Positions 1 to 64,000 of a stretch of DNA of 64,000 bases are shown in pieces. Under the pieces are notes generated by a model. That model saw only the letters and a program-made list of their open reading frames with translations. It did not search any database and was not told the origin of the DNA. Both the position numbers and the translations under genes were made by a program. The stretch's first letter is position 1, and each line of letters opens with the position of its first letter. Origin of the DNA: a virus; the IMG/VR virus record IMGVR_UViG_3300025929_000003, positions 1 to 64,000 of that record, one strand, 5' to 3'.

Positions 1-15
1 AATTGTTTCATTCAT

Positions 16-46
16 AAAAAAACCCGTTATCTTTTACAATAACGGG
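16..46 (-). terminator. Rho-independent terminator
   Basis: Inverted repeat CCCGTTAT (23-30) / ATAACGGG (39-46) with an 8-nt loop, followed on the minus strand by a run of seven T (16-22). It lies about 35 nt past the stop of the 382-residue gene and would end that transcript. Confidence 0.85.
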
Positions 47-82
47 CTACAAGTTTTAAGGCTTGTTTTCACAAAAGCACCC

Positions 83-1231
83 CTAAGCAAGTTCTACTTG
101 GTTCAGGGATGATTTATAAAGTTCAACAGCCTCTTTATTGGCTTCATACGATTTACGGATTTGGTGATGCACCGTTTGGTCATTCGGGTCTATCTGAGCC
201 AACTTCTTGATTTTATCCTCATACACTTGGTCTTCCTTCATCTGCTTCAAGACCGCCTTTAGTTCGGGCGACACATCCGCAGGGTACTCATGTTCCACTA
301 CCTGTTTCTCGAAGTACTCATCCATCTCTGGCTTGGCAAGGTTTGACGTCACTGTAAGCCCCAACAGCGAGTTTTGTATCTCGGCTGAATATAGATGCCA
401 CTTGGTTGACATTTCTTCTTTCAGCGCCAGCATAGGGTCCATAGAGTATGGAATAGGCAATATCTCTTTGCCGTTCAGATACCAGCGGGACATGCCGTTG
501 ATGCTTTCAGTTTTAAGTATACCCTTATCAACCGCGTCCTGTATCAACCCGCTGAATACTGTTTCCCTGCTATCCACTTGGTTGATGAATTGAAGCGGGT
601 CTTTCTTAGCGTAGTCTTTCAGGGTCTTTTTAACTACCTCGTCGCTCATATCATCTACACCTCCGAAGTTTAAGCCCTTACACATCGCACGTAGTTCACG
701 CATTGGTTTGGCGTACTGCCCAACGATATAACCCAAAGCATCAATCATGTTCTCGTCATAATCATTTTCAGTTTTGCTTTGTGCCTCCTCGTCATTGTAC
801 TCATAGTACCATGGCGAACCCGCTTGGTGGAATGGTGATTGCAGGTTCCACGGGTGCAGATACCAGAATACAAACTCCAAATTGTCGTTAAACGCTGCTA
901 CGCCATCCTCGGCAGGTAGCATATCCAATACAGTGGGAGAATAACTGAAGTCATTATCTTTTAATCTACGTTGGGTGGTGGCAAACCTAATCTTTACCTC
1001 ATACCCTAAAGCGGGTATATAAGCCGAGAATACGGGTGAACCACAAATTTTACGGCGGGTGGTATAATTGCCGTTTTGGTCGCGCTTAGGTTTCCCGTGG
1101 ATATCACGTTCCATCCTTTGCACAAATTCTTTAATCCGTTTCTTGTACGGAATGTCTTTTTCGGATATTTTAAGGGCTTCGCAAAGCTCTTTAATACCCC
1201 CTACTTTTTTGTCATCTACGTAAAGACTCAT
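83..1231 (-). CDS. Unknown phage protein, 382 aa, downstream of major capsid gene
   Basis: I do not recognise this family. The protein is soluble and charged, with a Trp/Tyr-rich central segment (WYLHPWNLQSPFHQ, about residues 122-135) and a helical charged C-terminus (last ~70 residues). There is no signal peptide, membrane segment or catalytic motif I can name. It has its own ATG, sits between two terminators and is the next minus-strand gene after the capsid gene. A virion or head-completion role is inferred from position only. Confidence 0.75.
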   Translation of the reverse strand: MSLYVDDKKVGGIKELCEALKISEKDIPYKKRIKEFVQRMERDIHGKPKRDQNGNYTTRRKICGSPVFSAYIPALGYEVKIRFATTQRRLKDNDFSYSPTVLDMLPAEDGVAAFNDNLEFVFWYLHPWNLQSPFHQAGSPWYYEYNDEEAQSKTENDYDENMIDALGYIVGQYAKPMRELRAMCKGLNFGGVDDMSDEVVKKTLKDYAKKDPLQFINQVDSRETVFSGLIQDAVDKGILKTESINGMSRWYLNGKEILPIPYSMDPMLALKEEMSTKWHLYSAEIQNSLLGLTVTSNLAKPEMDEYFEKQVVEHEYPADVSPELKAVLKQMKEDQVYEDKIKKLAQIDPNDQTVHHQIRKSYEANKEAVELYKSSLNQVELA

Positions 1232-1287
1232 CTTGTTGCTGTGTTTTGTGAATTACTATTTGTGAATTAAAATATAAAGTAACATAA

Positions 1288-1317
1288 AAAAGGGCAGAAC
1301 TCAATGCCTGCCCTTTT
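1288..1317 (-). terminator. Terminator after major capsid gene
   Basis: Stem AAAAGGGCAG (1288-1297) / CTGCCCTTTT (1308-1317), 10-nt loop, U-rich on both sides. It lies just past the capsid stop on the minus strand, and probably insulates the highly expressed capsid gene from the 382-residue gene. Confidence 0.85.
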
Positions 1318-1334
1318 CTTTATTGTCAAAGGTA

Positions 1335-2807
1335 TTAGCTACCGATGATTTTTATCATGTGGTTACCAAGACCCCACTCACCGCCGATATCAGAACGGAT
1401 ATCAACAGCAGAAGCATCCAGTGATGATGTTTTCTGGAATGTACCAGCACCACCAGTGTAACCAACTTCCCACTCCCTGTTGTAACCAGCAAGTTCCTTG
1501 TAGCGGTAACCGCACATTGGAAGCATAGCAGAGTTGCCAGTAGTTGGGTCGTTGTTTTTGAACAATTCCACAGGCACTATCCAGCCTTGGTTGTTCCAGT
1601 TGTAGCCAGCAGTACCTGCGCCCATTACCTCATCCAGTTCAGGCACGTTCCGCAACAGGTAGTTGAAGCCTGCTTTGTGGAAGCCGCTGAAACCTAACCA
1701 CAGGAAGAAGTCGTTAGGGTCAGAATAACCGTCAAAGATATTCGATTTGAACGCCTGGTTGTTCTTAGCATACTGGAAACAGGTATTGTTCATGTAGATT
1801 TTCAGCGTATTTTCCAATTGGGTATGTAACCCGTACGAAACCAACGCCAAGATATCTTTTGAACCCACACGCTCCCTGTTGAAGATAGTACCAAACCCAT
1901 CAATATCATCAATGGTTAAGTTACCAGCGCTGAAAGGGAAGATAGTACCACGGTTTTCGATGAAGTCATCTAAACCTTGGGTAGTACGGTTAGGTACAGT
2001 TTGACCTGACGCATCGGATACCACAGTAACGTTACCGTCACCTTGTTTACCGAACAACAGGGCTTTTGAAATCCTGTCCATCTGCAACTTCTCAGTAGCA
2101 GGAATAGCGATTACCTTACCGAATGAACCTTCCATACCTTCAGGGCTGATGATAGGCAGTTTGTCTGTCATCGCAGAACCTGATTCTACCGCAGATGATT
2201 TGATGATCTGGGTATTGCCAGTAAACCTGTAGGTTAAAGGCAGTTTTGGTGGCGCACCGAATGTTCCCTCACCAAACGAGTTGGTTGAAATCCAGTAGCG
2301 TGAGTTAGCCACAAAATAGCCGGTAGCTACAGTGGTGGTCAGGCGCGGACGCAGGGTGATACGGTGGTTAGCGGGAACAGTGGTGATGTCCTTGGCGATA
2401 ATGGTGTACTCTGTACCGTTAGGGTGTTTAACGATGTCGTTCACCGCAGGGTAAGAGAAATATACAGTAGAACCGTCAAACGTGTTGGTGTACATGGAAG
2501 CATTTGACAATGCTACAATCACATTTTGACCAGCGCCGCCTGAATCGGTAATCACAGAACCTACTTGGAAGTTGTTAAAAATCCAGTCCTGCTCGTAGTG
2601 AGCGAATGACGGGCCAGCAACAGGACTTCCAAGTCCCATTTCTTTCATCATCGCATAAAAGTTTTTCTGCATGTTGTGGCGCTGCATAAGCTGGCGACGC
2701 AATTGCGGATTATCGGCTGCGTACTGCAGCGCGGTGTATAACCCCTCACTCGAGGTGGCGTTAATAGCGGTAGGTGCCGCTGGATAATTGTATGCTGGTG
2801 TTGCCAT
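1335..2807 (-). CDS. Major capsid protein (by synteny)
   Basis: 490 residues, rich in Gly/Asn/Thr, no signal peptide. The N-terminus is Ala/Tyr-rich followed by a helical segment (about 25-60). The call rests on gene order and size: TerL, portal, an Ala/Pro-rich coiled-coil scaffold-like protein, then this gene, followed at once by a strong terminator, as expected for the most abundant virion protein. Lengths of TerL, portal and capsid all resemble those of Bacteroidota podoviruses, including crAss-like phages, but the HK97 fold cannot be proved by eye. ATG start preceded by an A-rich leader (TTAAAAAACTTAAAAA), typical of this genome. Confidence 0.75.
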   Translation of the reverse strand: MATPAYNYPAAPTAINATSSEGLYTALQYAADNPQLRRQLMQRHNMQKNFYAMMKEMGLGSPVAGPSFAHYEQDWIFNNFQVGSVITDSGGAGQNVIVALSNASMYTNTFDGSTVYFSYPAVNDIVKHPNGTEYTIIAKDITTVPANHRITLRPRLTTTVATGYFVANSRYWISTNSFGEGTFGAPPKLPLTYRFTGNTQIIKSSAVESGSAMTDKLPIISPEGMEGSFGKVIAIPATEKLQMDRISKALLFGKQGDGNVTVVSDASGQTVPNRTTQGLDDFIENRGTIFPFSAGNLTIDDIDGFGTIFNRERVGSKDILALVSYGLHTQLENTLKIYMNNTCFQYAKNNQAFKSNIFDGYSDPNDFFLWLGFSGFHKAGFNYLLRNVPELDEVMGAGTAGYNWNNQGWIVPVELFKNNDPTTGNSAMLPMCGYRYKELAGYNREWEVGYTGGAGTFQKTSSLDASAVDIRSDIGGEWGLGNHMIKIIGS

Positions 2808-2839
2808 TTTTTAAGTTTTTTAAAAGAGTAGTGAATAAA

Positions 2840-4006
2840 TTATTGATAGCGTTCCAACAACTGTGCATCAAATGCCTCTTTCGAGGTTCTTCCTGGGTTC
2901 GGTGCTTCTTGCCCCCTGTTTACTGGTGTAGGATTGTTGTATTCAGCACGCACCTGCAATTCGCGTTGGCTTGCTGCATTTACAATCCAGTTCTGATAGT
3001 TTTGTATCACCAACAGGTTTTTGGCATATTGTTCAATTTGCTTTTGACCTTCTTCGGTAGCAGGGATATTCATTCCCTGTGACTGTACAAAGTTCTCTAC
3101 CAGTCCTTTTAACGACGCCTTTGATTCTTCGCTCACATCAAAATCAGCAACTATGTTTTGTGCGCCATCTTTACCGTTCAGCGACAAACCTTTAAACGAC
3201 ACTCCGTTCAACACATTGTTGACAAGGGGTTTAAGTTTATCGATATGTTCGGCAGTTTTTTGCTGCAACTCCGCTTGTTCTTTTGCGGTATTATCAACAG
3301 GTGGCGCAGATACTTCCGCCTTATGGGTTTTCAAAAACTCCCTGTCACCCTGAGCATCTACTTTCAAGCGGATGTTTTCAGCGTTAATGGTAGCCTCATC
3401 GTACTCATCTGGATTGAGTTTGTAGCTGCTGTTTAAATAAATGCGCGCCTCATCCGCAGTTAAGCCGTTCTTTACTTGCAATGCCAGAATACGGGCATCC
3501 GTGGCAGACAAAGTATCCAAATCAGCCACCGCGTTAATCTTGGTGAAAGCCTGAATTTGGGTTTCTGTCGCGCCTGATTTGTAAAGGTCGTTTAACTTCT
3601 TTGTGTAATCGTTGGCAAAGGGGTTCGCGTCAACCTTAGCCTTTAGTTCAGCATTTTGTTGTTCAAGGGTTTTGTGCTGACTTTCAAAGTCTGCTGCCTT
3701 GTTTGCTTTCTCTAAAATAGCCGCAATCTCGTCCGGTGACTTAATAGCGCCGCCTGAAATCCTTTCAAGTTCTGCATTAAGGTCAAAAGCCGCAGGTTGC
3801 GCCGCAGGTGTATTTGTTGGTTCTGTTGTTGGTGTTTTGGGTGGCTCAGGAGTAGTTACAGGGGCTACTGGTGCCGCTGGCGCTGCGGGTGGTGGCGTAT
3901 TATCCACTACGGGCGCAGGGGCTGCAACTGGTGCTGCTGGTGTTACTTTTCCTTCCAATATGTCAGCCATGTGGCTAACGGTGCTTTCGTCTTGTACTTC
4001 TGGCAT
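2840..4006 (-). CDS. Putative scaffolding protein
   Basis: 388 residues from the chosen ATG. An acidic N-terminus is followed by an Ala/Pro/Thr-rich low-complexity linker (about 20-75), a Gln/Lys/Glu-rich helical segment suggesting coiled coil (about 95-140), and a helical C-terminal half ending in a basic tail. Such a disordered plus coiled-coil architecture directly upstream of the capsid gene is typical of phage scaffolds; this is inference. The frame stays open to 4078 with an ATG at 4072 and a TTG at 4078. I prefer 4006 because the longer N-terminus would run through the plus-strand promoter, and the 4006 ATG has the usual A-rich leader. Confidence 0.65.
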   Translation of the reverse strand: MPEVQDESTVSHMADILEGKVTPAAPVAAPAPVVDNTPPPAAPAAPVAPVTTPEPPKTPTTEPTNTPAAQPAAFDLNAELERISGGAIKSPDEIAAILEKANKAADFESQHKTLEQQNAELKAKVDANPFANDYTKKLNDLYKSGATETQIQAFTKINAVADLDTLSATDARILALQVKNGLTADEARIYLNSSYKLNPDEYDEATINAENIRLKVDAQGDREFLKTHKAEVSAPPVDNTAKEQAELQQKTAEHIDKLKPLVNNVLNGVSFKGLSLNGKDGAQNIVADFDVSEESKASLKGLVENFVQSQGMNIPATEEGQKQIEQYAKNLLVIQNYQNWIVNAASQRELQVRAEYNNPTPVNRGQEAPNPGRTSKEAFDAQLLERYQ

Positions 4007-4029
4007 AAAATTGTTTTTTAAGTGTGCGT

Positions 4030-4062
4030 TTTGTGTGGGAGTAAAATTATGGTATAAGTTTG
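4030..4062 (+). promoter_or_regulatory. Bacteroidota-type promoter for the GroES cassette
   Basis: TTTG (4030-4033), 21-nt spacer, TAAGTTTG (4055-4062), matching TTTG-N19-21-TAnnTTTG. It predicts a start near 4069, about 50 nt before the first ATG of the plus-strand cassette that runs against the surrounding head operon. Confidence 0.75.
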
Positions 4063-4118
4063 CAACATTCATATGCAACCCCTATCTTCGAGAATACTTT
4101 TAACACACAATAGAATAC

Positions 4119-4286
4119 ATGAGCAAGGTAAAAAAAGAACAAATCGCCCTTCTGCCAGAAGAAAGCGACCGATTAGACAAGGAGGCTAAGAAACAGAGCC
4201 GAACAAAATCAAACTTAGGCAGGCTATACATATTGGCTGGGCTTAGACAAGACGAACAAAAAGCAAAAGAAAATTTAAACAGTTAA
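4119..4286 (+). CDS. Small ribbon-helix-helix-like protein, 55 aa
   Basis: A 55-residue Lys/Glu-rich protein, ATG at 4119, stop one base before the GroES ATG, so almost certainly co-transcribed. The pattern ALLPEESDRLDKEAKK then KSNLGRLYILAGL is strand, helix, turn, helix, as in Arc/MetJ-type ribbon-helix-helix repressors, where the short strand contacts DNA as a dimer. This is pattern recognition only. It could regulate its own cassette from the promoter about 60 nt upstream. Confidence 0.65.
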   Translation: MSKVKKEQIALLPEESDRLDKEAKKQSRTKSNLGRLYILAGLRQDEQKAKENLNS

Positions 4287-4287
4287 C

Positions 4288-4557
4288 ATGGAAGAACAAA
4301 AAACATTCACTTTAAAGGGTAATCGAGTTTTGATAAATGTGCCAGAACCGACCAACCAAACACCTGGGGGCATCTTCATCCCACAGACCGCACAAAAACC
4401 AAGAAACATTGGCAGTGTTGTTGCAGTAGGTGATACTGCCGACCAATCGCTATTGGACAAGGAAATCATGTTCCACATTCAGTCGGCACAATCATTTGAA
4501 TACAACGGTGTCAATTTAAAGTTGATATTTGCCACCGATATCATCGCAATTCTATAA
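4288..4557 (+). CDS. Phage GroES-family co-chaperonin
   Basis: 89 residues, close to the ~95 of Cpn10. Family hallmarks in order: N-terminal strand GNRVLINVPEP (about 10-20), mobile-loop-like segment with GGIFIPQ (about 28-34; the hydrophobic IFI corresponds to the GroEL-binding IVL of GroES), then GSVVAVGD (about 43-50) and a C-terminal strand ending ATDIIAIL, as in SDILAIV of GroES. By analogy with T4 gp31 it probably caps the host GroEL to fold capsid protein. Its place between portal and scaffold genes, transcribed against them from its own promoter, supports a head-assembly role. Confidence 0.85.
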   Translation: MEEQKTFTLKGNRVLINVPEPTNQTPGGIFIPQTAQKPRNIGSVVAVGDTADQSLLDKEIMFHIQSAQSFEYNGVNLKLIFATDIIAIL

Positions 4558-4570
4558 ACAAACATAAATC

Positions 4571-4966
4571 ATGGCAAAGACAGCAAAAAAACCAGCAGCA
4601 GAGAAAGCGCCTAAAGCAGACGTTACTCCCAAAGAACCAACCACACCTACTGAGGTTCGCCCAGCACCGCCCGTAGAGAACGTGGTTGCACCACAACCTA
4701 CTACAGAACCAGATGGCGTTACTCCCGTTAAGGAAGCGGAAGTACACACAGACGTGAAAACCGATGAAGGTGGTGAGCACCCCGACAATGGCACTCATCC
4801 GCATGATGGCGATGCCTTAAACCAAAACCAGCACATCGTACCAACGTTTGCTGAGGACTTGGCACCGCGCAAGGATGAGAGTAAGCCTACTGGCGAAAAG
4901 AAACAAGAAGCGATTGACCACGCCATTAAAAATCCTAATGGTATCGGCAATGAATGGCCGAGGTAA
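4571..4966 (+). CDS. Disordered Pro/Ala/Thr-rich protein, 131 aa
   Basis: Third gene of the plus cassette, 13 nt after the GroES stop. The first ~60 residues are Lys/Ala/Pro/Thr repeats (e.g. KKPAAEKAPKADVTPKEP), the middle is acidic and His/Gly-rich, and the end is charged. No domain is recognised and most of it should be disordered. An assembly or virion accessory role is possible. The transcript ends at the bidirectional terminator 25 nt downstream. Confidence 0.65.
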   Translation: MAKTAKKPAAEKAPKADVTPKEPTTPTEVRPAPPVENVVAPQPTTEPDGVTPVKEAEVHTDVKTDEGGEHPDNGTHPHDGDALNQNQHIVPTFAEDLAPRKDESKPTGEKKQEAIDHAIKNPNGIGNEWPR

Positions 4967-4990
4967 TCTTATTTGACTGGAAAAAGGAAA

Positions 4991-5015
4991 GGGGCTTGTT
5001 TAGAGCCCCTTTTTT
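4991..5015. terminator. Bidirectional terminator between GroES cassette and portal
   Basis: Stem GGGGCT (4991-4996) / AGCCCC (5004-5009) with T-run 5010-5015 on plus and A-rich 4981-4989 on the other side. It serves the convergent ends of the plus cassette (stop 4966) and the minus-strand portal gene (stop 5020). Confidence 0.85.
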
Positions 5016-5019
5016 GTTG

Positions 5020-7392
5020 TTATGCAGATTGTTTCTGAGGGTTGAGTGCCGCTTGCAATCGTATTGCGGCAAGTTGATTCTGCCCTCTGATAATTTCAAG
5101 TTGTAATTGGCTTTGTGCCTGATGCTGTAATTTTTGAGCATCTAACTGGCTATCCACCTGACCTTGCACCTGTATGTTTTGCGCATCAATCTGACCTTTT
5201 TGTTGTGCAGATTGCTGTTGCACCTGCGCATTTGACTGAATAGCTTGTTGAGCCTCTTGTTGCTGAGCCTGTTGACGCTTTTCAATAGCAAAGGCAGTAT
5301 ACAATTGGGCTTGTTTAATCTTTCCTGATTTAATCATTTCGTAGATGCACAAATAATCGCTTTCATTGAGAGACTGTTGCCCACCTTGGCGCGCTGCGCT
5401 TTTCATGTTCTGCAAATCAGCCAATAATTGGTCTGCTTCGGCCTCATTATTCGTAATTTTTATGGTTAAATCAAAATCTCGTTCACTCATCTTACTGCCA
5501 ATCTTCACAATTTGCAATGACCGCGTAATCGACAATTGCTTTTTTTGTTCTTCGGGTAGGTAGGTAGCCACTATTTGCCACTTTTTAGCCGCTACGCGCC
5601 ACGGTTGCTCTGTGATATACTCATTTGCCTTAATGATTGGTGTTAAGGCGTTCTGTGCCCCCTGTATCAGTAAATTCGATACTCCCAAACCTGTTTGGCG
5701 TTGTGGGGTCTGCGCAGCGAATACGTCATTGATACCCGTTACCTTTTCAATCATCTCAATGGATTTACCCATATCTTCCCACCATGCCTGAATAATGGAC
5801 ATTAAGTCGGTGCCGATAGGTTTAACTGCTTGCCCATTGTTGACTTGGTTGCCCCACTGGTTCTTGCTATCCGTAATCAGAAAGCCCTCATCGGATAACA
5901 GGCGCATTAAGGCTTGCGGTTTGTACTTCACCCCATCTATCTGCATACCCTCCAAAGCCGAACGGTCGATTTGAATATTCGGTGGCGCAGGCATCTTCAT
6001 ACGGGCTACCCTTAGCTTGTAGTTGGTTAAGTTGGCATCATCCACAAAACCTATACAGCGTTCCACCAATGATGATGTGCCGGTGCGTACAAAGCGATAA
6101 GGGAATATGGGTGTTTTGTTACCGTAGATATCGGTTTCGTGGGTAATGTCATTATCCTCGCCATAGTCAAAAGTAAATCCCGAGCCGATAATCATTTTGG
6201 CTTTGTAAATGGTCATGTGGCTGTACTTATCCAGCGTCTTCCCATCGGCATTTTTAACCTTGGACAGGTCATAGGCATCATCTACCAAGTTCACCACAAT
6301 ACGCGTATCCTTTTTACGGGTAACAGACGTCACATTCACGTTCTTTTTACCTACCCAACGGCAATCGGCTACATCCACCTCTATTTGGTGCCACATGTTC
6401 ATCCCGAACTGCCCTGTATTGCGGTAGGTTTGCATATCGGCATACATGTTCGGCATATTACCAACCATTCCCTCATTACTGTATTGACGAGCTATTTTTA
6501 TCGCCTCTGCTTCGGTAATTTTGGTTTCTGCCAATAACCTTGCGATGCTGTAGCGTTTAACTTCCCCTGCCCAAGTAATATCATGGTAATCATCATAGAT
6601 AGACCATGGCATCATTGCACGATAAGGGTCAACATAATCCTCCATAACAATGGAAGTATTGGGATTAGTGTAAACACGCTTAGCGGCACGCCCAATAGTC
6701 AGCAAGTCATCTTTGATAAGGTCGGCTATGGCGTCTGATGAACTTTCGTACATCGTTTTATCCAGTAGGTTTTGCATGGCGGCTTCTTCTTCCAAAAAGA
6801 ATACACCCACTTGCGCAGCTACGTCCACTTGCTCGGGACTGCTGAATTTCATACCTCCCGGCATTTGCGCTGGTTCCTGGTCTTGCAAGACAGGTTGCCC
6901 TGTAGTTTGGTTGATATCTTGTTTAACTTGCTCTAAGCGCGGGTCGGCCAATATCTTTGCCATTGCCGCCATGGTTTGCTTGTCGACTAATGATTGATAA
7001 TCGATAGCCTGAATATCCACATCGTAGTTTAGCTTTTGCAGGTAGCCCTTAACCACATCTATCTTTTGTGGCAGAATTTGCAACGGGTCCCAAGAAATGT
7101 TAATGGTGGTTTTATTACGCCTGCCATTATGGTCGCATCCCACCAGCAGGTCTTTGTACTTGTTAACGCTGTTTTTACCGCGCCTGTATGCCCTTAATTC
7201 TGGTATCGACCTTTGTTCGCCCCAAATATCATAGGGTATCCCACATCTATTGTTGAAGTATCTTGACAGGATTGCGTTTACACAAGCCTGAAAGTATTCG
7301 GGAGTGTTTTTTTGAGTTTGGTCAATATCTTCACTTGGAAATGGGTATTGTGACTTCCCCTGATATTGCGATGCGAATTTAATGGTCTCCAT
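5020..7392 (-). CDS. Portal protein
   Basis: 790 residues from the ATG at 7392 (an in-frame TTG two codons upstream is less likely). It lies directly downstream of TerL on the same strand. The protein has an Asn/Arg-rich N-terminus, a mixed alpha/beta core and a long helical Gln/Ala-rich C-terminal tail (about 690-790) typical of podovirus portals of 700-850 residues, which form the barrel. The dodecameric ring would anchor the terminase and receive DNA. The assignment is by size, tail composition and gene order; no short diagnostic motif exists. Confidence 0.8.
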   Translation of the reverse strand: METIKFASQYQGKSQYPFPSEDIDQTQKNTPEYFQACVNAILSRYFNNRCGIPYDIWGEQRSIPELRAYRRGKNSVNKYKDLLVGCDHNGRRNKTTINISWDPLQILPQKIDVVKGYLQKLNYDVDIQAIDYQSLVDKQTMAAMAKILADPRLEQVKQDINQTTGQPVLQDQEPAQMPGGMKFSSPEQVDVAAQVGVFFLEEEAAMQNLLDKTMYESSSDAIADLIKDDLLTIGRAAKRVYTNPNTSIVMEDYVDPYRAMMPWSIYDDYHDITWAGEVKRYSIARLLAETKITEAEAIKIARQYSNEGMVGNMPNMYADMQTYRNTGQFGMNMWHQIEVDVADCRWVGKKNVNVTSVTRKKDTRIVVNLVDDAYDLSKVKNADGKTLDKYSHMTIYKAKMIIGSGFTFDYGEDNDITHETDIYGNKTPIFPYRFVRTGTSSLVERCIGFVDDANLTNYKLRVARMKMPAPPNIQIDRSALEGMQIDGVKYKPQALMRLLSDEGFLITDSKNQWGNQVNNGQAVKPIGTDLMSIIQAWWEDMGKSIEMIEKVTGINDVFAAQTPQRQTGLGVSNLLIQGAQNALTPIIKANEYITEQPWRVAAKKWQIVATYLPEEQKKQLSITRSLQIVKIGSKMSERDFDLTIKITNNEAEADQLLADLQNMKSAARQGGQQSLNESDYLCIYEMIKSGKIKQAQLYTAFAIEKRQQAQQQEAQQAIQSNAQVQQQSAQQKGQIDAQNIQVQGQVDSQLDAQKLQHQAQSQLQLEIIRGQNQLAAIRLQAALNPQKQSA

Positions 7393-7449
7393 TTTCAAAA
7401 CGGGATTATTTTTCGATAAAGCTAATTTATTATTTTCAATAATTAAAAA

Positions 7450-9549
7450 CTACACAGATTGCATGACGAACCACTCTGCCTCTTTGGATGTTTCTTCGTG
7501 GGTCGGCAACCTACTAAATTTCTTTTCACAGGCGATTAAACACCATCCCATGGCGCAAAGTAGGTCAAATTTCGTTCTGTTCTTTTTATTCCCCTCCAAT
7601 AACTGTAATATGATGCGTTTATGCTTCAAAGCGTTGCTGTACATCATCACATAGTGGGCAATTGCCATGAAATACTGGTCAATGGTGTCGGTAGTAGCGG
7701 GAGTGCCAATCTGGTTGGTCGTAGAATACCTTGACTTTTCATCCATAGTACTTTCGGGACGTGCCATTAAAAACTCTGCATATCCTCGTTGCCTAAAGTG
7801 TTTTTTGATGGCTTGCTTATTGTTTTCCACATTCATCTGTGTGCCATAGTAAACGTGCATCATCAGCATATCCTCAAAAAATACATCGGGGTCATCCTCA
7901 CGGCAAAGGTAATCACATACTGGCTGCTTAGAACGCCATTCCCAGCCCCAATCTATAGGTGCACCGTCTTGTATTTTAGCGCCATCCTCATTGTCGTCAA
8001 ACAATCGCATGATAACACCCGCACCTTTAGACGCTCTCGCTTGGTCAACTACTGAATCGTGCTCATAAGGGTCACAACCACCCCTAAACTTATGAAGATT
8101 ACCGGGATATCGTTGACCGCCTGAGTTTATGACATTGTTATCCTCTCCGTCTTTGAGCAATTGTGATACTTCAAACTTACCATTCTCATCTTCCAAAAAT
8201 ATCACACGACTATCAGGGGTACCACCTGACCAAATGAAGTTACCGCGCACCGTCCATTCCTTTTCTTCAAAGCCATAGGATGCCGGGAAGTTCAGGCGCT
8301 TTAGAATATCGGTTAGTCGCTCGATATTAAATGCAGATTGTGAACCCGAGGGTGTTAAAGCATCTTCAATCGTGCGTGGCGTCTTACGCAGCAAGTCCGT
8401 AATCATGGTGAATTTCTTGCGCTTCTTTAAGTTTTCGATTTGGTTCTCCAAAAACTCTTTTGCCGCTTCTTTCATCGGGAAGCCAAACTCATCTTCTTCC
8501 GCTGCATCTTCGTAGGAGATAAAGATGGCATATAGCCCTGTTACCGTTCTACCGTTCTCATCACGCTCATCGGGGTTACTGTCTTTGTAAAACTCGCCCA
8601 CTTCTTCAATCTGTTCGTCGTTTACTTCCTCAATAGTAGTTTCACCCCACCCCTTACCGACAATAAGTGCCCCGTGGTTATAGTGCATACAGGGTTTTAC
8701 TTTATCCCAATTCTTTACCAAACTCATTTTTTCCAGTTTCCCAGCCTCGTTGATAATCCAGCGGTTCAATTCAACCCTATCATAAGCGCCAGCGATAGAC
8801 GCCTGAAAATCTATCCATGAGTTCATCTCAATCTCAGAGTACACCACTTCTTCTTCTTCGACGCTTGCAGCACGTTCCCGCACCTTTTTATCGGTGTTTA
8901 CCGAAGATGGGTACATATACTCCAACTTATCCTTTGGCATTTCAGAGCCGCGGTGTACGGGCTTCATAAACCATATGAGGTGCTTGTTAGCAAAGGCAAT
9001 ACGGTCAAAGTTTTCGGCAGCGGCGTCATCATTTTTGGACTGCATACCACCACGGGTATTCCTTACCCTGCTAATAAATTCCAGCATTAAACCCAAGGTG
9101 AACTCAGTTTTACCGATACGCCGTGGCCCGACAAGGAAAGCGCCGTAGCTGTTAATGTCGCGCACCACCATGTCCCAAAACAAAAAAATCAGACACTGAA
9201 TGTATCTGAAACCAGGCTGGCTACTATTACTCATCATTGTCCAGTAGTTCAAGAACCAGTAATAGGGGCCGGTGATGTAGATGGGCTTGCCGTTTATCAA
9301 AATCCAAATACCGTTATAGCGTTTGTGGTATTCGCCTTTGATAAATTCCTGTTCTTCGGGGGTGATTTGGCTTTTGTACTTGCGGAGAGACTTTGGTATT
9401 TCTGTTTTGCGAAATTTTTGTTCTGCTGAGGGTAATCCGTAGTTCACCATTTCTGATTTTGGTGGCATGACAGGCAGCGGGATAGTGTACTTATCCAGTT
9501 TGATATAGCCTGATGGCTTGCTGTAATCAAGGTTATATAGTTTTCCCAT
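7450..9549 (-). CDS. Terminase large subunit (TerL)
   Basis: 699 residues. Walker A motif GPRRIGKTE (about 141-149), preceded by the hydrophobic strand GAFLV, marks the N-terminal packaging ATPase. An acidic stretch EEEEVVYSE (about 232-240) lies upstream of a likely Walker B strand. The C-terminal half holds candidate acidic nuclease residues (e.g. RGGCDPYEHD, a typical first Asp of the RNase H-like nuclease). It would drive DNA into the prohead and cut the concatemer. Its ATG overlaps the upstream stop by one base (TAATG), indicating translational coupling. Confidence 0.9.
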   Translation of the reverse strand: MGKLYNLDYSKPSGYIKLDKYTIPLPVMPPKSEMVNYGLPSAEQKFRKTEIPKSLRKYKSQITPEEQEFIKGEYHKRYNGIWILINGKPIYITGPYYWFLNYWTMMSNSSQPGFRYIQCLIFLFWDMVVRDINSYGAFLVGPRRIGKTEFTLGLMLEFISRVRNTRGGMQSKNDDAAAENFDRIAFANKHLIWFMKPVHRGSEMPKDKLEYMYPSSVNTDKKVRERAASVEEEEVVYSEIEMNSWIDFQASIAGAYDRVELNRWIINEAGKLEKMSLVKNWDKVKPCMHYNHGALIVGKGWGETTIEEVNDEQIEEVGEFYKDSNPDERDENGRTVTGLYAIFISYEDAAEEDEFGFPMKEAAKEFLENQIENLKKRKKFTMITDLLRKTPRTIEDALTPSGSQSAFNIERLTDILKRLNFPASYGFEEKEWTVRGNFIWSGGTPDSRVIFLEDENGKFEVSQLLKDGEDNNVINSGGQRYPGNLHKFRGGCDPYEHDSVVDQARASKGAGVIMRLFDDNEDGAKIQDGAPIDWGWEWRSKQPVCDYLCREDDPDVFFEDMLMMHVYYGTQMNVENNKQAIKKHFRQRGYAEFLMARPESTMDEKSRYSTTNQIGTPATTDTIDQYFMAIAHYVMMYSNALKHKRIILQLLEGNKKNRTKFDLLCAMGWCLIACEKKFSRLPTHEETSKEAEWFVMQSV

Positions 9550-10142
9550 TATACCACCGATTTCATTTGGGCGTACATTTCTGCGGGTTGCAATAGCTTC
9601 GCCAACTGTTTCCTAATTTTGTTTCGGGTTGGGATATCGGTGAACACCTGCGCTTCATACTCCACGAGGTCATTGTAAATGGTTTTAAGCTGGTTGTCCA
9701 ACGTTGCCCGTTTGGTCATATCCGCAACCATCTGCACCATATCCTTGCTCACGGGTGCCGCGCGAAGCGATATACTGATGTAGTGGAACATTCTTAGCTT
9801 GTTAGACCACATGACGTAGGCAAGGTTATCGCAAAGCATGAAAAACCTGTTCACCATGTTCTCGTACACCGAATTAGTGCCCATGGATAGTTCTGCCAGT
9901 AACTTGTTGTCTTTTATTTTAAGGAACTCGAATATCTTTAGGAGGCGCTTCTCGTAGTCTTCCCGCTCCAACTTCACAAAGGGGCTATTCTCATCCGTGG
10001 CAAACATGGCGATACGTAATAGGTTATCGTAATCCACATGAGCGAACTCATCGTACTCCGCCAAGTCGGGGTATTTTTCAATCACTGGCGTTTTAGGGGA
10101 CAGGTCGGCTATCTGGTAACGCATCTTTGCGGTATCTATCAT
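9549..10142 (-). CDS. Unknown protein in small-terminase position, 197 aa
   Basis: Helical, charged protein with no recognised domain. It overlaps the preceding gene by ATGA and the TerL start by one base, so it is translated with both. Genes immediately 5' of TerL are often the small terminase subunit, which recognises the packaging site as a ring oligomer. The mostly helical composition fits, but no HTH is obvious, so the role is an inference. Confidence 0.75.
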   Translation of the reverse strand: MIDTAKMRYQIADLSPKTPVIEKYPDLAEYDEFAHVDYDNLLRIAMFATDENSPFVKLEREDYEKRLLKIFEFLKIKDNKLLAELSMGTNSVYENMVNRFFMLCDNLAYVMWSNKLRMFHYISISLRAAPVSKDMVQMVADMTKRATLDNQLKTIYNDLVEYEAQVFTDIPTRNKIRKQLAKLLQPAEMYAQMKSVV

Positions 10143-10891
10143 GCCGCATCCTCCAATACCGCCAAAATGTATTTCTGATAAACGACCTCAACATTCTTAA
10201 TATCCCCGCCGTGCAGGTCATAAGCCATCTTGTAACCGAAGCGTTTGTCCACTAAGATGCGGTCGCCAACCCTTAAACCCATATCGCCCGTGTCTCCGCC
10301 ATCCAAATAAGCCCGTACAGGCGACGATAATGCCAAAATGGTACCAATATTCGATTCATAACCTTTAACGTTCTGTACGACAGTTAAACCACTGTCTGTG
10401 GTATATTCTGATGCCAGTTGGTCTCGCTTAAAGAACACATAGCCGTTTACGGGGATTATTTCGCCATCTTTTTGGTAGCCAAATACCATATCCATTGAGA
10501 TAAGGAGACAGTACCCATATTCTTCGGTTTCCACCACCCGATATTCTTCCTGTGCTGAGAGTTGAACGTTGTAGTTGTAGTAAATCTTATCGCCAACATT
10601 GTATGGGTGGTCACAGTCCACCTGTAGTGATGCCTGTATCTGCGAGGCCAACTCAGGCTGGCTCATTTCAGCATCTTTATCGCAGAAAAATGTGGTTTTT
10701 GGCTTTTTGATGACGGTGCCACTGATGGAGAAGTGGTTTACCGCGTGTTCATCGAAGGAGATAAGTTGAATTTCTACTTTTTTACCTTCGGGGCCGTCAA
10801 GGACGATGAGGTCATAGTTAGGACTTGCTTTTACCAGTAATTTGTTAGAGACCACTTCAAATGTGGCAAGATTTACCTTTTCGATTAACAT
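10139..10891 (-). CDS. Tandem GroES-like (Cpn10-fold) protein
   Basis: 250 residues from ATG 10891; the longer frame to 10924 would start upstream of the promoter's predicted transcription start. Residues ~150-247 follow the GroES plan: PVNGYVFFKRD, loop with SGLTVV, GTILALSSP, VGDRILVDK, then terminal YILAVLED (compare KVGDIVIF and SDILAIVE in GroES). Residues ~10-140 repeat it more loosely: NKLLVK, LIVLDG, SGTVIKKP, YNVGDKIYYNY, CLLISMDMVFGY. I read this as two fused Cpn10-like domains. It is the first gene of the packaging operon, so it may help fold or assemble head proteins, distinct from the single-domain co-chaperonin at 4288. Confidence 0.7.
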   Translation of the reverse strand: MLIEKVNLATFEVVSNKLLVKASPNYDLIVLDGPEGKKVEIQLISFDEHAVNHFSISGTVIKKPKTTFFCDKDAEMSQPELASQIQASLQVDCDHPYNVGDKIYYNYNVQLSAQEEYRVVETEEYGYCLLISMDMVFGYQKDGEIIPVNGYVFFKRDQLASEYTTDSGLTVVQNVKGYESNIGTILALSSPVRAYLDGGDTGDMGLRVGDRILVDKRFGYKMAYDLHGGDIKNVEVVYQKYILAVLEDAA

Positions 10892-10912
10892 ACTTTGTGC
10901 TTTTGTGTACAA

Positions 10913-10945
10913 CAAATATATCATTAAGTAAATTAATTCTACAAG
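10913..10945 (-). promoter_or_regulatory. Bacteroidota-type promoter for the packaging operon
   Basis: On the minus strand CTTG (10945-10942), 21-nt spacer, TATATTTG (10920-10913). It predicts a start near 10906, 15 nt before the ATG at 10891. Divergent to the plus-strand promoter box at 10950. Confidence 0.75.
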
Positions 10946-10949
10946 TTTG

Positions 10950-10957
10950 TATATTTG
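10950..10957 (+). promoter_or_regulatory. Promoter -7 box, divergent
   Basis: Perfect TATATTTG on the plus strand, about 45 nt before the ATG at 11003. No clear TTG is found at the right distance upstream, so only the -7 element is supported. Confidence 0.5.
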
Positions 10958-11002
10958 GCATCAACGGGCAAGGCAATGTCGCCCCACCGAAATCATCATA
11001 TC

Positions 11003-11491
11003 ATGGGCTTATTAAGCGTAACTCTGCTGGCTATCGACGGGTCAGCAAACACCACCACAATTTATTTAAATCCGGATTATATTATCCGTGTTCGTCCAGC
11101 CAGCGCGACTGAGATTACAAATTTTCCAACGGCGTTAACGAGTATTACCATCAAGGATTTAACCTATCAAAGTCCTGTTGAACGCAAATACTTAACAGCG
11201 ACTGCTACGGCAACGGTAGCATCAGCCATAGCATCGGCTCAGTCTGGCGTATTAGGTTCTGGCGTATCAGGTCAAACTACTTTGGTTGCCGGTACCAAAG
11301 CAATCACCATTACTGGCTTAACTACTTCAAGTTTGGCTTTTGTGCAATTGGTAACACCTAACACCGCTTCTTCTACCATTCAGTACAAGGCGGTATGTAC
11401 TGCAAACACGTTAACAATTACAGCACTTGTGGCTGCAGGAACTATCAACGCATCTGATGTTTCTACTGTTAACTACGCAATTTTAGGCTAA
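11003..11491 (+). CDS. Ser/Thr/Ala-rich beta protein, probable virion component, 162 aa
   Basis: Start chosen at ATG 11003; the frame extends to a TTG at 10955 that overlaps the promoter box. The sequence is rich in Thr, Ala, Ser and Val with alternating hydrophobic pattern (TTLVAGTKAITITGLTT), suggesting an all-beta Ig-like or decoration-protein fold. It has no catalytic motif. It is the only plus-strand gene here, with its own promoter and terminator, consistent with high late expression. A capsid decoration or tail accessory role is inferred. Confidence 0.7.
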   Translation: MGLLSVTLLAIDGSANTTTIYLNPDYIIRVRPASATEITNFPTALTSITIKDLTYQSPVERKYLTATATATVASAIASAQSGVLGSGVSGQTTLVAGTKAITITGLTTSSLAFVQLVTPNTASSTIQYKAVCTANTLTITALVAAGTINASDVSTVNYAILG

Positions 11492-11514
11492 ATCGGTTAA
11501 CCACCAAAAAGAGA

Positions 11515-11543
11515 AGCCCTGCTGATTATAGCGGGGCTTTTTT
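11515..11543. terminator. Bidirectional terminator
   Basis: Stem AGCCCTGCT (11515-11523) / AGCGGGGCT (11530-11538), one G-U pair, then T-run to 11543. It ends the virion-like gene on plus. The stop codon of the convergent minus gene (11526) lies inside the hairpin. Confidence 0.85.
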
Positions 11544-11786
11544 ATTCCACTTGTTCATATCATCTCTGAGTTTATCCATAAGCTCTTTATTTTTCCTCTC
11601 TGGCTCGTTCAGCCAATACTCAATCTTATCGGCGTTCGATAAAAGTTCTGTCAGGCTGTTATTGGGCAACGTCTGTGCCGCCTGTAACGCTATCAAGTGA
11701 TAGTTGGGGCGCTCTTTCTCTGTTTTAAAAACAAATGGTTGCCTTTTCATGTCATCAATAAGGATTTTTGCATCTTCGTCTGTCAT
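11526..11786 (-). CDS. Hypothetical protein, 86 aa
   Basis: Charged helical protein (Lys/Glu/Asp/Asn) with a C-terminal segment likely to be one long amphipathic helix. No domain recognised. Its ATG follows the upstream stop by one base, so it belongs to the methyltransferase operon and is its last gene. Confidence 0.65.
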   Translation of the reverse strand: MTDEDAKILIDDMKRQPFVFKTEKERPNYHLIALQAAQTLPNNSLTELLSNADKIEYWLNEPERKNKELMDKLRDDMNKWNKKAPL

Positions 11787-11787
11787 C

Positions 11788-11919
11788 TTAAAATAGTTTT
11801 AATTGTTGATTATTCATATTTTCTTTCGCTATGCACGCCAAGATAACGCGCTCCAAGGTCTTTAGCCCGTGTTTACGGGCGTAGGCTAATTCGGCGTATT
11901 TGATGTCGAGGTAGGTCAT
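11788..11919 (-). CDS. Small protein, 43 aa
   Basis: MTYLDIKYAELAYARKHG start, helical throughout, ending NNQQLKLF. It fills the space between the methyltransferase stop (1-nt gap) and the next ATG (1-nt gap), which is strong evidence that it is translated. Function unknown. Confidence 0.6.
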   Translation of the reverse strand: MTYLDIKYAELAYARKHGLKTLERVILACIAKENMNNQQLKLF

Positions 11920-11920
11920 A

Positions 11921-12856
11921 TCAAAATAATAAGCCTTGGTTTAAAACTGGCTGTATCCGTTTGTTTGCAATGGCTAAATACTCAGCGCTCATTTCACTCC
12001 CAATAAATAACCTGTCGGTTCTCAGTGCCATTAAGGCAGTAGTGCCACTTCCCATAAAAGGGTCATAGATTATACCCCCCTTAGGACATCCTGCCAATAC
12101 TGGCTTTTTTAGAAGTTCGTCGTTATACTGTGCATAATGGTCGGCACTTGATGGCTTAGTGGGTATATCCCAAAAATCTGATATGGTGCCGGGATTTTTA
12201 ATAGCATAGTTGTTTTCTTTTAACCCACCCATTTTTGTGCGCCCGGGCGTATTGTTTAGACGGGTGGTGTCCCTGTCGCGGATATTAAAATCAATTGTTT
12301 TAGTTTTATCCTTTACTGATTCTAAGTCAAAATAATAATCGGTTGATTTTGTCATGAAGAAAAAATATTCATGTTTCTTGCTGAACCTATCTGTTACACT
12401 TTCGGGCATTCCATTCCGTTTTGCCCAAACAATGTCATTCCGTACAACCCATCCACGATCTATACAGCCTATTGCAAAACGATGCGGTAAAAGCAAAAGG
12501 CACTTATGAAGTGATTTTGGTTGTTTTATTGGTGTTTCAAAAGCACCGTATTTACTTTCCTTACTTTCAAAATTATCTTGTGCTAAAGCCATCCCTCCGG
12601 ATTGTGTGCCATAAGTATCGCCAAGATTTATCCAACATGTGCCACTTGGTTTAAGTGCCAAATAAATTAAATCCATCATCTCCCAAAGGTGTTCAAGGTA
12701 TAATTGGAATGTTGGCTCTAACCCCCATTGCCCGTCATAGCCGTAGTCTCTAAGTTGCCAGTAAGGCGGCGAAGTGATTACACAATCAATACTATTTGGC
12801 TCGAAACGTTTTAGTGTTTCTAAGCAAGGTTCATTGTAAATCTTATTTGTTTCCAT
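11921..12856 (-). CDS. DNA methyltransferase, beta class (N4-cytosine or N6-adenine)
   Basis: 311 residues. Catalytic motif IV TSPPYW (28-33) lies near the N-terminus and the AdoMet-binding motif DPFMGSGTT near residue 265, the order of the beta class. SPPY is found in both N4mC and some N6mA enzymes, so the modified base cannot be fixed. The central ~120 residues would hold the target-recognition region. No restriction endonuclease partner is visible, so it is an orphan enzyme that may mask phage DNA from host restriction or mark it for replication or packaging. Start is ATG. Confidence 0.9.
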   Translation of the reverse strand: METNKIYNEPCLETLKRFEPNSIDCVITSPPYWQLRDYGYDGQWGLEPTFQLYLEHLWEMMDLIYLALKPSGTCWINLGDTYGTQSGGMALAQDNFESKESKYGAFETPIKQPKSLHKCLLLLPHRFAIGCIDRGWVVRNDIVWAKRNGMPESVTDRFSKKHEYFFFMTKSTDYYFDLESVKDKTKTIDFNIRDRDTTRLNNTPGRTKMGGLKENNYAIKNPGTISDFWDIPTKPSSADHYAQYNDELLKKPVLAGCPKGGIIYDPFMGSGTTALMALRTDRLFIGSEMSAEYLAIANKRIQPVLNQGLLF

Positions 12857-12909
12857 CTATCATTTGTTGTGTAAAGCAGTAAATTTTTGAATAGTCGTTG
12901 GTGAATTTG

Positions 12910-13113
12910 TTAAAATCGAAAGTATGTTGCTCTTTTAACTCGTTTATAATCGTTAGAAAACTCTACTCCGGGATTATTGTCATCAATATACATTTTTACC
13001 GCTGAGATAAAATCTTCTTGTTTATTTGACGGTATTGAATCTATAGAGATATGATGCCCTATTTCGAGTTTGTCAAGGTGATTTTTAACCTTATCGTAAA
13101 ATTTATGTGTCAT
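12910..13113 (-). CDS. Hypothetical protein, 67 aa
   Basis: Small basic protein with His/Asp/Lys-rich N-terminal half, ending KRVKRATYFRF. It starts 3 nt after the primase-helicase stop. Its pattern of two helices and C-terminal strands is unremarkable. Function unknown. Confidence 0.6.
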   Translation of the reverse strand: MTHKFYDKVKNHLDKLEIGHHISIDSIPSNKQEDFISAVKMYIDDNNPGVEFSNDYKRVKRATYFRF

Positions 13114-13116
13114 GTC

Positions 13117-14925
13117 TTAAAATGGTAAAGGGTCTGAATCGTCGTCATCATCAAAACTTATCTTAATCTCTTTGGTAGGGTGCACTAATGGCATTTCTAA
13201 TTGTTCTGTCACAACCTTTTCTTCCAGCCAGTTTGAGTTATCCCAATCACCATTCAGATTGTTAAACCTTGAATTGTTAATGTTGTACTTAACCTCTACG
13301 GTACCGACTGAACCTAAATGATTATATTTTATTTTCTGTACGTGGATTTCATTATTGCCCGTTTTAAAGTTTCGGTAAAATGAAATACCTAAATCAACCT
13401 TATTGTACCAGTTGGATGAGCCACTAATATCATAAAGGGTCGGCACCTCAAACAACTTCGTGCGCAAGTCTTTCTTGATTTTAGTTGGGTGTGCAACTAT
13501 GATTGTGAAAACATCATTCCTTTGGTCAAATTTAATTATTTGGTCAATCTGCTTAGAAATATAGTTTGTTTCACTTTCCCCTTTCTCCAATAGGTGTTCT
13601 AACTTATTCCACGGGTCAATAAGTAGTCCCCTGATACCTTTGCGAACCACCAAATCCTTAGCTATTTGCAAAATATTTGAAACGCTTAGGTTTTCATCGG
13701 ATGGTTCAATAAAAAAGAAGTGCTCATTGATAAATGATTTTACTTTTTCAATCTCCCCGTTGCTGTAACTATTGCCGCGCCTAAGGTGCTTCCCAAGCAA
13801 ACATTCACATATTTTGGCGATGAATAATGCCATAGGCTTATGCTCGGGGGAGAATAATCCCCACTTCCACTTATACTTAACAGATAGTGCACACATTATT
13901 TGAAGAGCGAATGGGCTTTTACCGTGATTTGGAATACCTGTAAGCGCCATAAGCTGTCCCGGTAATATAGAAACAATCTCATCAAACTCGTCAAGCACGC
14001 CAGTGGTGTAACCCCGACTAAGTCCATTTTGGAGATAGTTATCTAATTCATCCCATAGCATATCTGCAGTAACGATGCCATCAATTGGGAACTCTATCAG
14101 GTTTTCTGTAACGAGAACATCTTTAAGTGTTGCACCATGGGCTTTCAGATAGTCATTAGCATCCTTGTACTCACCAAAGTTTACCTTAAAGCATCTTTCA
14201 TGCCCCAAACGCCTTGCTAATTCTTCTCTAAGCGCTAAACCTGGTTCATCATTATCTGTGGCGAGGATTATTTTGGTTTTGTTTTGAAAGTAATCAATAC
14301 AGTTGTCGAGATATTCTAAATTTAAACCCCCTTTAGATGCACCGTTAGGTACGCTGACAACTTCTTTAACGCCAGCCTCCCAAAAGGCCAATTTATCCAT
14401 CTCACCCTCTACAACGACACACCATGTGCTGTCTTTGATGTCATCCAATCCATAAAAAATCAATTCGGCGTTCTTTACCATTCTGAAATTTTTATCGGAA
14501 TCTCGGTACTTGACGTTTATCAACTCCCCATTTCTTAAATAATTGAAGTCTATGGCATTCCTTTCGGCGTTAACCTGTGGAAAGAATTGTTTTGAGCAGG
14601 TTATCCTGCAGTCGATAAGTGTTTGCTGGCTCAGTTGTCGCTTATCCCAAAACCATTTCACAATGGCGTCATTCAATTCTGTGCGGTTATGGAAAACTGG
14701 TTTGAAATATTCTTTCTGCTTTGGTTCATACTGTGCTTTCAAAACTCGGCCTGTATTGTCGCAACCCGGATTATGGCAATAATACACACCAGTGTCTATG
14801 TTCACATTTAAACATGGCTCATTTTTCTTTTTGCGGGTGTGGGAGCATTTTGGGCATAAAACCTTTTCGCTACCTGAGTTTCTTTTTACAATTATGCCTA
14901 TGGCGGCTAATAAATCTTTTGTCAT
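13117..14925 (-). CDS. Bifunctional primase-helicase (T7 gp4-like)
   Basis: 602 residues. Zinc-binding domain: CPKC (24-27) with CHNPGC (50-55). TOPRIM primase: VVVEGEMD (170-177, Glu173) and LATDNDEPG (221-229). DnaB/gp4-type helicase: Walker A GIPNHGKS (330-337), Walker B near LLIDPWN, and the FTIIVAHPTK segment with a sensor His. The enzyme would unwind the fork and lay down primers. The C-terminus ends in an acidic tail DDDDDSDPLPF resembling an SSB tip. It is flanked by a DUF1376-like protein 2 nt upstream, a compact replication operon. Confidence 0.93.
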   Translation of the reverse strand: MTKDLLAAIGIIVKRNSGSEKVLCPKCSHTRKKKNEPCLNVNIDTGVYYCHNPGCDNTGRVLKAQYEPKQKEYFKPVFHNRTELNDAIVKWFWDKRQLSQQTLIDCRITCSKQFFPQVNAERNAIDFNYLRNGELINVKYRDSDKNFRMVKNAELIFYGLDDIKDSTWCVVVEGEMDKLAFWEAGVKEVVSVPNGASKGGLNLEYLDNCIDYFQNKTKIILATDNDEPGLALREELARRLGHERCFKVNFGEYKDANDYLKAHGATLKDVLVTENLIEFPIDGIVTADMLWDELDNYLQNGLSRGYTTGVLDEFDEIVSILPGQLMALTGIPNHGKSPFALQIMCALSVKYKWKWGLFSPEHKPMALFIAKICECLLGKHLRRGNSYSNGEIEKVKSFINEHFFFIEPSDENLSVSNILQIAKDLVVRKGIRGLLIDPWNKLEHLLEKGESETNYISKQIDQIIKFDQRNDVFTIIVAHPTKIKKDLRTKLFEVPTLYDISGSSNWYNKVDLGISFYRNFKTGNNEIHVQKIKYNHLGSVGTVEVKYNINNSRFNNLNGDWDNSNWLEEKVVTEQLEMPLVHPTKEIKISFDDDDDSDPLPF

Positions 14926-14926
14926 G

Positions 14927-15664
14927 TTATTGGTTTAGGTAGCGTTCAACTATTTTTTCTCGCAAAATGTATTCAGGTGTGAGGTATTGGTTTTGGGTGC
15001 TAATATGGTATTCATCACGAATAGCCCTGTTTAAAACTACAATCAAGTCTTTGGAAGCATATTTTTTTAATCTTGCGTTTAATGCCGAGCATGTTGCATC
15101 CGTTACGGTATAAGTAGATTTTTTGCCAGTTCGTGTTTTACGTAAAGAGTTAAACTTTTCTATAAACAGTCGGCATTTTTCTTTTGAAGATAAAGCGCCA
15201 TCCGTCGATGTTGGCGTAGACAACTCGACAATAGTATCTTTAGATACTTCTTCTCTTATCTTCTCTTCTTTACTCTTCTTTATATTGGTTATGTTTGGGT
15301 TTTGTAAAAATAACCCATTCGGTTTTTCTTCGGTTATTTCCTTACGTGGACGACCACCAAGCGACCCGTTGTTCCTGTTTATTGCCTTTTGAACCTCCTT
15401 GCTTTGCATCTGCTCATTTAAGAATGATATGGAGATATTGTTGCCGATTATTTTTATACAGTTGCAGTTAATTAACTCATCTATACCATCGGCTACAGAC
15501 CTGAATTTCTTTTTAACGTTATCCAGTGTAACGTCGCAATCTTTTGACCAGTAATAGGCGCAAATGTTGATGAATATTCCCTGCAGTTCAAATGTTTCTA
15601 AAGTAATATCCCCATTAGACCAATCGCCAATGTAAAACTTAAAGTATGGTATTTCTTTAGCCAT
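14927..15664 (-). CDS. DUF1376-like replication accessory protein
   Basis: 245 residues. The N-terminal ~90 residues (FYIGDWSNGDITLETF, then LQGIFINICAYYWSKD) match the pattern of DUF1376/Lin1244-type winged-helix domains found in phage replication proteins. A Lys/Glu/Ser linker (about 115-160) leads to a helical C-terminal domain (about 165-245) ending KIVERYLNQ, like the region that contacts helicase in DnaD- or DnaT-type loaders. A helicase-loading or origin-binding role is inferred from these features and from its place just before the primase-helicase. Confidence 0.7.
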   Translation of the reverse strand: MAKEIPYFKFYIGDWSNGDITLETFELQGIFINICAYYWSKDCDVTLDNVKKKFRSVADGIDELINCNCIKIIGNNISISFLNEQMQSKEVQKAINRNNGSLGGRPRKEITEEKPNGLFLQNPNITNIKKSKEEKIREEVSKDTIVELSTPTSTDGALSSKEKCRLFIEKFNSLRKTRTGKKSTYTVTDATCSALNARLKKYASKDLIVVLNRAIRDEYHISTQNQYLTPEYILREKIVERYLNQ

Positions 15665-15665
15665 T

Positions 15666-16085
15666 TTAAAATGATTTTAAAATTGAATTATATCTATCAA
15701 TGGCAGACTTTAAAAAACAAACCTTCATTTCTACAGGGACTTTTCCAAAGGTTGTTTTCTCATAAAATGCTATTCCTAATTTACCATCTATTTTAATATA
15801 GACCTCAAAATCATATTGGTGTGAAACCTTTTCGATATGTAAAACTGTGCCCTTATATTCATTTATGATATTATGAATTATTGCATGGCAGTATTTACAA
15901 ACCGTTTTTAATTCAATTGGGTCTATGTCCCAAGGATTACCTTTATACGAATCATGGTGAACGTGTAAAGTGCTTTCACCATCATCACACAGTCTACACT
16001 TGAAACTATCCCTTTGTAATATCTCTAATCTTTTCTTCTGCCACCGCGGGTCAAGAAGTTTGTCTGAGTAGTTTTTATTGCTCAT
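15666..16085 (-). CDS. HNH nuclease-like protein, 139 aa
   Basis: HNH signature: FKCRLCDDGE (C34 and C37), LHVHHDSYKG (catalytic His pair, about 46-47) and CKYCHAIIH (about 64-72), i.e. a zinc-stabilised beta-beta-alpha-metal fold. The C-terminal ~65 residues are beta-rich and unassigned. It lacks the NUMOD4 domain of the three homing-type HNH proteins elsewhere here, so it may be a resident phage nuclease. It starts right after the excisionase-like gene in the replication operon. Confidence 0.8.
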   Translation of the reverse strand: MSNKNYSDKLLDPRWQKKRLEILQRDSFKCRLCDDGESTLHVHHDSYKGNPWDIDPIELKTVCKYCHAIIHNIINEYKGTVLHIEKVSHQYDFEVYIKIDGKLGIAFYEKTTFGKVPVEMKVCFLKSAIDRYNSILKSF

Positions 16086-16122
16086 TTTGTTTACAGGTTG
16101 AAAAAGTTTATAGCCAAAAAAA

Positions 16123-16287
16123 TCATTTGGCGTGGATTAAAATAGTGCCGTTTACCTCAGTCGCATGAATTTCTTTTGTTTCAATCTGCTTATCGATTGT
16201 AGGCCGACTGATATTGTACGCACGGGCATACTCTGACTTTGTATAAGTCTTTTTTGGGTTGATGGTAACTTCCTTGTCTTGTATCAT
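16123..16287 (-). CDS. Excisionase/MerR-like HTH protein, 54 aa
   Basis: KTYTKSEYARAYNISRPTI is a classical helix-turn-helix (about 14-31), followed by IETKEIHATEVNGTILI, the beta wing of small excisionase or AlpA-type winged-helix proteins. It is the first gene after a strong promoter (ATG at 16287, -7 box five bases upstream), immediately after the terminator of the preceding operon. It probably binds DNA as a regulator; no integrase was found to make it a true excisionase. Confidence 0.75.
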   Translation of the reverse strand: MIQDKEVTINPKKTYTKSEYARAYNISRPTIDKQIETKEIHATEVNGTILIHAK

Positions 16288-16291
16288 GGTT

Positions 16292-16322
16292 CAAATATAG
16301 TTTATTTTTACAACTTGTCAAA
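16292..16322 (-). promoter_or_regulatory. Consensus Bacteroidota promoter for the replication operon
   Basis: On the minus strand TTTG (16322-16319), N19, TATATTTG (16299-16292), a perfect match to TTTG-N19-TAnnTTTG. The ATG at 16287 is so close that the leader would be nearly absent, or transcription starts slightly upstream of the usual distance. Confidence 0.8.
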
Positions 16323-16331
16323 TTTTATTTC

Positions 16332-16363
16332 AAAAAAAACACCGGGTTACGACGCCCGGTGTT
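16332..16363 (-). terminator. Terminator between RyR-domain operon and replication operon
   Basis: Perfect 9-bp stem AACACCGGG (16338-16346) / CCCGGTGTT (16355-16363) followed on minus by a T-run (16332-16339). It separates the upstream minus-strand operon from the consensus promoter at 16292-16322. Confidence 0.9.
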
Positions 16364-16417
16364 ATGCCAAAATACGAACCGCCGAGGTGGCGACCGAATA
16401 GGTGACAAAGGTAGTGA

Positions 16418-16768
16418 TTATTCTACAAAAGAAGCTAACGAATGAACTATGCCCCTAAATAAATAATCTTTTGCTTGTTGCTCGGCTGGTAATTGGTCGT
16501 AAGGCACAAAACACGGATGCTCTTTTTTATCGGCATCCTTTACCGGACCATACTTCCAACCCGTTTCCTCTTTTTCCTTTAGCCAACTGTTGTGGCTATC
16601 ATCGGTACCAGCATCGGGGTTGTTCAAATGGAAGTCAATGCCTTTTAACGCCGAATCTTTCTGCCATTGTGGTGCGCTTGCCCAAGTTGGTTGTGAATTG
16701 TCGCCCTGCGTCTCGCAAAGGGCTTTGTTTGCCTCATGGCAAATCTGTGCTACTGCTTCTCTTGTCAT
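16418..16768 (-). CDS. RyR-domain protein
   Basis: 116 residues. The stretch SWLKEKEETGWKYGPVKDAD followed by KKEHPCFVPYDQLPAEQQ matches the ryanodine-receptor (RyR) repeat seen in small phage and prophage proteins. This domain is thought to bind nucleotide-derived ligands, but its phage role is not established. It is the last gene before a strong terminator. Confidence 0.75.
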   Translation of the reverse strand: MTREAVAQICHEANKALCETQGDNSQPTWASAPQWQKDSALKGIDFHLNNPDAGTDDSHNSWLKEKEETGWKYGPVKDADKKEHPCFVPYDQLPAEQQAKDYLFRGIVHSLASFVE

Positions 16769-16787
16769 TTTTTAAAAGTTATTATTG

Positions 16788-17162
16788 TTAAAATAAAAAT
16801 TCAGTGTACCTAAACCCTTGAAAACCCTTCATAGGTATTTCAAATGGTGCTTTTACGCATTGTCCAGTCATTATAACCATGTTTCGGTTTTTATAACTCC
16901 GTTCAACGCCACCATCAGAGAACTTGCCTGTATGGTTTTTTACATAGCGAGTAACAGTTAAGCGATATTGAACTTTTCCATCCCAAACAAGATAGCAAAA
17001 CTCTACCTCTTTGGCTGGAACTCCACTGCCACAAAACTGCATCCATTGATATGAGCCGTCATCTGTGCGTTCTAAAGCCTTAATTACCGCTTCTCTACCG
17101 CCTGGATACATTTTATTCATAAAATCTTGCCCGAGGGTCAATACTATGGCGTCTCTTTGCAT
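16788..17162 (-). CDS. Hypothetical protein, 124 aa
   Basis: Mixed alpha/beta protein. A helical N-terminus is followed by beta-rich sequence (EVEFCYLVWDGKVQYRLTV). No family recognised. It starts 3 nt after the stop of the acidic-tailed protein and precedes the RyR gene, so it is part of that operon. Confidence 0.65.
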   Translation of the reverse strand: MQRDAIVLTLGQDFMNKMYPGGREAVIKALERTDDGSYQWMQFCGSGVPAKEVEFCYLVWDGKVQYRLTVTRYVKNHTGKFSDGGVERSYKNRNMVIMTGQCVKAPFEIPMKGFQGFRYTEFLF

Positions 17163-17164
17163 GA

Positions 17165-17707
17165 CTACAGTGGCAAATCGTCGTCGTCATCCTCTGGCGA
17201 GAATAAGTCATCAGCCAAACTGGTGTCATCGTCCATCGGCAACACCTTGGCACCGCCCTCAGCAAACTCACCAGCTTCGTTGTTCTCCTCAATTTGCTCA
17301 TCCAAGTCCAGCTTGCGCTGCAGGATGTTGTAGTCGCTGGCGTGAAGGTCTTCTACTTTAACGACCTCACCCGTCTCTTTCAGGCGGTACTCGCGCTTCT
17401 TCGTCTCGAAGTTGGCGTATAACTCGCAAGCCTTATCCACGGTGGCGTACTTGTTGTTGATGTGACCCGAGAGCAGGGTGATCTGCGCAGCCTCTTTGTC
17501 GATTTTGTTCTTAAACTCGGCGGCGTTGGTTTTCTTCTCGGCTTCCAGCTTGGCTTTGGTGGATACACACTCGGCTATCTCGTTGGACTTTTCAAGGAGT
17601 TCCGTGTTGCTAAACTCGTGGCGGACTGGCACGATGACCATCGATGAAAGTAAGTGCTCTTGGTTTTCGGTAGGCTCTACTGCCTGTTCTTTTGGTGTTT
17701 TTGACAT
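17165..17707 (-). CDS. Coiled-coil protein with SSB-like acidic tail, 180 aa
   Basis: The central region (about 35-130) is Lys/Glu/Ala-rich and helical, probably coiled coil. The last ~25 residues are strongly acidic and end DDDDDLPL, close to the DDDLPF tip by which bacterial SSB recruits partners. I see no OB-fold signature, so it is not clearly SSB. The tail and its place in an operon with NinB suggest a recombination or replication accessory. DNA in its middle is unusually GC-rich for this genome. Confidence 0.65.
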   Translation of the reverse strand: MSKTPKEQAVEPTENQEHLLSSMVIVPVRHEFSNTELLEKSNEIAECVSTKAKLEAEKKTNAAEFKNKIDKEAAQITLLSGHINNKYATVDKACELYANFETKKREYRLKETGEVVKVEDLHASDYNILQRKLDLDEQIEENNEAGEFAEGGAKVLPMDDDTSLADDLFSPEDDDDDLPL

Positions 17708-17741
17708 AAATTGTTGTTTTTAAATTATTGATTTGTGTTAA

Positions 17742-17939
17742 TTATTTTAATTGTTCAAACTCTTTTTTGGGTTCGTTGTACCAGTTAGACCTTTTAGCCA
17801 TAGTCTTATCGAAGTTTTCAAGGCACCCAACAAGATACTCTGCTAAAATGAAATCAGGTGTGCTACTCCCACTCTCTAATGAATATCTGTTTAACAATGC
17901 CGAAAGGGCTATTGTAAATGGCGTTTTAGGATTTATCAT
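17742..17939 (-). CDS. Hypothetical protein, 65 aa
   Basis: Small helical protein (TPFTIALSALLNRYSLES start region). It overlaps the upstream zinc-ribbon gene by 4 nt (ATGA). No domain recognised. The pattern ALLNRYSLESGS recurs in small phage proteins of unknown role. Confidence 0.6.
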   Translation of the reverse strand: MINPKTPFTIALSALLNRYSLESGSSTPDFILAEYLVGCLENFDKTMAKRSNWYNEPKKEFEQLK

Positions 17940-18130
17940 TTGTAAAAAATGTTATTTAAATCGTTGATTATAGGTTCGTCTTTATATTCTTCTTGCAGAT
18001 TTTTTGCCAACTCAGGCTCATTCTTTTCAATACACGGCATACACATCCATTCGGGTTTTAAGGTTCCTATTTCTCCCGTTCTGTGAAGCATAATTTCGTT
18101 TACGCTTTTGTTACACTTTACGCATTTCAT
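17936..18130 (-). CDS. Small zinc-ribbon-like protein, 64 aa
   Basis: MKCVKCNK (C3 and C6) and MCMPCIEK (about C30 and C33) form two CxxC pairs, consistent with one zinc site, followed by an acidic helical tail. It lies 2 nt after the NinB stop. A nucleic-acid-binding role is plausible but not shown. Confidence 0.65.
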   Translation of the reverse strand: MKCVKCNKSVNEIMLHRTGEIGTLKPEWMCMPCIEKNEPELAKNLQEEYKDEPIINDLNNIFYK

Positions 18131-18132
18131 AA

Positions 18133-18600
18133 TTATTTAGTTTTAAAGTTAAGTTCAATATTTTGGTCTGGCAACGGCAACTCTATCATACAGAAATCCC
18201 TTGCGAACATTCGCACGTTTTCGGTAAACTCCATCGCCTCAATGGTATTCATATCCCTTGTGTCCTGTATCGTGTAAGCAATCTCACCGCTTTCTACGTC
18301 GGCTATAGGATGTCCCTCTTTATCCAGCAATGGCTTTTTAGCATACATTGCCTTTAAGGTCATTTTTACGCTCTCTAATGAATTTCCAGTTTCATCTGCT
18401 ATCATTTGTAGGCACATGTGTAAATAGCTATTCTGCGCCAAGCTACGTGGCCTCCTGCGGCTTTTAATCTCCACTGTGACACGACTTCCGTCCTTATAAG
18501 CCAGCATAAGTTCTTTGTAGACGTATGCCTCGTTGATAAAATGCAGAGTGGCGTCGTGGGCGGTGTGGACTATTGTGGCGTCAAATGTTCTTACTGACAT
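18133..18600 (-). CDS. ninB: NinB-family recombination protein
   Basis: 155 residues, near the usual ~140-150 of lambda NinB. The segment VEIKSRRRPRSLAQNSYLHM, followed by LQMIADETG, is the family's basic motif (residues ~45-70): Arg-rich, then the Q-N-x-Y helix that packs in NinB dimers. NinB is a recombination mediator that can replace RecF/O/R functions. It sits with the acidic-tailed protein and zinc-ribbon gene in the minus-strand operon. Start is ATG; its 5' end overlaps the membrane protein stop by 10 nt. Confidence 0.8.
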   Translation of the reverse strand: MSVRTFDATIVHTAHDATLHFINEAYVYKELMLAYKDGSRVTVEIKSRRRPRSLAQNSYLHMCLQMIADETGNSLESVKMTLKAMYAKKPLLDKEGHPIADVESGEIAYTIQDTRDMNTIEAMEFTENVRMFARDFCMIELPLPDQNIELNFKTK

Positions 18601-18974
18601 ACGAAATAGGTAATTATGATTAGCACTAACTGATGAAGAAACTGGTCAATGCCAAACAATGTCCAGTGATAGTACGAAGCGGTGTCTTGAAAAACAGGAA
18701 ACCACTTATTCATTCTTCCTTTCCACACATCAATTAAAAAGTGCGTAATAAACTCGAAAATAACGATCACCAATAGTAAATGTGATGGATACATAAACGG
18801 CATTAATATTACCCATACCATCATAGCATGCACCAATGCGTGGATTGCAATTGGGCGTAGTGGGTAACCAAAATGCTTTGCCTTTAGCATGTATGGGCGT
18901 GAAAGCCACGTATAGTCGGCAAACAGGTGCCCGACGTTTAGGGCGATAAGTATTATCAGTGATTTACTATTCAT
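18591..18974 (-). CDS. DUF3307-like membrane protein
   Basis: 127 residues with about four hydrophobic helices. NVGHLFADYTWLSRP near the N-terminus and FEFITHFLIDVWKGRMNKW and QFLHQ later match DUF3307, a membrane family with conserved His/Asp residues found in bacteria and phages. Function unknown; conserved polar residues within helices hint at metal or lipid chemistry. It overlaps the flanking genes at both ends. Confidence 0.7.
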   Translation of the reverse strand: MNSKSLIILIALNVGHLFADYTWLSRPYMLKAKHFGYPLRPIAIHALVHAMMVWVILMPFMYPSHLLLVIVIFEFITHFLIDVWKGRMNKWFPVFQDTASYYHWTLFGIDQFLHQLVLIIITYFVCQ

Positions 18975-19096
18975 TTTTTCGTATTGGCTTTAATTAATTT
19001 CTCTTTATCCTCGGCAAACACCTTCTCCCGCGCGGCGATGTAAGCGGCTACGGGGTCGGGCTTTGGCGGTGATTTTGGTTTGTTTTTAAACTGCAT
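18971..19096 (-). CDS. Small basic protein, 41 aa
   Basis: Starts MQFKNKPKSPPKPDPVAAY and is then helical and charged. It overlaps the next ATG by 4 nt (ATGA), which supports translation. Its first 49 nt overlap the end of the 67-residue gene in another frame. Function unknown. Confidence 0.5.
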   Translation of the reverse strand: MQFKNKPKSPPKPDPVAAYIAAREKVFAEDKEKLIKANTKK

Positions 19097-19251
19097 AGGT
19101 CTTGAATAAACTCTTTAATATCGGTACACCTATTTTCCAAAACCGTTAAGTCGTCGCCAGTTGGTTTGTTGGTTTTAATGTGCCATGTAATGTTACCTAA
19201 ATACCTATCGTACTTGAAGCGTAACTTTTCAATCTTTTCGTCAGTTGTCAT
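19048..19251 (-). CDS. Hypothetical helical protein, 67 aa
   Basis: Start placed at ATG 19251 (ATGA overlap with the upstream 43-residue gene) rather than further upstream. Two charged helices, TDEKIEKLRFKYDRYLGN and a second ending IKEFIQDLCS. No domain recognised. Confidence 0.6.
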   Translation of the reverse strand: MTTDEKIEKLRFKYDRYLGNITWHIKTNKPTGDDLTVLENRCTDIKEFIQDLCSLKTNQNHRQSPTP

Positions 19252-19379
19252 AATCTCCAAATTAAATACCACTTGCCGTCCGTAACATCTCTCATCACAT
19301 TGATGATGTGAAAGGCGAAGTCGTTCCCGACAAAATCCTTTAGTTCGTCGATGGTTTTGAATGTTGCGTAGTCTATCAT
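19248..19379 (-). CDS. Hypothetical protein, 43 aa
   Basis: MIDYATFKTIDELKDFVGND start; alpha/beta pattern ending GKWYLIWRL. Its stop overlaps the next ATG by 4 nt. It is followed closely upstream by the 50-residue gene. Function unknown. Confidence 0.5.
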   Translation of the reverse strand: MIDYATFKTIDELKDFVGNDFAFHIINVMRDVTDGKWYLIWRL

Positions 19380-19381
19380 GG

Positions 19382-19534
19382 CTAATCGCAGTAAAATAAA
19401 TGCCAGTCTTCAACTATTTCGCCATTGTGATACGACAGAATAGGGTTGATACTGATAATGTCGCCGCAGCGGATGTTTAAGTTGGCCCAGTCGAGCAACT
19501 CTTGCTCACTGGTGAAATGTTTGCTTAGTAACAT
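19382..19534 (-). CDS. Hypothetical protein, 50 aa
   Basis: MLLSKHFTSEQELLDWANLN start, acidic beta-like C-terminus. It is preceded by a good Shine-Dalgarno-like AGGAGGA contributed by the end of the upstream gene, unusual in this genome. Stop lies 2 nt before the next ATG. Confidence 0.55.
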   Translation of the reverse strand: MLLSKHFTSEQELLDWANLNIRCGDIISINPILSYHNGEIVEDWHLFYCD

Positions 19535-19537
19535 TGA

Positions 19538-19696
19538 TTATCCTCCTATGATTTGTGTGGTACCATCGTCGCACAGAATGTACCGTGTGCCATTATCTAC
19601 TTCTTTAATGTAACCATACTTAACGGTTCCGTCAGGGTAATCTAAGGTAACTCTTGTGCCCTCAGTCATTAATGGTTCGTTTTGGTTTTCGTTCAT
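19538..19696 (-). CDS. Small SH3/KOW-like beta protein, 52 aa
   Basis: GTRVTLDYPDGTVKYGYIKE, then GTRYILCDDGTTQIIGG, is a string of short strands with conserved Gly/Asp turns as in KOW or SH3-barrel domains. It ends in TQIIGG, whose codons include an AGGAGG for the next gene. Role unknown. Confidence 0.55.
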   Translation of the reverse strand: MNENQNEPLMTEGTRVTLDYPDGTVKYGYIKEVDNGTRYILCDDGTTQIIGG

Positions 19697-19717
19697 TGTG
19701 CTTTTGTGTTTTATGGG

Positions 19718-20032
19718 TTAAAAAAATCTTTCAATATAGCTTACCACGAATACATTAAATCCGCAGAACTGTAAAGCGAACTCAAAGTGCTCAGGTAGTT
19801 TAATCTTCATTGCACTACAAATCTCCTCAGCGTATCCACGGGGCATCATATGCTCCCTAAACTCGTTGTAAACGTGGGGCATCATGTTATAGTCAACCAC
19901 CAGTGTTATCATTTGCCCCTGAATAGTGATACTCCTGTAGAAGCCGGTTTCAAGGCGACCATACTCTACGCCCCGAATAGCTTCGTATAACTTGTCGGTT
20001 AGTGGTTTGATTTTTACTTTTTCTTCATTCAT
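19718..20032 (-). CDS. Hypothetical protein, 104 aa
   Basis: Mixed alpha/beta protein: N-terminal charged helix, central strands (YRSITIQGQMITLVVDYN) and a C-terminal hydrophobic end. No known family recognised. It is separated from the HNH gene upstream by 17 nt, and its own ATG has an A-rich leader. Confidence 0.65.
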   Translation of the reverse strand: MNEEKVKIKPLTDKLYEAIRGVEYGRLETGFYRSITIQGQMITLVVDYNMMPHVYNEFREHMMPRGYAEEICSAMKIKLPEHFEFALQFCGFNVFVVSYIERFF

Positions 20033-20049
20033 CGTATTTTGGGTTTATG

Positions 20050-20703
20050 TTATTGAATATCTCTATAGGTTTTCCCTGTTACAATACCCTTTACACACGT
20101 ATTGTTAATGCCAATCATACCGGCAACTATGGTATAAGTATGACCTAAAGAATAAAGGGTTCTTATTTTTTTTACCGTTTCATCTGAAAGTTTTCTTTGC
20201 GAAACTTGGGGGCAATACACTTGCCTTCGGTCATTCTTTTCTTTTATGGCTAATAAGGCAGCTTCTTTAGAAAATAAATCCTTTCGCATCCAAACTATGT
20301 CCCTTCTTTTTTGAGTAAACTCAAACAATCGTTTTCTTGAAGAACACTCATGTATTATTTCAGCATCAAAGTTCAAAACAACATACTCAGTAGGGACGTG
20401 TCCAAGATTATTTTCCTGTGCGTGTTTAATATTTTCATCCCCCGTACACCACTCTAAATTCTCCACACGATTATCGGTTTTGATGCCGTTTTTGTGGTTT
20501 ACCTGCGGCTTATTCTCGGGGTTAGGGATGAATGCGGTGGCAACCAATCTGTGAACAGAATAAGAACCAATATTTCCAAGAGTGATTTTATAATATCCCT
20601 TGTTTGATATGCTCGGTATCCTAACCGTCCCTTTTTTTGAGTTTAAAACTGTACCTGTGTCAGTTATTATGTAATGGCTATTATTTATTTTTCGTTTGTT
20701 CAT
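20050..20703 (-). CDS. HNH homing-type endonuclease
   Basis: 217 residues. The N-terminal ~50 residues contain a NUMOD4-like beta element. The HNH core reads [15 protein letters not shown] then [12 protein letters not shown] (about 75-105), with the active His in QVNH. A C-terminal HTH-like region ([16 protein letters not shown] and [13 protein letters not shown], about 170-215) probably gives DNA specificity. The same core occurs at 34.2 and 47.2 kb. It lies between the RepL-like gene and the next operon gene, as a free-standing mobile endonuclease would. Confidence 0.88.
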
Positions 20704-21251
20704 TACTTCTTCTCTAAAATACCTGTTAACTTCTTATCAAAATATACCCTGAAATTACTATCGCCATTGTTGTCAAACGTTAACTGCGCGATAATCTTCC
20801 TTATTCTATCCTTATCGTTCCCCTTGAAGAAGAACTTAGGATGAACCATAAACGTTGCCTTGGTGGGTTTGCAAATTAGCAGACCCGCCTTATTCAATTC
20901 GCCCCACGCCTGTTTAACTGTTTGGTCGGCATACCTTACACGCTCATTAGTTATTTTGCTGATAAACTCATTAAAAATCTTTCTTGAACCAGCCGTATGA
21001 TAAACAATATTCGTATCAGTCATTTCCTCAGTCAGCCAGTCCATCAAATTCCTTGCACACGGGCTTAATCCAGCCAAAAGGTATAAACAGTTATGGAAGC
21101 GCTTAGTATGGCTTAAAACAACCACCTCCTCATGCTCACCAGGCAACCTCATCTCCATTCCGCCATCTTCTTTTATTACCCATCCAGCATAGTAATTGAT
21201 TATCAACGGTACGTTTTTATTATTCATCAGTATATTAGTTTTATAAACCAT
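20703..21251 (-). CDS. RepL-like replication initiator
   Basis: 182 residues. The C-terminal half carries a winged-helix pattern: a recognition-helix region [20 protein letters not shown] (about 115-134), then a wing ending in [16 protein letters not shown]. The MV(N/H)P..FFKG stretch is characteristic of RepL-type plasmid initiators. It is the first gene of the minus-strand replication region and faces an iteron/dyad-rich 600-nt control region, so it may both initiate replication and repress itself. An alternative is a generic winged-helix transcription factor. ATG start at 21251. Confidence 0.65.
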
Positions 21252-21293
21252 TAGTATCTACACAACAAACTTACGGTATATTTATTAAACTAC

Positions 21294-21301
21294 CAAATAT
21301 A
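21294..21301 (-). promoter_or_regulatory. Promoter -7 box for the RepL-like operon
   Basis: TATATTTG on the minus strand, 43 nt before the RepL-like ATG. No TTG sits at the ideal distance; the GATACT dyads occupy the region where the -33 element and upstream sequences would lie, suggesting regulated use. Confidence 0.55.
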
Positions 21302-21311
21302 TATTTAAAAA

Positions 21312-21380
21312 GATACTAACTACTATTTGAGTATACCTACACGATACTGGTCAGTATTGTCCAGAGATACTGAAAAGTAT
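21312..21380. repeat. GATACT / AGTAT dyads, operator or iteron array
   Basis: GATACT at 21312, 21343 and 21366 and AGTAT at 21330, 21353 and 21376. Two of these pairs form the near-identical 14-bp dyads ATACTGGTCAGTAT (21344-21357) and ATACTGAAAAGTAT (21367-21380), 23 bp apart, about two helical turns. Further half-sites lie at 21253 (AGTATC) and 21438 (AGTAT). They probably bind the RepL-like protein or the winged-helix protein encoded at 21857. Confidence 0.7.
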
Positions 21381-21787
21381 TTAAACTACTGATTATCAAT
21401 AATAGTTGTCCCTATAGACATTTTATTTATTTTAAAGAGTATACGCCTCAAGTCCATTTATCAAAAAATTTTATTATACCGTTTTTTAAACCACTGTTTT
21501 AGCATTATGTAGCGGAAGTGATGCAGTAACCGCCCAAAAGACGGGGGTGGGTCTTCCGGTTTTAAATCACGTTTACTCAAGGCGGGTACCCTCGGATAAA
21601 AAGTATTTCTCACCAGCGGCAAGCAGACCGGCAGAGACGCAACCAACACGCACACGCGCAAAGCTGTTTAGGCAATAGACGCTAAGCAGAGGGGCACAGC
21701 AAGGCTTATCAACCAACCTATACGCACAACCCATTTGCAAAAGCGGATAGTATTACGTTGCTTTGTATCGCACTACGACAAGCACTC

Positions 21788-21817
21788 TTGCAAAATACCT
21801 TTTTTAAGTTACATTTG
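21788..21817 (+). promoter_or_regulatory. Promoter for the early plus-strand operon
   Basis: TTG (21788-21790), N19, TACATTTG (21810-21817), consensus Bacteroidota spacing. Predicted start about 21825, some 30 nt before ATG 21857. Confidence 0.75.
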
Positions 21818-21856
21818 ATTTAAGGCTTGTTTTAGGCGATTTAAGACACTTTGTTT

Positions 21857-22294
21857 ATGGGACAACACCAAGTATTAGATTTTCAAGAAGATTTAATAGA
21901 CGAGGAATACAGGGCTCAGGGGGTAGTAACACTTGCCAATGGGACTGTTATGTCGCTTCATACATTGCTCATAATTACAAGTAAGCTAATCGGAACACCT
22001 CCAAGCAAGATCAATAAGCATATACCACCCGTAAAGAGTATAAGGGGTAGAACATGCTTTCAATTGTTGATAACGGTTAATTGCCGTCCTAACTGTACGG
22101 CTAACAAGCTAAAGAACTATGTGGGGAGTGATAGTAGGGTAATCAACAAGGTTATTGATCGGTTGTTATTATTAGGGTTTATCCAACACACGAGGCGACC
22201 GCGCAAGATGCCTATTGGTGCCTTTGTGATTGACGATACGTATAGGATAACCTCTAAAGGCCGTAGTGTATTACGCAAGATAACAGGCATGTAA
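21857..22294 (+). CDS. Winged-helix protein, 145 aa, first early gene
   Basis: Start at ATG 21857; a TTG two codons earlier is less likely. The middle and C-terminus (about 70-145) have the MarR-like winged-helix order: helices around CRPNCTANKLKNYVGSDSRV, recognition segment VINKVIDRLLLLGFIQ, then an Arg-rich wing (HTRRPRKMPIG) and a closing ITSKGRSVLRKI. It is divergent from the RepL-like gene across the dyad-rich region and is a candidate early regulator. DNA-binding role inferred. Confidence 0.75.
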   Translation: MGQHQVLDFQEDLIDEEYRAQGVVTLANGTVMSLHTLLIITSKLIGTPPSKINKHIPPVKSIRGRTCFQLLITVNCRPNCTANKLKNYVGSDSRVINKVIDRLLLLGFIQHTRRPRKMPIGAFVIDDTYRITSKGRSVLRKITGM

Positions 22295-22366
22295 CCTGGT
22301 TTTCACATTATTGCAACAAACACAAGTACGATTTTCACCTTGATTATCAGCGTGTTATAAACTTTG

Positions 22367-22397
22367 TTGCATTATTTGCATTATTTTGTTGCATAAT
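22367..22397 (+). repeat. Short direct repeats before the 126-residue gene
   Basis: TTGCATTAT at 22367 and 22376 and TTGCATAAT at 22389, with an inverted copy (TTATTGCAACAAA) near 22308. They sit just upstream of the ATG at 22422, around an imperfect promoter box TATAGTTTG (22403-22411). Possible operator. Confidence 0.5.
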
Positions 22398-22421
22398 TAA
22401 AATATAGTTTGCACCTTTGTT

Positions 22422-22802
22422 ATGTCGGAAGCAATAAGGCTAACGATTAAAAACATTCTCAAGATGAAAAAGCTAACCAAACAAGACGTACAAATTGAAG
22501 TAATTGCCGACTATGATACAATACCGGTTCGTGGCAATGCTATTGATAGCGGTGACGCTGAATACGATAAAGAAGTAGAGGACAAGATTATTAACGCCAT
22601 TGATAATGGTGATGTATGGGCATGGGCAAGTGTAGAAGTAAAGGCCACTTACAAGGGTTTAACCGCTTCAACTTATTTAGGATGCTGTTCTTATGCCAGT
22701 GAAGAAGATTTCAAGTCAGACGGTTATTATGCGGATATGGTTAGCGAGGTTATAGAAGACCTGAATAGCCAGTTAAACGAACTGATTGAAGAACACGCAT
22801 AA
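22422..22802 (+). CDS. Hypothetical protein, 126 aa
   Basis: A basic helical N-terminus (about 1-25) is followed by an acidic alpha/beta region with GDVWAWASVEVKATYKG and a Cys pair (LGCCSY), and an acidic C-terminal helix. No family recognised. ATG start with repeats directly upstream suggests it begins a transcript. Confidence 0.65.
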   Translation: MSEAIRLTIKNILKMKKLTKQDVQIEVIADYDTIPVRGNAIDSGDAEYDKEVEDKIINAIDNGDVWAWASVEVKATYKGLTASTYLGCCSYASEEDFKSDGYYADMVSEVIEDLNSQLNELIEEHA

Positions 22803-22850
22803 CGCAGTTATTTACCACCAGCCAAATACGACACTTTAATAATTACGACA

Positions 22851-23120
22851 ATGTTTAACGATATAAATTTCAACAAAGCTAAAGCGCACGAAGCAAATAA
22901 CCAATGGTTTGAGGCTGCGCAGCTATGGCGTACAATGGGACGCAACGATGATTTTAACGCCTGTATGCTGTTACATAACGCTGTAAGCGCTGGCGATACC
23001 TATCGCAATAGGGTTGCTAACGAATTGGGAACAGAGCCCGACAAAGCAGAAAACCCGCATAAATGGGTAAAATGGTATGACGGAATGACTAAGATATACA
23101 ACGAGGTATTCAAGAAATAA
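22851..23120 (+). CDS. Hypothetical protein, 89 aa
   Basis: Starts at the first ATG after a 48-nt gap with the leader ATTACGACA, also found before the next gene at 23163, so the two leaders appear duplicated. Helical with TPR-like residues (EANNQWFEAAQLWRTMGR). Unknown function. Confidence 0.6.
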   Translation: MFNDINFNKAKAHEANNQWFEAAQLWRTMGRNDDFNACMLLHNAVSAGDTYRNRVANELGTEPDKAENPHKWVKWYDGMTKIYNEVFKK

Positions 23121-23162
23121 CCAACAAGCCAAAATATTCACGAACTTCATAATTACGACAAA

Positions 23163-23507
23163 ATGAAAATAGAATTATTAACTCCCGAACAACACGATCA
23201 ATTATTAAACATACATAATTCATTCCCTGAATTAACCTTAGAAAATAAAGGCTATGAGGGCATCAATAGGCGCGAATTAAGTGACGAAGCAAAGGAAGCT
23301 GATAAGCAAGTTAATGCCATTTTAAAAGCTAACGTTTGCGGGTTTAGCTCATTCCAAAACTTCTGCCACACTAAAGACGGAGATATACGTATTCGTTTAC
23401 AATACAATTGGGGTGCCGAAGATAATACCATGCCGTTTACAGGTGTTGGATATGTGTTACTATCTGAATTATTAAACGGATTTAACGAAACTACTATTAA
23501 ATCTTAA
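23163..23507 (+). CDS. Hypothetical protein, 114 aa
   Basis: MKIELLTPEQHDQLLNIHNS start, Asp/Glu/Lys-rich helix, then a beta-rich end (DGDIRIRLQYNWGAED). The ORF is preceded by AATTACGACAAA as at 22851. No recognised domain. Confidence 0.6.
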   Translation: MKIELLTPEQHDQLLNIHNSFPELTLENKGYEGINRRELSDEAKEADKQVNAILKANVCGFSSFQNFCHTKDGDIRIRLQYNWGAEDNTMPFTGVGYVLLSELLNGFNETTIKS

Positions 23508-23511
23508 TACC

Positions 23512-23760
23512 ATGTCAAAAGCTACAGAATATTACGAAAAACGTGTTAATAATATCAACACGATTAACGAGTGGATTTTAAAAGAAGGCTACGAAATTCA
23601 CACTAACAGGGAGGGCGTTTTAACCTGCTTAGGCTTATACAAGCCAGCACCCACAAAGAACGATATACCCGAGTTTTTAAAGTACCTTAAACGTGGAGCA
23701 CCCGCCGAGATAAATAATTACGTACAGGGCATGTATGATGCCTTAAACCTTTGCAAATAA
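23512..23760 (+). CDS. Hypothetical protein, 82 aa
   Basis: Follows the previous stop by 4 nt. N-terminal helix (YYEKRVNNINTINEW) and a compact C-terminus (PAEINNYVQGMYDALNLC). Unknown. Confidence 0.6.
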   Translation: MSKATEYYEKRVNNINTINEWILKEGYEIHTNREGVLTCLGLYKPAPTKNDIPEFLKYLKRGAPAEINNYVQGMYDALNLCK

Positions 23761-23767
23761 TATTACC

Positions 23768-23992
23768 ATGATAACCACCATCAACAATAGCCACAGGATA
23801 TTTTTAATATCAGGCGACCAAAATACAAGCTATGTATGTAATTTGGAAGATGTAGAAAGGATTGTTTTATCCTTTGATGACTTATCATCTGTAAAGTTTC
23901 AACACCGTTGGAACGGCTATTTTAAACACTGTTCTAAAAAATCAGTTATTGACATGCTTAAATCAATGAACCTTAATTATAAATTCTTATAA
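23768..23992 (+). CDS. Hypothetical protein, 74 aa
   Basis: Alpha/beta pattern with strands around RIFLISGDQNTSYVCNLEDV and a short helical end. Operon-like 7-nt spacing to the previous gene and 2 nt to the next tiny frame. No family recognised. Confidence 0.6.
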   Translation: MITTINNSHRIFLISGDQNTSYVCNLEDVERIVLSFDDLSSVKFQHRWNGYFKHCSKKSVIDMLKSMNLNYKFL

Positions 23993-23994
23993 CC

Positions 23995-24051
23995 ATGCAA
24001 ACCCTAAAACGCATCCTTGCAGCCCTTAGCCGATTTGCTAACAACTGCTAA
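23995..24051 (+). CDS. Tiny peptide frame, 18 aa
   Basis: MQTLKRILAALSRFANNC, a cationic amphipathic helix. It has an ATG 2 nt after the previous stop and ends just before the structured non-coding region. Translation is uncertain; it may be a leader peptide. Confidence 0.3.
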   Translation: MQTLKRILAALSRFANNC

Positions 24052-24059
24052 AGAGAACC

Positions 24060-24690
24060 ATAACCCTAACAACCCATAGCCAGCAACGGCATGGGTTTAA
24101 GGAGGTACAAAGCAAGCCGTAACTAAAGGCAATAGGTTATGTAAAAGAGTAAACAACGCATGGTAAGCCCAGCAACGTAAACCCCAAGATGCCTAAAGCG
24201 CATAGCCTATCAAACGGCATGCGCTTTAGGCAGTAGAAGCCCACAAGGTTTTTAGGCATCGCTGAAATTGCCTTAACGTTCAGCAAGGTTAACCCCGTAT
24301 TAGCCGAGGGGACAGGCTAAAGGTCAAGCAAGATAGACCAAATTATCAAGCGTACTAAAGAAACGATATTCTTTCGCATTGCCGTAATTGCGTAACGGTA
24401 AGGTTAGCAAGTGATACCAAAAACTTGACGGTCGGGCAAACCGAATTTAACCCGCGTAGATACCTAAATTCCGCATAGCGGTGTATCCATCGAATAACTC
24501 TAAGGCTTGAAATAGTGCCACGAGCAAAATAAAACGTAGCAAAGTGTGTACTTTGCCTGACGAGTTGAAAACAACGAAACGTAAAAACAGCGGATAGGGT
24601 GTAAGCTGTATAAATAAGCCGACCTAAAGGCTATAAAGGTGCATGAGCCGTAGAATGGTGACTACCTATCCCATTTATTAAACTTAAAAA
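24060..24690 (+). ncRNA. Large gene-free structured region, candidate ncRNA of ~630 nt
   Basis: There is no credible reading frame on either strand. The sequence holds many perfect hairpins. Examples: AACCCAT (24071) / ATGGGTT (24091); GCCTAAAGCGCAT (24191-24203) / ATGCGCTTTAGGC (24219-24231); GCTGAA (24261) / TTCAGC (24279); TAGCC (24301) / GGCTA (24315); GGTC / GACC (24322-24339); GATAC-CCGC / GCGG-GTATC (24459-24487); GCAAAGT / ACTTTGC with a GTGT loop (24539-24556). GGATAGG (24592) can pair with CCTATCC (24665). Size and density recall phage-borne giant RNAs such as GOLLD or ROOL, but I cannot match a consensus. It is flanked by small plus-strand genes. Confidence 0.7.
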
Positions 24691-24699
24691 TCAAACGTT

Positions 24700-24852
24700 A
24701 TGAAATACTTTTTAATTCGGCTTACATACGGTCGCTGGGCTTCGGTATATGCATACAATTCTGATGATGCTATAATTGCATACCACCTACTGTTTGATAA
24801 GACCGACAAAGAAGATGTTTTATCGGCCTATGCGCCACTTATACAACCATAG
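24700..24852 (+). CDS. Hypothetical protein, 50 aa
   Basis: First gene after the structured region. MKYFLIRLTYGRWASVYAYN then SDDAIIAYHLL resembles small phage proteins with a strand-helix pattern. Function unknown; A-rich leader AAAATCAAACGTT. Confidence 0.55.
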   Translation: MKYFLIRLTYGRWASVYAYNSDDAIIAYHLLFDKTDKEDVLSAYAPLIQP

Positions 24853-24912
24853 CCAGCATACTCACGCTAAAGAGATAATAATCGCTCACAGAGCCTTAAA
24901 AATAGCCTAAAG

Positions 24913-25083
24913 ATGAAAACAGATAAATATTACAAAGCGGTATGTATAGAAAAAACCGCTAAAGAGTTTGGTCAAATATTAGGACAAACAAAAACAGGCA
25001 ATAAAAAAGGATTAAGTAAAGAAGATTTTGCCGAGGCTATGAATAATAGCACAGTTTACTCATTTGAAATTATAGAGTTTTAG
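24913..25083 (+). CDS. Hypothetical protein, 56 aa
   Basis: Lys-rich protein starting MKTDKYYKAVCIEKTAKEFG, with an acidic helix and a hydrophobic strand end (YSFEIIEF). Stop lies 2 nt before the next ATG. Unknown. Confidence 0.55.
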   Translation: MKTDKYYKAVCIEKTAKEFGQILGQTKTGNKKGLSKEDFAEAMNNSTVYSFEIIEF

Positions 25084-25085
25084 TT

Positions 25086-25691
25086 ATGAAGATATTTAAA
25101 CAACAGCCAATAGATTTAATAAGGGTTAGGATTTACAAAGATAACGAACACGTTAAATATTTAAACCTCTGTGATACGACCGCTGACGAAGTTTTAGAAA
25201 TGTGTAAGCAAGTTATTTTAAAACAAAACCTTTCTCCTTTTGCAACAGGCAAAAGAACGTCCATAGAGGTTAGGGAGGCTAAAGGGGCTAAGAATGGCAA
25301 AGCGCAATCTATACCATTTAAAGGGCTTGAAGTTGACGAAACCTATGAATTAATATTAAACGCCATAGAACAAGAAAGTAATCACTTTTCAGTAACACCC
25401 CCACCCGAAAGCAAGCGCAGAGAAACAGAATGTGAAGATATTGTAACAACCCTTAATAACGACATAGCCGCAAGCGGGTTGGATTTATCGTTTACATACT
25501 CAACAGATGGGTATTACCAAGCGATATGTTTTAATGATACTGTTTTGTGGAGTACGGATAATGACGAAAGAGATTTTGACGAAGATACCCAAGAATATAT
25601 TCCGTTGCTTACTCATATCATCGCACAATATCAAGATATTTTTGGTGAGATGAGTAAGTTAAACGAACGTTTTTTAGAGCGATTGAGATGA
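25086..25691 (+). CDS. Hypothetical protein, 201 aa
   Basis: An alpha/beta N-terminal half with basic linker (about 85-115) and an acidic C-terminal half rich in aromatic residues (DLSFTYSTDGYYQAICFND). No known domain recognised. Its stop overlaps the next ATG (ATGA). Confidence 0.65.
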   Translation: MKIFKQQPIDLIRVRIYKDNEHVKYLNLCDTTADEVLEMCKQVILKQNLSPFATGKRTSIEVREAKGAKNGKAQSIPFKGLEVDETYELILNAIEQESNHFSVTPPPESKRRETECEDIVTTLNNDIAASGLDLSFTYSTDGYYQAICFNDTVLWSTDNDERDFDEDTQEYIPLLTHIIAQYQDIFGEMSKLNERFLERLR

Positions 25692-25879
25692 ACAAATACG
25701 CCGCCACCCCCTGCAACATCAAAATGGTGTTAATGGCTAAAGACGTTAACGTTGAAAAGGTCTGCACCAACCTTTGGGAAGTTTACACCTTTGAACGGGA
25801 TATGCCCACTAAGTATAAACTGCAGTTCTCGGGCAAACCATATATTATAGCAACCTATTATTTAGACGCCATAAATTAA
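25688..25879 (+). CDS. Hypothetical protein, 63 aa
   Basis: Short protein with N-terminal helix and beta C-terminus (TKYKLQFSGKPYIIATYYLD). Overlaps the preceding stop by 4 nt. Unknown. Confidence 0.6.
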   Translation: MNKYAATPCNIKMVLMAKDVNVEKVCTNLWEVYTFERDMPTKYKLQFSGKPYIIATYYLDAIN

Positions 25880-25885
25880 ACAGTT

Positions 25886-26068
25886 ATGAATATTCAAAGC
25901 ATTAATGGTGATATTAAACTAATTGAACAAGCAATCGGCTTAATAGAAAAAACAGAAAATTACCTGCATTTTAGGAAAAGCCACTTAGTAATGGAATTGT
26001 GTGAGCAGGTAAACGTTTTAAAAGAAAAAAGAGATAGGCAGATACAGGTTATTAACCAGTTAACTTAA
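25886..26068 (+). CDS. Small helical protein, 60 aa
   Basis: Almost entirely helical and probably coiled coil (GDIKLIEQAIGLIEKTENYL, then CEQVNVLKEKRDRQIQVI). Six-nt gap to the previous gene. Unknown role. Confidence 0.6.
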   Translation: MNIQSINGDIKLIEQAIGLIEKTENYLHFRKSHLVMELCEQVNVLKEKRDRQIQVINQLT

Positions 26069-26074
26069 AATGGT

Positions 26075-26272
26075 ATGCTAATTAACGGCAAAGAATTAAG
26101 TTCACATGATAATGGTAATATTATATACTATGATCACATTTTAATTAAATCTGTAAGCCACCCTAAACTAAATGAGTATAGCACTTTTGAACAATGGGTG
26201 GAGCACATAAACAACAATCCCGAATTTTGCGGATGCAAGTATCATTCTATAATGAAAGGGCATTGCAAGTGA
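26075..26272 (+). CDS. Hypothetical protein, 65 aa
   Basis: Short beta-rich start (MLINGKELSSHDNGNIIYYD) and a His/Cys-rich end (CGCKYHSIMKGHCK) that could bind metal. Its TGA overlaps a GTG of the next frame (GTGA). Confidence 0.55.
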   Translation: MLINGKELSSHDNGNIIYYDHILIKSVSHPKLNEYSTFEQWVEHINNNPEFCGCKYHSIMKGHCK

Positions 26273-26412
26273 TTAAAAAAGAAAAATATATCATTCACTT
26301 TAGGGAAGAAAAAGCCTTGTTTTTTAAAGTGATAAAACAAAAACATTTTTACGCTGGGTTTACCTGCAAAATAAATAAACCCCAAACCCAACAACATGAA
26401 AAGCTTGATTAA
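26269..26412 (+). CDS. Small basic protein, 47 aa, GTG start
   Basis: GTG at 26269 overlaps the preceding TGA. Reads IKKEKYIIHFREEKALFF and ends KPQTQQHEKLD, overlapping the next gene. Lys/Phe-rich, no domain. Start is inferred from the GTGA coupling; other in-frame starts lie upstream. Confidence 0.4.
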   Translation: MIKKEKYIIHFREEKALFFKVIKQKHFYAGFTCKINKPQTQQHEKLD

Positions 26413-26575
26413 AATATTGGAACAGTCGGTAAAAATACACGGCGCTAATACACCACTAAGCATAGGACACCTGCTGAACATAGCAAAGATGTGCGAACAA
26501 ATGGAGGGCGACAGTCAAGACACCACCACAATTGAGCAGCAATATTTTGAAGAAACAACTAAATACGGCAGCTGA
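26396..26575 (+). CDS. Small helical protein, 59 aa
   Basis: MKSLIKILEQSVKIHGANTP start, then a second helix and an acidic Thr/Gln-rich end. Its TGA overlaps the next ATG (TGATG). Function unknown. Confidence 0.6.
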   Translation: MKSLIKILEQSVKIHGANTPLSIGHLLNIAKMCEQMEGDSQDTTTIEQQYFEETTKYGS

Positions 26576-26751
26576 TGAAACCCCAACAAAATCTAACCCA
26601 AATAGCCATAGGACACCTACACCCACGACGTGAAATTCGCTTTTGGCAAGCCTACCGCGGCGCCCTTTGCATTGACGAAAACAACTCAATCGCCATATTG
26701 AGGGCGAAGTATAAAGGAATGCCTAACATTACATTTAAATCTGTACGCTGA
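26575..26751 (+). CDS. Hypothetical protein, 58 aa
   Basis: Contains HPRREIRFWQAYRGALCID, an Arg/aromatic helix. Overlaps both neighbours by one base, in a chain of coupled small genes. Unknown. Confidence 0.55.
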   Translation: MKPQQNLTQIAIGHLHPRREIRFWQAYRGALCIDENNSIAILRAKYKGMPNITFKSVR

Positions 26752-27149
26752 TGAAAACCATTAAAATAAGGATACCCGACAATTTATCGGGCGAGAAAGA
26801 AGCGTTTGCAATTGGTAAACAACTGGCTAAAAAGTCTCTTAGTGGTGGCGGACAAAACAAAGATGTCAAACGCCTGGGTAATCAGATAGATGTTATTGAT
26901 TTGCAAACTACCATTATAGTAGAAAGGTTCTCAACCGAGAAGCCTATAATCATGCAAACTTGTAACGTTTGTAACTGCGAATATCAATCTGATATGGCTA
27001 AACATTATTACCACAATTACGGCGGTAAAAGAGTTAAACGAAGCGTTTGCTCTGCCGATTGCGTTCAATTTATGGTAGATAACTTTGGTGCGAGGATACA
27101 AAAGTCAGCCTCGAAACTACCGCACCCAATTAATTATTTTAACAGATAA
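26751..27149 (+). CDS. Zinc-finger-like protein, 132 aa
   Basis: The N-terminal half is alpha/beta and basic (GEKEAFAIGKQLAKKSLSGG). The C-terminal half has a Cys/His cluster: CNVCNCEY (about 73-80), a Tyr/His-rich KHYYHNYGG, then CSADC (about 100-104), enough for a treble-clef or single zinc site. A nucleic-acid role is plausible. Overlaps the previous stop (TGATG). Confidence 0.65.
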   Translation: MKTIKIRIPDNLSGEKEAFAIGKQLAKKSLSGGGQNKDVKRLGNQIDVIDLQTTIIVERFSTEKPIIMQTCNVCNCEYQSDMAKHYYHNYGGKRVKRSVCSADCVQFMVDNFGARIQKSASKLPHPINYFNR

Positions 27150-27153
27150 CACC

Positions 27154-27276
27154 ATGAACATACTACTGCAAAGCGATTACAACCCCGCACAGCTACTTAA
27201 ACAGGTCTCCCTAAACAATACCCGCCTGAGCGATTTGGTGGCGTCAGAGATAAGGAAACAGCACTTAAAACGATAA
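27154..27276 (+). CDS. Small protein, 40 aa
   Basis: Starts at ATG 27154 after the previous stop and reads NILLQSDYNPAQLLKQVSLN, ending QHLKR. The frame is open further upstream but would overlap the zinc-finger gene. It lies five bases before the ATPase gene. Confidence 0.5.
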   Translation: MNILLQSDYNPAQLLKQVSLNNTRLSDLVASEIRKQHLKR

Positions 27277-27281
27277 ATACC

Positions 27282-28655
27282 ATGCAATACCTAAAGATTA
27301 AGAACAAAGGCGAATTGGATATTCGCCTGATATGCCTAATGGGTGCCAGTACCAAAACTGATGACCCTACAAAGCTGGGACAATTTGGCACAGGGCTTAA
27401 ATATGCCATTAGCTACCTGTTACGCAATAAAATAGATTTCAGGCTATTCTGCGGCAAGAAAGAGGTGTTATTTACCATTGTGCCTACCACCATTGCGGGT
27501 AAGGATTTCGAGGAGATATATTGTGATGGGCAAACCATGAATATTACCACACAATACGGCTATCAATGGCAGGCGTGGGAAGCCATGAGGGAAATATGGT
27601 GCAACGCTACCGACGAGGGCGCAGATCGCAAATCTATTATGTCTGACCGTTCACATACCCACGGCGCAGCGGGACACACCACGTTTTACATTGGCATAAC
27701 CGAGGCTATACAGGGTGTTTTGGATAAGTGGAATGAATACTTTTTAAAAGCCAAACCTTTGTTTAGCAATGAACAGTATGCTATTTACCCAAACACAGGT
27801 AAACTAAAACTATACAAAAACAGTGTGCTTATTTACGAAAGTAGCTACGCTGAAAGCCTGTTTGCCTACGATATAAAAGAAGCCAATCTGAATGAGTTAC
27901 GCCAGTTTATGGGTAGCTATGAGTATTCAGTAGGTTGCGCGTTGCTATCATCCAATAGGGAGGTAATCGCTAAAGTTATGGAGGCTATTAAAAGCAGTGC
28001 TAAAGTTATAGAGGCAACCCTGAATTGGGACTATGTGCCAGGCAAAACCGAAACCGTTAAAGAGATATTCTCGGGTTATTTATTCCTGCACCCACAAAGC
28101 AATTCTAAAGCCGCCAGCGCAAGTAGCGTAATCGTTAACCAAAGCCTGTACAACCTGCTTAAAAAGTATAATCTGCCCTGTGAGCGAGTTGAAATATCTC
28201 GGGGTGGTTACTATGGTGGGGGGGGTATTGGTTACGGTGACAAGGCTGATATGAAGTATAAAGAGATACTTAACCGTGATCTGCAAAAGAAGATTGAGGC
28301 AATAGCTGAAAAATACCATTCGGGCATGACATTTAAAATCGTGTCTCCATTGGGTGATAGTTTTGATTTATTGGTAGAGGGTGGTTATTCAAAGACCGTG
28401 CTATTCAGCACTTCGTTACTTAACCTGTCAGCCGCCGACCTTGAAAGCACGGTGCTTATAGGTATTATGCACACACAGGAAGAAAACATATTTAAAGCCT
28501 TTAAACGCCTTGTTAAGTCGGTTATGGGAAACCGTAACTTTAAGAAGATAATATTCGGTAGGAACATTGGTACAGGCGAACCAGCCAAGTATCTGCCACC
28601 TGTGAACGAAACCGCATTGGCTGATATTAGCCTTGACGAAGATTTACCCTTTTGA
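27282..28655 (+). CDS. GHKL-type ATPase with permuted motif order
   Basis: 457 residues. Near the N-terminus, MGASTKTDDPTKLGQFGTGLKYA-type sequence holds a GHKL lid and G2 box (LGQFGTGLK, 32-40). At 104-113 comes EIWCNATDEG, an N-box (E-x3-N-x2-D). Normal GHKL proteins (Hsp90, MutL, gyrase B, MORC) have the N-box first, so this looks circularly permuted. The central ~230 residues are alpha/beta and unassigned; the protein ends ISLDEDLPF, an SSB-like tip. It may be an ATP-driven chaperone or DNA-handling protein. Start ATG follows the previous stop by 5 nt. Confidence 0.7.
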   Translation: MQYLKIKNKGELDIRLICLMGASTKTDDPTKLGQFGTGLKYAISYLLRNKIDFRLFCGKKEVLFTIVPTTIAGKDFEEIYCDGQTMNITTQYGYQWQAWEAMREIWCNATDEGADRKSIMSDRSHTHGAAGHTTFYIGITEAIQGVLDKWNEYFLKAKPLFSNEQYAIYPNTGKLKLYKNSVLIYESSYAESLFAYDIKEANLNELRQFMGSYEYSVGCALLSSNREVIAKVMEAIKSSAKVIEATLNWDYVPGKTETVKEIFSGYLFLHPQSNSKAASASSVIVNQSLYNLLKKYNLPCERVEISRGGYYGGGGIGYGDKADMKYKEILNRDLQKKIEAIAEKYHSGMTFKIVSPLGDSFDLLVEGGYSKTVLFSTSLLNLSAADLESTVLIGIMHTQEENIFKAFKRLVKSVMGNRNFKKIIFGRNIGTGEPAKYLPPVNETALADISLDEDLPF

Positions 28656-28657
28656 TT

Positions 28658-28738
28658 ATGAATTGGATACCAGACGAAAACATCGAGATTATCGACCCAC
28701 CCGTGGATGACAGCCACTTAGACCAGCTATGGGATTAA
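28658..28738 (+). CDS. Tiny acidic peptide, 26 aa
   Basis: MNWIPDENIEIIDPPVDDSH start, net negative. ATG two nt after the ATPase stop; its end overlaps the next frame by 10 nt. Translation is plausible from spacing only. Confidence 0.4.
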   Translation: MNWIPDENIEIIDPPVDDSHLDQLWD

Positions 28739-28815
28739 CCATCGCCCTGCTCCTATGGTTCACCATACCGATATTAGTTTGGGCTTACCACCTGATTAGA
28801 AAATTGTTTAAATAA
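28729..28815 (+). CDS. Single-pass membrane peptide, 28 aa
   Basis: TIALLLWFTIPILVWAYHL is one strong transmembrane segment with a basic tail (RKLFK) that should face the cytoplasm. Overlaps the 26-residue frame. Candidate small membrane effector. Confidence 0.45.
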   Translation: MGLTIALLLWFTIPILVWAYHLIRKLFK

Positions 28816-28821
28816 CTAACC

Positions 28822-29118
28822 ATGAAAACAAATCGAATTAAAGATACTGTTGTACCGCAGGGCAACTATTTTAAACTAAACATAGTACCCACAGCCCCTA
28901 AGCCTGACGTTCACATCTCCGAAAAGGAAATGGCGCTTTACAATTACGTTAGGCTAAAGATAGCCTACCAGCAAAACGAGGTTGAGGGGATGGTGAATGC
29001 CATAAGGCACAAACAGGAACTAAAGGCGATACGGTTTAACAACATCGCTACCCGATCAATCTGCGGCGCAATGGCTTTGGCTATTATTGGTATTATCGTT
29101 AAACATGTTCTTTTATAG
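28822..29118 (+). CDS. C-terminally anchored membrane protein, 98 aa
   Basis: Soluble basic/charged N-terminus with a helix (SEKEMALYNYVRLKIAYQ), ending in one hydrophobic segment (about 76-97: GAMALAIIGIIVKHVLL), i.e. a tail-anchored topology. Function unknown. Confidence 0.6.
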   Translation: MKTNRIKDTVVPQGNYFKLNIVPTAPKPDVHISEKEMALYNYVRLKIAYQQNEVEGMVNAIRHKQELKAIRFNNIATRSICGAMALAIIGIIVKHVLL

Positions 29119-29126
29119 ATAGTGCC

Positions 29127-29378
29127 ATGAACAAAGAACTATTCACCTACCACCTGTGCGACAACGGCGGGGCTAACACCATTCAACTACCGATACTCTT
29201 AGGCATTCGTACCCAGTTTGAACACGAGTATGGGCGCTACGAGGTGCAAAGCATCACTAAGCGGGACGGTGAGGTAGTGGTGATGTGCGAACGGACGTTA
29301 ACCACTACCTACCTGATTGACCACTTCGATAAAAGCGCCGAGGGTGTTCAACTAACCAAAGGCGCTGATTTTACTTAA
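29127..29378 (+). CDS. Hypothetical protein, 83 aa
   Basis: Beta-rich protein (TQFEHEYGRYEVQSITKRDG, then VVVMCERTLTTTYLI). No domain recognised. Spaced 8 nt after the membrane protein. Confidence 0.6.
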   Translation: MNKELFTYHLCDNGGANTIQLPILLGIRTQFEHEYGRYEVQSITKRDGEVVVMCERTLTTTYLIDHFDKSAEGVQLTKGADFT

Positions 29379-29390
29379 AAACTTAAAACG

Positions 29391-29597
29391 ATGGAAAACG
29401 AAGGAATTGAAATAAGACCACTTGAAAGCATTGTATCTGATATTAGAGACACCATTAAAATACTTAATGGCTTAATCAGAGAAGCTAATGACAAGGCATT
29501 AAAGGTAACGTTTACACAAGCGTTTCACCCCATGCAACAATACAAGCCTGAAAACATAAACGCACCCTTTGAGGTGAAGTTTACTAAAGAGTACTAA
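29391..29597 (+). CDS. Hypothetical protein, 68 aa
   Basis: Helical N-terminus (ESIVSDIRDTIKILNGLIRE) and strand-rich end. Stop lies 1 nt before the lipoprotein ATG. Confidence 0.6.
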   Translation: MENEGIEIRPLESIVSDIRDTIKILNGLIREANDKALKVTFTQAFHPMQQYKPENINAPFEVKFTKEY

Positions 29598-29598
29598 C

Positions 29599-29730
29599 AT
29601 GAAACGACCCCTAACCCACCACATCGCCCTATGGCTTGCAATGGCACTTGTGTGCCTCGCCGTAGCCTCCTGTGGCTTAGTCCACAAAGTAACACGTACT
29701 AACCCGGCAACCAGTTGCCCTAAATGGTAA
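29599..29730 (+). CDS. Small lipoprotein, 43 aa
   Basis: Basic start MKRPLTHH, hydrophobic core ALWLAMALVCLAV and a lipobox AVASC with Gly after the Cys (about residue 25), then a short polar tail. This is a type II signal peptide, so the mature ~19-residue lipopeptide would sit in the host envelope. Comparable tiny phage lipoproteins act in superinfection exclusion or lysis; that is an analogy only. Confidence 0.65.
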   Translation: MKRPLTHHIALWLAMALVCLAVASCGLVHKVTRTNPATSCPKW

Positions 29731-29737
29731 AAAAAAG

Positions 29738-29950
29738 ATGAAAGTACCACATAACCTAAGTGGCATGTATTTCCGTGCCCAAAACGAAGAAACCGGCAAA
29801 TGGGAAAGCGTTTGCTTTGAAGATTTAAGCGAGAAACAGATGGATGAGCAACTTAACCAACGCTCGGAGGAATGGATAAAAAGTCTTGCTAAGCAATTAG
29901 CAAACAAGTTGCACCAAATAGGTGTAGAGTTTGAAATTTTTGCAGAGTAA
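29738..29950 (+). CDS. Hypothetical protein, 70 aa
   Basis: Contains SGMYFRAQNEETGKWESVCF then an acidic/helical C-terminus (KSLAKQLANKLHQIGVEF). Last gene before the first paralogous RNA element. Unknown. Confidence 0.6.
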   Translation: MKVPHNLSGMYFRAQNEETGKWESVCFEDLSEKQMDEQLNQRSEEWIKSLAKQLANKLHQIGVEFEIFAE

Positions 29951-29951
29951 C

Positions 29952-29980
29952 TTGCCAATTAAATAAAAACATTATATTTG
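29952..29980 (+). promoter_or_regulatory. Promoter of RNA element A
   Basis: TTG (29952-29954), N18, TATATTTG (29973-29980). The sequence from the -7 box onward (TATATTTGCAGTGTTAAAAG) closely matches that of element B at 38690, so promoter and RNA 5' end are conserved together. Confidence 0.75.
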
Positions 29981-29986
29981 CAGTGT

Positions 29987-30101
29987 TAAAAGAGGTCATG
30001 CGAGGCCGCCAATAACAAAGCAGTAATTAAGACAAACCAAATAAATATTACCCGTTCTTGTAGGTGGCCTCGCAAATGTTGACCTCTTGAACGGGTTTTT
30101 A
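29987..30101 (+). ncRNA. RNA element A: long-helix pseudoknot RNA with terminator
   Basis: Helix 1 AAGAGGTCA (29990-29998) / TGACCTCTT (30080-30088). After a 1/6-nt internal loop comes helix 2 GCGAGGCCGCC (30000-30010) / GGTGGCCTCGC (30063-30073). The 52-nt apical loop contains ACCCGTTC (30050-30057), which pairs with GAACGGGT (30089-30096), directly 3' of helix 1 and followed by a T-run. The outcome is a pseudoknot or an attenuator. It lies between a 70-residue gene and a winged-helix gene. Same design as the element at 38701. Confidence 0.75.
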
Positions 30102-30113
30102 TTTGGTCAAAAA

Positions 30114-30893
30114 TTGAGATATTGTTCAACACCTTACGCTAAGTACTTATATCTGCCATTACAGGTGATTAGAGACGCTGTGGCGAATAATTATCTCGAT
30201 AGCTTATGCTACTTCATTTGGATGAGAAACTTACACCAGCGGCCTGTAATTTACCATTACTCACTACGCAAGATTGCCGCCAAATTAAAAGCAAGCCCGA
30301 CCACTATTAAAACGCATATCGAAAGGCTGGAAAGATTAGGTTTGGTTACCCGCCACAACGGGCACTTATACCTTAAATCAACACACCAGTTTTTCAGGGA
30401 ACGCACCTCACCTATGGTTGCCGTAGGTATTGCCGATAACAAGCAACAACAAATCGCTTATCTGCGCTTCCCTTTATTTAAACGTAACCTACATACTCAA
30501 TATAAAAAGGTCAACCAAAAGAACAACGTCTTACAATTGCTCCAAGGTGCCAATCTGTCCTATAAGGCTACCATAGCCGCTATTCGACAGTCTAAGCGCC
30601 TTAACTTAAAAACGCTTGAAAGTTCTTTAGACACCGATTTTACACTGAGTAATAAAAAGATAGGAATATTAACCAATCGCTCAACCAGCACCGCTATTAA
30701 GATTCAGAAAGCCTTTAACACCCTCGGACTTATCAAGTCATTCAGGCGGGTTAAACTATTGCTTACAGGTCATAACAGGCGGTCATTCTTTGAACTTAAC
30801 CTTAACGCCAGTTACTTCCTGTCCAACAAGGGTTGTGTTTATCAAAGGCTGAGCAATGGTTTTATATTTCAGGATAAAGGAGCAATTGTATGA
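30114..30893 (+). CDS. Winged-helix regulatory or replication protein, ~259 aa
   Basis: The region about 50-80 (SLRKIAAKLKASPTTIKTHI, then ERLERLGLVTRH) is a winged-helix HTH; the C-terminal part is basic. A second HTH-like stretch occurs around TNRSTSTAIKIQKAFNTLGL (about 205-224). There is no ATG: the frame opens with TTG 30087, which lies inside the terminator of RNA element A, so I use TTG 30114; GTG 30165 is an alternative. The gene may be controlled by the RNA element just upstream. Confidence 0.7.
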   Translation: MRYCSTPYAKYLYLPLQVIRDAVANNYLDSLCYFIWMRNLHQRPVIYHYSLRKIAAKLKASPTTIKTHIERLERLGLVTRHNGHLYLKSTHQFFRERTSPMVAVGIADNKQQQIAYLRFPLFKRNLHTQYKKVNQKNNVLQLLQGANLSYKATIAAIRQSKRLNLKTLESSLDTDFTLSNKKIGILTNRSTSTAIKIQKAFNTLGLIKSFRRVKLLLTGHNRRSFFELNLNASYFLSNKGCVYQRLSNGFIFQDKGAIV

Positions 30894-30926
30894 TTGCATT
30901 AATTGAACAGTAAACTTAACAACAAC

Positions 30927-31409
30927 ATGATAACAGAAGTAGACAACTACCGTGGGTATGAGATACGTTTCGATACCAACAATGAAACATTTAGGTGCGA
31001 TATAGACGATAGCCGTTCGGTTAAAAAGTCATACACTGCCATTAAAACATTTATTGATGAATGGCTGAAAGATAACGCCAACTTTAAAAAGTTTAAGGTT
31101 ATTTGTAACCCATTGTCAATGTATGGAGGCAAAGCTGGAACGATTATCGGTCAACGCAAAGATGGCAGATACTATCTTGAAACGCCAAGCGGTGTCAAAG
31201 AACAAGTTTCTGATTATAACCTAAAAGACCACTGGATACTGACCGATGAGGTGGCAGAAGCCCTAAAGGCAGCAAATCCCATCTTGGCTGAATTAAAAGC
31301 CTTAGATATCAAGGAAAGAACCCTTAAGGAGCAATTAACAGCCATTTACCAAAGCATCCCTGTTCAAACTTTAGAAGATTACAAAAAAGCTAATAGCGGG
31401 AGTTTTTAA
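30927..31409 (+). CDS. Hypothetical protein, 160 aa
   Basis: ATG 30927 preferred over a TTG eight codons upstream. N-terminal ~60 residues alpha/beta (YRGYEIRFDTNNETFRCDID), then a small beta domain (GTIIGQRKDGRYYLETPSG) like an SH3 or KOW fold, and a C-terminal coiled coil. No family recognised. Confidence 0.65.
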   Translation: MITEVDNYRGYEIRFDTNNETFRCDIDDSRSVKKSYTAIKTFIDEWLKDNANFKKFKVICNPLSMYGGKAGTIIGQRKDGRYYLETPSGVKEQVSDYNLKDHWILTDEVAEALKAANPILAELKALDIKERTLKEQLTAIYQSIPVQTLEDYKKANSGSF

Positions 31410-31411
31410 CC

Positions 31412-31594
31412 ATGAATAAACCACAAGTAACCAACGACGAAAGCCACGCCCAAGTGCGTGAGCAATCCTGTGTCTCCGACTGCTGCGGGGCTAAAGTAAT
31501 CAGGGAGCACTGCTTTAATGAAGTGTTTGAGCAGTTTTGTAAAAGATGTGGCAATCGATGTAGAGCAGTTGAACCTAAAAATCAAGAGTTATGA
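31412..31594 (+). CDS. Small zinc-ribbon protein, 60 aa
   Basis: CVSDCCGAKV and FCKRCGNRC give four or more Cys in zinc-ribbon spacing (about residues 20-51). ATGA overlap with the next gene. A nucleic-acid or regulator-binding role is plausible. Confidence 0.65.
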   Translation: MNKPQVTNDESHAQVREQSCVSDCCGAKVIREHCFNEVFEQFCKRCGNRCRAVEPKNQEL

Positions 31595-31917
31595 AATATC
31601 AATTACCCCGAGAGTTCGCCACTAAGTGGGTGGCGGCTTTAAGAGAATTCCCCGAACAAAAACACCATAAAGGTGAACTTCAAAACGCAAAAGACAGGAG
31701 TTGTTACTGTGCCATTGGTGTATCTTGTTTAGCTAATAATATAGACATATCCGATAACGGGATGTCGATGATAGTTGATGGCGAGAAAGTTGATTACTAT
31801 GAAAAGTTTATCTTTAAAGACCGACTGGCATACGAAATAGTTAATCTTAACGACCGCCAAGAACTCACATTTAATGAGATTGCCGACTGGATTGAAGCCA
31901 ATGTAGAGTTTGTATGA
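31591..31917 (+). CDS. Hypothetical protein, 108 aa
   Basis: Contains RSCYCAIGVSCLANNID, a Cys-rich motif I have a sense of from small phage proteins but cannot name, flanked by helices. Acidic C-terminus. Overlaps both neighbours by 4 nt. Confidence 0.65.
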   Translation: MKYQLPREFATKWVAALREFPEQKHHKGELQNAKDRSCYCAIGVSCLANNIDISDNGMSMIVDGEKVDYYEKFIFKDRLAYEIVNLNDRQELTFNEIADWIEANVEFV

Positions 31918-32069
31918 GAAAGCACGAACGCCTCCTTTGGGGCATACTATTCACATTGTTAGCCGTGGGCATCGCCCTGTCGGGCTTGCAGGTTTATTTA
32001 ATCAAACAACATCATAAAACTAATCAACATGAACCCAACACCACAACAAGTTCAAACGGTTATAGATAA
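31914..32069 (+). CDS. Single-pass membrane peptide, 51 aa
   Basis: One hydrophobic segment (LLWGILFTLLAVGIALSGL, about 7-25) after a basic N-terminus, then a polar His/Asn/Thr-rich tail. Overlaps the previous stop (ATGA) and the next gene by 41 nt in another frame. Confidence 0.5.
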   Translation: MRKHERLLWGILFTLLAVGIALSGLQVYLIKQHHKTNQHEPNTTTSSNGYR

Positions 32070-32430
32070 TCTTGAACAAGCTAATAAGATAGCAGAGTAT
32101 GACGCCCCTATTGATATGTTCTCCACTTACATAACCAATTATAACGTATGCGGTACACCTATGTGCCATGGCGGCTGGTATGCCTTAGTAACAAAATGCC
32201 ATCGTTATTCAGAGGGCGCAAGTGCCATGGCTGAGCACTTAGGATTTGACGATAGATTTGGATTGATGGATTGGGCGGAGAAAAACCCAACTATCTGGGG
32301 TAATAAAAGCGGTGGCTATATGTTTAGCGATGGTAGTTCTTTTAACCAACCACGTGATAGTGGTTTTACCCTGCAAACCATTATAGACCACTGGAAACAA
32401 GTAAAAACCAACTTAGAAAAAGCACAATAA
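32029..32430 (+). CDS. Hypothetical protein, 133 aa
   Basis: Cys/Gly/Trp-rich centre (YNVCGTPMCHGGWYALV, about 39-55) that may bind metal, then mixed alpha/beta with aromatic-rich C-terminal half. No family named. Confidence 0.65.
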   Translation: MNPTPQQVQTVIDNLEQANKIAEYDAPIDMFSTYITNYNVCGTPMCHGGWYALVTKCHRYSEGASAMAEHLGFDDRFGLMDWAEKNPTIWGNKSGGYMFSDGSSFNQPRDSGFTLQTIIDHWKQVKTNLEKAQ

Positions 32431-32434
32431 CACC

Positions 32435-32773
32435 ATGCCAAAGTACGAAACCATCATCGCCGGAGACCAGGTTCTCGTCAGCGACCGCCTGCAGGGCTTT
32501 AAACTATTCCAAAAGAACTCCACTATGGTTAGCTACCTTGGGGTGTCCGACACCGAGATATTCGCTCAGTTCGCCAAAGGTGGCGCAGGGCTTATCTATA
32601 AGGATGTGCCAGCGGATGTTATTGAAGCAGCCGTTAGAGCCCCGTCAACAGGCACATTCATTCACGCCGAGTTAAAAGGCAAGTACGACACCGAACCTAC
32701 GGAAACCTACGCCATTGAGTTGGTAGAGGATTTGGAGGGCGAAGAGTTTGGGGATGATTATTTGCCTATTTAA
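32435..32773 (+). CDS. Hypothetical protein, 112 aa
   Basis: N-terminal ~65 residues beta-rich (GDQVLVSDRLQGFKLFQKN), a middle helix, and an acidic C-terminus EEFGDDYLPI. The gene's DNA is slightly richer in GC than neighbours. Unknown. Last gene before the tRNA-like element. Confidence 0.6.
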   Translation: MPKYETIIAGDQVLVSDRLQGFKLFQKNSTMVSYLGVSDTEIFAQFAKGGAGLIYKDVPADVIEAAVRAPSTGTFIHAELKGKYDTEPTETYAIELVEDLEGEEFGDDYLPI

Positions 32774-32784
32774 AAGAAACGGTT

Positions 32785-32969
32785 AATGGGGCAGCGGAGT
32801 GGTGACGCTTAGTATGTTAGACGAGGCAATCAAGTCCTTACGAGAGAGTTATTTTACTTATTATATTGTAACGAAACCCACTGGCAGCATAGGCAATCAG
32901 ACTGTTAAGACTTGACGACTACCGTATAAGTAAAAAAATATGTTGTGGGTTCGAATCCCACCCCCATTA
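32785..32969 (+). ncRNA. tRNA-like RNA with a large internal insertion
   Basis: Acceptor AATGGGG (32785-32791) pairs perfectly with CCCCATT (32962-32968), then A at 32969. D arm AGCG (32793-32796) / CGCT (32806-32809) has a 9-nt loop GAGTGGTGA. T arm GTGGG-TTCGAAT-CCCAC (32945-32961) is canonical. But 135 nt separate D and T arms and no 5+7+5 anticodon arm appears next to the D arm. The insert holds two interlocked helices: TCAAGTCCTTA (32830 region) with TAAGACTTGA (32906 region), and TTTTACTTATTATA (32852 region) with TATAAGTAAAA (32925-32935). It could be an intron-bearing or degenerate tRNA, or a new tRNA-mimic RNA. Confidence 0.65.
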
Positions 32970-33004
32970 CTAACAAAATAAAAAACACTTAATATAAACT
33001 AATC

Positions 33005-33991
33005 ATGCCAATCATTCGTAAACACGAAACTTTACCCGCACAACCCGTAATCGTACTTATCTACGGACAACCAGGCACAAGCAAAACCAGCTTGTCCAAT
33101 ACCTGCAAAAACGCACTTAACTGTGATTTTGATTACGGTTTTAAACGTTCCTTCGGGGTAGTAGACAGCTTTCAACCCACAGGATGGGGAGAGATTATTC
33201 AGGAACTAAACTTAGGCGCTTTCGATGAGTTTGATACCATCGTTATTGATACTGCAAAAGGCGCTCTTGATGACTTCCTTATGCTTCATGTACAGCAACA
33301 AGACTATAAACTTAAAACTAACAAACTTAAAATGTTCGGGGCTATTGGCGAGGAGTTCAAGTCATTTGTTAGCACCTTGCGTTTAAAGAAAAAGGACATC
33401 TTCATTATTGCCCACGATAAAACAGAGGAGGACGGCGACATTAAAAAGCGTATACCCGATGTTACCGGACAAAGCAACGCCTTATTGCTTAGGATAGCCG
33501 ACCAAGTTGGTTACCTCTCTATGCGCAACGGTCAGCGTGTGTTATCATTTAACCCAAGCGACACCACCGTTGGTAAGAACGTGGCTAACCTGCCTGATTT
33601 GGTTTTGCCAAGTCATACTGATGCTGCGTGGGACGGTTTCGCAGATCGTGAGATTATCCAAAAGGTAAAGGATGCTTTAAGCGCCCACTCTGAGGAACAA
33701 AAGGCATCTATTGAACTGATTGCTAACTACCGCACCAACATTGATAACGTCGCCCTCACAGACACCGCTTTAAAGGCGCTGATGGAAACGTGGAAGGACG
33801 AACCTGAATATATCCGCCTGCAACTGCGTTCGTACTTTGGGGCGCACCTAAAGGCTAATGGGTGGAAATACTACGCTGATAAGACAGCGTTTGCGCCGAT
33901 AGCGGCAATTGAACCGCCTGTGGTTGCGGAAACCCCACCTGTTGAGGCAGAGAAAGAACCCGATTTGTTTGAAGCTAAGGAAGGAGAGTAA
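33005..33991 (+). CDS. Sak4-like RecA-fold recombinase ATPase
   Basis: 328 residues. Walker A GQPGTSKTS (21-29), Walker B DTIVIDTA (about 79-86), and IFIIAHDKTEEDG with a sensor His (about 133-145). This is the Sak4/AAA_24 pattern of phage single-strand annealing ATPases. The C-terminal ~100 residues are helical with an acidic Pro/Glu-rich tail. It sits with an HNH endonuclease and a PD-(D/E)XK exonuclease; Sak4 and an exonuclease normally form one recombination pair that anneals resected ends. Confidence 0.82.
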   Translation: MPIIRKHETLPAQPVIVLIYGQPGTSKTSLSNTCKNALNCDFDYGFKRSFGVVDSFQPTGWGEIIQELNLGAFDEFDTIVIDTAKGALDDFLMLHVQQQDYKLKTNKLKMFGAIGEEFKSFVSTLRLKKKDIFIIAHDKTEEDGDIKKRIPDVTGQSNALLLRIADQVGYLSMRNGQRVLSFNPSDTTVGKNVANLPDLVLPSHTDAAWDGFADREIIQKVKDALSAHSEEQKASIELIANYRTNIDNVALTDTALKALMETWKDEPEYIRLQLRSYFGAHLKANGWKYYADKTAFAPIAAIEPPVVAETPPVEAEKEPDLFEAKEGE

Positions 33992-33994
33992 GCC

Positions 33995-34546
33995 ATGGAG
34001 GAGATATGGAAAGATGTGCCCGGATTTGAAGGATTGTATCAGGCATCCAGTTTTGGACAAGTAAAGAGCATCGACAGAATAGAGTTCAGGAAAAACAATT
34101 CAGAAATAGCCACCGCCCATAGTATTAAAGCGGTTGTGCTTAAGCAAAAAATAACGAACACGGGATATGCGACAATAGTCTTAAGTAGGTCGGGTAAACC
34201 AAAATACATTTCTGTGCATAGGGTTATTGCCCTAACATTCGTTTCTAACCCTGAAAACAAGCCACAGGTCAACCATATCGATGGCAACAAACTAAATAAC
34301 TGCATTGGAAATTTGGAATGGTGTACACCCAAAGAAAACATTAATCATTCATGGAGAATTGGGCTATCAAAAAGTGCACATGGTGAAAAGAACCATAGGG
34401 CAAAGATTACCGATGTACAGGCGACCGAAATAAGACAAAAGTATTTCGCAGGGGTAAAGCCCTGTATAATATTAGCCGAGTACAATATTTCAAGGTCAAG
34501 GCTCCACGAACTAAAAACAAGGAAAGTATTTAAGCATGTGCCATGA
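33995..34546 (+). CDS. NUMOD4/HNH homing-type endonuclease
   Basis: 183 residues. N-terminal NUMOD4 (IWKDVPGFEGLYQASSFGQV, about 4-23), HNH core [15 protein letters not shown] and NLEWCTPKEN (about 88-112), and a C-terminal HTH (about 135-175). It overlaps the exonuclease ATG by 4 nt and starts 3 nt after the Sak4 stop, so it is inserted between two genes that work together. Shares its core with 20050 and 46983. Confidence 0.9.
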   Translation: MEEIWKDVPGFEGLYQASSFGQVKSIDRIEFRKNNSEIATAHSIKAVVLKQKITNTGYATIVLSRSGKPKYISVHRVIALTFVSNPENKPQVNHIDGNKLNNCIGNLEWCTPKENINHSWRIGLSKSAHGEKNHRAKITDVQATEIRQKYFAGVKPCIILAEYNISRSRLHELKTRKVFKHVP

Positions 34547-35274
34547 AGCCAGTATACACCATAAGAACTACATCTGTAGAGGCTTACAGGTATTGGGCGC
34601 ACGAACAGTCCGAAAGTAACGAATCTTGGAACACTGAGGATAAGCTAATTGAAACCATAAAAGGAATTTACTTAGCAAATGTTAAAGCTAACTTTGGCGA
34701 ATTTGGACACCTCATCATCGAGAAACCCAAAGAAAACAGGGCTTACCTGAGCAACGGCGAGTATGGCTTTAAGTGGAAAGGATTTGAGTTAACCCAAGCG
34801 CAGGCAGTACCGCTTATCCACCACGCCGCAGACCACCCTTTATGGAGTAGGGAGATACCGCTGGCTAAGGTCTACGAATTGCCTAACTGCAAGCTGATAC
34901 TCACCGGTACCTGTGATGCGATTGAGGGGATAGAGTGCCGAGATACGAAACTGAAATTCAGCAGCTTCGATGTGAGTGACTTTTTGGTTAGCTTCCAATG
35001 GCGGGCATACCTTGACATGCTGGGTCTGAAAACCTTTCACTACGATTTTTTCCGTGTATTCAACTTTCAAGTCAAACAGGACTGTTTAAAGGCACGTATT
35101 GAACCGTGTGAAAGTATGACCTGCTATTGGTACGAAGAAATGAACAGGGATGTTGTTTCGATGCTGACCGAGTTTGTTGAGTACTGCCAATATCGCCAAT
35201 TAACCGATTACCTTAAGATAGACGCCGCCAAGCAAAAGCGCATACGGGCTGCGGGATTAAAAATACAATTATGA
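34543..35274 (+). CDS. PD-(D/E)XK exonuclease (recombination)
   Basis: 243 residues. The motif cluster GTCDAIEGIECRDTKLKFSS (about 122-141) gives the Asp and D-x-K of a PD-(D/E)XK nuclease, followed by DFLVSFQWRAYLDMLG with the QxxxY helix typical of RecB/lambda-Exo-like phage exonucleases. It would resect DNA ends for the Sak4-like annealing partner two genes upstream. Confidence 0.75.
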   Translation: MKPVYTIRTTSVEAYRYWAHEQSESNESWNTEDKLIETIKGIYLANVKANFGEFGHLIIEKPKENRAYLSNGEYGFKWKGFELTQAQAVPLIHHAADHPLWSREIPLAKVYELPNCKLILTGTCDAIEGIECRDTKLKFSSFDVSDFLVSFQWRAYLDMLGLKTFHYDFFRVFNFQVKQDCLKARIEPCESMTCYWYEEMNRDVVSMLTEFVEYCQYRQLTDYLKIDAAKQKRIRAAGLKIQL

Positions 35275-35519
35275 AAAAGCCATACGCAAAAATATACTAT
35301 AACAACTGTAGCGTGGACTATGATTATACAATAGTTCCACTTCCCGATATCCCTGATTATATCGAGGTATTTAAACAGGACAATGAAGATGTAGATGAAG
35401 CCGGATTTAATGACTGGCAAACCAAAGGATATCTGCCGTCAATTACAATATCATTAGTAATGATGACCGATGCTGAATTCACAGAATGGTTTGTCACCAA
35501 TGTAGAAAATCACGCTTAA
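35271..35519 (+). CDS. Hypothetical protein, 82 aa
   Basis: Acidic alpha/beta protein (DIPDYIEVFKQDNEDVDEAG). ATGA overlap with the exonuclease stop couples it to the recombination pair. Unknown. Confidence 0.6.
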   Translation: MKKPYAKIYYNNCSVDYDYTIVPLPDIPDYIEVFKQDNEDVDEAGFNDWQTKGYLPSITISLVMMTDAEFTEWFVTNVENHA

Positions 35520-35529
35520 CTAACCAGCC

Positions 35530-36594
35530 ATGATTACCACCGACAAAATAAAGATAGGCGATAACGTATATTACTACGACAACAAAGCCAATATAATCGA
35601 GACAACTTGCGAAAGTGAAGTGATGAACTTTAAGGGTGAACCATCTGTTCACGTACTATCACAGAAAACGCCTGTGCCACTAATGTATCTGTACGCAGAG
35701 AAGCCGATAAACGTACAACCAAAGGGGCACGTCCTTGTAACGGGAAACCCTATCAATCAAATTGAGGTCGCCCCCCCCACGGAAATCGTCTTTAAAGGCA
35801 AAATAGCGGGGGAATTGGAAGAAACCATTATTACCCCCGAACTCATTGACGAACGCTCAAAACCTTTGTTGGCACTAACCATTAAAGGCTTGCACGATAC
35901 CGAAGGTGCTGAGGCTATGAAAGCGGCAGTGCTTAAAGCGGTTCGCCTCAGAACAAGTGTAGAGAAGTTGGAAGAACCCATCCTGAAAAGCATTACCGCA
36001 CAGGCAAAGAAAGCCAAGGAAGCCGTTACATCGGTTTCCAAGCCTATCTACGATAAGTGCCTTGAAGTGCAGAACGCCTTACAAGCTAAACTTGACGCTT
36101 GGCAATTACAGGTGAACCAGGCTAAGGCGAAAGAAGATGCCGCCCTGAAAGAGAGAACCGAAGCGCGTGAAGCCAAAATGTTCAGCCTTGGCATGCTTTA
36201 TAACGGCGTTGCCTTTACCGGCTACGGCAAGACCATTACCAAGGAGAGTTTGTTTGCGTTGGAGCAAGACCGTTACGATGCTTTGATAGTAGAACTTACA
36301 GGGCTGAAAGAGGAGGCTGATTTATTGCCACCTACGGAAGCGCCTGTTGCCTCTGCATTTCTTGGCACACCAATGTATCACTCAGCGCCCACAACGGCTT
36401 TAAACGGCTCGGTTGGGGCTAACACAGCCACCAAGCGCACCACTAAGTTTGGCGGTCAGGAAATTGTGTACCTTAAACTCACCTCTTTGGGTAGTATCAT
36501 TATTACCAAGGGGCAAGTGCCAGCGGATACCGAAGCCGAAGTTCTTAACGACAGGATACTCCTTTCGTCTTATTATCTTCACCTAACTAAATAA
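35530..36594 (+). CDS. DUF1351-like coiled-coil protein, 354 aa
   Basis: The N-terminal ~90 residues are beta-rich. The centre (about 120-225) is a long Ala/Lys/Glu-rich coiled coil, VEKLEEPILKSITAQAKKAK onward, resembling DUF1351-type phage proteins often encoded next to single-strand annealing systems. The C-terminus (about 240-354) is Pro/Ala-rich then beta. It is associated with the recombination cluster by position; the family call is tentative. Confidence 0.6.
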   Translation: MITTDKIKIGDNVYYYDNKANIIETTCESEVMNFKGEPSVHVLSQKTPVPLMYLYAEKPINVQPKGHVLVTGNPINQIEVAPPTEIVFKGKIAGELEETIITPELIDERSKPLLALTIKGLHDTEGAEAMKAAVLKAVRLRTSVEKLEEPILKSITAQAKKAKEAVTSVSKPIYDKCLEVQNALQAKLDAWQLQVNQAKAKEDAALKERTEAREAKMFSLGMLYNGVAFTGYGKTITKESLFALEQDRYDALIVELTGLKEEADLLPPTEAPVASAFLGTPMYHSAPTTALNGSVGANTATKRTTKFGGQEIVYLKLTSLGSIIITKGQVPADTEAEVLNDRILLSSYYLHLTK

Positions 36595-36601
36595 CTCACA
36601 A

Positions 36602-37021
36602 ATGAAAAATCAAGAATTATTCGATAAGACAATAACAGTTTTAGTAAAAGCATATCAAAAAAACACCCTACGGCATCAACTGTGTTGGGCTTGTGCTGTT
36701 GGTAACATTGTTGCCGCTGCTAACGGTTCGCCACTAAACAATGTAATGGATTCCTTTGATTGGGAGGATTACTACCACACCCTTCATGCCGCAACTCAAA
36801 ATATTGCCAGCTTTAAAGCAACCGAAGCGGGGTTTAAACAAATAGAAAAAACGGGATATACACCCATTCAACTTTTGGCTATAGAAAAAGCCTTTGAAAG
36901 AGAAAAAAACGATATAGATGGGTTTAACGGCTTGATGGCGGTTGTAGATTGCCTAATGGAAATTCACGAAGCCACCACCGAACAAGCCGAATCGGCAAAA
37001 TCACTATTCGTTAAAGTCTAA
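36602..37021 (+). CDS. Hypothetical helical protein, 139 aa
   Basis: All-helical sequence with a conserved-looking CWACAVGNIVAAANG segment (about 29-43) and acidic centre. No domain named. Stop lies 4 nt before the XRE regulator. Confidence 0.6.
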   Translation: MKNQELFDKTITVLVKAYQKNTLRHQLCWACAVGNIVAAANGSPLNNVMDSFDWEDYYHTLHAATQNIASFKATEAGFKQIEKTGYTPIQLLAIEKAFEREKNDIDGFNGLMAVVDCLMEIHEATTEQAESAKSLFVKV

Positions 37022-37025
37022 CATT

Positions 37026-37361
37026 ATGGATAAAGAAACAATCATAGCCGCACTGCTAAAACTGCGTGGCGACAAACCCCAGCAGGAGATAGCCGATAGC
37101 ATGGGCATCAGCAAGTCCACCTACTGCCGTATGGAGTTGGGTAGCCACATCAAACTGGAACACATCTTTAAGCTGGCGAAAGCCTATGCCGTGAACCCTG
37201 AGTATATCTTGGCTTTGATGAGTGGCAGGCAGGACGTTATTGTCACACCGTCCATTAAGGAACGCATGGAGAAACAGCAGGACACCATCAACCAACAAAA
37301 GGACGAGATAATCAAATTGCAAAGCCAGCTGCTGGCCGCGCGGAGAGGGGAGGACTGGTAG
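37026..37361 (+). CDS. XRE-family HTH protein with coiled coil, 111 aa
   Basis: Residues ~17-60 form a Cro/CI-type HTH: PQQEIADSMGISKSTYCRME then helices to the Leu/Tyr-rich end. The C-terminal ~40 residues (MEKQQDTINQQKDEIIKLQ) are coiled coil. It may repress a phage transcript or act on host genes. Its TAG overlaps the next GTG. Confidence 0.8.
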   Translation: MDKETIIAALLKLRGDKPQQEIADSMGISKSTYCRMELGSHIKLEHIFKLAKAYAVNPEYILALMSGRQDVIVTPSIKERMEKQQDTINQQKDEIIKLQSQLLAARRGEDW

Positions 37362-37771
37362 TGGAAATTAAACACATTGTGCCCTATTTGCCTTATGAAC
37401 TAAAAGTAATTCACGAGGAAGCACCTACCCCATTAACGGTGTATGGCATCAGTATATACGATAACAAAATGGTAAACATTGCTGGTAATAGCACTCTGAG
37501 TATCGAGCGATGTAAGCCGTTGTTATTACCCATATCCGAATTAGGGCGCCAAGCCCCTAAGACTGTAGTAGGACGCAGATTGGTAGACGAGATTAATAAA
37601 AATTGCATGTACAGCCTTGATAGGTATGGTGACTTCTATGATTTACCAGAAGCCATGAGTGTTGATGATGTATGGGAAACCTATGAGGGGTTATTCAAGT
37701 ATCACTTCGACGTATTCGGACTTATCGACCAAGGACTGGCATTAAACAAACTGGATTATGAGCAAACCTAA
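37361..37771 (+). CDS. Hypothetical protein, 136 aa, GTG start
   Basis: GTG start follows a strong SD-like GAGGGGAGG, unusual in this A-rich-leader genome. Alpha/beta N-terminus (EIKHIVPYLPYELKVIHEEA), helical C-terminus with FDVFGLIDQGLALN. Resembles small phage proteins of unknown role. Confidence 0.65.
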   Translation: MEIKHIVPYLPYELKVIHEEAPTPLTVYGISIYDNKMVNIAGNSTLSIERCKPLLLPISELGRQAPKTVVGRRLVDEINKNCMYSLDRYGDFYDLPEAMSVDDVWETYEGLFKYHFDVFGLIDQGLALNKLDYEQT

Positions 37772-38054
37772 AACACTAAACTCCTTCGCCGACCTCGGCA
37801 AAGCCGTGGAGGTAGAGCCGAGGTATCTGCGGTTTGAGTTGGTTGGCAAAAGCCAAAGCGGACTAACCGACCAATACATGGTTTACGAGAAGAAAGGTGT
37901 CGGACAATTGGCTGCCGTACAATTCAGTGGTAATTTCAGACAATACGCCTACTTCTCTTTACCCGGTGTGGAGTGGACGGCAGATGCCTTACAAGAACTG
38001 GTTGTTTTTATCAACCGAATTAATCAACAGCATATTAATAAAAATAAAAAGTAA
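37758..38054 (+). CDS. Hypothetical protein, 98 aa
   Basis: N-terminal helix then strands (VGQLAAVQFSGNFRQYAYF) and a Lys/Asn-rich helical end. Overlaps both neighbours (14 nt and TAATG). Unknown. Confidence 0.6.
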   Translation: MSKPKTLNSFADLGKAVEVEPRYLRFELVGKSQSGLTDQYMVYEKKGVGQLAAVQFSGNFRQYAYFSLPGVEWTADALQELVVFINRINQQHINKNKK

Positions 38055-38461
38055 TGCTAAAAACAGAAGATATTTCCCAACTAAAAATGGTTAAACTTAA
38101 AACCATTGAAGAAAACTTAGCCCACGTTTTTTCTGTTGATGATTTTAATACAGGCAAAAAGTGTTGCGGCGAACCTATCTATAAAGGGATAGATACAGAC
38201 CCGTGGGTCGGAGTTAAATACTGTATTAATTGTCATAGGATAACCACAATTTATTTTCAGGATAGAATGGGTGGTATATATCAAGACCCCGCTGAAATAT
38301 GGGAAAATCCAACACCTGAGAATCCATTTATAGATTTCAGCCAAATCCACCAATACGCAGACTTTTTAGCAGAACATGCAAAAGATAAGTGTTATGCCCC
38401 GTGGTGGGGTGACATTAACAAATTTAAACAGTGGGTTCGGGATAAAAATAAAAAGCCATGA
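38054..38461 (+). CDS. Hypothetical protein with Cys/His cluster, 135 aa
   Basis: CCGEPIYKG and YCINCHRI (about 36-64) form a possible zinc ribbon; the C-terminal region is aromatic/acidic. Overlaps neighbours by 1 and 4 nt. Confidence 0.6.
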   Translation: MLKTEDISQLKMVKLKTIEENLAHVFSVDDFNTGKKCCGEPIYKGIDTDPWVGVKYCINCHRITTIYFQDRMGGIYQDPAEIWENPTPENPFIDFSQIHQYADFLAEHAKDKCYAPWWGDINKFKQWVRDKNKKP

Positions 38462-38685
38462 AATACCCAAAGCTATTCACGAACGATGCCATAACTATTA
38501 ACGGCTACGCCTATTTGGTGTGTACTGGCATTAACCCTGAGAAAAGGGCATTAGTTAAATCGCCTGAATATAACCGCATGGTGTACAATATTCACCTGCG
38601 GTCGGTAAAGTATGACCCCAACAGTCACCAACCCGACTATTACTGTAAAAATACTGAACTTCCCCCCTACGAGATAGTGAAATAA
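38458..38685 (+). CDS. Hypothetical protein, 75 aa
   Basis: Short alpha/beta protein (FTNDAITINGYAYLVCTGIN then basic). Last gene before RNA element B; its stop is 5 nt upstream of that element's promoter box. Confidence 0.6.
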   Translation: MKYPKLFTNDAITINGYAYLVCTGINPEKRALVKSPEYNRMVYNIHLRSVKYDPNSHQPDYYCKNTELPPYEIVK

Positions 38686-38700
38686 TTTCTATATTTACAC

Positions 38701-38826
38701 CGTTGAAAGTAGTCAGGGAAAGGCAACTCAAACGCGCATTTTTTCAATTTCGGTATACACAATAATTACCGCATTTCAGTTTAGACTTTTTGCCTTTCCC
38801 TGCAAGTCTACTGGATGCGGTTTTTT
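38701..38826 (+). ncRNA. RNA element B: paralogue of element A
   Basis: A -7-like TATATTTA precedes the conserved 5' end CACCGTTGAAAG. Helix 1 AGTAG (38708-38712) / CTACT (38808-38812). After a 2/6-nt internal loop comes helix 2 AGGGAAAGGCAA (38715-38726) / TTGCCTTTCCCT (38790-38801). The apical loop contains ACCGCAT (38768-38774), pairing with ATGCGGT (38815-38821) directly 3' of helix 1 and followed by six T. The stems are unrelated in sequence to element A, yet the architecture is the same. Confidence 0.75.
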
Positions 38827-39130
38827 ATTGTGCTGTTGTATGAATTGTACAGCATAGGGAAGCAGAAGCCCTAATCAAAAACAACCTATTGAAATACCGT
38901 CTGCATTAATTGCAAGCTGGCACTGTGTGTAAGGTTCACAACCAAGCGACTGCAAAATTTGATTGAGTGATTAATGCAACCAACGCCGAAAGGATGCCGT
39001 GCAGGAGCGGTTTGTATTGAAACATAGAGTGACCACTGTAATCATAACGGTCAAACCTTGGCTCTAAAGAGAGTTGCAGGAGAAGAACCTTTTATCACTT
39101 AGCTAAAAAAGCACTTTTATATTCATTGAT
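38827..39130 (+). other. Gene-free structured stretch after RNA element B
   Basis: No credible gene. Dyads include GCTGT-TGTA / TGTACAGC (about 38832-38853), AGGG / CCCT (about 38856-38872) and GCATTAAT / ATTAATGC enclosing 38904-38980. It may be the rest of a longer RNA or regulatory leader for the 129-residue gene. No promoter match was seen inside it. Confidence 0.45.
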
Positions 39131-39520
39131 ATGAGATTTATACCAACAACAGCAGAAGCAATTGGCGAAGAACCAGATTGGAGCGAATTATACCCTACCA
39201 AATGGTGGCTTGACACAGAAAGACCATTACCCGATGGCGACCCTCAAAAATACATTGCTGTTCAAACAGAGGGCGATAAAGACCCAAACAACTTTGTTAA
39301 GGTTGGAGATATGCGGGTTTTGTTCACAGACCAATGTGAGTACTATTTCGTTTGTAACCCCTGTTTTAATATTCACTACGACCAACAATGGAGTGGAAGC
39401 ACACGAGGTTCGTTAAATTGGCGCAAAGAGGCTATTGAAGAATGCGCTCAACATAGCAACCAAAAGGGTTGGTGTGAGTTCTGCGACCCTATTTTTGGAA
39501 ACGGAGGGTGGTATTTATGA
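39131..39520 (+). CDS. Hypothetical protein, 129 aa
   Basis: Trp/Cys-rich protein (PTKWWLDTERPLPDGD; later CEFCDP) with YYFVCNPCFN, two possible Cys pairs for zinc. ATGA overlap with the next gene. Unknown. Confidence 0.6.
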   Translation: MRFIPTTAEAIGEEPDWSELYPTKWWLDTERPLPDGDPQKYIAVQTEGDKDPNNFVKVGDMRVLFTDQCEYYFVCNPCFNIHYDQQWSGSTRGSLNWRKEAIEECAQHSNQKGWCEFCDPIFGNGGWYL

Positions 39521-39690
39521 TACCAAAAGATAAAACAACTGCATACGTCTTAGGCTATCAAAAAGGCTTAGATAATTCTAACACCAAAAATCCCTACACA
39601 AAAGGAGATAATGATTGGCAGGAATGGACTGATGGTTACAATGAAGGTTATTCAGAGTTTATTAAATGGGTTAATTTAATGTGTAATTAA
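39517..39690 (+). CDS. Hypothetical protein, 57 aa
   Basis: ATG 39517 overlaps the previous stop. Tyr/Trp/Asn-rich (YVLGYQKGLDNSNTKNPY, then EWTDGYNEGYSEFIKW). Unknown. Confidence 0.55.
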   Translation: MIPKDKTTAYVLGYQKGLDNSNTKNPYTKGDNDWQEWTDGYNEGYSEFIKWVNLMCN

Positions 39691-39702
39691 AAATTAATAA
39701 TT

Positions 39703-39891
39703 ATGGCACACACCTGTCCCACCTGCGGATATCTTTGTCACTGTGGCGGAGATATTGACGATATAGACTTTGGCGAATCATACACCTGCGTCTGTTGCGA
39801 CGAAGATGATGATGATTGGGATGACGACGACGAAGAAGACTACTACAATAGCAACCCAAACAACAGACGTTCAAGAGATGGATACGATTGA
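39703..39891 (+). CDS. Zinc-finger protein with acidic tail, 62 aa
   Basis: CPTCGYLCHCGG and CVCC supply zinc-ligand Cys; the C-terminal half is a run of Asp/Glu followed by a polar tail. Overlaps the next gene by 14 nt in another frame. Acidic tails of this kind can mimic DNA, but that is speculative here. Confidence 0.6.
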   Translation: MAHTCPTCGYLCHCGGDIDDIDFGESYTCVCCDEDDDDWDDDDEEDYYNSNPNNRRSRDGYD

Positions 39892-40234
39892 CCAACTAAC
39901 CGAAACGCAGCTTTACGACTTCAACGTGGCATACGGCTGCTTATTTAGCCTATCAACGGTGGTAGACTATTTGGACGCCATACAGCCCGTCATGGCTTCA
40001 CGTAAAGCCAACTACGCCGTCAACAAGGCAAAGACCGCCGAGGCGGCTTGCAAGGGCTTAGAAACGATATTAATGCGGGAACTGGTCAAGAAGATGAACC
40101 CCGACGAAAAGGCGGTAGCCTTGGCGGCGATTGAGGAGCAGAAACAAATCCTGTATGCGTTCTTTGTTCTGGATGTAGATGACCAGCGCCGTGTAAAAAC
40201 CCTAATTTCAAAACTTAACAGAGAACGATTATGA
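39878..40234 (+). CDS. Helical protein, 118 aa
   Basis: Start placed at ATG 39878, avoiding the overlapping acidic zinc-finger gene; the open frame extends further upstream. Helix-rich, with a central AANYAVNKAKTAEA-like basic region and a DVDDQRRVKTLISKL end. Unknown. ATGA overlap with the next gene. Confidence 0.6.
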   Translation: MDTIDQLTETQLYDFNVAYGCLFSLSTVVDYLDAIQPVMASRKANYAVNKAKTAEAACKGLETILMRELVKKMNPDEKAVALAAIEEQKQILYAFFVLDVDDQRRVKTLISKLNRERL

Positions 40235-40458
40235 GAAGAACAAGTTTATACCTTAAGGTTGAAGCACAACCGGGAGCAACCATAAGCGATACAATGGAAG
40301 ATGCCATACGTATAGCCGATATACTTGGCGTTACTGTAGAGTTTGACTTCAACAGTGTTAAGTGCTTAATCAATCCACACGCCGATGCGCAGATTGCCGA
40401 GGCACGGTGGAACGATGCTTTGAGTTCTAAAAGGGAACGTAAAATAATGTCAGCATGA
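40231..40458 (+). CDS. Hypothetical protein, 75 aa
   Basis: MRRTSLYLKVEAQPGATISD then an alpha/beta pattern (RIADILGVTVEFDFNSVKCL). Overlaps both neighbours by 4 nt. Unknown. Confidence 0.6.
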   Translation: MRRTSLYLKVEAQPGATISDTMEDAIRIADILGVTVEFDFNSVKCLINPHADAQIAEARWNDALSSKRERKIMSA

Positions 40459-40808
40459 GCGCCATAAGAGTTAAACTAATATCGGCGAAGCTACATACTG
40501 GCTTTATGCCGACTGTAACCAAGCCCGATAAGCGATATAAAAAAGGCTATCGGGTGATTAGCGAGGGATACACTAACTATCAGCTACGGCTAAGAACCAC
40601 CAACCCCAAAGGTCAACTGCGTGTCGGACAGACCGTACAAACCCCGTGGGGGCAATACAGGGTAATTATTAATAACTTCCTGTCGTTAGATGGCGAATCA
40701 GAAATGATACAGTGCTGCATGGTTGAGAAAGGGTGTGATTTTGAGTTTAACGCAGAGTTTGATATTCTGCCTTTAGTGTTTACTATTGGTGAAGGGAGTG
40801 TGAGATGA
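40455..40808 (+). CDS. Hypothetical beta-rich protein, 117 aa
   Basis: Basic, beta-rich: KGYRVISEGYTNYQLRLRTT, then GQLRVGQTVQTPWGQYRVI resembles a KOW/SH3 barrel. Overlaps both neighbours by 4 nt. Confidence 0.6.
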   Translation: MSAIRVKLISAKLHTGFMPTVTKPDKRYKKGYRVISEGYTNYQLRLRTTNPKGQLRVGQTVQTPWGQYRVIINNFLSLDGESEMIQCCMVEKGCDFEFNAEFDILPLVFTIGEGSVR

Positions 40809-41077
40809 AACCAGTTTTAGACCGAAAAGAAACCACTTGCGATAGAACCACCATCCACAAGGGTTGCTGCAAACATTGCCCATCAGCATCGCCATATAAG
40901 TGTCAGGAGGAAATTGATATGGATAACGACATTCGTCCTATGGGCAAAAGAATGATAGCTTTGGAAATCCTGTTTGCTTGCGCTTGGCGACCAACTAAAC
41001 TGTGTAAGGGTATCTGTGATACTTTTGAGATTGACCAAGCATTTTTAGACGACCTATATAAATCAGAAAGGCCATGA
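40805..41077 (+). CDS. Cys-rich protein, 90 aa
   Basis: CCKHCPSASPYKCQEE and later CAWRPTKLCKGICD give about eight Cys, probably two metal sites or disulfides. ATGA overlap with the nuclease gene. Function unknown. Confidence 0.6.
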   Translation: MKPVLDRKETTCDRTTIHKGCCKHCPSASPYKCQEEIDMDNDIRPMGKRMIALEILFACAWRPTKLCKGICDTFEIDQAFLDDLYKSERP

Positions 41078-41649
41078 GTAAAAACCTAATTTGGAGTGCC
41101 GAAGATTTAAAGAAGAAAGGCTTGGTTCAAAACCAGTCGGGAGACTATGTGCCAGTTAAGTCATTAGTCAACACAGGGAAAGTTGAAAAGTTGCCTAATT
41201 TGTTAGAAAGGGCTTTAGAACAGCGCTCACAGATGGTTAAACCCGCGGCTAACAAAAAGGTCAGGAATGCCACTAAATCAGTTGTGGACGGCGTGTCGTT
41301 TGATAGCAACCTCGAAAAGTACCTGTATTTTGAACTAAAGTCCGCGGGTATCAATTTTGAGTTTCAAAAGACTTTCATACTGCAGCCTAGTTTTCGATAC
41401 CGCGGCAAAGCAATTATCGCCATGAAGTCCATCTGTGACTTTTGGATAAGCGACCATAACCTGATTTTAGACGCCAAGGGATATGCCAATGAGACCAGTC
41501 CACTTAAGTATAAGCTATTGAAATACAAGTTTTACAAGGCTTATGAGAGTGGCGCAAGGAAGCGTGAACCGCCCGAGATAATTATGCCAAAGAATAGGAA
41601 AGAATGTGACGAGGTGGTTGCACGAATTAAAGCAGGAGAGTTTTTATGA
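41074..41649 (+). CDS. DUF1064-like PD-(D/E)XK nuclease
   Basis: 191 residues. VVDGVSFDSNLEKYLYFELK (about 65-84) and the following FEFQKTFILQPSFRY, then SICDFWISDHNLILDAKGY (about 117-135) give the conserved Glu, Asp and D-x-K of DUF1064/T7 endonuclease I-like phage enzymes. Such proteins are thought to resolve or nick branched DNA. It overlaps both neighbours by 4 nt. Confidence 0.75.
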   Translation: MSKNLIWSAEDLKKKGLVQNQSGDYVPVKSLVNTGKVEKLPNLLERALEQRSQMVKPAANKKVRNATKSVVDGVSFDSNLEKYLYFELKSAGINFEFQKTFILQPSFRYRGKAIIAMKSICDFWISDHNLILDAKGYANETSPLKYKLLKYKFYKAYESGARKREPPEIIMPKNRKECDEVVARIKAGEFL

Positions 41650-42164
41650 ACCAAACATTTTTACAAAAATATGGTGACGTAGAGTTACGTTACTTAGGCT
41701 GGAAACAGCCATTCGCCAGTTTAATGCTACACGGGAAGATTGAAACACGGGTTTGGGATACCAAGTATCGTGGCTGGGTCTTGATTACTGCGAGTAAGGG
41801 CACGTATAACACCAACCAAATAGAAGATATATCTGGCGTAACGCAGGGATATAGGATATTGAAACAGTTTAATGGCGACATAAAGTCTTTGCCAACGGGT
41901 AAAGCTATTGCAGTCGGTAGGTTGGTTGATAGTCGCCCAATGACAGTATCCGACGAGGATGCTTGCTTTGTCCAATATAAAGAACCATGGGTCGTTCCAG
42001 TCACAAGAGACTTCTTTGGTACGCCTGTTACTACTTATAAGAACAAACAGTTGTGGTGCCACGTATACGAGGATGTACAACCAATAGAACCGCTTGAGTG
42101 GTACGGTAACCAAGGTTGGAATACGCTTGATGTAGGGCATAAAGAGAAGATATTCCTCCTATGA
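41646..42164 (+). CDS. ASCH-domain protein
   Basis: 172 residues. WKQPFASLMLHGKIETRVWD (about 18-37) with Lys/Glu/Thr of the ASCH binding pocket, then YRGWVLITASK, AIAVGRLVDSRPM, and LWCHVYEDVQPIEP. ASCH domains bind modified nucleosides or RNA and are common in phages. A role in RNA or nucleoside metabolism is inferred. Confidence 0.75.
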   Translation: MNQTFLQKYGDVELRYLGWKQPFASLMLHGKIETRVWDTKYRGWVLITASKGTYNTNQIEDISGVTQGYRILKQFNGDIKSLPTGKAIAVGRLVDSRPMTVSDEDACFVQYKEPWVVPVTRDFFGTPVTTYKNKQLWCHVYEDVQPIEPLEWYGNQGWNTLDVGHKEKIFLL

Positions 42165-42382
42165 CACTCCTCGAAACCTTTAACCGCCTTATCGAACAGC
42201 ATGGCGGGAGAGAGGTGTTAGCGGAGATTATCAAGGATGAGTATAACCAAGGCAATAAGTACAACAACTACAGCGTGGCTGAGCCTGGAAAGCTAACACG
42301 CAACCAAACCCACTATTACAGAAAGAAACTTAGGTATTTAAAGGAATATGCCAACCAACCCCCATTAACCAGTAATAATTAA
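42161..42382 (+). CDS. Hypothetical protein, 73 aa
   Basis: Helical start (TLLETFNRLIEQHGGREVL), later LTRNQTHYYRKKLRYLKEY. Overlaps the ASCH gene stop by 4 nt. Unknown. Confidence 0.55.
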   Translation: MTLLETFNRLIEQHGGREVLAEIIKDEYNQGNKYNNYSVAEPGKLTRNQTHYYRKKLRYLKEYANQPPLTSNN

Positions 42383-42387
42383 AGGAT

Positions 42388-42660
42388 ATGAAAACAGCAG
42401 TAAAATCAAATGTTGAATTTCTAATAAACGTACAATTGACAGAGATTGAAGCGAGAGCTCTTGACGCAATTGTCGGATATGGCATAAAACCGTTTTTAGA
42501 AGTTTTTTATAAAAGCTTAGGGCAATCTTATTTGAAAGCACACGAAGACGGTGCAAAAACCCTGTTTGAGCATGTTAGAGCAGATTTAAGCCAGCAGTTA
42601 CATAATATCGATGAAGCGCGGGCGGCTATAAATAAAATTAACGTTATCAACCCTATTTAA
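42388..42660 (+). CDS. Hypothetical protein, 90 aa
   Basis: Helical protein: LTEIEARALDAIVGYGIKPF, then a long charged helix to the C-terminus. No domain named. Five-nt gap to the previous gene. Confidence 0.6.
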   Translation: MKTAVKSNVEFLINVQLTEIEARALDAIVGYGIKPFLEVFYKSLGQSYLKAHEDGAKTLFEHVRADLSQQLHNIDEARAAINKINVINPI

Positions 42661-42673
42661 CCCCCACCAAATC

Positions 42674-43117
42674 ATGCAAACAAAAGAGCAAAGCATTTTC
42701 ATGTCCCAATATTTATGGCAAAAAGTATTTATATCGCCAAAAGAAAAGTTTAACCCAGTATTATTAACACCGCAGGACTTAGAGTTTAGAGTTCCTGAAT
42801 TTGGAGGCTATCTACAACTCCGCAGTATAGAGCAATTGACTGATGAGGAAATAACTGAATTGATGTACAGTATCGGTTTGCGCTGGCCTGAAATTGACAG
42901 CAAGGACGACGATAGTATATTAATAGTTGATGACAGCTATTCTGTAGGGCTATACTTTGATGGAACTGTGGTTATGTACAAAGGTCGCGGAATGCAACGC
43001 AAGCCTTATTGGAATGACATTAAGGCGTTGTACGATGGTTTGATACAATTAGGCGTGTGCCTATCAAAAGAAGCCATAACAAAAGGCTGGGCTGTCATAA
43101 AGGAGGATGGGGTATGA
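42674..43117 (+). CDS. Hypothetical protein, 147 aa
   Basis: Begins MQTKEQSIFMSQYLWQKVFI; mixed alpha/beta with an acidic middle (DSKDDDSILIVDDSYSVGL). Its stop overlaps the XRE regulator ATG (ATGA). Confidence 0.6.
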   Translation: MQTKEQSIFMSQYLWQKVFISPKEKFNPVLLTPQDLEFRVPEFGGYLQLRSIEQLTDEEITELMYSIGLRWPEIDSKDDDSILIVDDSYSVGLYFDGTVVMYKGRGMQRKPYWNDIKALYDGLIQLGVCLSKEAITKGWAVIKEDGV

Positions 43118-43338
43118 GATTCGACTACGATAAATTTGCTAAAGCAATTAAAGCTAAAATGTACAGGCCAGTAGAGGGTTATCGTCCTAATGGTGTACGT
43201 TATTGGGCTAATCAAATTGGCATCAGTAGCGCAACATTATCCCGCGTAACCAATGGTAAATGCGCCGATCTTGATACCACATTAAAAATATGTACCTGGC
43301 TTGAAATTGAAATAGAGCACTTTATTAACCCCCTCTAA
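43114..43338 (+). CDS. XRE-family HTH regulator, 74 aa
   Basis: Starts at ATG 43114. YWANQIGISSATLSRVTNGK (about 29-48) is a Cro/CI-type HTH with helices on both sides, as a Cro-like dimer. It ends the long plus-strand operon, opposite a minus-strand 59-residue gene, so it may be a Cro-type switch protein. Confidence 0.8.
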   Translation: MRFDYDKFAKAIKAKMYRPVEGYRPNGVRYWANQIGISSATLSRVTNGKCADLDTTLKICTWLEIEIEHFINPL

Positions 43339-43366
43339 GTGGTAACAATATATTACTTGGGACAAG

Positions 43367-43546
43367 TTAATTTTCAAAAACGCTATTGTAAACCTCAAAT
43401 ATCTTTTTTCCTACATCATCAGGTAAGTTCTTTTCAAGTATCATAAACTGTGGTTCATCTCCATTCCAAAAATGAAGGTCAACATGGTCTAATGAAAGTG
43501 CTTTTAACGTTGCTTTTACAGCTAACTCTTTTTCATAGAAGTTCAT
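43367..43546 (-). CDS. Small protein, 59 aa, convergent to the early operon
   Basis: MNFYEKELAVKATLKALSLD, then HVDLHFWNGDEPQ: helix then strand. It converges on the XRE gene with no strong terminator between them (only weak ACTTG / CAAGT). No function recognised. Confidence 0.55.
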   Translation of the reverse strand: MNFYEKELAVKATLKALSLDHVDLHFWNGDEPQFMILEKNLPDDVGKKIFEVYNSVFEN

Positions 43547-43621
43547 AAATTCCAGTGCGGTTTTTGGTAGATGTAACGTTCATCTATACGCACTATATAA
43601 AAGTATATTTTTTATTCAGGT

Positions 43622-43644
43622 AAAAAAGGGCTAATATTCGCCCT
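43622..43644 (-). terminator. Minus-strand terminator
   Basis: AGGGC (43627-43631) / GCCCT (43640-43644), with the A-run 43622-43627 reading as T on the minus strand. It would stop minus transcription from the 144-residue gene before the 59-residue gene. Confidence 0.6.
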
Positions 43645-43761
43645 ATGATTTCGATATTAAGCGGATATTTAAAAGTGTTTATATTTATTTAGATTTGTCT
43701 AAAAATAAAATTAGCTTCATTTAAATTTTGAAATGTAACTAATTTGTACGTTATTCGTATA

Positions 43762-43980
43762 AAACAGGAAAGCCCACCTTTAGGGTGGGCTACTTCAAAT
43801 GGTGCGCAACGTCATTGTTCCTGCTTAACTTTGCGATTACTGGCGGCTTCTATCTCATTTCGGGTAATGAGCCGAACATAGTTCCCGCAACGCTCATGAG
43901 GTCTCCGCTATCTCGGTCTGTCGGACTACTTCACCCACGCAGTTAAGTATCTTATTAGGCGGGTAAAACCGCCTTTTTTT
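43762..43980 (+). ncRNA. Structured RNA candidate with strong terminator
   Basis: A ~220-nt gene-free stretch. CAGGAA (43765-43770) / TTCCTG (43818-43823) encloses hairpin AGCCCACC / GGTGGGCT (43771-43791). CTTAACT-tt-GCG (43824-43835) pairs with CGC-AGTTAAG (43938-43947) and encloses CTCAT / ATGAG (43854-43871) and other dyads. It ends in GGCGG / CCGCC plus seven T (43958-43980). This is a closed multibranch fold with a terminator, typical of an independent RNA. The promoter is not clear: the only candidate is an imperfect TAATTTG just upstream. The terminator also serves the convergent 144-residue gene. Strand is chosen from the T-run. Confidence 0.6.
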
Positions 43981-44413
43981 ATTTGTTTTTCCAAGACAAT
44001 TTGCCATAGCGATATTTCCCATTACTGTCTGTCTTTTTGCTTTTATAATAAACCTTGTTATCCTTGCCTCCTAAAACTTTTGATAAGTTCTGTATGACCG
44101 CCGTTTTATCCTTCGCACGCTCGTCTTCATATTTTTCTATTAACAAATTATAGGTTTCACCAGTAGATAATTCTACTTGTTCCACATCAAAAATGTAATC
44201 TACTCGTTTATTCAACGTCTTAATTGTATGCCATACGTTAACGTCTTGTTGAATTTTTGTAATGAGGTTCACGCCCTCAAATAAAGGCGTTTGAGAGCCT
44301 ATTGGAAAGGTAGTAATTTTGATAGGCGTTGTAGTGGTTAGAAACTTTATTCGGTCGTTGATATATTTTTTTTTCTCCAATAAAGTACTAATGGTCTTTT
44401 CTGTTTCCACCAA
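43979..44413 (-). CDS. Hypothetical protein, ~144 aa, start uncertain
   Basis: Charged helical N-terminus (VETEKTISTLLEKKKYINDR) and a beta/Lys-rich C-terminus (KVYYKSKKTDSNGKYRYGKL). The annotated start is a TTG at 44413; the frame is open to about 44527 and reads helical (RLLLEQAELDLLVNSYRKEL) but contains no ATG. So the true start is a rare codon or the 5' end has decayed. It converges on the structured RNA's terminator. Confidence 0.5.
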   Translation of the reverse strand: MVETEKTISTLLEKKKYINDRIKFLTTTTPIKITTFPIGSQTPLFEGVNLITKIQQDVNVWHTIKTLNKRVDYIFDVEQVELSTGETYNLLIEKYEDERAKDKTAVIQNLSKVLGGKDNKVYYKSKKTDSNGKYRYGKLSWKNK

Positions 44414-44494
44414 TTCTTTTCTGTAACTATTGACTAATAAATCAAGTTCCGCTTGTTCTAATAAAAGACGTCCAGTTAACGTTGGGTATTCTGC

Positions 44495-44566
44495 ATGGCA
44501 AAAAAAACGTATTCGAGAACCGCCAAATCAACTATTCCACACGTAAAACAAGTAATCAATATATGA
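44495..44566 (+). CDS. Tiny basic peptide, 23 aa
   Basis: MAKKTYSRTAKSTIPHVKQV, then NI. Its stop overlaps the ATG of the secreted protein (ATGA), which supports translation as a leader peptide. Otherwise unsupported. Confidence 0.35.
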   Translation: MAKKTYSRTAKSTIPHVKQVINI

Positions 44567-44859
44567 AACGTAAAACTATCATCACCGCCCTCCTTACTGT
44601 AGCAGTAGGCACGGCTTTCGCGCAGACACAACAAGCGCCCCAGAAACAATTACCACCATCTGTCCACATCGAACTGTCGGACAAGCAAGTTATTCGCTTA
44701 GATAGCCTTATTCAGCGTTTAACGCAGCAGATAGACAGCAAAGCGGTTACCGCCAACATCTTTTCTGTGGTTGCACCTATTTACAGCCAGATTGAGGCGC
44801 AGATGGTGCCCGCGGTTAAGCCCGAAGAAAAGAAACCTACGCAAGCTAAAAAACCTTAA
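44563..44859 (+). CDS. Secreted protein, 98 aa
   Basis: MKRKTIITALLTVAVGTAFA then QT: a Sec signal peptide with cleavage after AFA (about residue 20). The mature ~78 residues are Pro/Gln-rich, then a helix with LSDKQVIRLDSLIQRLTQQI, ending Lys/Pro-rich. Start set at ATG 44563 (overlapping a tiny frame); a longer upstream frame begins with TTG. It would act in the host periplasm. Confidence 0.7.
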   Translation: MKRKTIITALLTVAVGTAFAQTQQAPQKQLPPSVHIELSDKQVIRLDSLIQRLTQQIDSKAVTANIFSVVAPIYSQIEAQMVPAVKPEEKKPTQAKKP

Positions 44860-44891
44860 CTTTAATCAACCAATTTAATTTAACCCCACAA

Positions 44892-45107
44892 ATGAACACA
44901 CAACCAACTTTAAAACACAAGTGCGTACAGGTTTCGGATAACTTCCATATCCTGTACGTCCAACAATTCTTCTTAGGATGCATTGCTTATTGGTGTAAGG
45001 TACGTGACTTGCCTTACAATCATTGGGATACCATACGGGTCACGGCGAAGTTGGACGATGTGGAGTTTGTGGACAGGAGAAAACGTAAATATTCATTTTT
45101 AAAATAA
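44892..45107 (+). CDS. Hypothetical protein, 71 aa
   Basis: Beta-rich with aromatic residues (LYVQQFFLGCIAYWCKV), basic end KRKYSFLK. Unknown. Confidence 0.55.
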   Translation: MNTQPTLKHKCVQVSDNFHILYVQQFFLGCIAYWCKVRDLPYNHWDTIRVTAKLDDVEFVDRRKRKYSFLK

Positions 45108-45112
45108 GCATC

Positions 45113-45565
45113 ATGTCAGTAATCGAAACAGTACTAAAATCAATCGCCACTTTCATCAGCAAGTTGGCGGGATGGGTCAAAACCACCACCTCGGATGGCA
45201 CCACAATCGCCAATGAAATCAAAACCATTATCGACAACCCAGCATGGGACGTTGCCGTATCGTTCACCGCTACCAATGTAGATAACCAAGCCTTAGCGAT
45301 GTTAAGGAACTGGTTAGCCGCCTACCTGATAGATAGCAAAATCGTGTCCTCAGCGACCGTAGAATTGAATGATATCTTTAAGGAAGCCTCTGATGCCATC
45401 AGTAAAATGGAGATGCCTGAGGCGAAGATTAACACCCTAAACGGGATAGCGGCTTATGCCAACGTGAAGTCAGCAGAATTGGATGGGAAGACTATACCCA
45501 TGGAGACAGCGGTAAGTATTCAGCAATCCGCCTATCATCACCCTGAGTTGTTGGAAGTAAAATAA
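45113..45565 (+). CDS. Hypothetical protein, 150 aa
   Basis: Helical protein with N-terminal amphipathic region (MSVIETVLKSIATFISKLAG). Highly regular Ala/Asp/Asn/Ser composition. No signal peptide or domain recognised. Five nt after the previous gene. Confidence 0.6.
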   Translation: MSVIETVLKSIATFISKLAGWVKTTTSDGTTIANEIKTIIDNPAWDVAVSFTATNVDNQALAMLRNWLAAYLIDSKIVSSATVELNDIFKEASDAISKMEMPEAKINTLNGIAAYANVKSAELDGKTIPMETAVSIQQSAYHHPELLEVK

Positions 45566-45619
45566 TTTAAAAATCAAACTTAAAACCTCTCGATATATAA
45601 GGTTAATCGAACAATAAAA

Positions 45620-45895
45620 ATGGAATTACCGAGTAACTTTCAAATCGGGGATAATTGTGAATTTATCCCAATGGCAAAGCAATTATCTGCTGATTGTATA
45701 TCAAACGAACCCCGTGACGGTAAAATTGTAGCAGTAAGATTTACAGAAGCAAAAATCTTCTACGATATCTTTGATATTTATTATGCTAAAATCTATAAAA
45801 ACGTAGATAGTTCAAAAGTATTTAGATACACTTTCGCAAATCTTCCTCACTCTGAGGAAACCACCCCTGAGCCTTTAATCACACAAAGCAAATAA
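45620..45895 (+). CDS. Hypothetical protein, 91 aa
   Basis: Starts ELPSNFQIGDNCEFIPMAKQ; beta-rich centre with IVAVRFTEAKIFYDIF. The C-terminal ~20 residues are polar. Ends before a strong bidirectional terminator. Confidence 0.55.
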   Translation: MELPSNFQIGDNCEFIPMAKQLSADCISNEPRDGKIVAVRFTEAKIFYDIFDIYYAKIYKNVDSSKVFRYTFANLPHSEETTPEPLITQSK

Positions 45896-45924
45896 AGCAA
45901 AGAAATAGCCTAAAGAGAGCATTC

Positions 45925-45960
45925 AGGGCGGTCAACTCAAAAAGTAGCCGCCCTTTTTTT
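45925..45960. terminator. Bidirectional terminator before the holin-like gene
   Basis: AGGGCGG (45925-45931) / CCGCCCT (45948-45954) then T-run to 45960. Ends the plus transcript; the other orientation sits just past the holin-like stop (45959). Confidence 0.85.
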
Positions 45961-46270
45961 ATTGTTTGTCATCAACAATCTTTACACCAAACATCTTGCT
46001 AATACCCTTAACCACTGGCGTAGCAAATAAAGTAAAGAAGTAAAATATGTGCTGAGTAAATTCAGTGTTGAATATCTTATCAGCCACAATCCACGCTAAA
46101 AAACTGGTCGTAACGATAAGATAAATGTCAAAAGCTGCATTTGCCCATTTAGGAGTCGGTAGACTAACCGCAGCCAGCCCAAATGTTGTTGTAGTTGGGT
46201 CTACCTTTTTGGCGTCTTGCGTGTTTGCTGGCTCTGTGCCCGGTAGTGGTGTTTCGTCTTGATTTGCCAT
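45959..46270 (-). CDS. Holin-like protein, 103 aa, two TM segments
   Basis: A polar, Pro/Thr-rich N-terminus of ~40 residues is followed by two hydrophobic segments: AFDIYLIVTTSFLAWIVA (about 47-64) and HIFYFFTLFATPVVKGI (about 74-90), and a basic tail. It lies 2 nt after the GH25 lysozyme, a classic lysis pairing. It would form the inner-membrane hole that releases or activates the lysozyme. Role inferred from topology and neighbour. Confidence 0.7.
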   Translation of the reverse strand: MANQDETPLPGTEPANTQDAKKVDPTTTTFGLAAVSLPTPKWANAAFDIYLIVTTSFLAWIVADKIFNTEFTQHIFYFFTLFATPVVKGISKMFGVKIVDDKQ

Positions 46271-46272
46271 AA

Positions 46273-46911
46273 TTATACAATGTTTGCTAATTTATTTAAT
46301 TCTTCTTTACTGCCCATGAAATAATTGAGGTCTAAACCGCCGCCCTTAATAGCGCCACCAAAAGTCCCAAATTGGCTGTACTGCCAAAAATCAAGTTTAG
46401 TGTACCCTTTGGGTAACCCCGGTTGGGTTGACTGATAGGAAGCTAACCATAATGGATTATTAGGCCATGAATGGTCTTTAAGATAGTCCCTAAAGAAATT
46501 CTTATAGCTATATATCATTGGCTTGCGACCTGTAGCCTTTTCAATAATCAACAACCAGTCGGTTATTAATTGAATAAAGGCATCTTTATCTTTCGTAATA
46601 CCACTATTTAGCGATGCTGGCACCTGATCTTCCACATCGAGCACAGGCGGTAGCACCCCCGGCTTTGAAAAGTCTATGCCGAACGATAAAAAGTTATCGG
46701 CCTGTTTTTGTGCACTATCAACTGCAGTCAGAAAGTGATAAGCCCCCCTATATAGGTTTGTGGTCTTAAGATGTTGCCAATTCTCATTAAACTTTGGGTC
46801 TCTGTATCCAGCGCCTTGAGTTGCTTTGCAGAACACAAACTTAATATCGGGCGAAAGATTAGCCCATGGTACGGGGCTGTTGAAGTGCGAAATGTCACAA
46901 CCTTTTATCAT
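46273..46911 (-). CDS. GH25 muramidase (endolysin)
   Basis: 212 residues. MIKGCDISHF (Asp6) at the N-terminus, VFCKATQGAGYRDPKF (about 31-46), GAYHFL (about 57-62), VLDVEDQ (catalytic Asp-Glu region, about 92-98) and LDFWQYSQFG follow the GH25 (Chalaropsis-type) lysozyme pattern of a TIM barrel with DXE catalytic residues. There is no signal peptide, so it depends on the holin-like protein just downstream. It hydrolyses peptidoglycan to release virions. ATG start at 46911, driven by a promoter box about 55 nt upstream. Confidence 0.93.
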   Translation of the reverse strand: MIKGCDISHFNSPVPWANLSPDIKFVFCKATQGAGYRDPKFNENWQHLKTTNLYRGAYHFLTAVDSAQKQADNFLSFGIDFSKPGVLPPVLDVEDQVPASLNSGITKDKDAFIQLITDWLLIIEKATGRKPMIYSYKNFFRDYLKDHSWPNNPLWLASYQSTQPGLPKGYTKLDFWQYSQFGTFGGAIKGGGLDLNYFMGSKEELNKLANIV

Positions 46912-46963
46912 AATAACGTTTTATTTTAAAACAAACTTTTTTGGTAGATAAATAAATTTAACA

Positions 46964-46971
46964 AATATACT
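46964..46971 (-). promoter_or_regulatory. Promoter -7 box for lysozyme-holin
   Basis: TATATTTG on the minus strand, 53 nt before the GH25 ATG. No matched TTG. Position right after the divergent HNH gene suggests a distinct late transcript. Confidence 0.5.
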
Positions 46972-46982
46972 ATTTTTGACAT

Positions 46983-47498
46983 ATGGAAGTTTTTTTTGAT
47001 ATAAATGGATTTGATAACTATCAATTGTCTAAAAGCGGCTTGGTAATAAGTAAAAAGTCTAATCGGCTTTTAAAATGCGGGTTAATGGCTAAAAGAAAGG
47101 GGACATCGTCTGGATATTGGGGTTTTTTGTTAAAATCTTCTTTGACTGGAAAATTCCAAACACAATATATTCATCGATTATTAGCCACTCACTTTATTCC
47201 CAACCCCGATAATAAGCCACAAGTTAACCATATTAATGGAATTAAGACCGATAATAGGTTAGAAAACTTAGAGTGGTGCACTTCCAAAGAAAACATTATA
47301 CATGCATGGGAAAGCGGGTTGTGTAATACTCATTCCATAAAAAATGGGACTTCACTAATAAAACCTTGTAAAATAAATGGATTAGATTTTCCATCTATCA
47401 ATGCCGCGTCCTGTTACTTTAATATATCTTACTATGCTTTGAGTTCTTACGTTAATCATGGCAAGAAATTAAAAAAATACAAGGCTTTTTTTAATTAA
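46983..47498 (+). CDS. NUMOD4/HNH homing-type endonuclease
   Basis: 171 residues. NUMOD4-like start ([20 protein letters not shown]), HNH core [15 protein letters not shown] and [12 protein letters not shown] (about 77-103), and a C-terminal region with an HTH-like [14 protein letters not shown] (about 139-152). It is on the opposite strand to the lysis genes, between the GH25 gene and a minus-strand terminator, which marks it as an insertion. Core shared with 20050 and 33995. Confidence 0.9.
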
Positions 47499-47533
47499 AA
47501 AAGGGGAAACCAAAATCGCTCTGATATCCCCTT
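47496..47533 (-). terminator. Minus-strand terminator of the small membrane gene cluster
   Basis: AAGGGGA (47501-47507) / TCCCCTT (47527-47533) with an A-run 47496-47502 that is T-rich on the minus strand. It ends the transcript of the membrane peptide gene at 47552. Confidence 0.7.
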
Positions 47534-47551
47534 CAACCATAAAGTTCTTTT

Positions 47552-47698
47552 TTAAGGCGCTACGTACACAATCATTCCCCAAACAAGCAAACATATCGCC
47601 AGATAGAGATAGTCGCTCCTGCGCCACGTATAGTTGGCGTAATAGTATACCATCGCTATACATATCCACCCCATAATCAGTATTGGTATCTTTGACAT
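47552..47698 (-). CDS. Small membrane protein, 48 aa, two TM
   Basis: IPILIMGWICIAMVYYYA (about 4-21) and YLYLAICLLVWGMIVYVA (about 30-47) are two hydrophobic helices separated by a basic turn (WRRSD), a holin-like hairpin topology. Its ATG overlaps the previous stop by one base. Probable lysis-module protein. Confidence 0.6.
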   Translation of the reverse strand: MSKIPILIMGWICIAMVYYYANYTWRRSDYLYLAICLLVWGMIVYVAP

Positions 47699-47877
47699 CA
47701 CTTTGTGCGATTTACCTGTTCCCGTAGTTCCCTGTTTTCTTCCCGCAATTCCTGATACTGCTGGTCTTTCAATTTCTGTATGCCATCATTCACCTCGCTT
47801 TTCACCCACACACGTATTAGCCACATTAGCCCGCTGAATAAGACAGCCCCCAATGCAATCCATGCGCCCGCATCCAT
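47698..47877 (-). CDS. Membrane-anchored coiled-coil protein, 59 aa
   Basis: N-terminal TM (AWIALGAVLFSGLMWLI, about 5-21) then a coiled coil (EVNDGIQKLKDQQYQELREE, about 28-47). Topology resembles the inner-membrane subunit of Rz-type spanins, but no partner outer-membrane lipoprotein is encoded next to it. Overlaps neighbours by one base at each end. Confidence 0.55.
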   Translation of the reverse strand: MDAGAWIALGAVLFSGLMWLIRVWVKSEVNDGIQKLKDQQYQELREENRELREQVNRTK

Positions 47878-48284
47878 TATTGTTTAAATTTAGCCTTGTC
47901 CAACAATTTAGGTTTTAGTGCGTCTACTTTAGCTCTTAACTCCTTTAGCCACTCTATATTGTGCGTCTTCTCCACCACGGCATCAACCCTGCACTCTATC
48001 AGCTTCATTAATATCTCTTTATCGAAGTAAGCGGACATAGCTACGATGTAACAACCAGGATTAACGCTCACAAACGTTTTAATAGCCTCTATGGCGTTGT
48101 AACGAGCCACCCTGATGTCTGTTATCACTAAATCAACATCCTTGCTGAAATCGCTTAAAAATGGCTCAGGGGAGTGGTAAGTGCGGATGTCGTAGGCATA
48201 CTCATCCGAAAAGATATTCTTAATGAAGTCTAAGACAATACTATCGTCATCCAATACGGATATCAGTATTTTTATAGGTGGCAT
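47877..48284 (-). CDS. Stand-alone CheY-like receiver domain
   Basis: 135 residues. All receiver landmarks are in place: acidic patch VLDDDS (Asp12-14), phosphoacceptor LVITDIRV (Asp56), conserved Ser (VAMSAY, Ser84) and Lys (VVEKT, Lys106), at the family's spacing. There is no output domain; only a short basic C-terminus follows. It is translated with membrane proteins in the lysis/tail operon, TAATG at both ends. It may sequester phosphate from a host histidine kinase or bind a host partner. No kinase is encoded here. Confidence 0.85.
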   Translation of the reverse strand: MPPIKILISVLDDDSIVLDFIKNIFSDEYAYDIRTYHSPEPFLSDFSKDVDLVITDIRVARYNAIEAIKTFVSVNPGCYIVAMSAYFDKEILMKLIECRVDAVVEKTHNIEWLKELRAKVDALKPKLLDKAKFKQ

Positions 48285-48556
48285 TATCTATCCCGCTTTA
48301 TTTCGTACAACAATTTCATTAGTTCGTCCCTATCCTTAATCCTGCGTTCCTCGTTTTCACGAATCGTCTTTTCAAGGTCTTCAATTTCGGGCTTGATTAT
48401 TGTCTTAACAGAATCGGATAGATTTCTATCCATTCTTTTCGCTACTAACTTAATAATCCCATCGATACCCTTGTATAAAATGGCTATAATGGATAATTCT
48501 TCCCAGTGGTCTTTCAGGAAGGATATGATATTATTGGTTTCTTGTGGTGCCTGCAT
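48284..48556 (-). CDS. Hypothetical helical protein, 90 aa
   Basis: Start taken as ATG 48556 (24-nt overlap with the previous gene); an upstream GTG or ATG is possible. N-terminus partly hydrophobic (LKDHWEELSIIAILYKGI), C-terminus a Lys/Glu/Arg-rich coiled coil (EDLEKTIRENEERRIKDRD). Directly precedes the receiver gene. Confidence 0.55.
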   Translation of the reverse strand: MQAPQETNNIISFLKDHWEELSIIAILYKGIDGIIKLVAKRMDRNLSDSVKTIIKPEIEDLEKTIRENEERRIKDRDELMKLLYEIKRDR

Positions 48557-48929
48557 GGTCTTTGATAGACTTGAATAAACCATGTCTGTACCCACTAATC
48601 AATATCATTAAGGTTGTTATTACTACGCCTGTTAACATAAGTTTGGTGTTATATGTTCTCTCCAACACTTTATTGTAGTTCAAAATATAAGCCAAACCTA
48701 ACCAAATGTTATAAGTTGCCTCAATAATTAAAAATTGTACATCCAGCCACGTTTTCTTTTCGATAAAAATAAACAATAAAATAAATGCGGCCAGAAAAAA
48801 CCGCTCAGATGCAAAGTAGTAGGTACACCACCACTCAGAGGCATAATGCTCGCCAGTAGGGTCGTGCATGTAAAACAAGACGCTACCGACGTGCAAAAGC
48901 ATTGTTAATGGTATTAACAATCGTTTCAT
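48531..48929 (-). CDS. Polytopic membrane protein, 132 aa
   Basis: About four hydrophobic segments: LLIPLTMLLHVGSVLFYM, FFLAAFILLFIFI, VQFLIIEATYNIWLGLAYIL and LMLTGVVITTLMILISGY. Short loops, no catalytic motif. Probably acts in host membrane during the late phase; could be a holin-type or exclusion protein. Confidence 0.6.
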   Translation of the reverse strand: MKRLLIPLTMLLHVGSVLFYMHDPTGEHYASEWWCTYYFASERFFLAAFILLFIFIEKKTWLDVQFLIIEATYNIWLGLAYILNYNKVLERTYNTKLMLTGVVITTLMILISGYRHGLFKSIKDHAGTTRNQ

Positions 48930-48932
48930 TCC

Positions 48933-49079
48933 CTAACTCTCTGATGGTGGATGACCGGGATGCCATGTGCCATCCCCATCTGTATAACCATCTTCGCCAT
49001 CGGGCCCCTCTACTGGATAAGTGTATGGCGGTGTACCATCGACCTGTTCTTCTTGCTGTTTTGCTTTTTCGTTTGCCAT
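48933..49079 (-). CDS. Small Pro/Gly/Asp-rich protein, 48 aa
   Basis: Starts MANEKAKQQEEQVDGTPPY and ends in a Gly/Asp/Pro/His-rich stretch (GEDGYTDGDGTWHPGHPP). Fits the space between the TM-anchored protein and the next membrane gene. Unknown, disordered. Confidence 0.5.
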   Translation of the reverse strand: MANEKAKQQEEQVDGTPPYTYPVEGPDGEDGYTDGDGTWHPGHPPSES

Positions 49080-49099
49080 TGTATGTTGTTTTTAAGTTG

Positions 49100-49585
49100 T
49101 TACAATTGAAGTTCCTGTCCAGATACGTAGCTAAACGTGCTGGTGCCCGAAGTTACTAATTTTACATAATAACCTTGGGGTATAAATGCCGCTAAACAGG
49201 TTGTTTGAGACTGCGATGTATTTAATCCGACGGTTAGCGTGCCTGTATTGTTATTGGTTGCCGTAGCAACAGTCTTATAGGGGTCTACCGCACCGTTATC
49301 CTTAGATATCTGTAAATTGATAGTTCCAGACTGACCACCTGCTAAAGATAATGTACTTGTAATATTCAGGCTGTAAGACGCCATAATATCTCTGGTGGCA
49401 CTTGGTATGTACGCGGTATTAAACGTGCGTGTAACTATTGTATATGCCCTTGGTACAGGGTTATATTCAAAGGTCTTAGCAAAGATAAATACAGAGCACA
49501 CTATCGTGAGCAAAAACATAATAAGCATATCTCGCCTTGCTGACTTAGCAACCTTGATTTCTGTGGGTGTGATTTGGTTTTTCAT
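49100..49585 (-). CDS. Membrane-anchored beta protein, 161 aa
   Basis: Cytoplasmic basic N-terminus (~20 residues), a TM segment (LIMFLLTIVCSVFIFA, about 21-36), then a Ser/Thr/Gly-rich beta domain with SLAGGQSGTINLQISKDNG. It lies directly downstream of the tail spike. It may be a membrane-exposed or virion accessory protein; a TM anchor in a virion protein would be odd. Confidence 0.6.
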   Translation of the reverse strand: MKNQITPTEIKVAKSARRDMLIMFLLTIVCSVFIFAKTFEYNPVPRAYTIVTRTFNTAYIPSATRDIMASYSLNITSTLSLAGGQSGTINLQISKDNGAVDPYKTVATATNNNTGTLTVGLNTSQSQTTCLAAFIPQGYYVKLVTSGTSTFSYVSGQELQL

Positions 49586-49596
49586 AGTAATAAGGC

Positions 49597-52500
49597 TTAA
49601 TGATTAACCCATCCAATGGAAGGGGCGGTGTTAAACTGTCTTGATTGATACTGAACTGTTAAGGTGTTTGCGCCCGACACGGTGTTTACAGTCACGGTAT
49701 TGGCGCTTGCATCTGTTTTAGTCACATAGATGGTATACCCAGCAAATGTGGTTGAAGATGGTAGTGTTATAGTAACGTTACCTGCAGTAGCATCCACATA
49801 AAGGTCAAGGGTTGATTTCTTGCCTGTAGCGAAGTCGCCAGAGATTATAGTATAGTTTGCAGTCTTGGATAAAATATTATCTGTAGCGGCACTAATGTCG
49901 CTTAGCAAAGCCATTGTACCGTCCTTATCTGGGGTTATATATGTTCTGGTAGATGTATTGTTTGACTGAAAGAAAGCAGGAGATGAACCAGAAGCAGATG
50001 AGGGTGCCATCATGAATGTCTTTCCGTCTGAATTAACTTGGAATGTGGCATATCCTGTATTTGTAATTACAGTTGAACTTGGTCTTAAATTAAGCGTGCC
50101 AACTATAGATACAGTTTGAGATTTGAATATAGGTGTTGCGTTGATGTACTGTGTAGTAGAGGCAACCTTATTAAACGTTAGTGTGCTGTCTGCTACAATT
50201 GTTCCTGTGGTTGTTATTGGTCCGCCAGTTAGCCCATAACTTGTCCCAATACTTGTAACAGTGCCGTTCCCCGTGCCATATCCCTGCGCTTTTACAAATG
50301 CCGTGGTAGCGATTTGCGTACTGTTTGTACCCGTAGCTGCTGTAGGAGCTGTAGGTATACCGGTAAAGGCAGGAGAGGCTAATGGCGCATAATTAGACAG
50401 ATCGCTTGTTTTTGCAAATAGGTTAGTAGCAACAGCACCCATTTTACCAGTTACGCCTATTTTTACCATAACACTATCTGTGGTAGATGTGCCGGTTGTG
50501 GTTTGAACTACCGTTGTTGGTGTGATTATACCGGTTAACTGATTTGTATATTCTGGCAGTGTACCTGCAGTATTAACTCGCATGTAATATCCCGCCGGTC
50601 CTAAGCCTAAGTAAGTTAACTTACCTGTTGTTGATTTAAGTGGAATAGAACCAGTGCCGAACCCCGTAACATCAAGAGTTAAATTCCTAACATTTACGGC
50701 TACATTACCATATTGTATTTTTGACAATCCAGTACCTAAACCCCCTGGTAAGTAACTTAGTGCTACCAAAGGAGTAGTGGGGCTACCCCCTGTTTGTGCT
50801 ACGATGCGGGCGGTGTCTGCATCTGTAGCTATCTTAAATGAGCCGAAATTGGTACCGCCCGACTGATTGTAAAGCCTTATATCTGTTTGGGTTGACGTTC
50901 CGTTAGGTATTATATCAATAGCTTGGCCGCCGTTTGTGATCAAACTGGTAAGCTGTAACCTTGCGTATATGGCGTTAGTGCTTTGGTATAAGCCCATTTT
51001 AGATAACCTCACTGCCGTATTACCAAAATTCCATGAACTTAAGGCAGAACCAAATGAACTGCCATTTAAACTAACATTTCTGATAGGATTGGTTGTACCC
51101 GTTCCTATATCCTGATAATTAATAAAAGCGGTATCGGATGCTGCTGAAATTTTAAATGAACTATTATTAGTAATATCGGATTTATTAAACCACCTGGTTG
51201 CCGTACCAACGCCTGTGCCGCTGGTAAAATAATCAGCTAAAAACTGTTTATCTGTCCGTAAGGGATATGTGCGCAAAATATCAGCACCGCTTGATACTCC
51301 GGGGTATAATGCTACGCTATTCGTACCACCAATAACACTTATTCCATTTCCGTCTATTGTGGCAAGGTTTGTTACAGTAGTAGTGCCATTTCGGACGCCG
51401 TAAAAGTCAAACGCGCTACCTAATGCACTGGATGAATTGGCCTCATTGGTGCGCATAACCATTTTAATAGTATTGGTTTCTCCACTACCATTATACGCAT
51501 TACCGTTAAGACTACGGATAGTTGCCGCATTGCCTAATGTTGACGGAGATGTATTGCTTGTGCCAGCGTTATAGGCAATATCTACAGGTGTGTCCGAAGC
51601 TGTACCCCGGCGCTTGATGTTGTTAAAATTATCAATATTGGTTTGAGTTGATGCGGTTGCATCCAATTGCTTATTATAGGCATAATCCCCAATCGTATTA
51701 TTACTTAACACATAGTTTGTGCACGTATCTATTTTAAAAGCAATAATACTACTTGTAGTAGGTGAGATCAGGCTATTAGCCCTGATAATTAGCTTTGTAG
51801 TGTTTGAGGCATAGATGGCGGGATATGCCGCGGTAGATATGATATTATTTGAAACGGTATTATTAGCCCCTGACGACTTAAACCTGATAGCATATCTCCC
51901 CGGTGCTGGAAATTGATTGCCATCTACGATATTGTTTGAACAGGCGTTTCTAATATAAAGCGCATCACCTATTATAGAATAAAAGTGATTTGTAGCTATA
52001 GTTGATGAAAACACACTATCCAGTACCATACCATTTTTACACGCCCCAAACTGATTGTTTGAAATGTTGTTTAAAGAGCCTTTTATAATACCTACTGTGT
52101 CTAAAAATGCGGCTTCAGAATAAGATATATGCGTACTATTAAGACCGCCTTTCCACCCTAAACGGCTGTTTTCTGCGCCGGACTTGTCAAACTGGCTGTC
52201 ATTCGCCTTTTTCAGATCAAAACAAATCCCAAAATCGGAAACATGAAACCCTATAAAGCTATTAACGCCGGGGTTCCCGTGCGTATTACTATAAAGTTTA
52301 AGGCCCGCTGTAGTATCTGCTGCTGACCCCGAATACTTGCCGACAACTAAAAAATCTTTAAGTGTATTTCCTTGACACCTGAACGCCCCGGCTTCATCTG
52401 TTGTGATACCATCAGTATGATTATAAAAGAACAGAATAGATAGCGGGGCAAATTTAACACTATCTCCCGGTGATGTACTTTGATATGGTAGAAATCCGCT

Positions 52501-53541
52501 TTCTCCTTTAATTACCGTACCCTGACCTATTTTTATACGGTCTGATAATCCAAAAGAATAGGGATATTTACCGGGAATATAAACGCTTTTAGCCATTTTA
52601 TAGGCAGCGGCATAAGCAGCCAAAAAAGATGTACGGCTGTCTGTTCCGGTCCGCGTTACAGTTCTATTAGAAACTAACCAGTCAGCTTTAGCACCGTACC
52701 ACTGTATATTTATCGCATCGGCATTAGAAATGTCTCTTATCCAGTATTTACCACCGGAAGAGCTGAAAACAATACCATTATCCACTGGATACGGCGATGT
52801 TGCAGACAAATTGAAAGTACCACCCCGTAAACTATCTGTCACAATTACCGTTGTCGCCGTTCCTGCATAGCTTAAAAGTTGAGTTATTGAAGCTAAATGT
52901 ATTGCACCTACCGTTCTTTTAATGTAGTTAGCTGTATCTGCTTTAGTACCTAAAGAGACTGTGACTGCTGCCCCTGTAGGTAACTTTCCATCATTTGCTA
53001 AAGTACTTTCTATATTACTTGCATCTACTACCTGATTGCCTCCCTGTGATATGCTTGGAGAAGATATTGAGCCATTAAATATAGCGTGCCCATCCCCAAA
53101 AATGCGTACCGTGGGGGTTCCTGAGCCTGTATAGTTGCCTATATAAAGTGCCTCGTGGGTGGCGTCACCACCCTCTATCTTTAAACCAAACCCAGTGGGG
53201 CTGTTGTTATAAAAGTAACCCCCGTAAAGGTTACTACCTGTAGCCACCCCATGCCCAACTTCTGAATACTCAGCAAATAACCCCTTGCCCGTAGAAACTA
53301 AATCTACATCGTGCGCAGCCCCCGTATATGGCACATAGCCCAAGCCAGCATGGTTTATCAAGCTATCCACCTGTTGCTTGGTGTACAACTGCATAAAACC
53401 GGGCACACCCATATTGAACCTATACATCCACCCCAAGCCCGTAGGGGCGCGTTGTAGGGTATTACCAACAGTGACATACGTTTGGGCGCTTGCTGCGCTC
53501 AGAACGGTTAAAAATGCGATTAAGGCTATTAGTTTTTTCAT
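49597..53541 (-). CDS. Tail spike/fibre with beta-helix and signal peptide
   Basis: 1314 residues. N-terminus MKKLIALIAFLTVLSAASAQ is a textbook Sec signal peptide (cleavage near 19-20). A region ~280-660 has the regular Asn/Ile-rich repeats of a right-handed parallel beta-helix (NNIVDGNQF, NNTVSNNIIS, NYVLSNNTIG), as in pectate-lyase-like tail spikes. The C-terminal third has the fibre repeat LASPAFTGIPTAPTA followed by QIATTAFVKAQG. It probably binds or degrades host surface glycans. The export signal is unexpected for a virion protein assembled in the cytoplasm. It overlaps the next gene by ATGA. Confidence 0.85.
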   Translation of the reverse strand: MKKLIALIAFLTVLSAASAQTYVTVGNTLQRAPTGLGWMYRFNMGVPGFMQLYTKQQVDSLINHAGLGYVPYTGAAHDVDLVSTGKGLFAEYSEVGHGVATGSNLYGGYFYNNSPTGFGLKIEGGDATHEALYIGNYTGSGTPTVRIFGDGHAIFNGSISSPSISQGGNQVVDASNIESTLANDGKLPTGAAVTVSLGTKADTANYIKRTVGAIHLASITQLLSYAGTATTVIVTDSLRGGTFNLSATSPYPVDNGIVFSSSGGKYWIRDISNADAINIQWYGAKADWLVSNRTVTRTGTDSRTSFLAAYAAAYKMAKSVYIPGKYPYSFGLSDRIKIGQGTVIKGESGFLPYQSTSPGDSVKFAPLSILFFYNHTDGITTDEAGAFRCQGNTLKDFLVVGKYSGSAADTTAGLKLYSNTHGNPGVNSFIGFHVSDFGICFDLKKANDSQFDKSGAENSRLGWKGGLNSTHISYSEAAFLDTVGIIKGSLNNISNNQFGACKNGMVLDSVFSSTIATNHFYSIIGDALYIRNACSNNIVDGNQFPAPGRYAIRFKSSGANNTVSNNIISTAAYPAIYASNTTKLIIRANSLISPTTSSIIAFKIDTCTNYVLSNNTIGDYAYNKQLDATASTQTNIDNFNNIKRRGTASDTPVDIAYNAGTSNTSPSTLGNAATIRSLNGNAYNGSGETNTIKMVMRTNEANSSSALGSAFDFYGVRNGTTTVTNLATIDGNGISVIGGTNSVALYPGVSSGADILRTYPLRTDKQFLADYFTSGTGVGTATRWFNKSDITNNSSFKISAASDTAFINYQDIGTGTTNPIRNVSLNGSSFGSALSSWNFGNTAVRLSKMGLYQSTNAIYARLQLTSLITNGGQAIDIIPNGTSTQTDIRLYNQSGGTNFGSFKIATDADTARIVAQTGGSPTTPLVALSYLPGGLGTGLSKIQYGNVAVNVRNLTLDVTGFGTGSIPLKSTTGKLTYLGLGPAGYYMRVNTAGTLPEYTNQLTGIITPTTVVQTTTGTSTTDSVMVKIGVTGKMGAVATNLFAKTSDLSNYAPLASPAFTGIPTAPTAATGTNSTQIATTAFVKAQGYGTGNGTVTSIGTSYGLTGGPITTTGTIVADSTLTFNKVASTTQYINATPIFKSQTVSIVGTLNLRPSSTVITNTGYATFQVNSDGKTFMMAPSSASGSSPAFFQSNNTSTRTYITPDKDGTMALLSDISAATDNILSKTANYTIISGDFATGKKSTLDLYVDATAGNVTITLPSSTTFAGYTIYVTKTDASANTVTVNTVSGANTLTVQYQSRQFNTAPSIGWVNH

Positions 53542-54086
53542 ATGGTTGGGACTACTGTTACTATAATTGCTTGTGGTGCATCATTTGATGCGAAGCCATA
53601 TATGCGTGGTGGTGTAAAGTTTGTTGTGAAGGTAAAGGTAAATGATTCTCCATTCAGGGTCACACTCACCGGAATATCTCCTGTTGGTAATGCTACGTTT
53701 GTTTCGCTCAAAAAAGGCAGGTACCAATTACCACCACCAGCGTCTATCAAATCAACAGCAGACTTTCTTATCTCATAAGGGGCATTAACGGGCGATACGA
53801 TAATAATACTCGGCACCTGTGCGTTTGGGTCTGGCGTAACGCCGTCTGTATATTTAAGACCAGCTATTTCTAACATAGTGTTATAAAAAGAAAGAGCCGT
53901 ATCGCTTGCATAATCCCCTATTGAATAACAAAATAGCGCACCCCGTATTTTACGGTAGTTGCATAATGCCTCTGACCAGTCAGCGGTACAGCCTGATTGT
54001 TCGCACAGTATCAATTGTGTGCCAGCATCGGCTGTTACTAACTGTGCCCTTAATATGGCTTGGGAATACTCATTAGCGGTTGGCAT
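53538..54086 (-). CDS. Tail-associated protein, 182 aa
   Basis: A helical N-terminal half (YSQAILRAQLVTADAGTQLI and Cys residues around CEQSGC) and a beta-rich C-terminal half (SVTLNGESFTFTFTTNF). It overlaps the tail spike start and follows the 151-residue gene by 4 nt. Virion or tail role inferred from context. Confidence 0.65.
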   Translation of the reverse strand: MPTANEYSQAILRAQLVTADAGTQLILCEQSGCTADWSEALCNYRKIRGALFCYSIGDYASDTALSFYNTMLEIAGLKYTDGVTPDPNAQVPSIIIVSPVNAPYEIRKSAVDLIDAGGGNWYLPFLSETNVALPTGDIPVSVTLNGESFTFTFTTNFTPPRIYGFASNDAPQAIIVTVVPTI

Positions 54087-54090
54087 GTTT

Positions 54091-54546
54091 TCAGCAGTTA
54101 CAAGGTGAGGTAGTAGCTATTAACGTATTTGCGGCATCTATGCACCGTTGAGAGTTTGACCCTTGGTTAAACAACCAATAAGTATTCGCCCATGATTCTG
54201 ATAGCAAAGATTTAACAGCATCGTTACATAGTGACTTAGATGACGAACACCCACAGTTTAAAGCCTGTTCAAGTGTTAGTGACTGCAAATCAACCTGACG
54301 GGTACTTAGGTATGTTTTAGTGGTGGATATACTTCCATTTAGCGTTAAAATAAAGGTATAGAACACATCTTTTACGATAGGCACATTCTGAGTAAGATTG
54401 GTGCCCATGTTATAATCGGTTACCAAAGTACCGTTACTGTCATACACTAATAGATGCCTTGACGTTACGCCAATTCCTGTGCTGGTATCTGTAGCTAAAA
54501 TCGGGCTAAGTGCCGCCGATTGTGAAACTGTAAGTCCTATAGCCAT
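54091..54546 (-). CDS. Tail-associated protein with Cys-rich end, 151 aa
   Basis: The beta-rich N-terminal ~80 residues resemble an Ig-like virion fold; the C-terminal ~60 hold CGCSSSKSLC and CNC, possibly disulfide or metal sites. It has its own promoter box at 54590. Same region as the tail spike, so tail role is inferred. Confidence 0.6.
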   Translation of the reverse strand: MAIGLTVSQSAALSPILATDTSTGIGVTSRHLLVYDSNGTLVTDYNMGTNLTQNVPIVKDVFYTFILTLNGSISTTKTYLSTRQVDLQSLTLEQALNCGCSSSKSLCNDAVKSLLSESWANTYWLFNQGSNSQRCIDAANTLIATTSPCNC

Positions 54547-54589
54547 AATTTGTTGTTTTTAATTGGCATAAAAGTACAATAAAACATTT

Positions 54590-54597
54590 CAAAAATA
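54590..54597 (-). promoter_or_regulatory. Promoter -7 box for the tail operon
   Basis: TATTTTTG (TAnnTTTG) on the minus strand, 44 nt before ATG 54546; overlaps the terminator T-run of the preceding gene. No convincing TTG upstream. Confidence 0.4.
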
Positions 54598-54620
54598 AAA
54601 ACCCACTTTTTAGGGTGGGT
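54596..54620 (-). terminator. Terminator after the large internal protein gene
   Basis: ACCCAC (54601-54606) / GTGGGT (54615-54620) hairpin, with T-rich tract on the minus strand (54590-54600). Ends transcription of the 1940-residue gene. Confidence 0.75.
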
Positions 54621-54626
54621 ATAATG

Positions 54627-57600
54627 CTATTTCTTTTTGATTTTAGCGTTCGGGTTGTAGGAACTGGTACTAATGCCAAACTGAGATGGCAGAAACGCTT
54701 TTAATGCATTTTTAATGCCCCCAACTTGATAGGCTTCCTGCACATCGGTAAACGGTAATGGCACAAACTCCTGCGGTACATTAGGCCAGAAGTGGTATGG
54801 TTGCCCAACGACGTCTTTCCCCTCCATTAAGTTAACGCCCGAACCAATCAGCGGAGACAACTTCCCGCGCATAAACGAGGTGGCTAAAGATAGGCGTGAT
54901 GGCTTACCGTATTTGCCAGTAGTTAAGTCTATAACCCCATTACCTGACGCCGGTACTTTTTGTCCCGAAGCCATTTGTGATAGTAAACGAACATACTGAG
55001 GTAGTCCACCCAAAATGTCATAAAACGTTGAACCATTCTTTTGCTTATCTTCTATTTTCAAAAAATTAGAACTCCGAGGGTCGGTCACCACTTTTAGTCC
55101 AGCCATTGCCGCTAACGACAACAGCACGCTACCCACAGCCAGCGTAGCACCAATATCCTTAGCCGCCATTACCTTTGCTTCTTTCGGCAACCTTGGGTCA
55201 GCCCACAAGTACAATGTTTGAATGCGTGCCGCCATAAAGCGGGGTGAGAATAACACATTGGACAACACTTTGGGTTGCTTGCCTCCAAACGCTTCTGGTA
55301 TATCACCGCGACCTGTCAGCACATTCACCACCTTAGCCACACCCTTAAACACCTCTGGGTTGTTTTCAAAAGTATACCCTCGCTTAATCAGTTCTCTTGC
55401 CTGTTGTTCAAACACGCCAGCACGAAGCACGTTAAGGTAGCCCGTATAAGCCCGTTCAGAGGCTGCAATTAGTTTGCCTATGCCCGGTATCTTATCGGCA
55501 AGGTTAGAGGTAAATTCTTCTTCTCTGGCTATAATCTTCGGGTCATCTTTGTCAGACAGGTACAACTCGCTATCTTTCATCAATTCATAGTTTTCGCTAT
55601 GTTTCAAATCCGAAATCCAGTTACGGTACTTTTCTTCTGAAAAAGTCTGCTTAAACATCTCCGTAAACGCATGTAATGCTTGTACAGGGTGATTAACTGT
55701 AGCGAACAGCCCTTGGCGCAATACCGCCGAAAAATCCAGTGACGCTTTCAGTGCACGTGGTAATGAGGCAATATTTAGCAAATCATCCTTTAGTTTTTCA
55801 GTCTTACTCCGTTGCTTTAAGGCGTCCTTAGCAACCTCAATGTCAAAGTCGTTTTTAATTCGGTCATACTTACGGCGCAATTCCAACCCTTCGGCATCTA
55901 AGGTTAATGGCTTTGGTTTCTCACCTTTCTCATAATCCTCGTTGGCCAAACGTTGGGTTAGCTTTTCGATATTTTCCTGAATACGCTTTTTATAGGCTTC
56001 CAGCTTCTTTTCATCGGCGGTAGGCTCATTTTCTTTATTGAGTTCCTTTAAACGTCCCCTAAGTGCCTCGACCTGCTCATTTTTCTTTTTAGCATTGGCG
56101 CTTTCGGGCTTGGCTTTTTTAATGCCATTCTGCAAGTCCTCAATCTCGTTTAACAACTTAGCCTGTGTTTTTAAAGAACTAATATCAGTAAGTATCTCCT
56201 TTTTGGTCGGCTTTACCTCATCGTATTTGCCAGCAATCAGGTCGGTTACATCACGCTTGGTTAAGCCCTCAATATCGCCTTTGAACTCCTCATGTATTCT
56301 ATCTACCACATCTTTTATCTCCACCAATCCCTCTTGGGCAAGGTTACGCAACAGCGCAGGCATGTGTTTAGCGATAGCCGCCAATTCACGGCGATAAGGG
56401 ATATCCGACATCGCTTGCCCTGATTTACGGATTTTAGCAAACTCATCCCTGATGCTATCAAATATCTTGGTACGCTCCGCTTTCAACTCATCCTTGCTGA
56501 TAGATTTACGCTTAATGCGATCTGCCGCTTTCCTTACAGACTGATTAGCCTTTAGCTTGGCATTGTCTTCTTCCAACCTCGCAATCTTCTTTTGCAGGGC
56601 TTCCTGTATTGATTCCAACTCCGCATGCGTTTTCTGTACCTCCGCTAATTGTTCAGGCGATAGCTTATTATTGCCATTAGCCTGACGCTTCGCCACAATC
56701 ATATTAGCCAGTGTCGCCTCTTTGTTGAAAGACAGTTTACGGGCGCTCAATGCGCGGGCGGTTTCGGTACCAGTTTTACGGTCGGCTTGTGCTGCATCCT
56801 GAAACTCACTTAACGATTGCGTATTAGCCTCTGTCAGTTCGTCAAATTGCTTCTTTGACATAGTAGCACCATCTTTAGCCAATCGTTCGTTCTGCGTCTT
56901 TATTTCAGCCTCTTTGGCATCCATATACTTGCCTAAGATAGCTATCTCAGTATCGGACGCTTGATGCCCCTCGTTAAGTATGCGGTCAATCAGGTCAGGT
57001 GTGTCGTACCCCTTATCAATCTCCGCTGTGGCATCCACATCTATCTTATCAGCACCACGTTTACCGTTTTTGGTGTCTTTCAATTCTATCCCTAAATCAG
57101 CAGCACGTTCGTTAGTTACCTCATTTTTAGTCGGCAATGTTTTCTCGTGCTCTGTATATTCATTGGTGAGGTGGTTACGGTACTGCTCGTCGAACTTTTC
57201 CTTGTCAGTTAATGACTTGTACCAATCGGTAGACTTGACATGCTTTAACCCAGCCTCAATAGCATCAGCTACCTTAGCGCCTGTTTCAAGGGACTTGGCG
57301 ACCACCTCCAATGAACCATCCCAAACAGCATCGAAACCTGTAGACGCTTTAAAGCCGCCCAACTTGTTAATTTTGCCATTACGTACCTTTTCAGCGAATG
57401 ACCTTATCGGGTCTCCTGCTTTGCTTTCCACTCCTTTACCGCCGTCACTTTCTTTCGGGCGTCCCCCCTGCTCATTTGAGGGTTGTTGTACTTTGTTCTT
57501 AGCTGGTTTAGCATCTCGGGGCTTATCTGCTCCACGGTCGCTTTGTTTTCTTGCTCTTTCATAATTGTCAATATCTTCTTGGGTGATGCCAATCTCTTTG

Positions 57601-60449
57601 GCGTGTTTATTAAATTCTTCAACTTGCGCAGGTGTTAACTCCTTAGCAAGCGAACCATGTGCTTTTTCAGCCCTGCGTGCGGTTAGTTTTTTACCTGTCA
57701 ATTCTTCATAACGGCTTTCCAATAGTTTTTGCGTATCGGACTTGTTTGCCTCAATAAAGTTTTTCCTGCCTGTATAACGGTCGATGGTTTCCACGATATC
57801 TTCGGGAGTAACATGCACACCTAAGTCATGGGAGATTATCTCCGCATGGGTGTTAATATCGGTCTTGTCAGAGTTTTTGGTATCTATCCAGCGTGATATA
57901 CCGCCGTGTGGCGCATCATTGCCTGTAATACGCTTATAGTCCTTCTCATTGATTTTACTATCGCCTAAGTAATCTATGATGCCTTTCTCAATATGGTCAG
58001 GGTAGCTTGTTTCGGTATGGTATTGCGCCGCTATCTTTTTAGGGTCAGTTTCCTTTTCAATAGATTGCCTTATGGCGTCTTCGTGGGATAACTCAGGTTC
58101 TTTTTTACTGGCTTCATAAAGCGCCTGTCCAGCATCGGTAGTTTCTTTACCCCTAACATCTTTCAGGTCGATACCGTTATCCTCAGCATGCTTAAATAGC
58201 GCAGTGGCAATGCCTTTACGACGGTCAGCCTCGTCAACCACTACTTTTACAGATACTGGTTCTTTTTGTTCACCATCCCTATTGTTGTAAGATATTTCCA
58301 GCACCCCGTTAACCTTACCATCCTTACCGCGCGACACAACTTGTTTAGTGCCGTTATCAAGCGGTTCGTCTGTAAAGTTACCTTTGTTATCTTTTTTAAA
58401 CGCTGGCTCAATTGAAATACCTTCTTTGCCTGTTTCTGGCAAATTATGAGCAAGTTCCTTTAGTTTTGGCGCATCGGCATCGGATACCCTATTTCTTTTT
58501 TCTTTAACAGGAGTTTCAACAGGCGCTTCGCTATTGCTTGGCGCACTAACTTGTTGCTCAGATTGTCCTTGTACATCTGGCGCAGTTTCAGAATTTGTAG
58601 TTGGGGGTTCATTTGCTATGGGTTGAATAGGTGTTTCGTTTGTCGGGTCAGCCACAACAGGAACATTAGGTTGTTCAGTCGGTGATGGCGTCTCAGGTAG
58701 TGATACCTGTCCTTCCGATACTGGTGGTATGGGTGCTTCATTTGGCTTGGTTTTAGTTAACGACTGTACTTTATCAATCAACTCCGCCTTTTGCTCATCA
58801 GGTATCTCGTCGCTATTGGTTATCGTATCAATAAATGCTTGTGGGTCTTTGGAAACCTTATCGGCAATCAGTTTAACGTCGCCTTGGGTCTTTAGCACCA
58901 ATTGGTCAGCATACAGACGCTTCTTTTCTGCCGTATCCTTAGCATCGTAGGCTTTAGTACCCATCTCAATACTATCGGCATACAAATCCTCGTGCCCATC
59001 TTTAATATTATCATTAATAGCGGTTAACTGGTCTTTGGGCGTATTCATTAAGGTACGCAACACACTTTCGCCATTCAGGTTAGAAGCGGCTGAGGAGGCA
59101 GCGGCAACCTGCAATGCGCCATCATTTACCTTTTTACTATCAACAGCGTCTTTAACATCCGCATGTAACCCCTTAGCAACCCCCGGCAATTCAAAAGCCA
59201 AACCAGTACCAAACTGCTTCATGGCTTCGTGCACATCGATGTCTTTGCCGTTCAGTAAATCTTCCCCCGCTGACGTCCCCCCGAATACCGTACCCACACC
59301 AACAGCATGCAAGAGTGCCTCTGCTGTTTTGCCACCTTTCAACAATCCTTTCTCAGCTAACTTATTAACGACGCCCTTACCCAAAGCACCGCCTAACATC
59401 ATTTGAGCCTCCATAGTCAACCCCTCCACACCGCCTTTTAAAGCACCTGTAGCGGCATCGTTCAATGAAGTAACATAATCTTTGTGTTGGTCGGTAGCAT
59501 CCTTGTAGGCGGTAGCAGCTTTAGTGGTAGCCAATAACCCTGTCAGTTTACTCACCAATTGTGGCGTTTTAGCCGCCATAGATGCTTCGCCCTGACCCGT
59601 AGCTAAAGAAGCGATTAATGGCAATGTGCCAACCACGCCCTCGGCGGTCTCTGAAAGTATATTTGAAGGCTTGTCACGCTCTTGATAGGCTTTGTCATAG
59701 TAGGTTGCCACTTTATCAAAAGCACCGCCCTTACGCAGCCATTGAGGGGTTTTATCGCCCGTTAAGCCAGTATATATCTTATCGATGGTTCTGTCAACCA
59801 AATCTGTGCCCCCCGCAAGGGGTTTAACTACTAAATCATTAAAGCCTTTATTGAAAGCTGGTAAGTATAAGCCCTGTTGAATATCCTCCATCCAGCTACG
59901 CCCCTTGGTATCGGCAGGTTGTTGTACGGTAGCGTGTTTTTGCCCTATAGCCTGTGCGTTTTGTAGAACGGTTGTTTTAGCCATTTCGGCCCGATTGGCT
60001 TTGTCGATAGCCTTGTTTTGGTTGTGGGCAATATCTAAAGCCTGCTGGTTTTGGAGGTTTTGCTTTAACGATGGGTCGGTAACTGGCGTAAATTGGTTAG
60101 CGCCACTATTGCCACCTATCAGGGAACTTTGGTCGGTTATGCCACCAGTGAATGAGGGCGGAACAGTATTCGCAGAAACGGGAGTAGATTGTTTTTTTTT
60201 TATGCCTACCTGTTCGTAGAAAGCGTCAGGGGTTTTGTCGAAGCCAGTCAGGTTGTCTTTAAGTGCTTGATATGCTTTTGAGGCATAGGCGCTGTCCTGC
60301 ATAGCGGTTTTAAATTCTTCTGGTGTCTTTTTGAACCCAACCAAGTTATCCTTTAATGCCGCATATACCTTGTCAACATACGGTACTGGTGCTGGTTGCT
60401 GGGTAGCATCTGCTACAACTGGTTCTGCCGTGGTAATATCTTCTGCCAT
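54627..60449 (-). CDS. Giant polyvalent-type internal virion protein
   Basis: 1940 residues from ATG 60449; a GTG frame 13 codons upstream would run into a terminator. Two N-terminal repeats YAALKDNLVGFKKTPEEF / YQALKDNLTGFDKTPDAF (~10-55). A GNAT-like patch VVVDEADRRKGIATALFKHA lies near residue 740, followed by long Lys/Glu-rich coiled-coil and Arg-rich regions (~870-1480). The C-terminal ~400 residues (LRQGLFATVNHPVQALHAF, then LPKEAKVMAAKDIGATL) resemble large polyvalent-protein domains. Such proteins are packed in the capsid and injected with DNA. A multi-enzyme ejection role is inferred. Confidence 0.75.
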   Translation of the reverse strand: MAEDITTAEPVVADATQQPAPVPYVDKVYAALKDNLVGFKKTPEEFKTAMQDSAYASKAYQALKDNLTGFDKTPDAFYEQVGIKKKQSTPVSANTVPPSFTGGITDQSSLIGGNSGANQFTPVTDPSLKQNLQNQQALDIAHNQNKAIDKANRAEMAKTTVLQNAQAIGQKHATVQQPADTKGRSWMEDIQQGLYLPAFNKGFNDLVVKPLAGGTDLVDRTIDKIYTGLTGDKTPQWLRKGGAFDKVATYYDKAYQERDKPSNILSETAEGVVGTLPLIASLATGQGEASMAAKTPQLVSKLTGLLATTKAATAYKDATDQHKDYVTSLNDAATGALKGGVEGLTMEAQMMLGGALGKGVVNKLAEKGLLKGGKTAEALLHAVGVGTVFGGTSAGEDLLNGKDIDVHEAMKQFGTGLAFELPGVAKGLHADVKDAVDSKKVNDGALQVAAASSAASNLNGESVLRTLMNTPKDQLTAINDNIKDGHEDLYADSIEMGTKAYDAKDTAEKKRLYADQLVLKTQGDVKLIADKVSKDPQAFIDTITNSDEIPDEQKAELIDKVQSLTKTKPNEAPIPPVSEGQVSLPETPSPTEQPNVPVVADPTNETPIQPIANEPPTTNSETAPDVQGQSEQQVSAPSNSEAPVETPVKEKRNRVSDADAPKLKELAHNLPETGKEGISIEPAFKKDNKGNFTDEPLDNGTKQVVSRGKDGKVNGVLEISYNNRDGEQKEPVSVKVVVDEADRRKGIATALFKHAEDNGIDLKDVRGKETTDAGQALYEASKKEPELSHEDAIRQSIEKETDPKKIAAQYHTETSYPDHIEKGIIDYLGDSKINEKDYKRITGNDAPHGGISRWIDTKNSDKTDINTHAEIISHDLGVHVTPEDIVETIDRYTGRKNFIEANKSDTQKLLESRYEELTGKKLTARRAEKAHGSLAKELTPAQVEEFNKHAKEIGITQEDIDNYERARKQSDRGADKPRDAKPAKNKVQQPSNEQGGRPKESDGGKGVESKAGDPIRSFAEKVRNGKINKLGGFKASTGFDAVWDGSLEVVAKSLETGAKVADAIEAGLKHVKSTDWYKSLTDKEKFDEQYRNHLTNEYTEHEKTLPTKNEVTNERAADLGIELKDTKNGKRGADKIDVDATAEIDKGYDTPDLIDRILNEGHQASDTEIAILGKYMDAKEAEIKTQNERLAKDGATMSKKQFDELTEANTQSLSEFQDAAQADRKTGTETARALSARKLSFNKEATLANMIVAKRQANGNNKLSPEQLAEVQKTHAELESIQEALQKKIARLEEDNAKLKANQSVRKAADRIKRKSISKDELKAERTKIFDSIRDEFAKIRKSGQAMSDIPYRRELAAIAKHMPALLRNLAQEGLVEIKDVVDRIHEEFKGDIEGLTKRDVTDLIAGKYDEVKPTKKEILTDISSLKTQAKLLNEIEDLQNGIKKAKPESANAKKKNEQVEALRGRLKELNKENEPTADEKKLEAYKKRIQENIEKLTQRLANEDYEKGEKPKPLTLDAEGLELRRKYDRIKNDFDIEVAKDALKQRSKTEKLKDDLLNIASLPRALKASLDFSAVLRQGLFATVNHPVQALHAFTEMFKQTFSEEKYRNWISDLKHSENYELMKDSELYLSDKDDPKIIAREEEFTSNLADKIPGIGKLIAASERAYTGYLNVLRAGVFEQQARELIKRGYTFENNPEVFKGVAKVVNVLTGRGDIPEAFGGKQPKVLSNVLFSPRFMAARIQTLYLWADPRLPKEAKVMAAKDIGATLAVGSVLLSLAAMAGLKVVTDPRSSNFLKIEDKQKNGSTFYDILGGLPQYVRLLSQMASGQKVPASGNGVIDLTTGKYGKPSRLSLATSFMRGKLSPLIGSGVNLMEGKDVVGQPYHFWPNVPQEFVPLPFTDVQEAYQVGGIKNALKAFLPSQFGISTSSYNPNAKIKKK

Positions 60450-60475
60450 GTAACAAATGTATGAATTTGTTATCA

Positions 60476-60501
60476 ACAAAAAAGCCACTCAAAAAGTGGC
60501 T
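60476..60501 (-). terminator. Terminator upstream of the polyvalent gene
   Basis: AGCCACT (60483-60489) / AGTGGCT (60495-60501) with T-run on minus (60476-60482). It ends the transcript of the 507-residue gene, only 27 nt before the polyvalent start codon. Confidence 0.8.
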
Positions 60502-60524
60502 CTATTTTACTTACCTAAAATCTA

Positions 60525-62048
60525 CTATAACCCATAATCTGTAGCTGCCTTTTTGCTTTTATTAACCAGTGGCGTCCCCGCTGGCGTGGTTGGTATCCTG
60601 TGCTTCTTATCAAACTCGGGACGTTTCTTAAACAAATCCAAGTGGTTTAATAAAGAATTAGCCACAGTCTTTCCAGCTTCCCCGTCTGTAATGGTAAACA
60701 CCTGCTCATCTTTTACCTTTTTGGTTAATGGCTTGCCAGTTTTATCGTTAATGATAGGTTTACCTAATTGTGGGTTAGGAATAGTTTTACTGGCATCGTT
60801 AGGGTCGGGGATAGTGTGGCGCTCATCCAATACCGGCACCTCGGTTGTAGCACCTGGTTTCCCCGGCATGGTAATGGTAAATCCATTCGTAGATGGCGAG
60901 AAGTGACCACCCGCGGCGTTCGCGGCCCTGATTAGCTTATCTGTTGACGCTTGGTCACCTTGCTGTACTTGTTGTATAAACTTATCTCTATCATCATCCT
61001 CTGCTGGATGTGCTTGGTCAAATCTATATTTATCCCAAAGATGTTCATTGTACTTATCGGGTGTAACTACACGAGACTTATTCACCAACGATGTGCCATA
61101 CTTGCCAGCGTCTGAGATAAATTGACCATACCCTGCATTTTGCTTTGTAATAGCCGCTTGCAATTTCTCTTTGGCATAAGTATCGCCGGGGGCGATGCCC
61201 AATTTGGTTAATACCTCCGCATTGTGGGCTTCAGTAGGGTTATCCAGCATCTGCTGCGCGATATGGTCTGTTGCCTGTGCGTTGGTATACCATACCCGTT
61301 TGCCATTCTTATCGTACACACTACCGATATCCCCCAATTCTGGGTCAATACCATATTTAGTCTTTTTAAGGTTATTCCAGCGAGGGTCGGCAGAGTTAAC
61401 ATATGCCTGCTGCATCATGGAACTGGTGTCGGGCACAATCGTTTTTACTGTCCCATTCCCTTGTTCAATGTGCACTGGTTTAATCAGCTTATTAAAGTCA
61501 TCAATACCAGATGGCGTACCCTGCAGTTGTGGCGCGGGCTTACCAAAGTAATCGGTAGGCTTTGCCAAAGCACCTTGCACAAACTGGTTCACCTGTTGCT
61601 TGCTATCTTCTGTAAAACGGTTATCATGGTCCGCGGCTACCATTGGCAATAATTTGCCGATAGACTGCTCCAACTCTTTTGATTGACGCGCTTTTAATAA
61701 AATATCATTCTTGCGTTGTTCAAACTCGGGGTTGCCAAAAGGCGAACGCCCTGTTTTTGCTTGATAGGCGGCGGCATCGGTTAGGTATTGATTCCACTGG
61801 TCGTTAATCGGCTTACCAGCTTGTGCCCAATACTCGGGTAGCTTTTGAGCGGCTAAGTCTTTTTGGTATTGCGCCTGCAATAGTTGTTGTTGCTTTTGTT
61901 GCTGCAAAGCCGCATTACGCAAGTCTGCCGCATGTTGCTGGCCCAACTGCATCGCATATTTTTCAGTATTTGACTGAGGCAATACAAACGCTAAACCCTG
62001 GCCTATGCCATCTGTTGCGTTACCAATAAATCCCGGTGCTACTGCCAT
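60525..62048 (-). CDS. Internal virion protein candidate, 507 aa
   Basis: The N-terminal helical region is rich in Ala and Gln (LQQQKQQQLLQAQYQKDLAA, about 50-69), followed by alternating helical and Gly/Pro/Asn linker regions. Similar large Gln-rich proteins are T7 gp15/gp16-like ejection proteins. It lies between a 214-residue candidate internal protein and the polyvalent gene. Role inferred. Confidence 0.65.
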   Translation of the reverse strand: MAVAPGFIGNATDGIGQGLAFVLPQSNTEKYAMQLGQQHAADLRNAALQQQKQQQLLQAQYQKDLAAQKLPEYWAQAGKPINDQWNQYLTDAAAYQAKTGRSPFGNPEFEQRKNDILLKARQSKELEQSIGKLLPMVAADHDNRFTEDSKQQVNQFVQGALAKPTDYFGKPAPQLQGTPSGIDDFNKLIKPVHIEQGNGTVKTIVPDTSSMMQQAYVNSADPRWNNLKKTKYGIDPELGDIGSVYDKNGKRVWYTNAQATDHIAQQMLDNPTEAHNAEVLTKLGIAPGDTYAKEKLQAAITKQNAGYGQFISDAGKYGTSLVNKSRVVTPDKYNEHLWDKYRFDQAHPAEDDDRDKFIQQVQQGDQASTDKLIRAANAAGGHFSPSTNGFTITMPGKPGATTEVPVLDERHTIPDPNDASKTIPNPQLGKPIINDKTGKPLTKKVKDEQVFTITDGEAGKTVANSLLNHLDLFKKRPEFDKKHRIPTTPAGTPLVNKSKKAATDYGL

Positions 62049-62050
62049 TT

Positions 62051-62695
62051 TTATCTACCTGTTTTTTTAAGCCTGTTTGCTGCCATTGCCGCAGCCACAT
62101 TCGGGTCTGACAATATATTGCCGTATATTTTATCCTGATACTTGCTATTGGCATAACCTAAGCCAGCGGTACCGATTTGGTCAAGACCACTAAACTCGTT
62201 CGTGGCACCAGCGCCCTCTAACGAAGCGGCGGTGTTTGCGGTGCGTAGGAACGGCTGTAAGACGTTATTTTGGTACAGCTTATCTTGCCATTGTCCCTCG
62301 TTATTCAAAGCACCCTCGTAGCCATTTAAGGCATCTGCTTTGTAGTTAGCCGCTTTCATAGATAAATCATTGGTGGCGACGTTCTGCCCTTGGTTAATCT
62401 TAGCTGCTAAATCCAATAAGTCACCACCTGACGAAGCGCCTTGTGAACCATTGTAATAGGAGTTAGCACCATTGTTAGCGATGAGTTGTTGTGCCGCCGC
62501 TGTTCCGGGCATCCCATTGTAGTAGTTTTGGGCTGCAAGGTTGGTGGCTAACTTCACTTGCCCCGGCAGTTGCTCTGGCTGGAAGATATTTGATGCCGCC
62601 AATTTCTTAGCATCTGCGCGTTGGTTTGCACCCTGTATAGTTTTGTAAATCCCAAGTCCACCAGAGATAATGGCTCCTGCTGCTAATGCGGTCAT
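62051..62695 (-). CDS. Internal virion protein candidate, 214 aa
   Basis: Starts with a hydrophobic Gly/Ala segment (ALAAGAIISGGLGIYKTIQG), then Asn/Gln/Ala-rich helices. Resembles T7 gp14-type internal core proteins in length and hydrophobic N-terminus, consistent with membrane insertion at infection. Two nt before the 507-residue gene. Confidence 0.65.
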   Translation of the reverse strand: MTALAAGAIISGGLGIYKTIQGANQRADAKKLAASNIFQPEQLPGQVKLATNLAAQNYYNGMPGTAAAQQLIANNGANSYYNGSQGASSGGDLLDLAAKINQGQNVATNDLSMKAANYKADALNGYEGALNNEGQWQDKLYQNNVLQPFLRTANTAASLEGAGATNEFSGLDQIGTAGLGYANSKYQDKIYGNILSDPNVAAAMAANRLKKTGR

Positions 62696-63120
62696 ATGGC
62701 TTTTTGTTTGTATGCTATTAAAAGCGGGTTATTGTGTTCTTTGAATAATCTTTTTTCTAAGGTAGGTATATCCTGACAATTATCAGGATTTGCATGAATG
62801 GTAGTCCATATGCAATCTTCCAAAACAAAACCCATCCGCCTTACACCCCTCTCGCTTTCTCCTGTATATGGCGCTACTATCCTTACTAATCCATCGTCTG
62901 TAATGACATTAATAACCCCCATTGAAACGATATAGGAATGGGTTGTTTTATGCACCCTGGATGTTAACCATGCCCCTTTAGGAACAAACATTTCACGAAG
63001 ATATAAACCGGGGGTAAAGTAGTGTTTTAGGGGGAACTCTACAGCGCCTATTTGGTGCATAGCAACCTCGCACTCATTGAGTAATTGGTTGTATTCCTTA
63101 TGTTTTTTAAGTGCTCCCAT
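62692..63120 (-). CDS. Cupin-like virion-gene protein, 142 aa
   Basis: LREMFVPKGAWLTSRVHKTT (about 42-61) then strands with SMGVINVITDDGLVRI (about 66-81) follow a double-stranded beta-helix (cupin) pattern with a Gly/His/Thr metal-site-like turn. Similar cupins occur in podovirus tail regions, role unknown. Its stop overlaps the next ATG by 4 nt. Confidence 0.65.
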   Translation of the reverse strand: MGALKKHKEYNQLLNECEVAMHQIGAVEFPLKHYFTPGLYLREMFVPKGAWLTSRVHKTTHSYIVSMGVINVITDDGLVRIVAPYTGESERGVRRMGFVLEDCIWTTIHANPDNCQDIPTLEKRLFKEHNNPLLIAYKQKAI

Positions 63121-63153
63121 TTTGCATTACAATATTAAGTACAAAAAACCGAA

Positions 63154-64000
63154 TTACATAGCCCTGCGAACTTCAGTATAGTACACTTCTATGGATGAGA
63201 TTTCTGACGGCTTATCATCGTTACATTCAAGTTCAAGAATTAACCAACCTCCCTGTAGCATCCGTGCCTTATATAGTACTGTTGCTTGATTGGTTTCGGT
63301 AGCGAAATTCGGGTCGTTAACATCACCAAGGCATGAGGCCCAAAGTTTCCCATCCACCAAACTAAAGTTGTTTTTCTTTAGACGAGACAACATGCCGTTA
63401 GGGAACTGGTTGGTTGGCGCAATCTGCAATACAGGCGCATACCACCTTCCATTGGCATCTAATCTCAGGTTATACCAAAGTTTGTCTACCTCATATTCGG
63501 GGTTAGGCACAATTGAAATCTGTGCAGGATACTTGGTACCATAGAACATCCCAGCAACAGGATTGGTCTCATGTTCCCACAACCTGCCATTGCTAAATGA
63601 ATAAAAACTGTCGCCAAACCTTAGCATGCAGTCTGGCACAAATGAATAGTCAGACGCCCAACGGTTAAACGTTTCGTTAAAGGAAATGGTCGCTGAATTG
63701 GTTACCTGCACATCTTGTTGCTGATAAACACTTAACACATGCAGGGTCAAAGCGCCATCTGAATAGAACTTTAACAGGTCGCCAGTGGTGTATAAAAATG
63801 TTTCGGTATAAGTACCCGCCGCAGACCTTAAAGTGCCCGTATGCGCCCCTAAATCAAGTCGTACGCCACCCGAAGTCCTGCTATCTACAATATAGGTAAA
63901 CACATAGGTTTCGCCATCAATAAACGGCAACGCGGGGGTATAGGTCATCGTTCCTGCAAAGCATGGGTAATGCGTGGCATAGATACCATCTACAACCCAA
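63154..64000 (-). CDS. Beta-sandwich tail protein, partial at right edge
   Basis: The frame is open from the right edge (no stop to 64000); the in-frame ATG 63948 is preceded by coding-like sequence (VVDGIYATHYPCFAGT), so the start lies outside the window. The visible ~280 residues include a carbohydrate-binding-module-like jelly roll (LPFIDGETYVFTYIVDSRTS, then GTLRSAAGTYTETFLYTTGD) and a second all-beta half. A tail or receptor-binding virion role is inferred from composition and neighbours. Confidence 0.7.
   Translation of the reverse strand, partial: WVVDGIYATHYPCFAGTMTYTPALPFIDGETYVFTYIVDSRTSGGVRLDLGAHTGTLRSAAGTYTETFLYTTGDLLKFYSDGALTLHVLSVYQQQDVQVTNSATISFNETFNRWASDYSFVPDCMLRFGDSFYSFSNGRLWEHETNPVAGMFYGTKYPAQISIVPNPEYEVDKLWYNLRLDANGRWYAPVLQIAPTNQFPNGMLSRLKKNNFSLVDGKLWASCLGDVNDPNFATETNQATVLYKARMLQGGWLILELECNDDKPSEISSIEVYYTEVRRAM

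Follow-up and report, generated by a model that had tools for sequence, protein, structure and literature searches.

The question raised by this locus is what a phage keeps in a gene-free stretch lying within an operon of otherwise closely packed small genes. The window, i.e., the whole stretch of DNA analysed here, comprises the first 64 kb of a viral record of 71,233 bases, and its TerL, portal and related proteins link the phage to phages of Flavobacterium, Cellulophaga and other Bacteroidota. The initial annotation placed the stretch at 24060-24690 and proposed that it is a giant phage RNA, dense with hairpins and lacking credible frames.

A gene-free stretch in the early operon

The late genes of this phage are encoded on the minus strand, up to 21251, and the early operon of small packed genes occupies the plus strand from about 21851. 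The gene-free stretch, for which we prefer the redrawn limits 24054-24699, sits within the early operon, with the following layout:

21810-21817, plus strand: TACATTTG, probable promoter of the early operon (consensus match only)
23163-23507, 23512-23760 and 23768-23992, then 24700 onward: neighbouring genes, nearly contiguous
24054-24538, plus strand: body of the proposed non-coding RNA, gene-free, ending at the predicted cleavage site
24534-24582, plus strand: complete type III hammerhead ribozyme (covariance model made without the window; descriptor match)
24583-24699, plus strand: segment between the hammerhead and the next gene, with a small hairpin AGCC/GGCU at 24617-24632
24700-24852, plus strand: downstream gene, 50 aa, without known relative

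The tight packing described around the gap is evident from the adjoining genes, and the lack of credible frames is borne out by the ORF list, the stop counts and the comparison of open runs with shuffled sequences. On the plus strand between 23992 and 24700, there is no ATG-initiated ORF of at least 40 aa; the sole ORF of this size in the gap is a 49-aa frame on the minus strand that starts with TTG. Each plus-strand frame of 24054-24699 contains 16-20 stops, and the longest open run in the six frames, 91 codons, is ordinary compared to the shuffles (mean 78, range 42-139). An 18-codon basic ORF, MQTLKRILAALSRFANNC (23997-24053), with the local start context ACC-ATG, stops directly 5' of the RNA. 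ARAGORN identified no tRNA in the whole 64-kb window.

The only upstream promoter-like site is the one at 21810, at the operon start, and therefore the RNA is probably co-transcribed with the early genes. No TANNTTTG match was found from this site to the RNA, and no promoter was detected just upstream of the RNA, so that release of a free RNA would require cutting at a second site.

Several other features of the window were recorded. A second gene-free stretch of the early operon (38690-39130), behind TATATTTAC, contains several hairpins and is closed by an imperfect repeat of 18 nt, with a fold z of -1.64, no hammerhead and no Rfam match. In the region 29973-30110, TATATTTGCAGTGTTAAAA, a promoter-like string identical to that of the Elemovirus leaders (see below), precedes a long inverted repeat (GAGGTCATGCGAGGCC / GGCCTCGCAAATGTTGACCTC), after which comes the next ORF. 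On the minus strand, 10139-10924 encodes a 261-aa protein that is conserved in G002-G004 and whose C-terminal part matches the phage co-chaperonin GroES (phrog_3188, E 3e-6). The 457-aa protein encoded on the plus strand at 27282-28655 is distantly related to proteins of Pseudomonas YuA-like, Bordetella and other phages, with a weak sacsin-like hint at its N-terminus.

The hammerhead and the proposed RNA body upstream of it

The hairpin GCAAAGT-GTGT-ACTTTGC, listed in the initial annotation without its role being recognized, is indeed present at 24539-24556 and forms stem I of a type III hammerhead with the sequence ACGU A^ GCAAAGU GUGU ACUUUGC CUGACGA GUUG AAAA CAAC GAA ACGU, as follows (all on the plus strand):

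24534-24537/24579-24582: stem III, 4 bp, open
24538: H17, an A, not G
24538/24539: predicted self-cleavage site, after A24538 (hammerhead position 17; chemistry of the class)
24539-24545/24550-24556: stem I, 7 bp, closed by a loop
24557-24563: core CUGACGA
24564-24567/24572-24575: stem II, 4 bp, closed by a loop
24576-24578: core GAA (GAAA over 24576-24579)

All core letters are present, the U16.1-A15.1 pair corresponds to U24537-A24579, and the loop of stem I, UGUGU, is similar to the one in the satellite tobacco ringspot ribozyme. Because Rfam 15 gives merely 16.2 bits to Hammerhead_1 at this site, below the gathering score, we built a covariance model of our own (R1) from 36 phage hammerheads, with the window and its nearest relative left out; this model recovers the window hammerhead with 62.9 bits (E 1.5e-17). 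Thus, the core, the topology, the match to an independent model and the compensated stems of a relative (see below) are all as the type III class requires. Judged by its sequence, the identity of the hammerhead is close to certain, and it should be capable of self-cleavage. Like other type III hammerheads (RF00008; phage examples in PMC3088659), it combines a complete core, three stems and the same topology with an intergenic position in a phage, but differs from them in that it does not occupy a short gap but forms the 3' terminus of 480 nt of structured sequence lacking genes. Its peculiarities are that the cut follows an A, that stem III has just 4 bp and that the Rfam models make no call.

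The sequence upstream of the ribozyme folds exceptionally well. The minimum free energy of 24054-24533 corresponds to z = -5.2 against dinucleotide shuffles, none of 200 shuffles folding as well, compared to z of -1.05 to +0.79 for ten coding stretches of equal length; the 117 nt located 3' of the hammerhead are unremarkable in this respect (z -0.53). The main predicted elements of the body, on the plus strand, are:

24071-24097: hairpin AACCCAU-A-GCC-AGCAAC-GGC-AUGGGUU, predicted pair probability 0.97-1.0
24190-24203/24219-24232: longest perfect stem, 14 bp, UGCCUAAAGCGCAU/AUGCGCUUUAGGCA
24104-24108/24515-24519 plus 24113-24118/24504-24509: predicted long-range closing helix

Accordingly, the reported density of hairpins holds, and the stem previously given as 13 bp exists, with an actual length of 14 bp; I2, I7 and others are likewise perfect stems. 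The closing helix has a pair probability of 0.99 in the RNA ending at the cleavage site, but 34 of 200 shuffles pair end-to-end as strongly, so that it is not itself significant and was dropped as a hallmark. Two short motifs are strongly over-represented, AGCAA (8 copies versus 2.2 expected) and CTAAAG (5 copies versus 0.45 expected), each count being matched by none of 1000 shuffles. Several AGCAA copies are located in predicted hairpin loops, and the AGCAA and CUAAAG repeats could be binding sites.

The homologue search for conserved pairings in the body that was suggested along with the initial annotation returned no body homologue (blastn against phages and plasmids, and in relative phages), with only the hammerhead being matched. 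The body fold, therefore, rests on thermodynamics, there being no homologue in which covariation could be counted. Taken as a whole, the stretch very likely encodes no gene but a large structured RNA of the phage, in line with the original suggestion, although it does not belong to the giant RNA families brought up there (see below).

Hammerheads and structured leaders in other phages

Hammerheads have been known in phages since about 2011. A search limited to the window hammerhead's core and its stem II led to phage G004 (contig L012), with a TerL that is about 32% identical to that of the window phage. In this relative, the letters of stem I (UACAGG..CCUGUA) and of stem III (AUGU/ACAU) are not those of the window, but both stems remain fully paired. 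The G004 hammerhead also ends a gene-free folded stretch (z -2.4), 8 nt before an ATG; no structural homology between the two RNAs was seen. A loose pattern that requires no pairing yielded 107 distinct matches in viral contigs, and in 86 of these, all three stems can be formed, indicating that the phage hammerhead class is real. The covariation seen in alignment A1 is inflated given that its rows were picked for pairing, the unbiased figure being 86 of 107. Most of these hammerheads occupy short intergenic gaps, with medians of 28 nt upstream and 17 nt downstream, a position already described for phage hammerheads (PMC3088659).

The nearest relatives by TerL (58% identity) have no type III hammerhead. 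One of them, G003, carries a single perfect type I hammerhead (GATTAA..TTAATC; L028, 14173-14222, reverse strand; near 60925 in G003) on the strand opposite to the homologue of the operon-start gene. Protein queries with the 457-aa and 201-aa genes found no sister phages. The 114-aa gene has a homologue in contig L174 (66% identical), near which the RNA and the hammerhead are absent, and no type III hammerhead was detected across that record.

A similar arrangement was found in Elemovirus and its kin (L153/L171, L138, L154, L158 and others). In about 25 phage contigs, a structured leader ends directly in a type III hammerhead with a UGUGU loop, about 12 nt before a start codon. As in the window, a folded RNA has this ribozyme as its 3' end and is placed upstream of small early genes; unlike in the window, the leaders open the operon, frequently preceded by a TANNTTTG promoter, and their bodies are unrelated in sequence to that of the window RNA. 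At least three unrelated leader types can be distinguished (alignments A2, A3 and A4), and several upstream helices of type 1 contain compensatory changes, as judged from an alignment of only five sequences. No structural homology was seen between the window RNA and the three leader types, and comparison of the leaders with Rfam identified no family, with the hammerheads alone scoring, below threshold. In the cultured Elemovirus, the leader is located upstream of gp59, the first early gene (NC_055853.1; 68 near-identical records, Flavobacterium sp. BAL314), and a leader with a type III hammerhead is present in a Flavobacterium MAG as well. A match of Bacteroides phage BK687P2 to an elemo-type leader was rejected, covering only an AT-rich promoter region with no hammerhead seen.

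Two further recurrent elements were observed in these contigs. A conserved motif, ACTATAAC.GCGGGT...TACTC.GG, lies 5' of the type III hammerheads of L158, L161, L155, L175 and others and is also present in the Flavobacterium MAG contig; it has no Rfam family. Behind the type III hammerhead of the leader, the first small genes are followed by type I hammerheads whose stem I is nearly constant (GGTTAA..TTAACC) in L047, L055, L115, L138, L148, L152, L154-L156, L158, L160-L163, L165, L166 and L168.

A proposed role for the RNA, and the alternatives

We consider it probable that the locus encodes a structured phage ncRNA of about 480 nt that is part of the polycistronic transcript of the early operon and has its 3' end cut by its own type III hammerhead. 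The early operon would be transcribed as one message that includes the structured RNA, and the hammerhead would cleave in cis after A24538, with no protein needed. A hammerhead cut leaves a 2',3'-cyclic phosphate on the upstream 3' end and a 5'-OH on the downstream product. The upstream product would thus have a fixed 3' end at 24538 with a 2',3'-cyclic phosphate, and the downstream mRNA would begin at 24539 with a 5'-OH protected by the stem I hairpin. The most likely role of the body would be that of an early RNA acting in trans through binding of a factor from the host or the phage. We infer the stability and the trans action of the upstream product, as well as its abundance and the function of the body. 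Against the ncRNA reading, most phage hammerheads are in short gaps, so that mRNA processing alone may suffice; furthermore, no type III hammerhead is present in the relatives nearest by TerL, and the body lacks a homologue in the phage and plasmid sequences searched.

A serious, if rather less likely, alternative is that the hammerhead merely cuts the early polycistronic message between genes, setting mRNA ends and decay rates, and that the 480 nt do not act in trans, serving as a long, structured, untranslated spacer or as a 3' barrier. Phage hammerheads often flank genes, and a function in the processing of long phage transcripts has been proposed for them (Perreault 2011, PMC3088659), which fits the short median gaps given above, and the elemo-like phages carry further type I hammerheads between the following genes. 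However, in a packed genome, 480 nt that fold exceptionally well are more than a spacer calls for; moreover, three other structured leader types, one with compensatory changes, are found at the same place in related systems.

An improbable variant is a gated leader, in which cleavage would report folding or a ligand. Such gating would involve a single strand:

24495-24521, plus strand: strand with two predicted partners, the 5' arm of the same RNA (24104-24118), closing the RNA and leaving the hammerhead free, or the hammerhead (24544-24567), blocking the cut

In the folding model, stem I is blocked in the isolated fragment 24480-24582 (P 0.04) but free when the entire RNA up to 24582 is folded (P about 0.9), and only 6 of 1000 shuffles better the duplex energy. 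The sequestration statistic for 24495-24521 is of modest significance (56 of 1000 shuffles), 5-9% of random upstream 54-mers block equally well, and the switch is absent in L012. When the sequence is extended to 24699, the blocked form becomes dominant, in a model that omits tertiary energy. On these predictions, a folding-gated ribozyme is suggestive only.

That the stretch consists of chance hairpins or a degenerate gene, as the single genome and the lack of homologues might imply, is very improbable in view of the fold z of -5.2 (0 of 200 shuffles), the R1 match of the ribozyme and the stops in every frame, and is refuted for the hammerhead. Membership in GOLLD or ROOL, which are likewise large, elaborately folded phage RNAs of comparable size with no assigned function, is hardly tenable: these RNAs often occur near tRNA islands (PMC12286853, where a hammerhead is not mentioned), of which the window has none, and neither they nor OLE and HEARO, all named for an Rfam scan in the initial annotation, match in Rfam 15 even at E = 10. 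There is likewise no Rfam match to a group I or group II intron, the stretch lying between separate small ORFs, nor an HDV-type match or a tRNA that would indicate an HDV-like theta ribozyme, and no other Rfam family scores above threshold.

Returning to the proposed self-processed ncRNA, the hammerhead adds one more member to a class already known. The arrangement, in which a large structured RNA of a phage carries a ribozyme at its own 3' end and the bodies differ from case to case, was not found in the openly accessible literature searched. The nearest published idea is the theta ribozyme beside phage tRNAs in gut phages (PMC10879173), also a self-cleaving phage ribozyme adjoining an ncRNA and proposed to mature it, but with an HDV-like fold and tRNA partners, in contrast to a hammerhead and a large RNA of no known family. 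As a quite tentative and doubtful extension, this could be a new kind of giant phage ncRNA, early and trans-acting, that carries its own hammerhead for the 3' end and frees the ribozyme only after folding, with several unrelated bodies and one self-processing cassette among Bacteroidota phages. The recurring layout suggests a concrete role for phage hammerheads, protein-free 3'-end maturation of phage ncRNAs, and the cultured Elemovirus phages, with Flavobacterium sp. BAL314 as host, allow it to be tested. Looking upstream of type III hammerheads is also a way of finding phage RNAs that are missed by sequence search.
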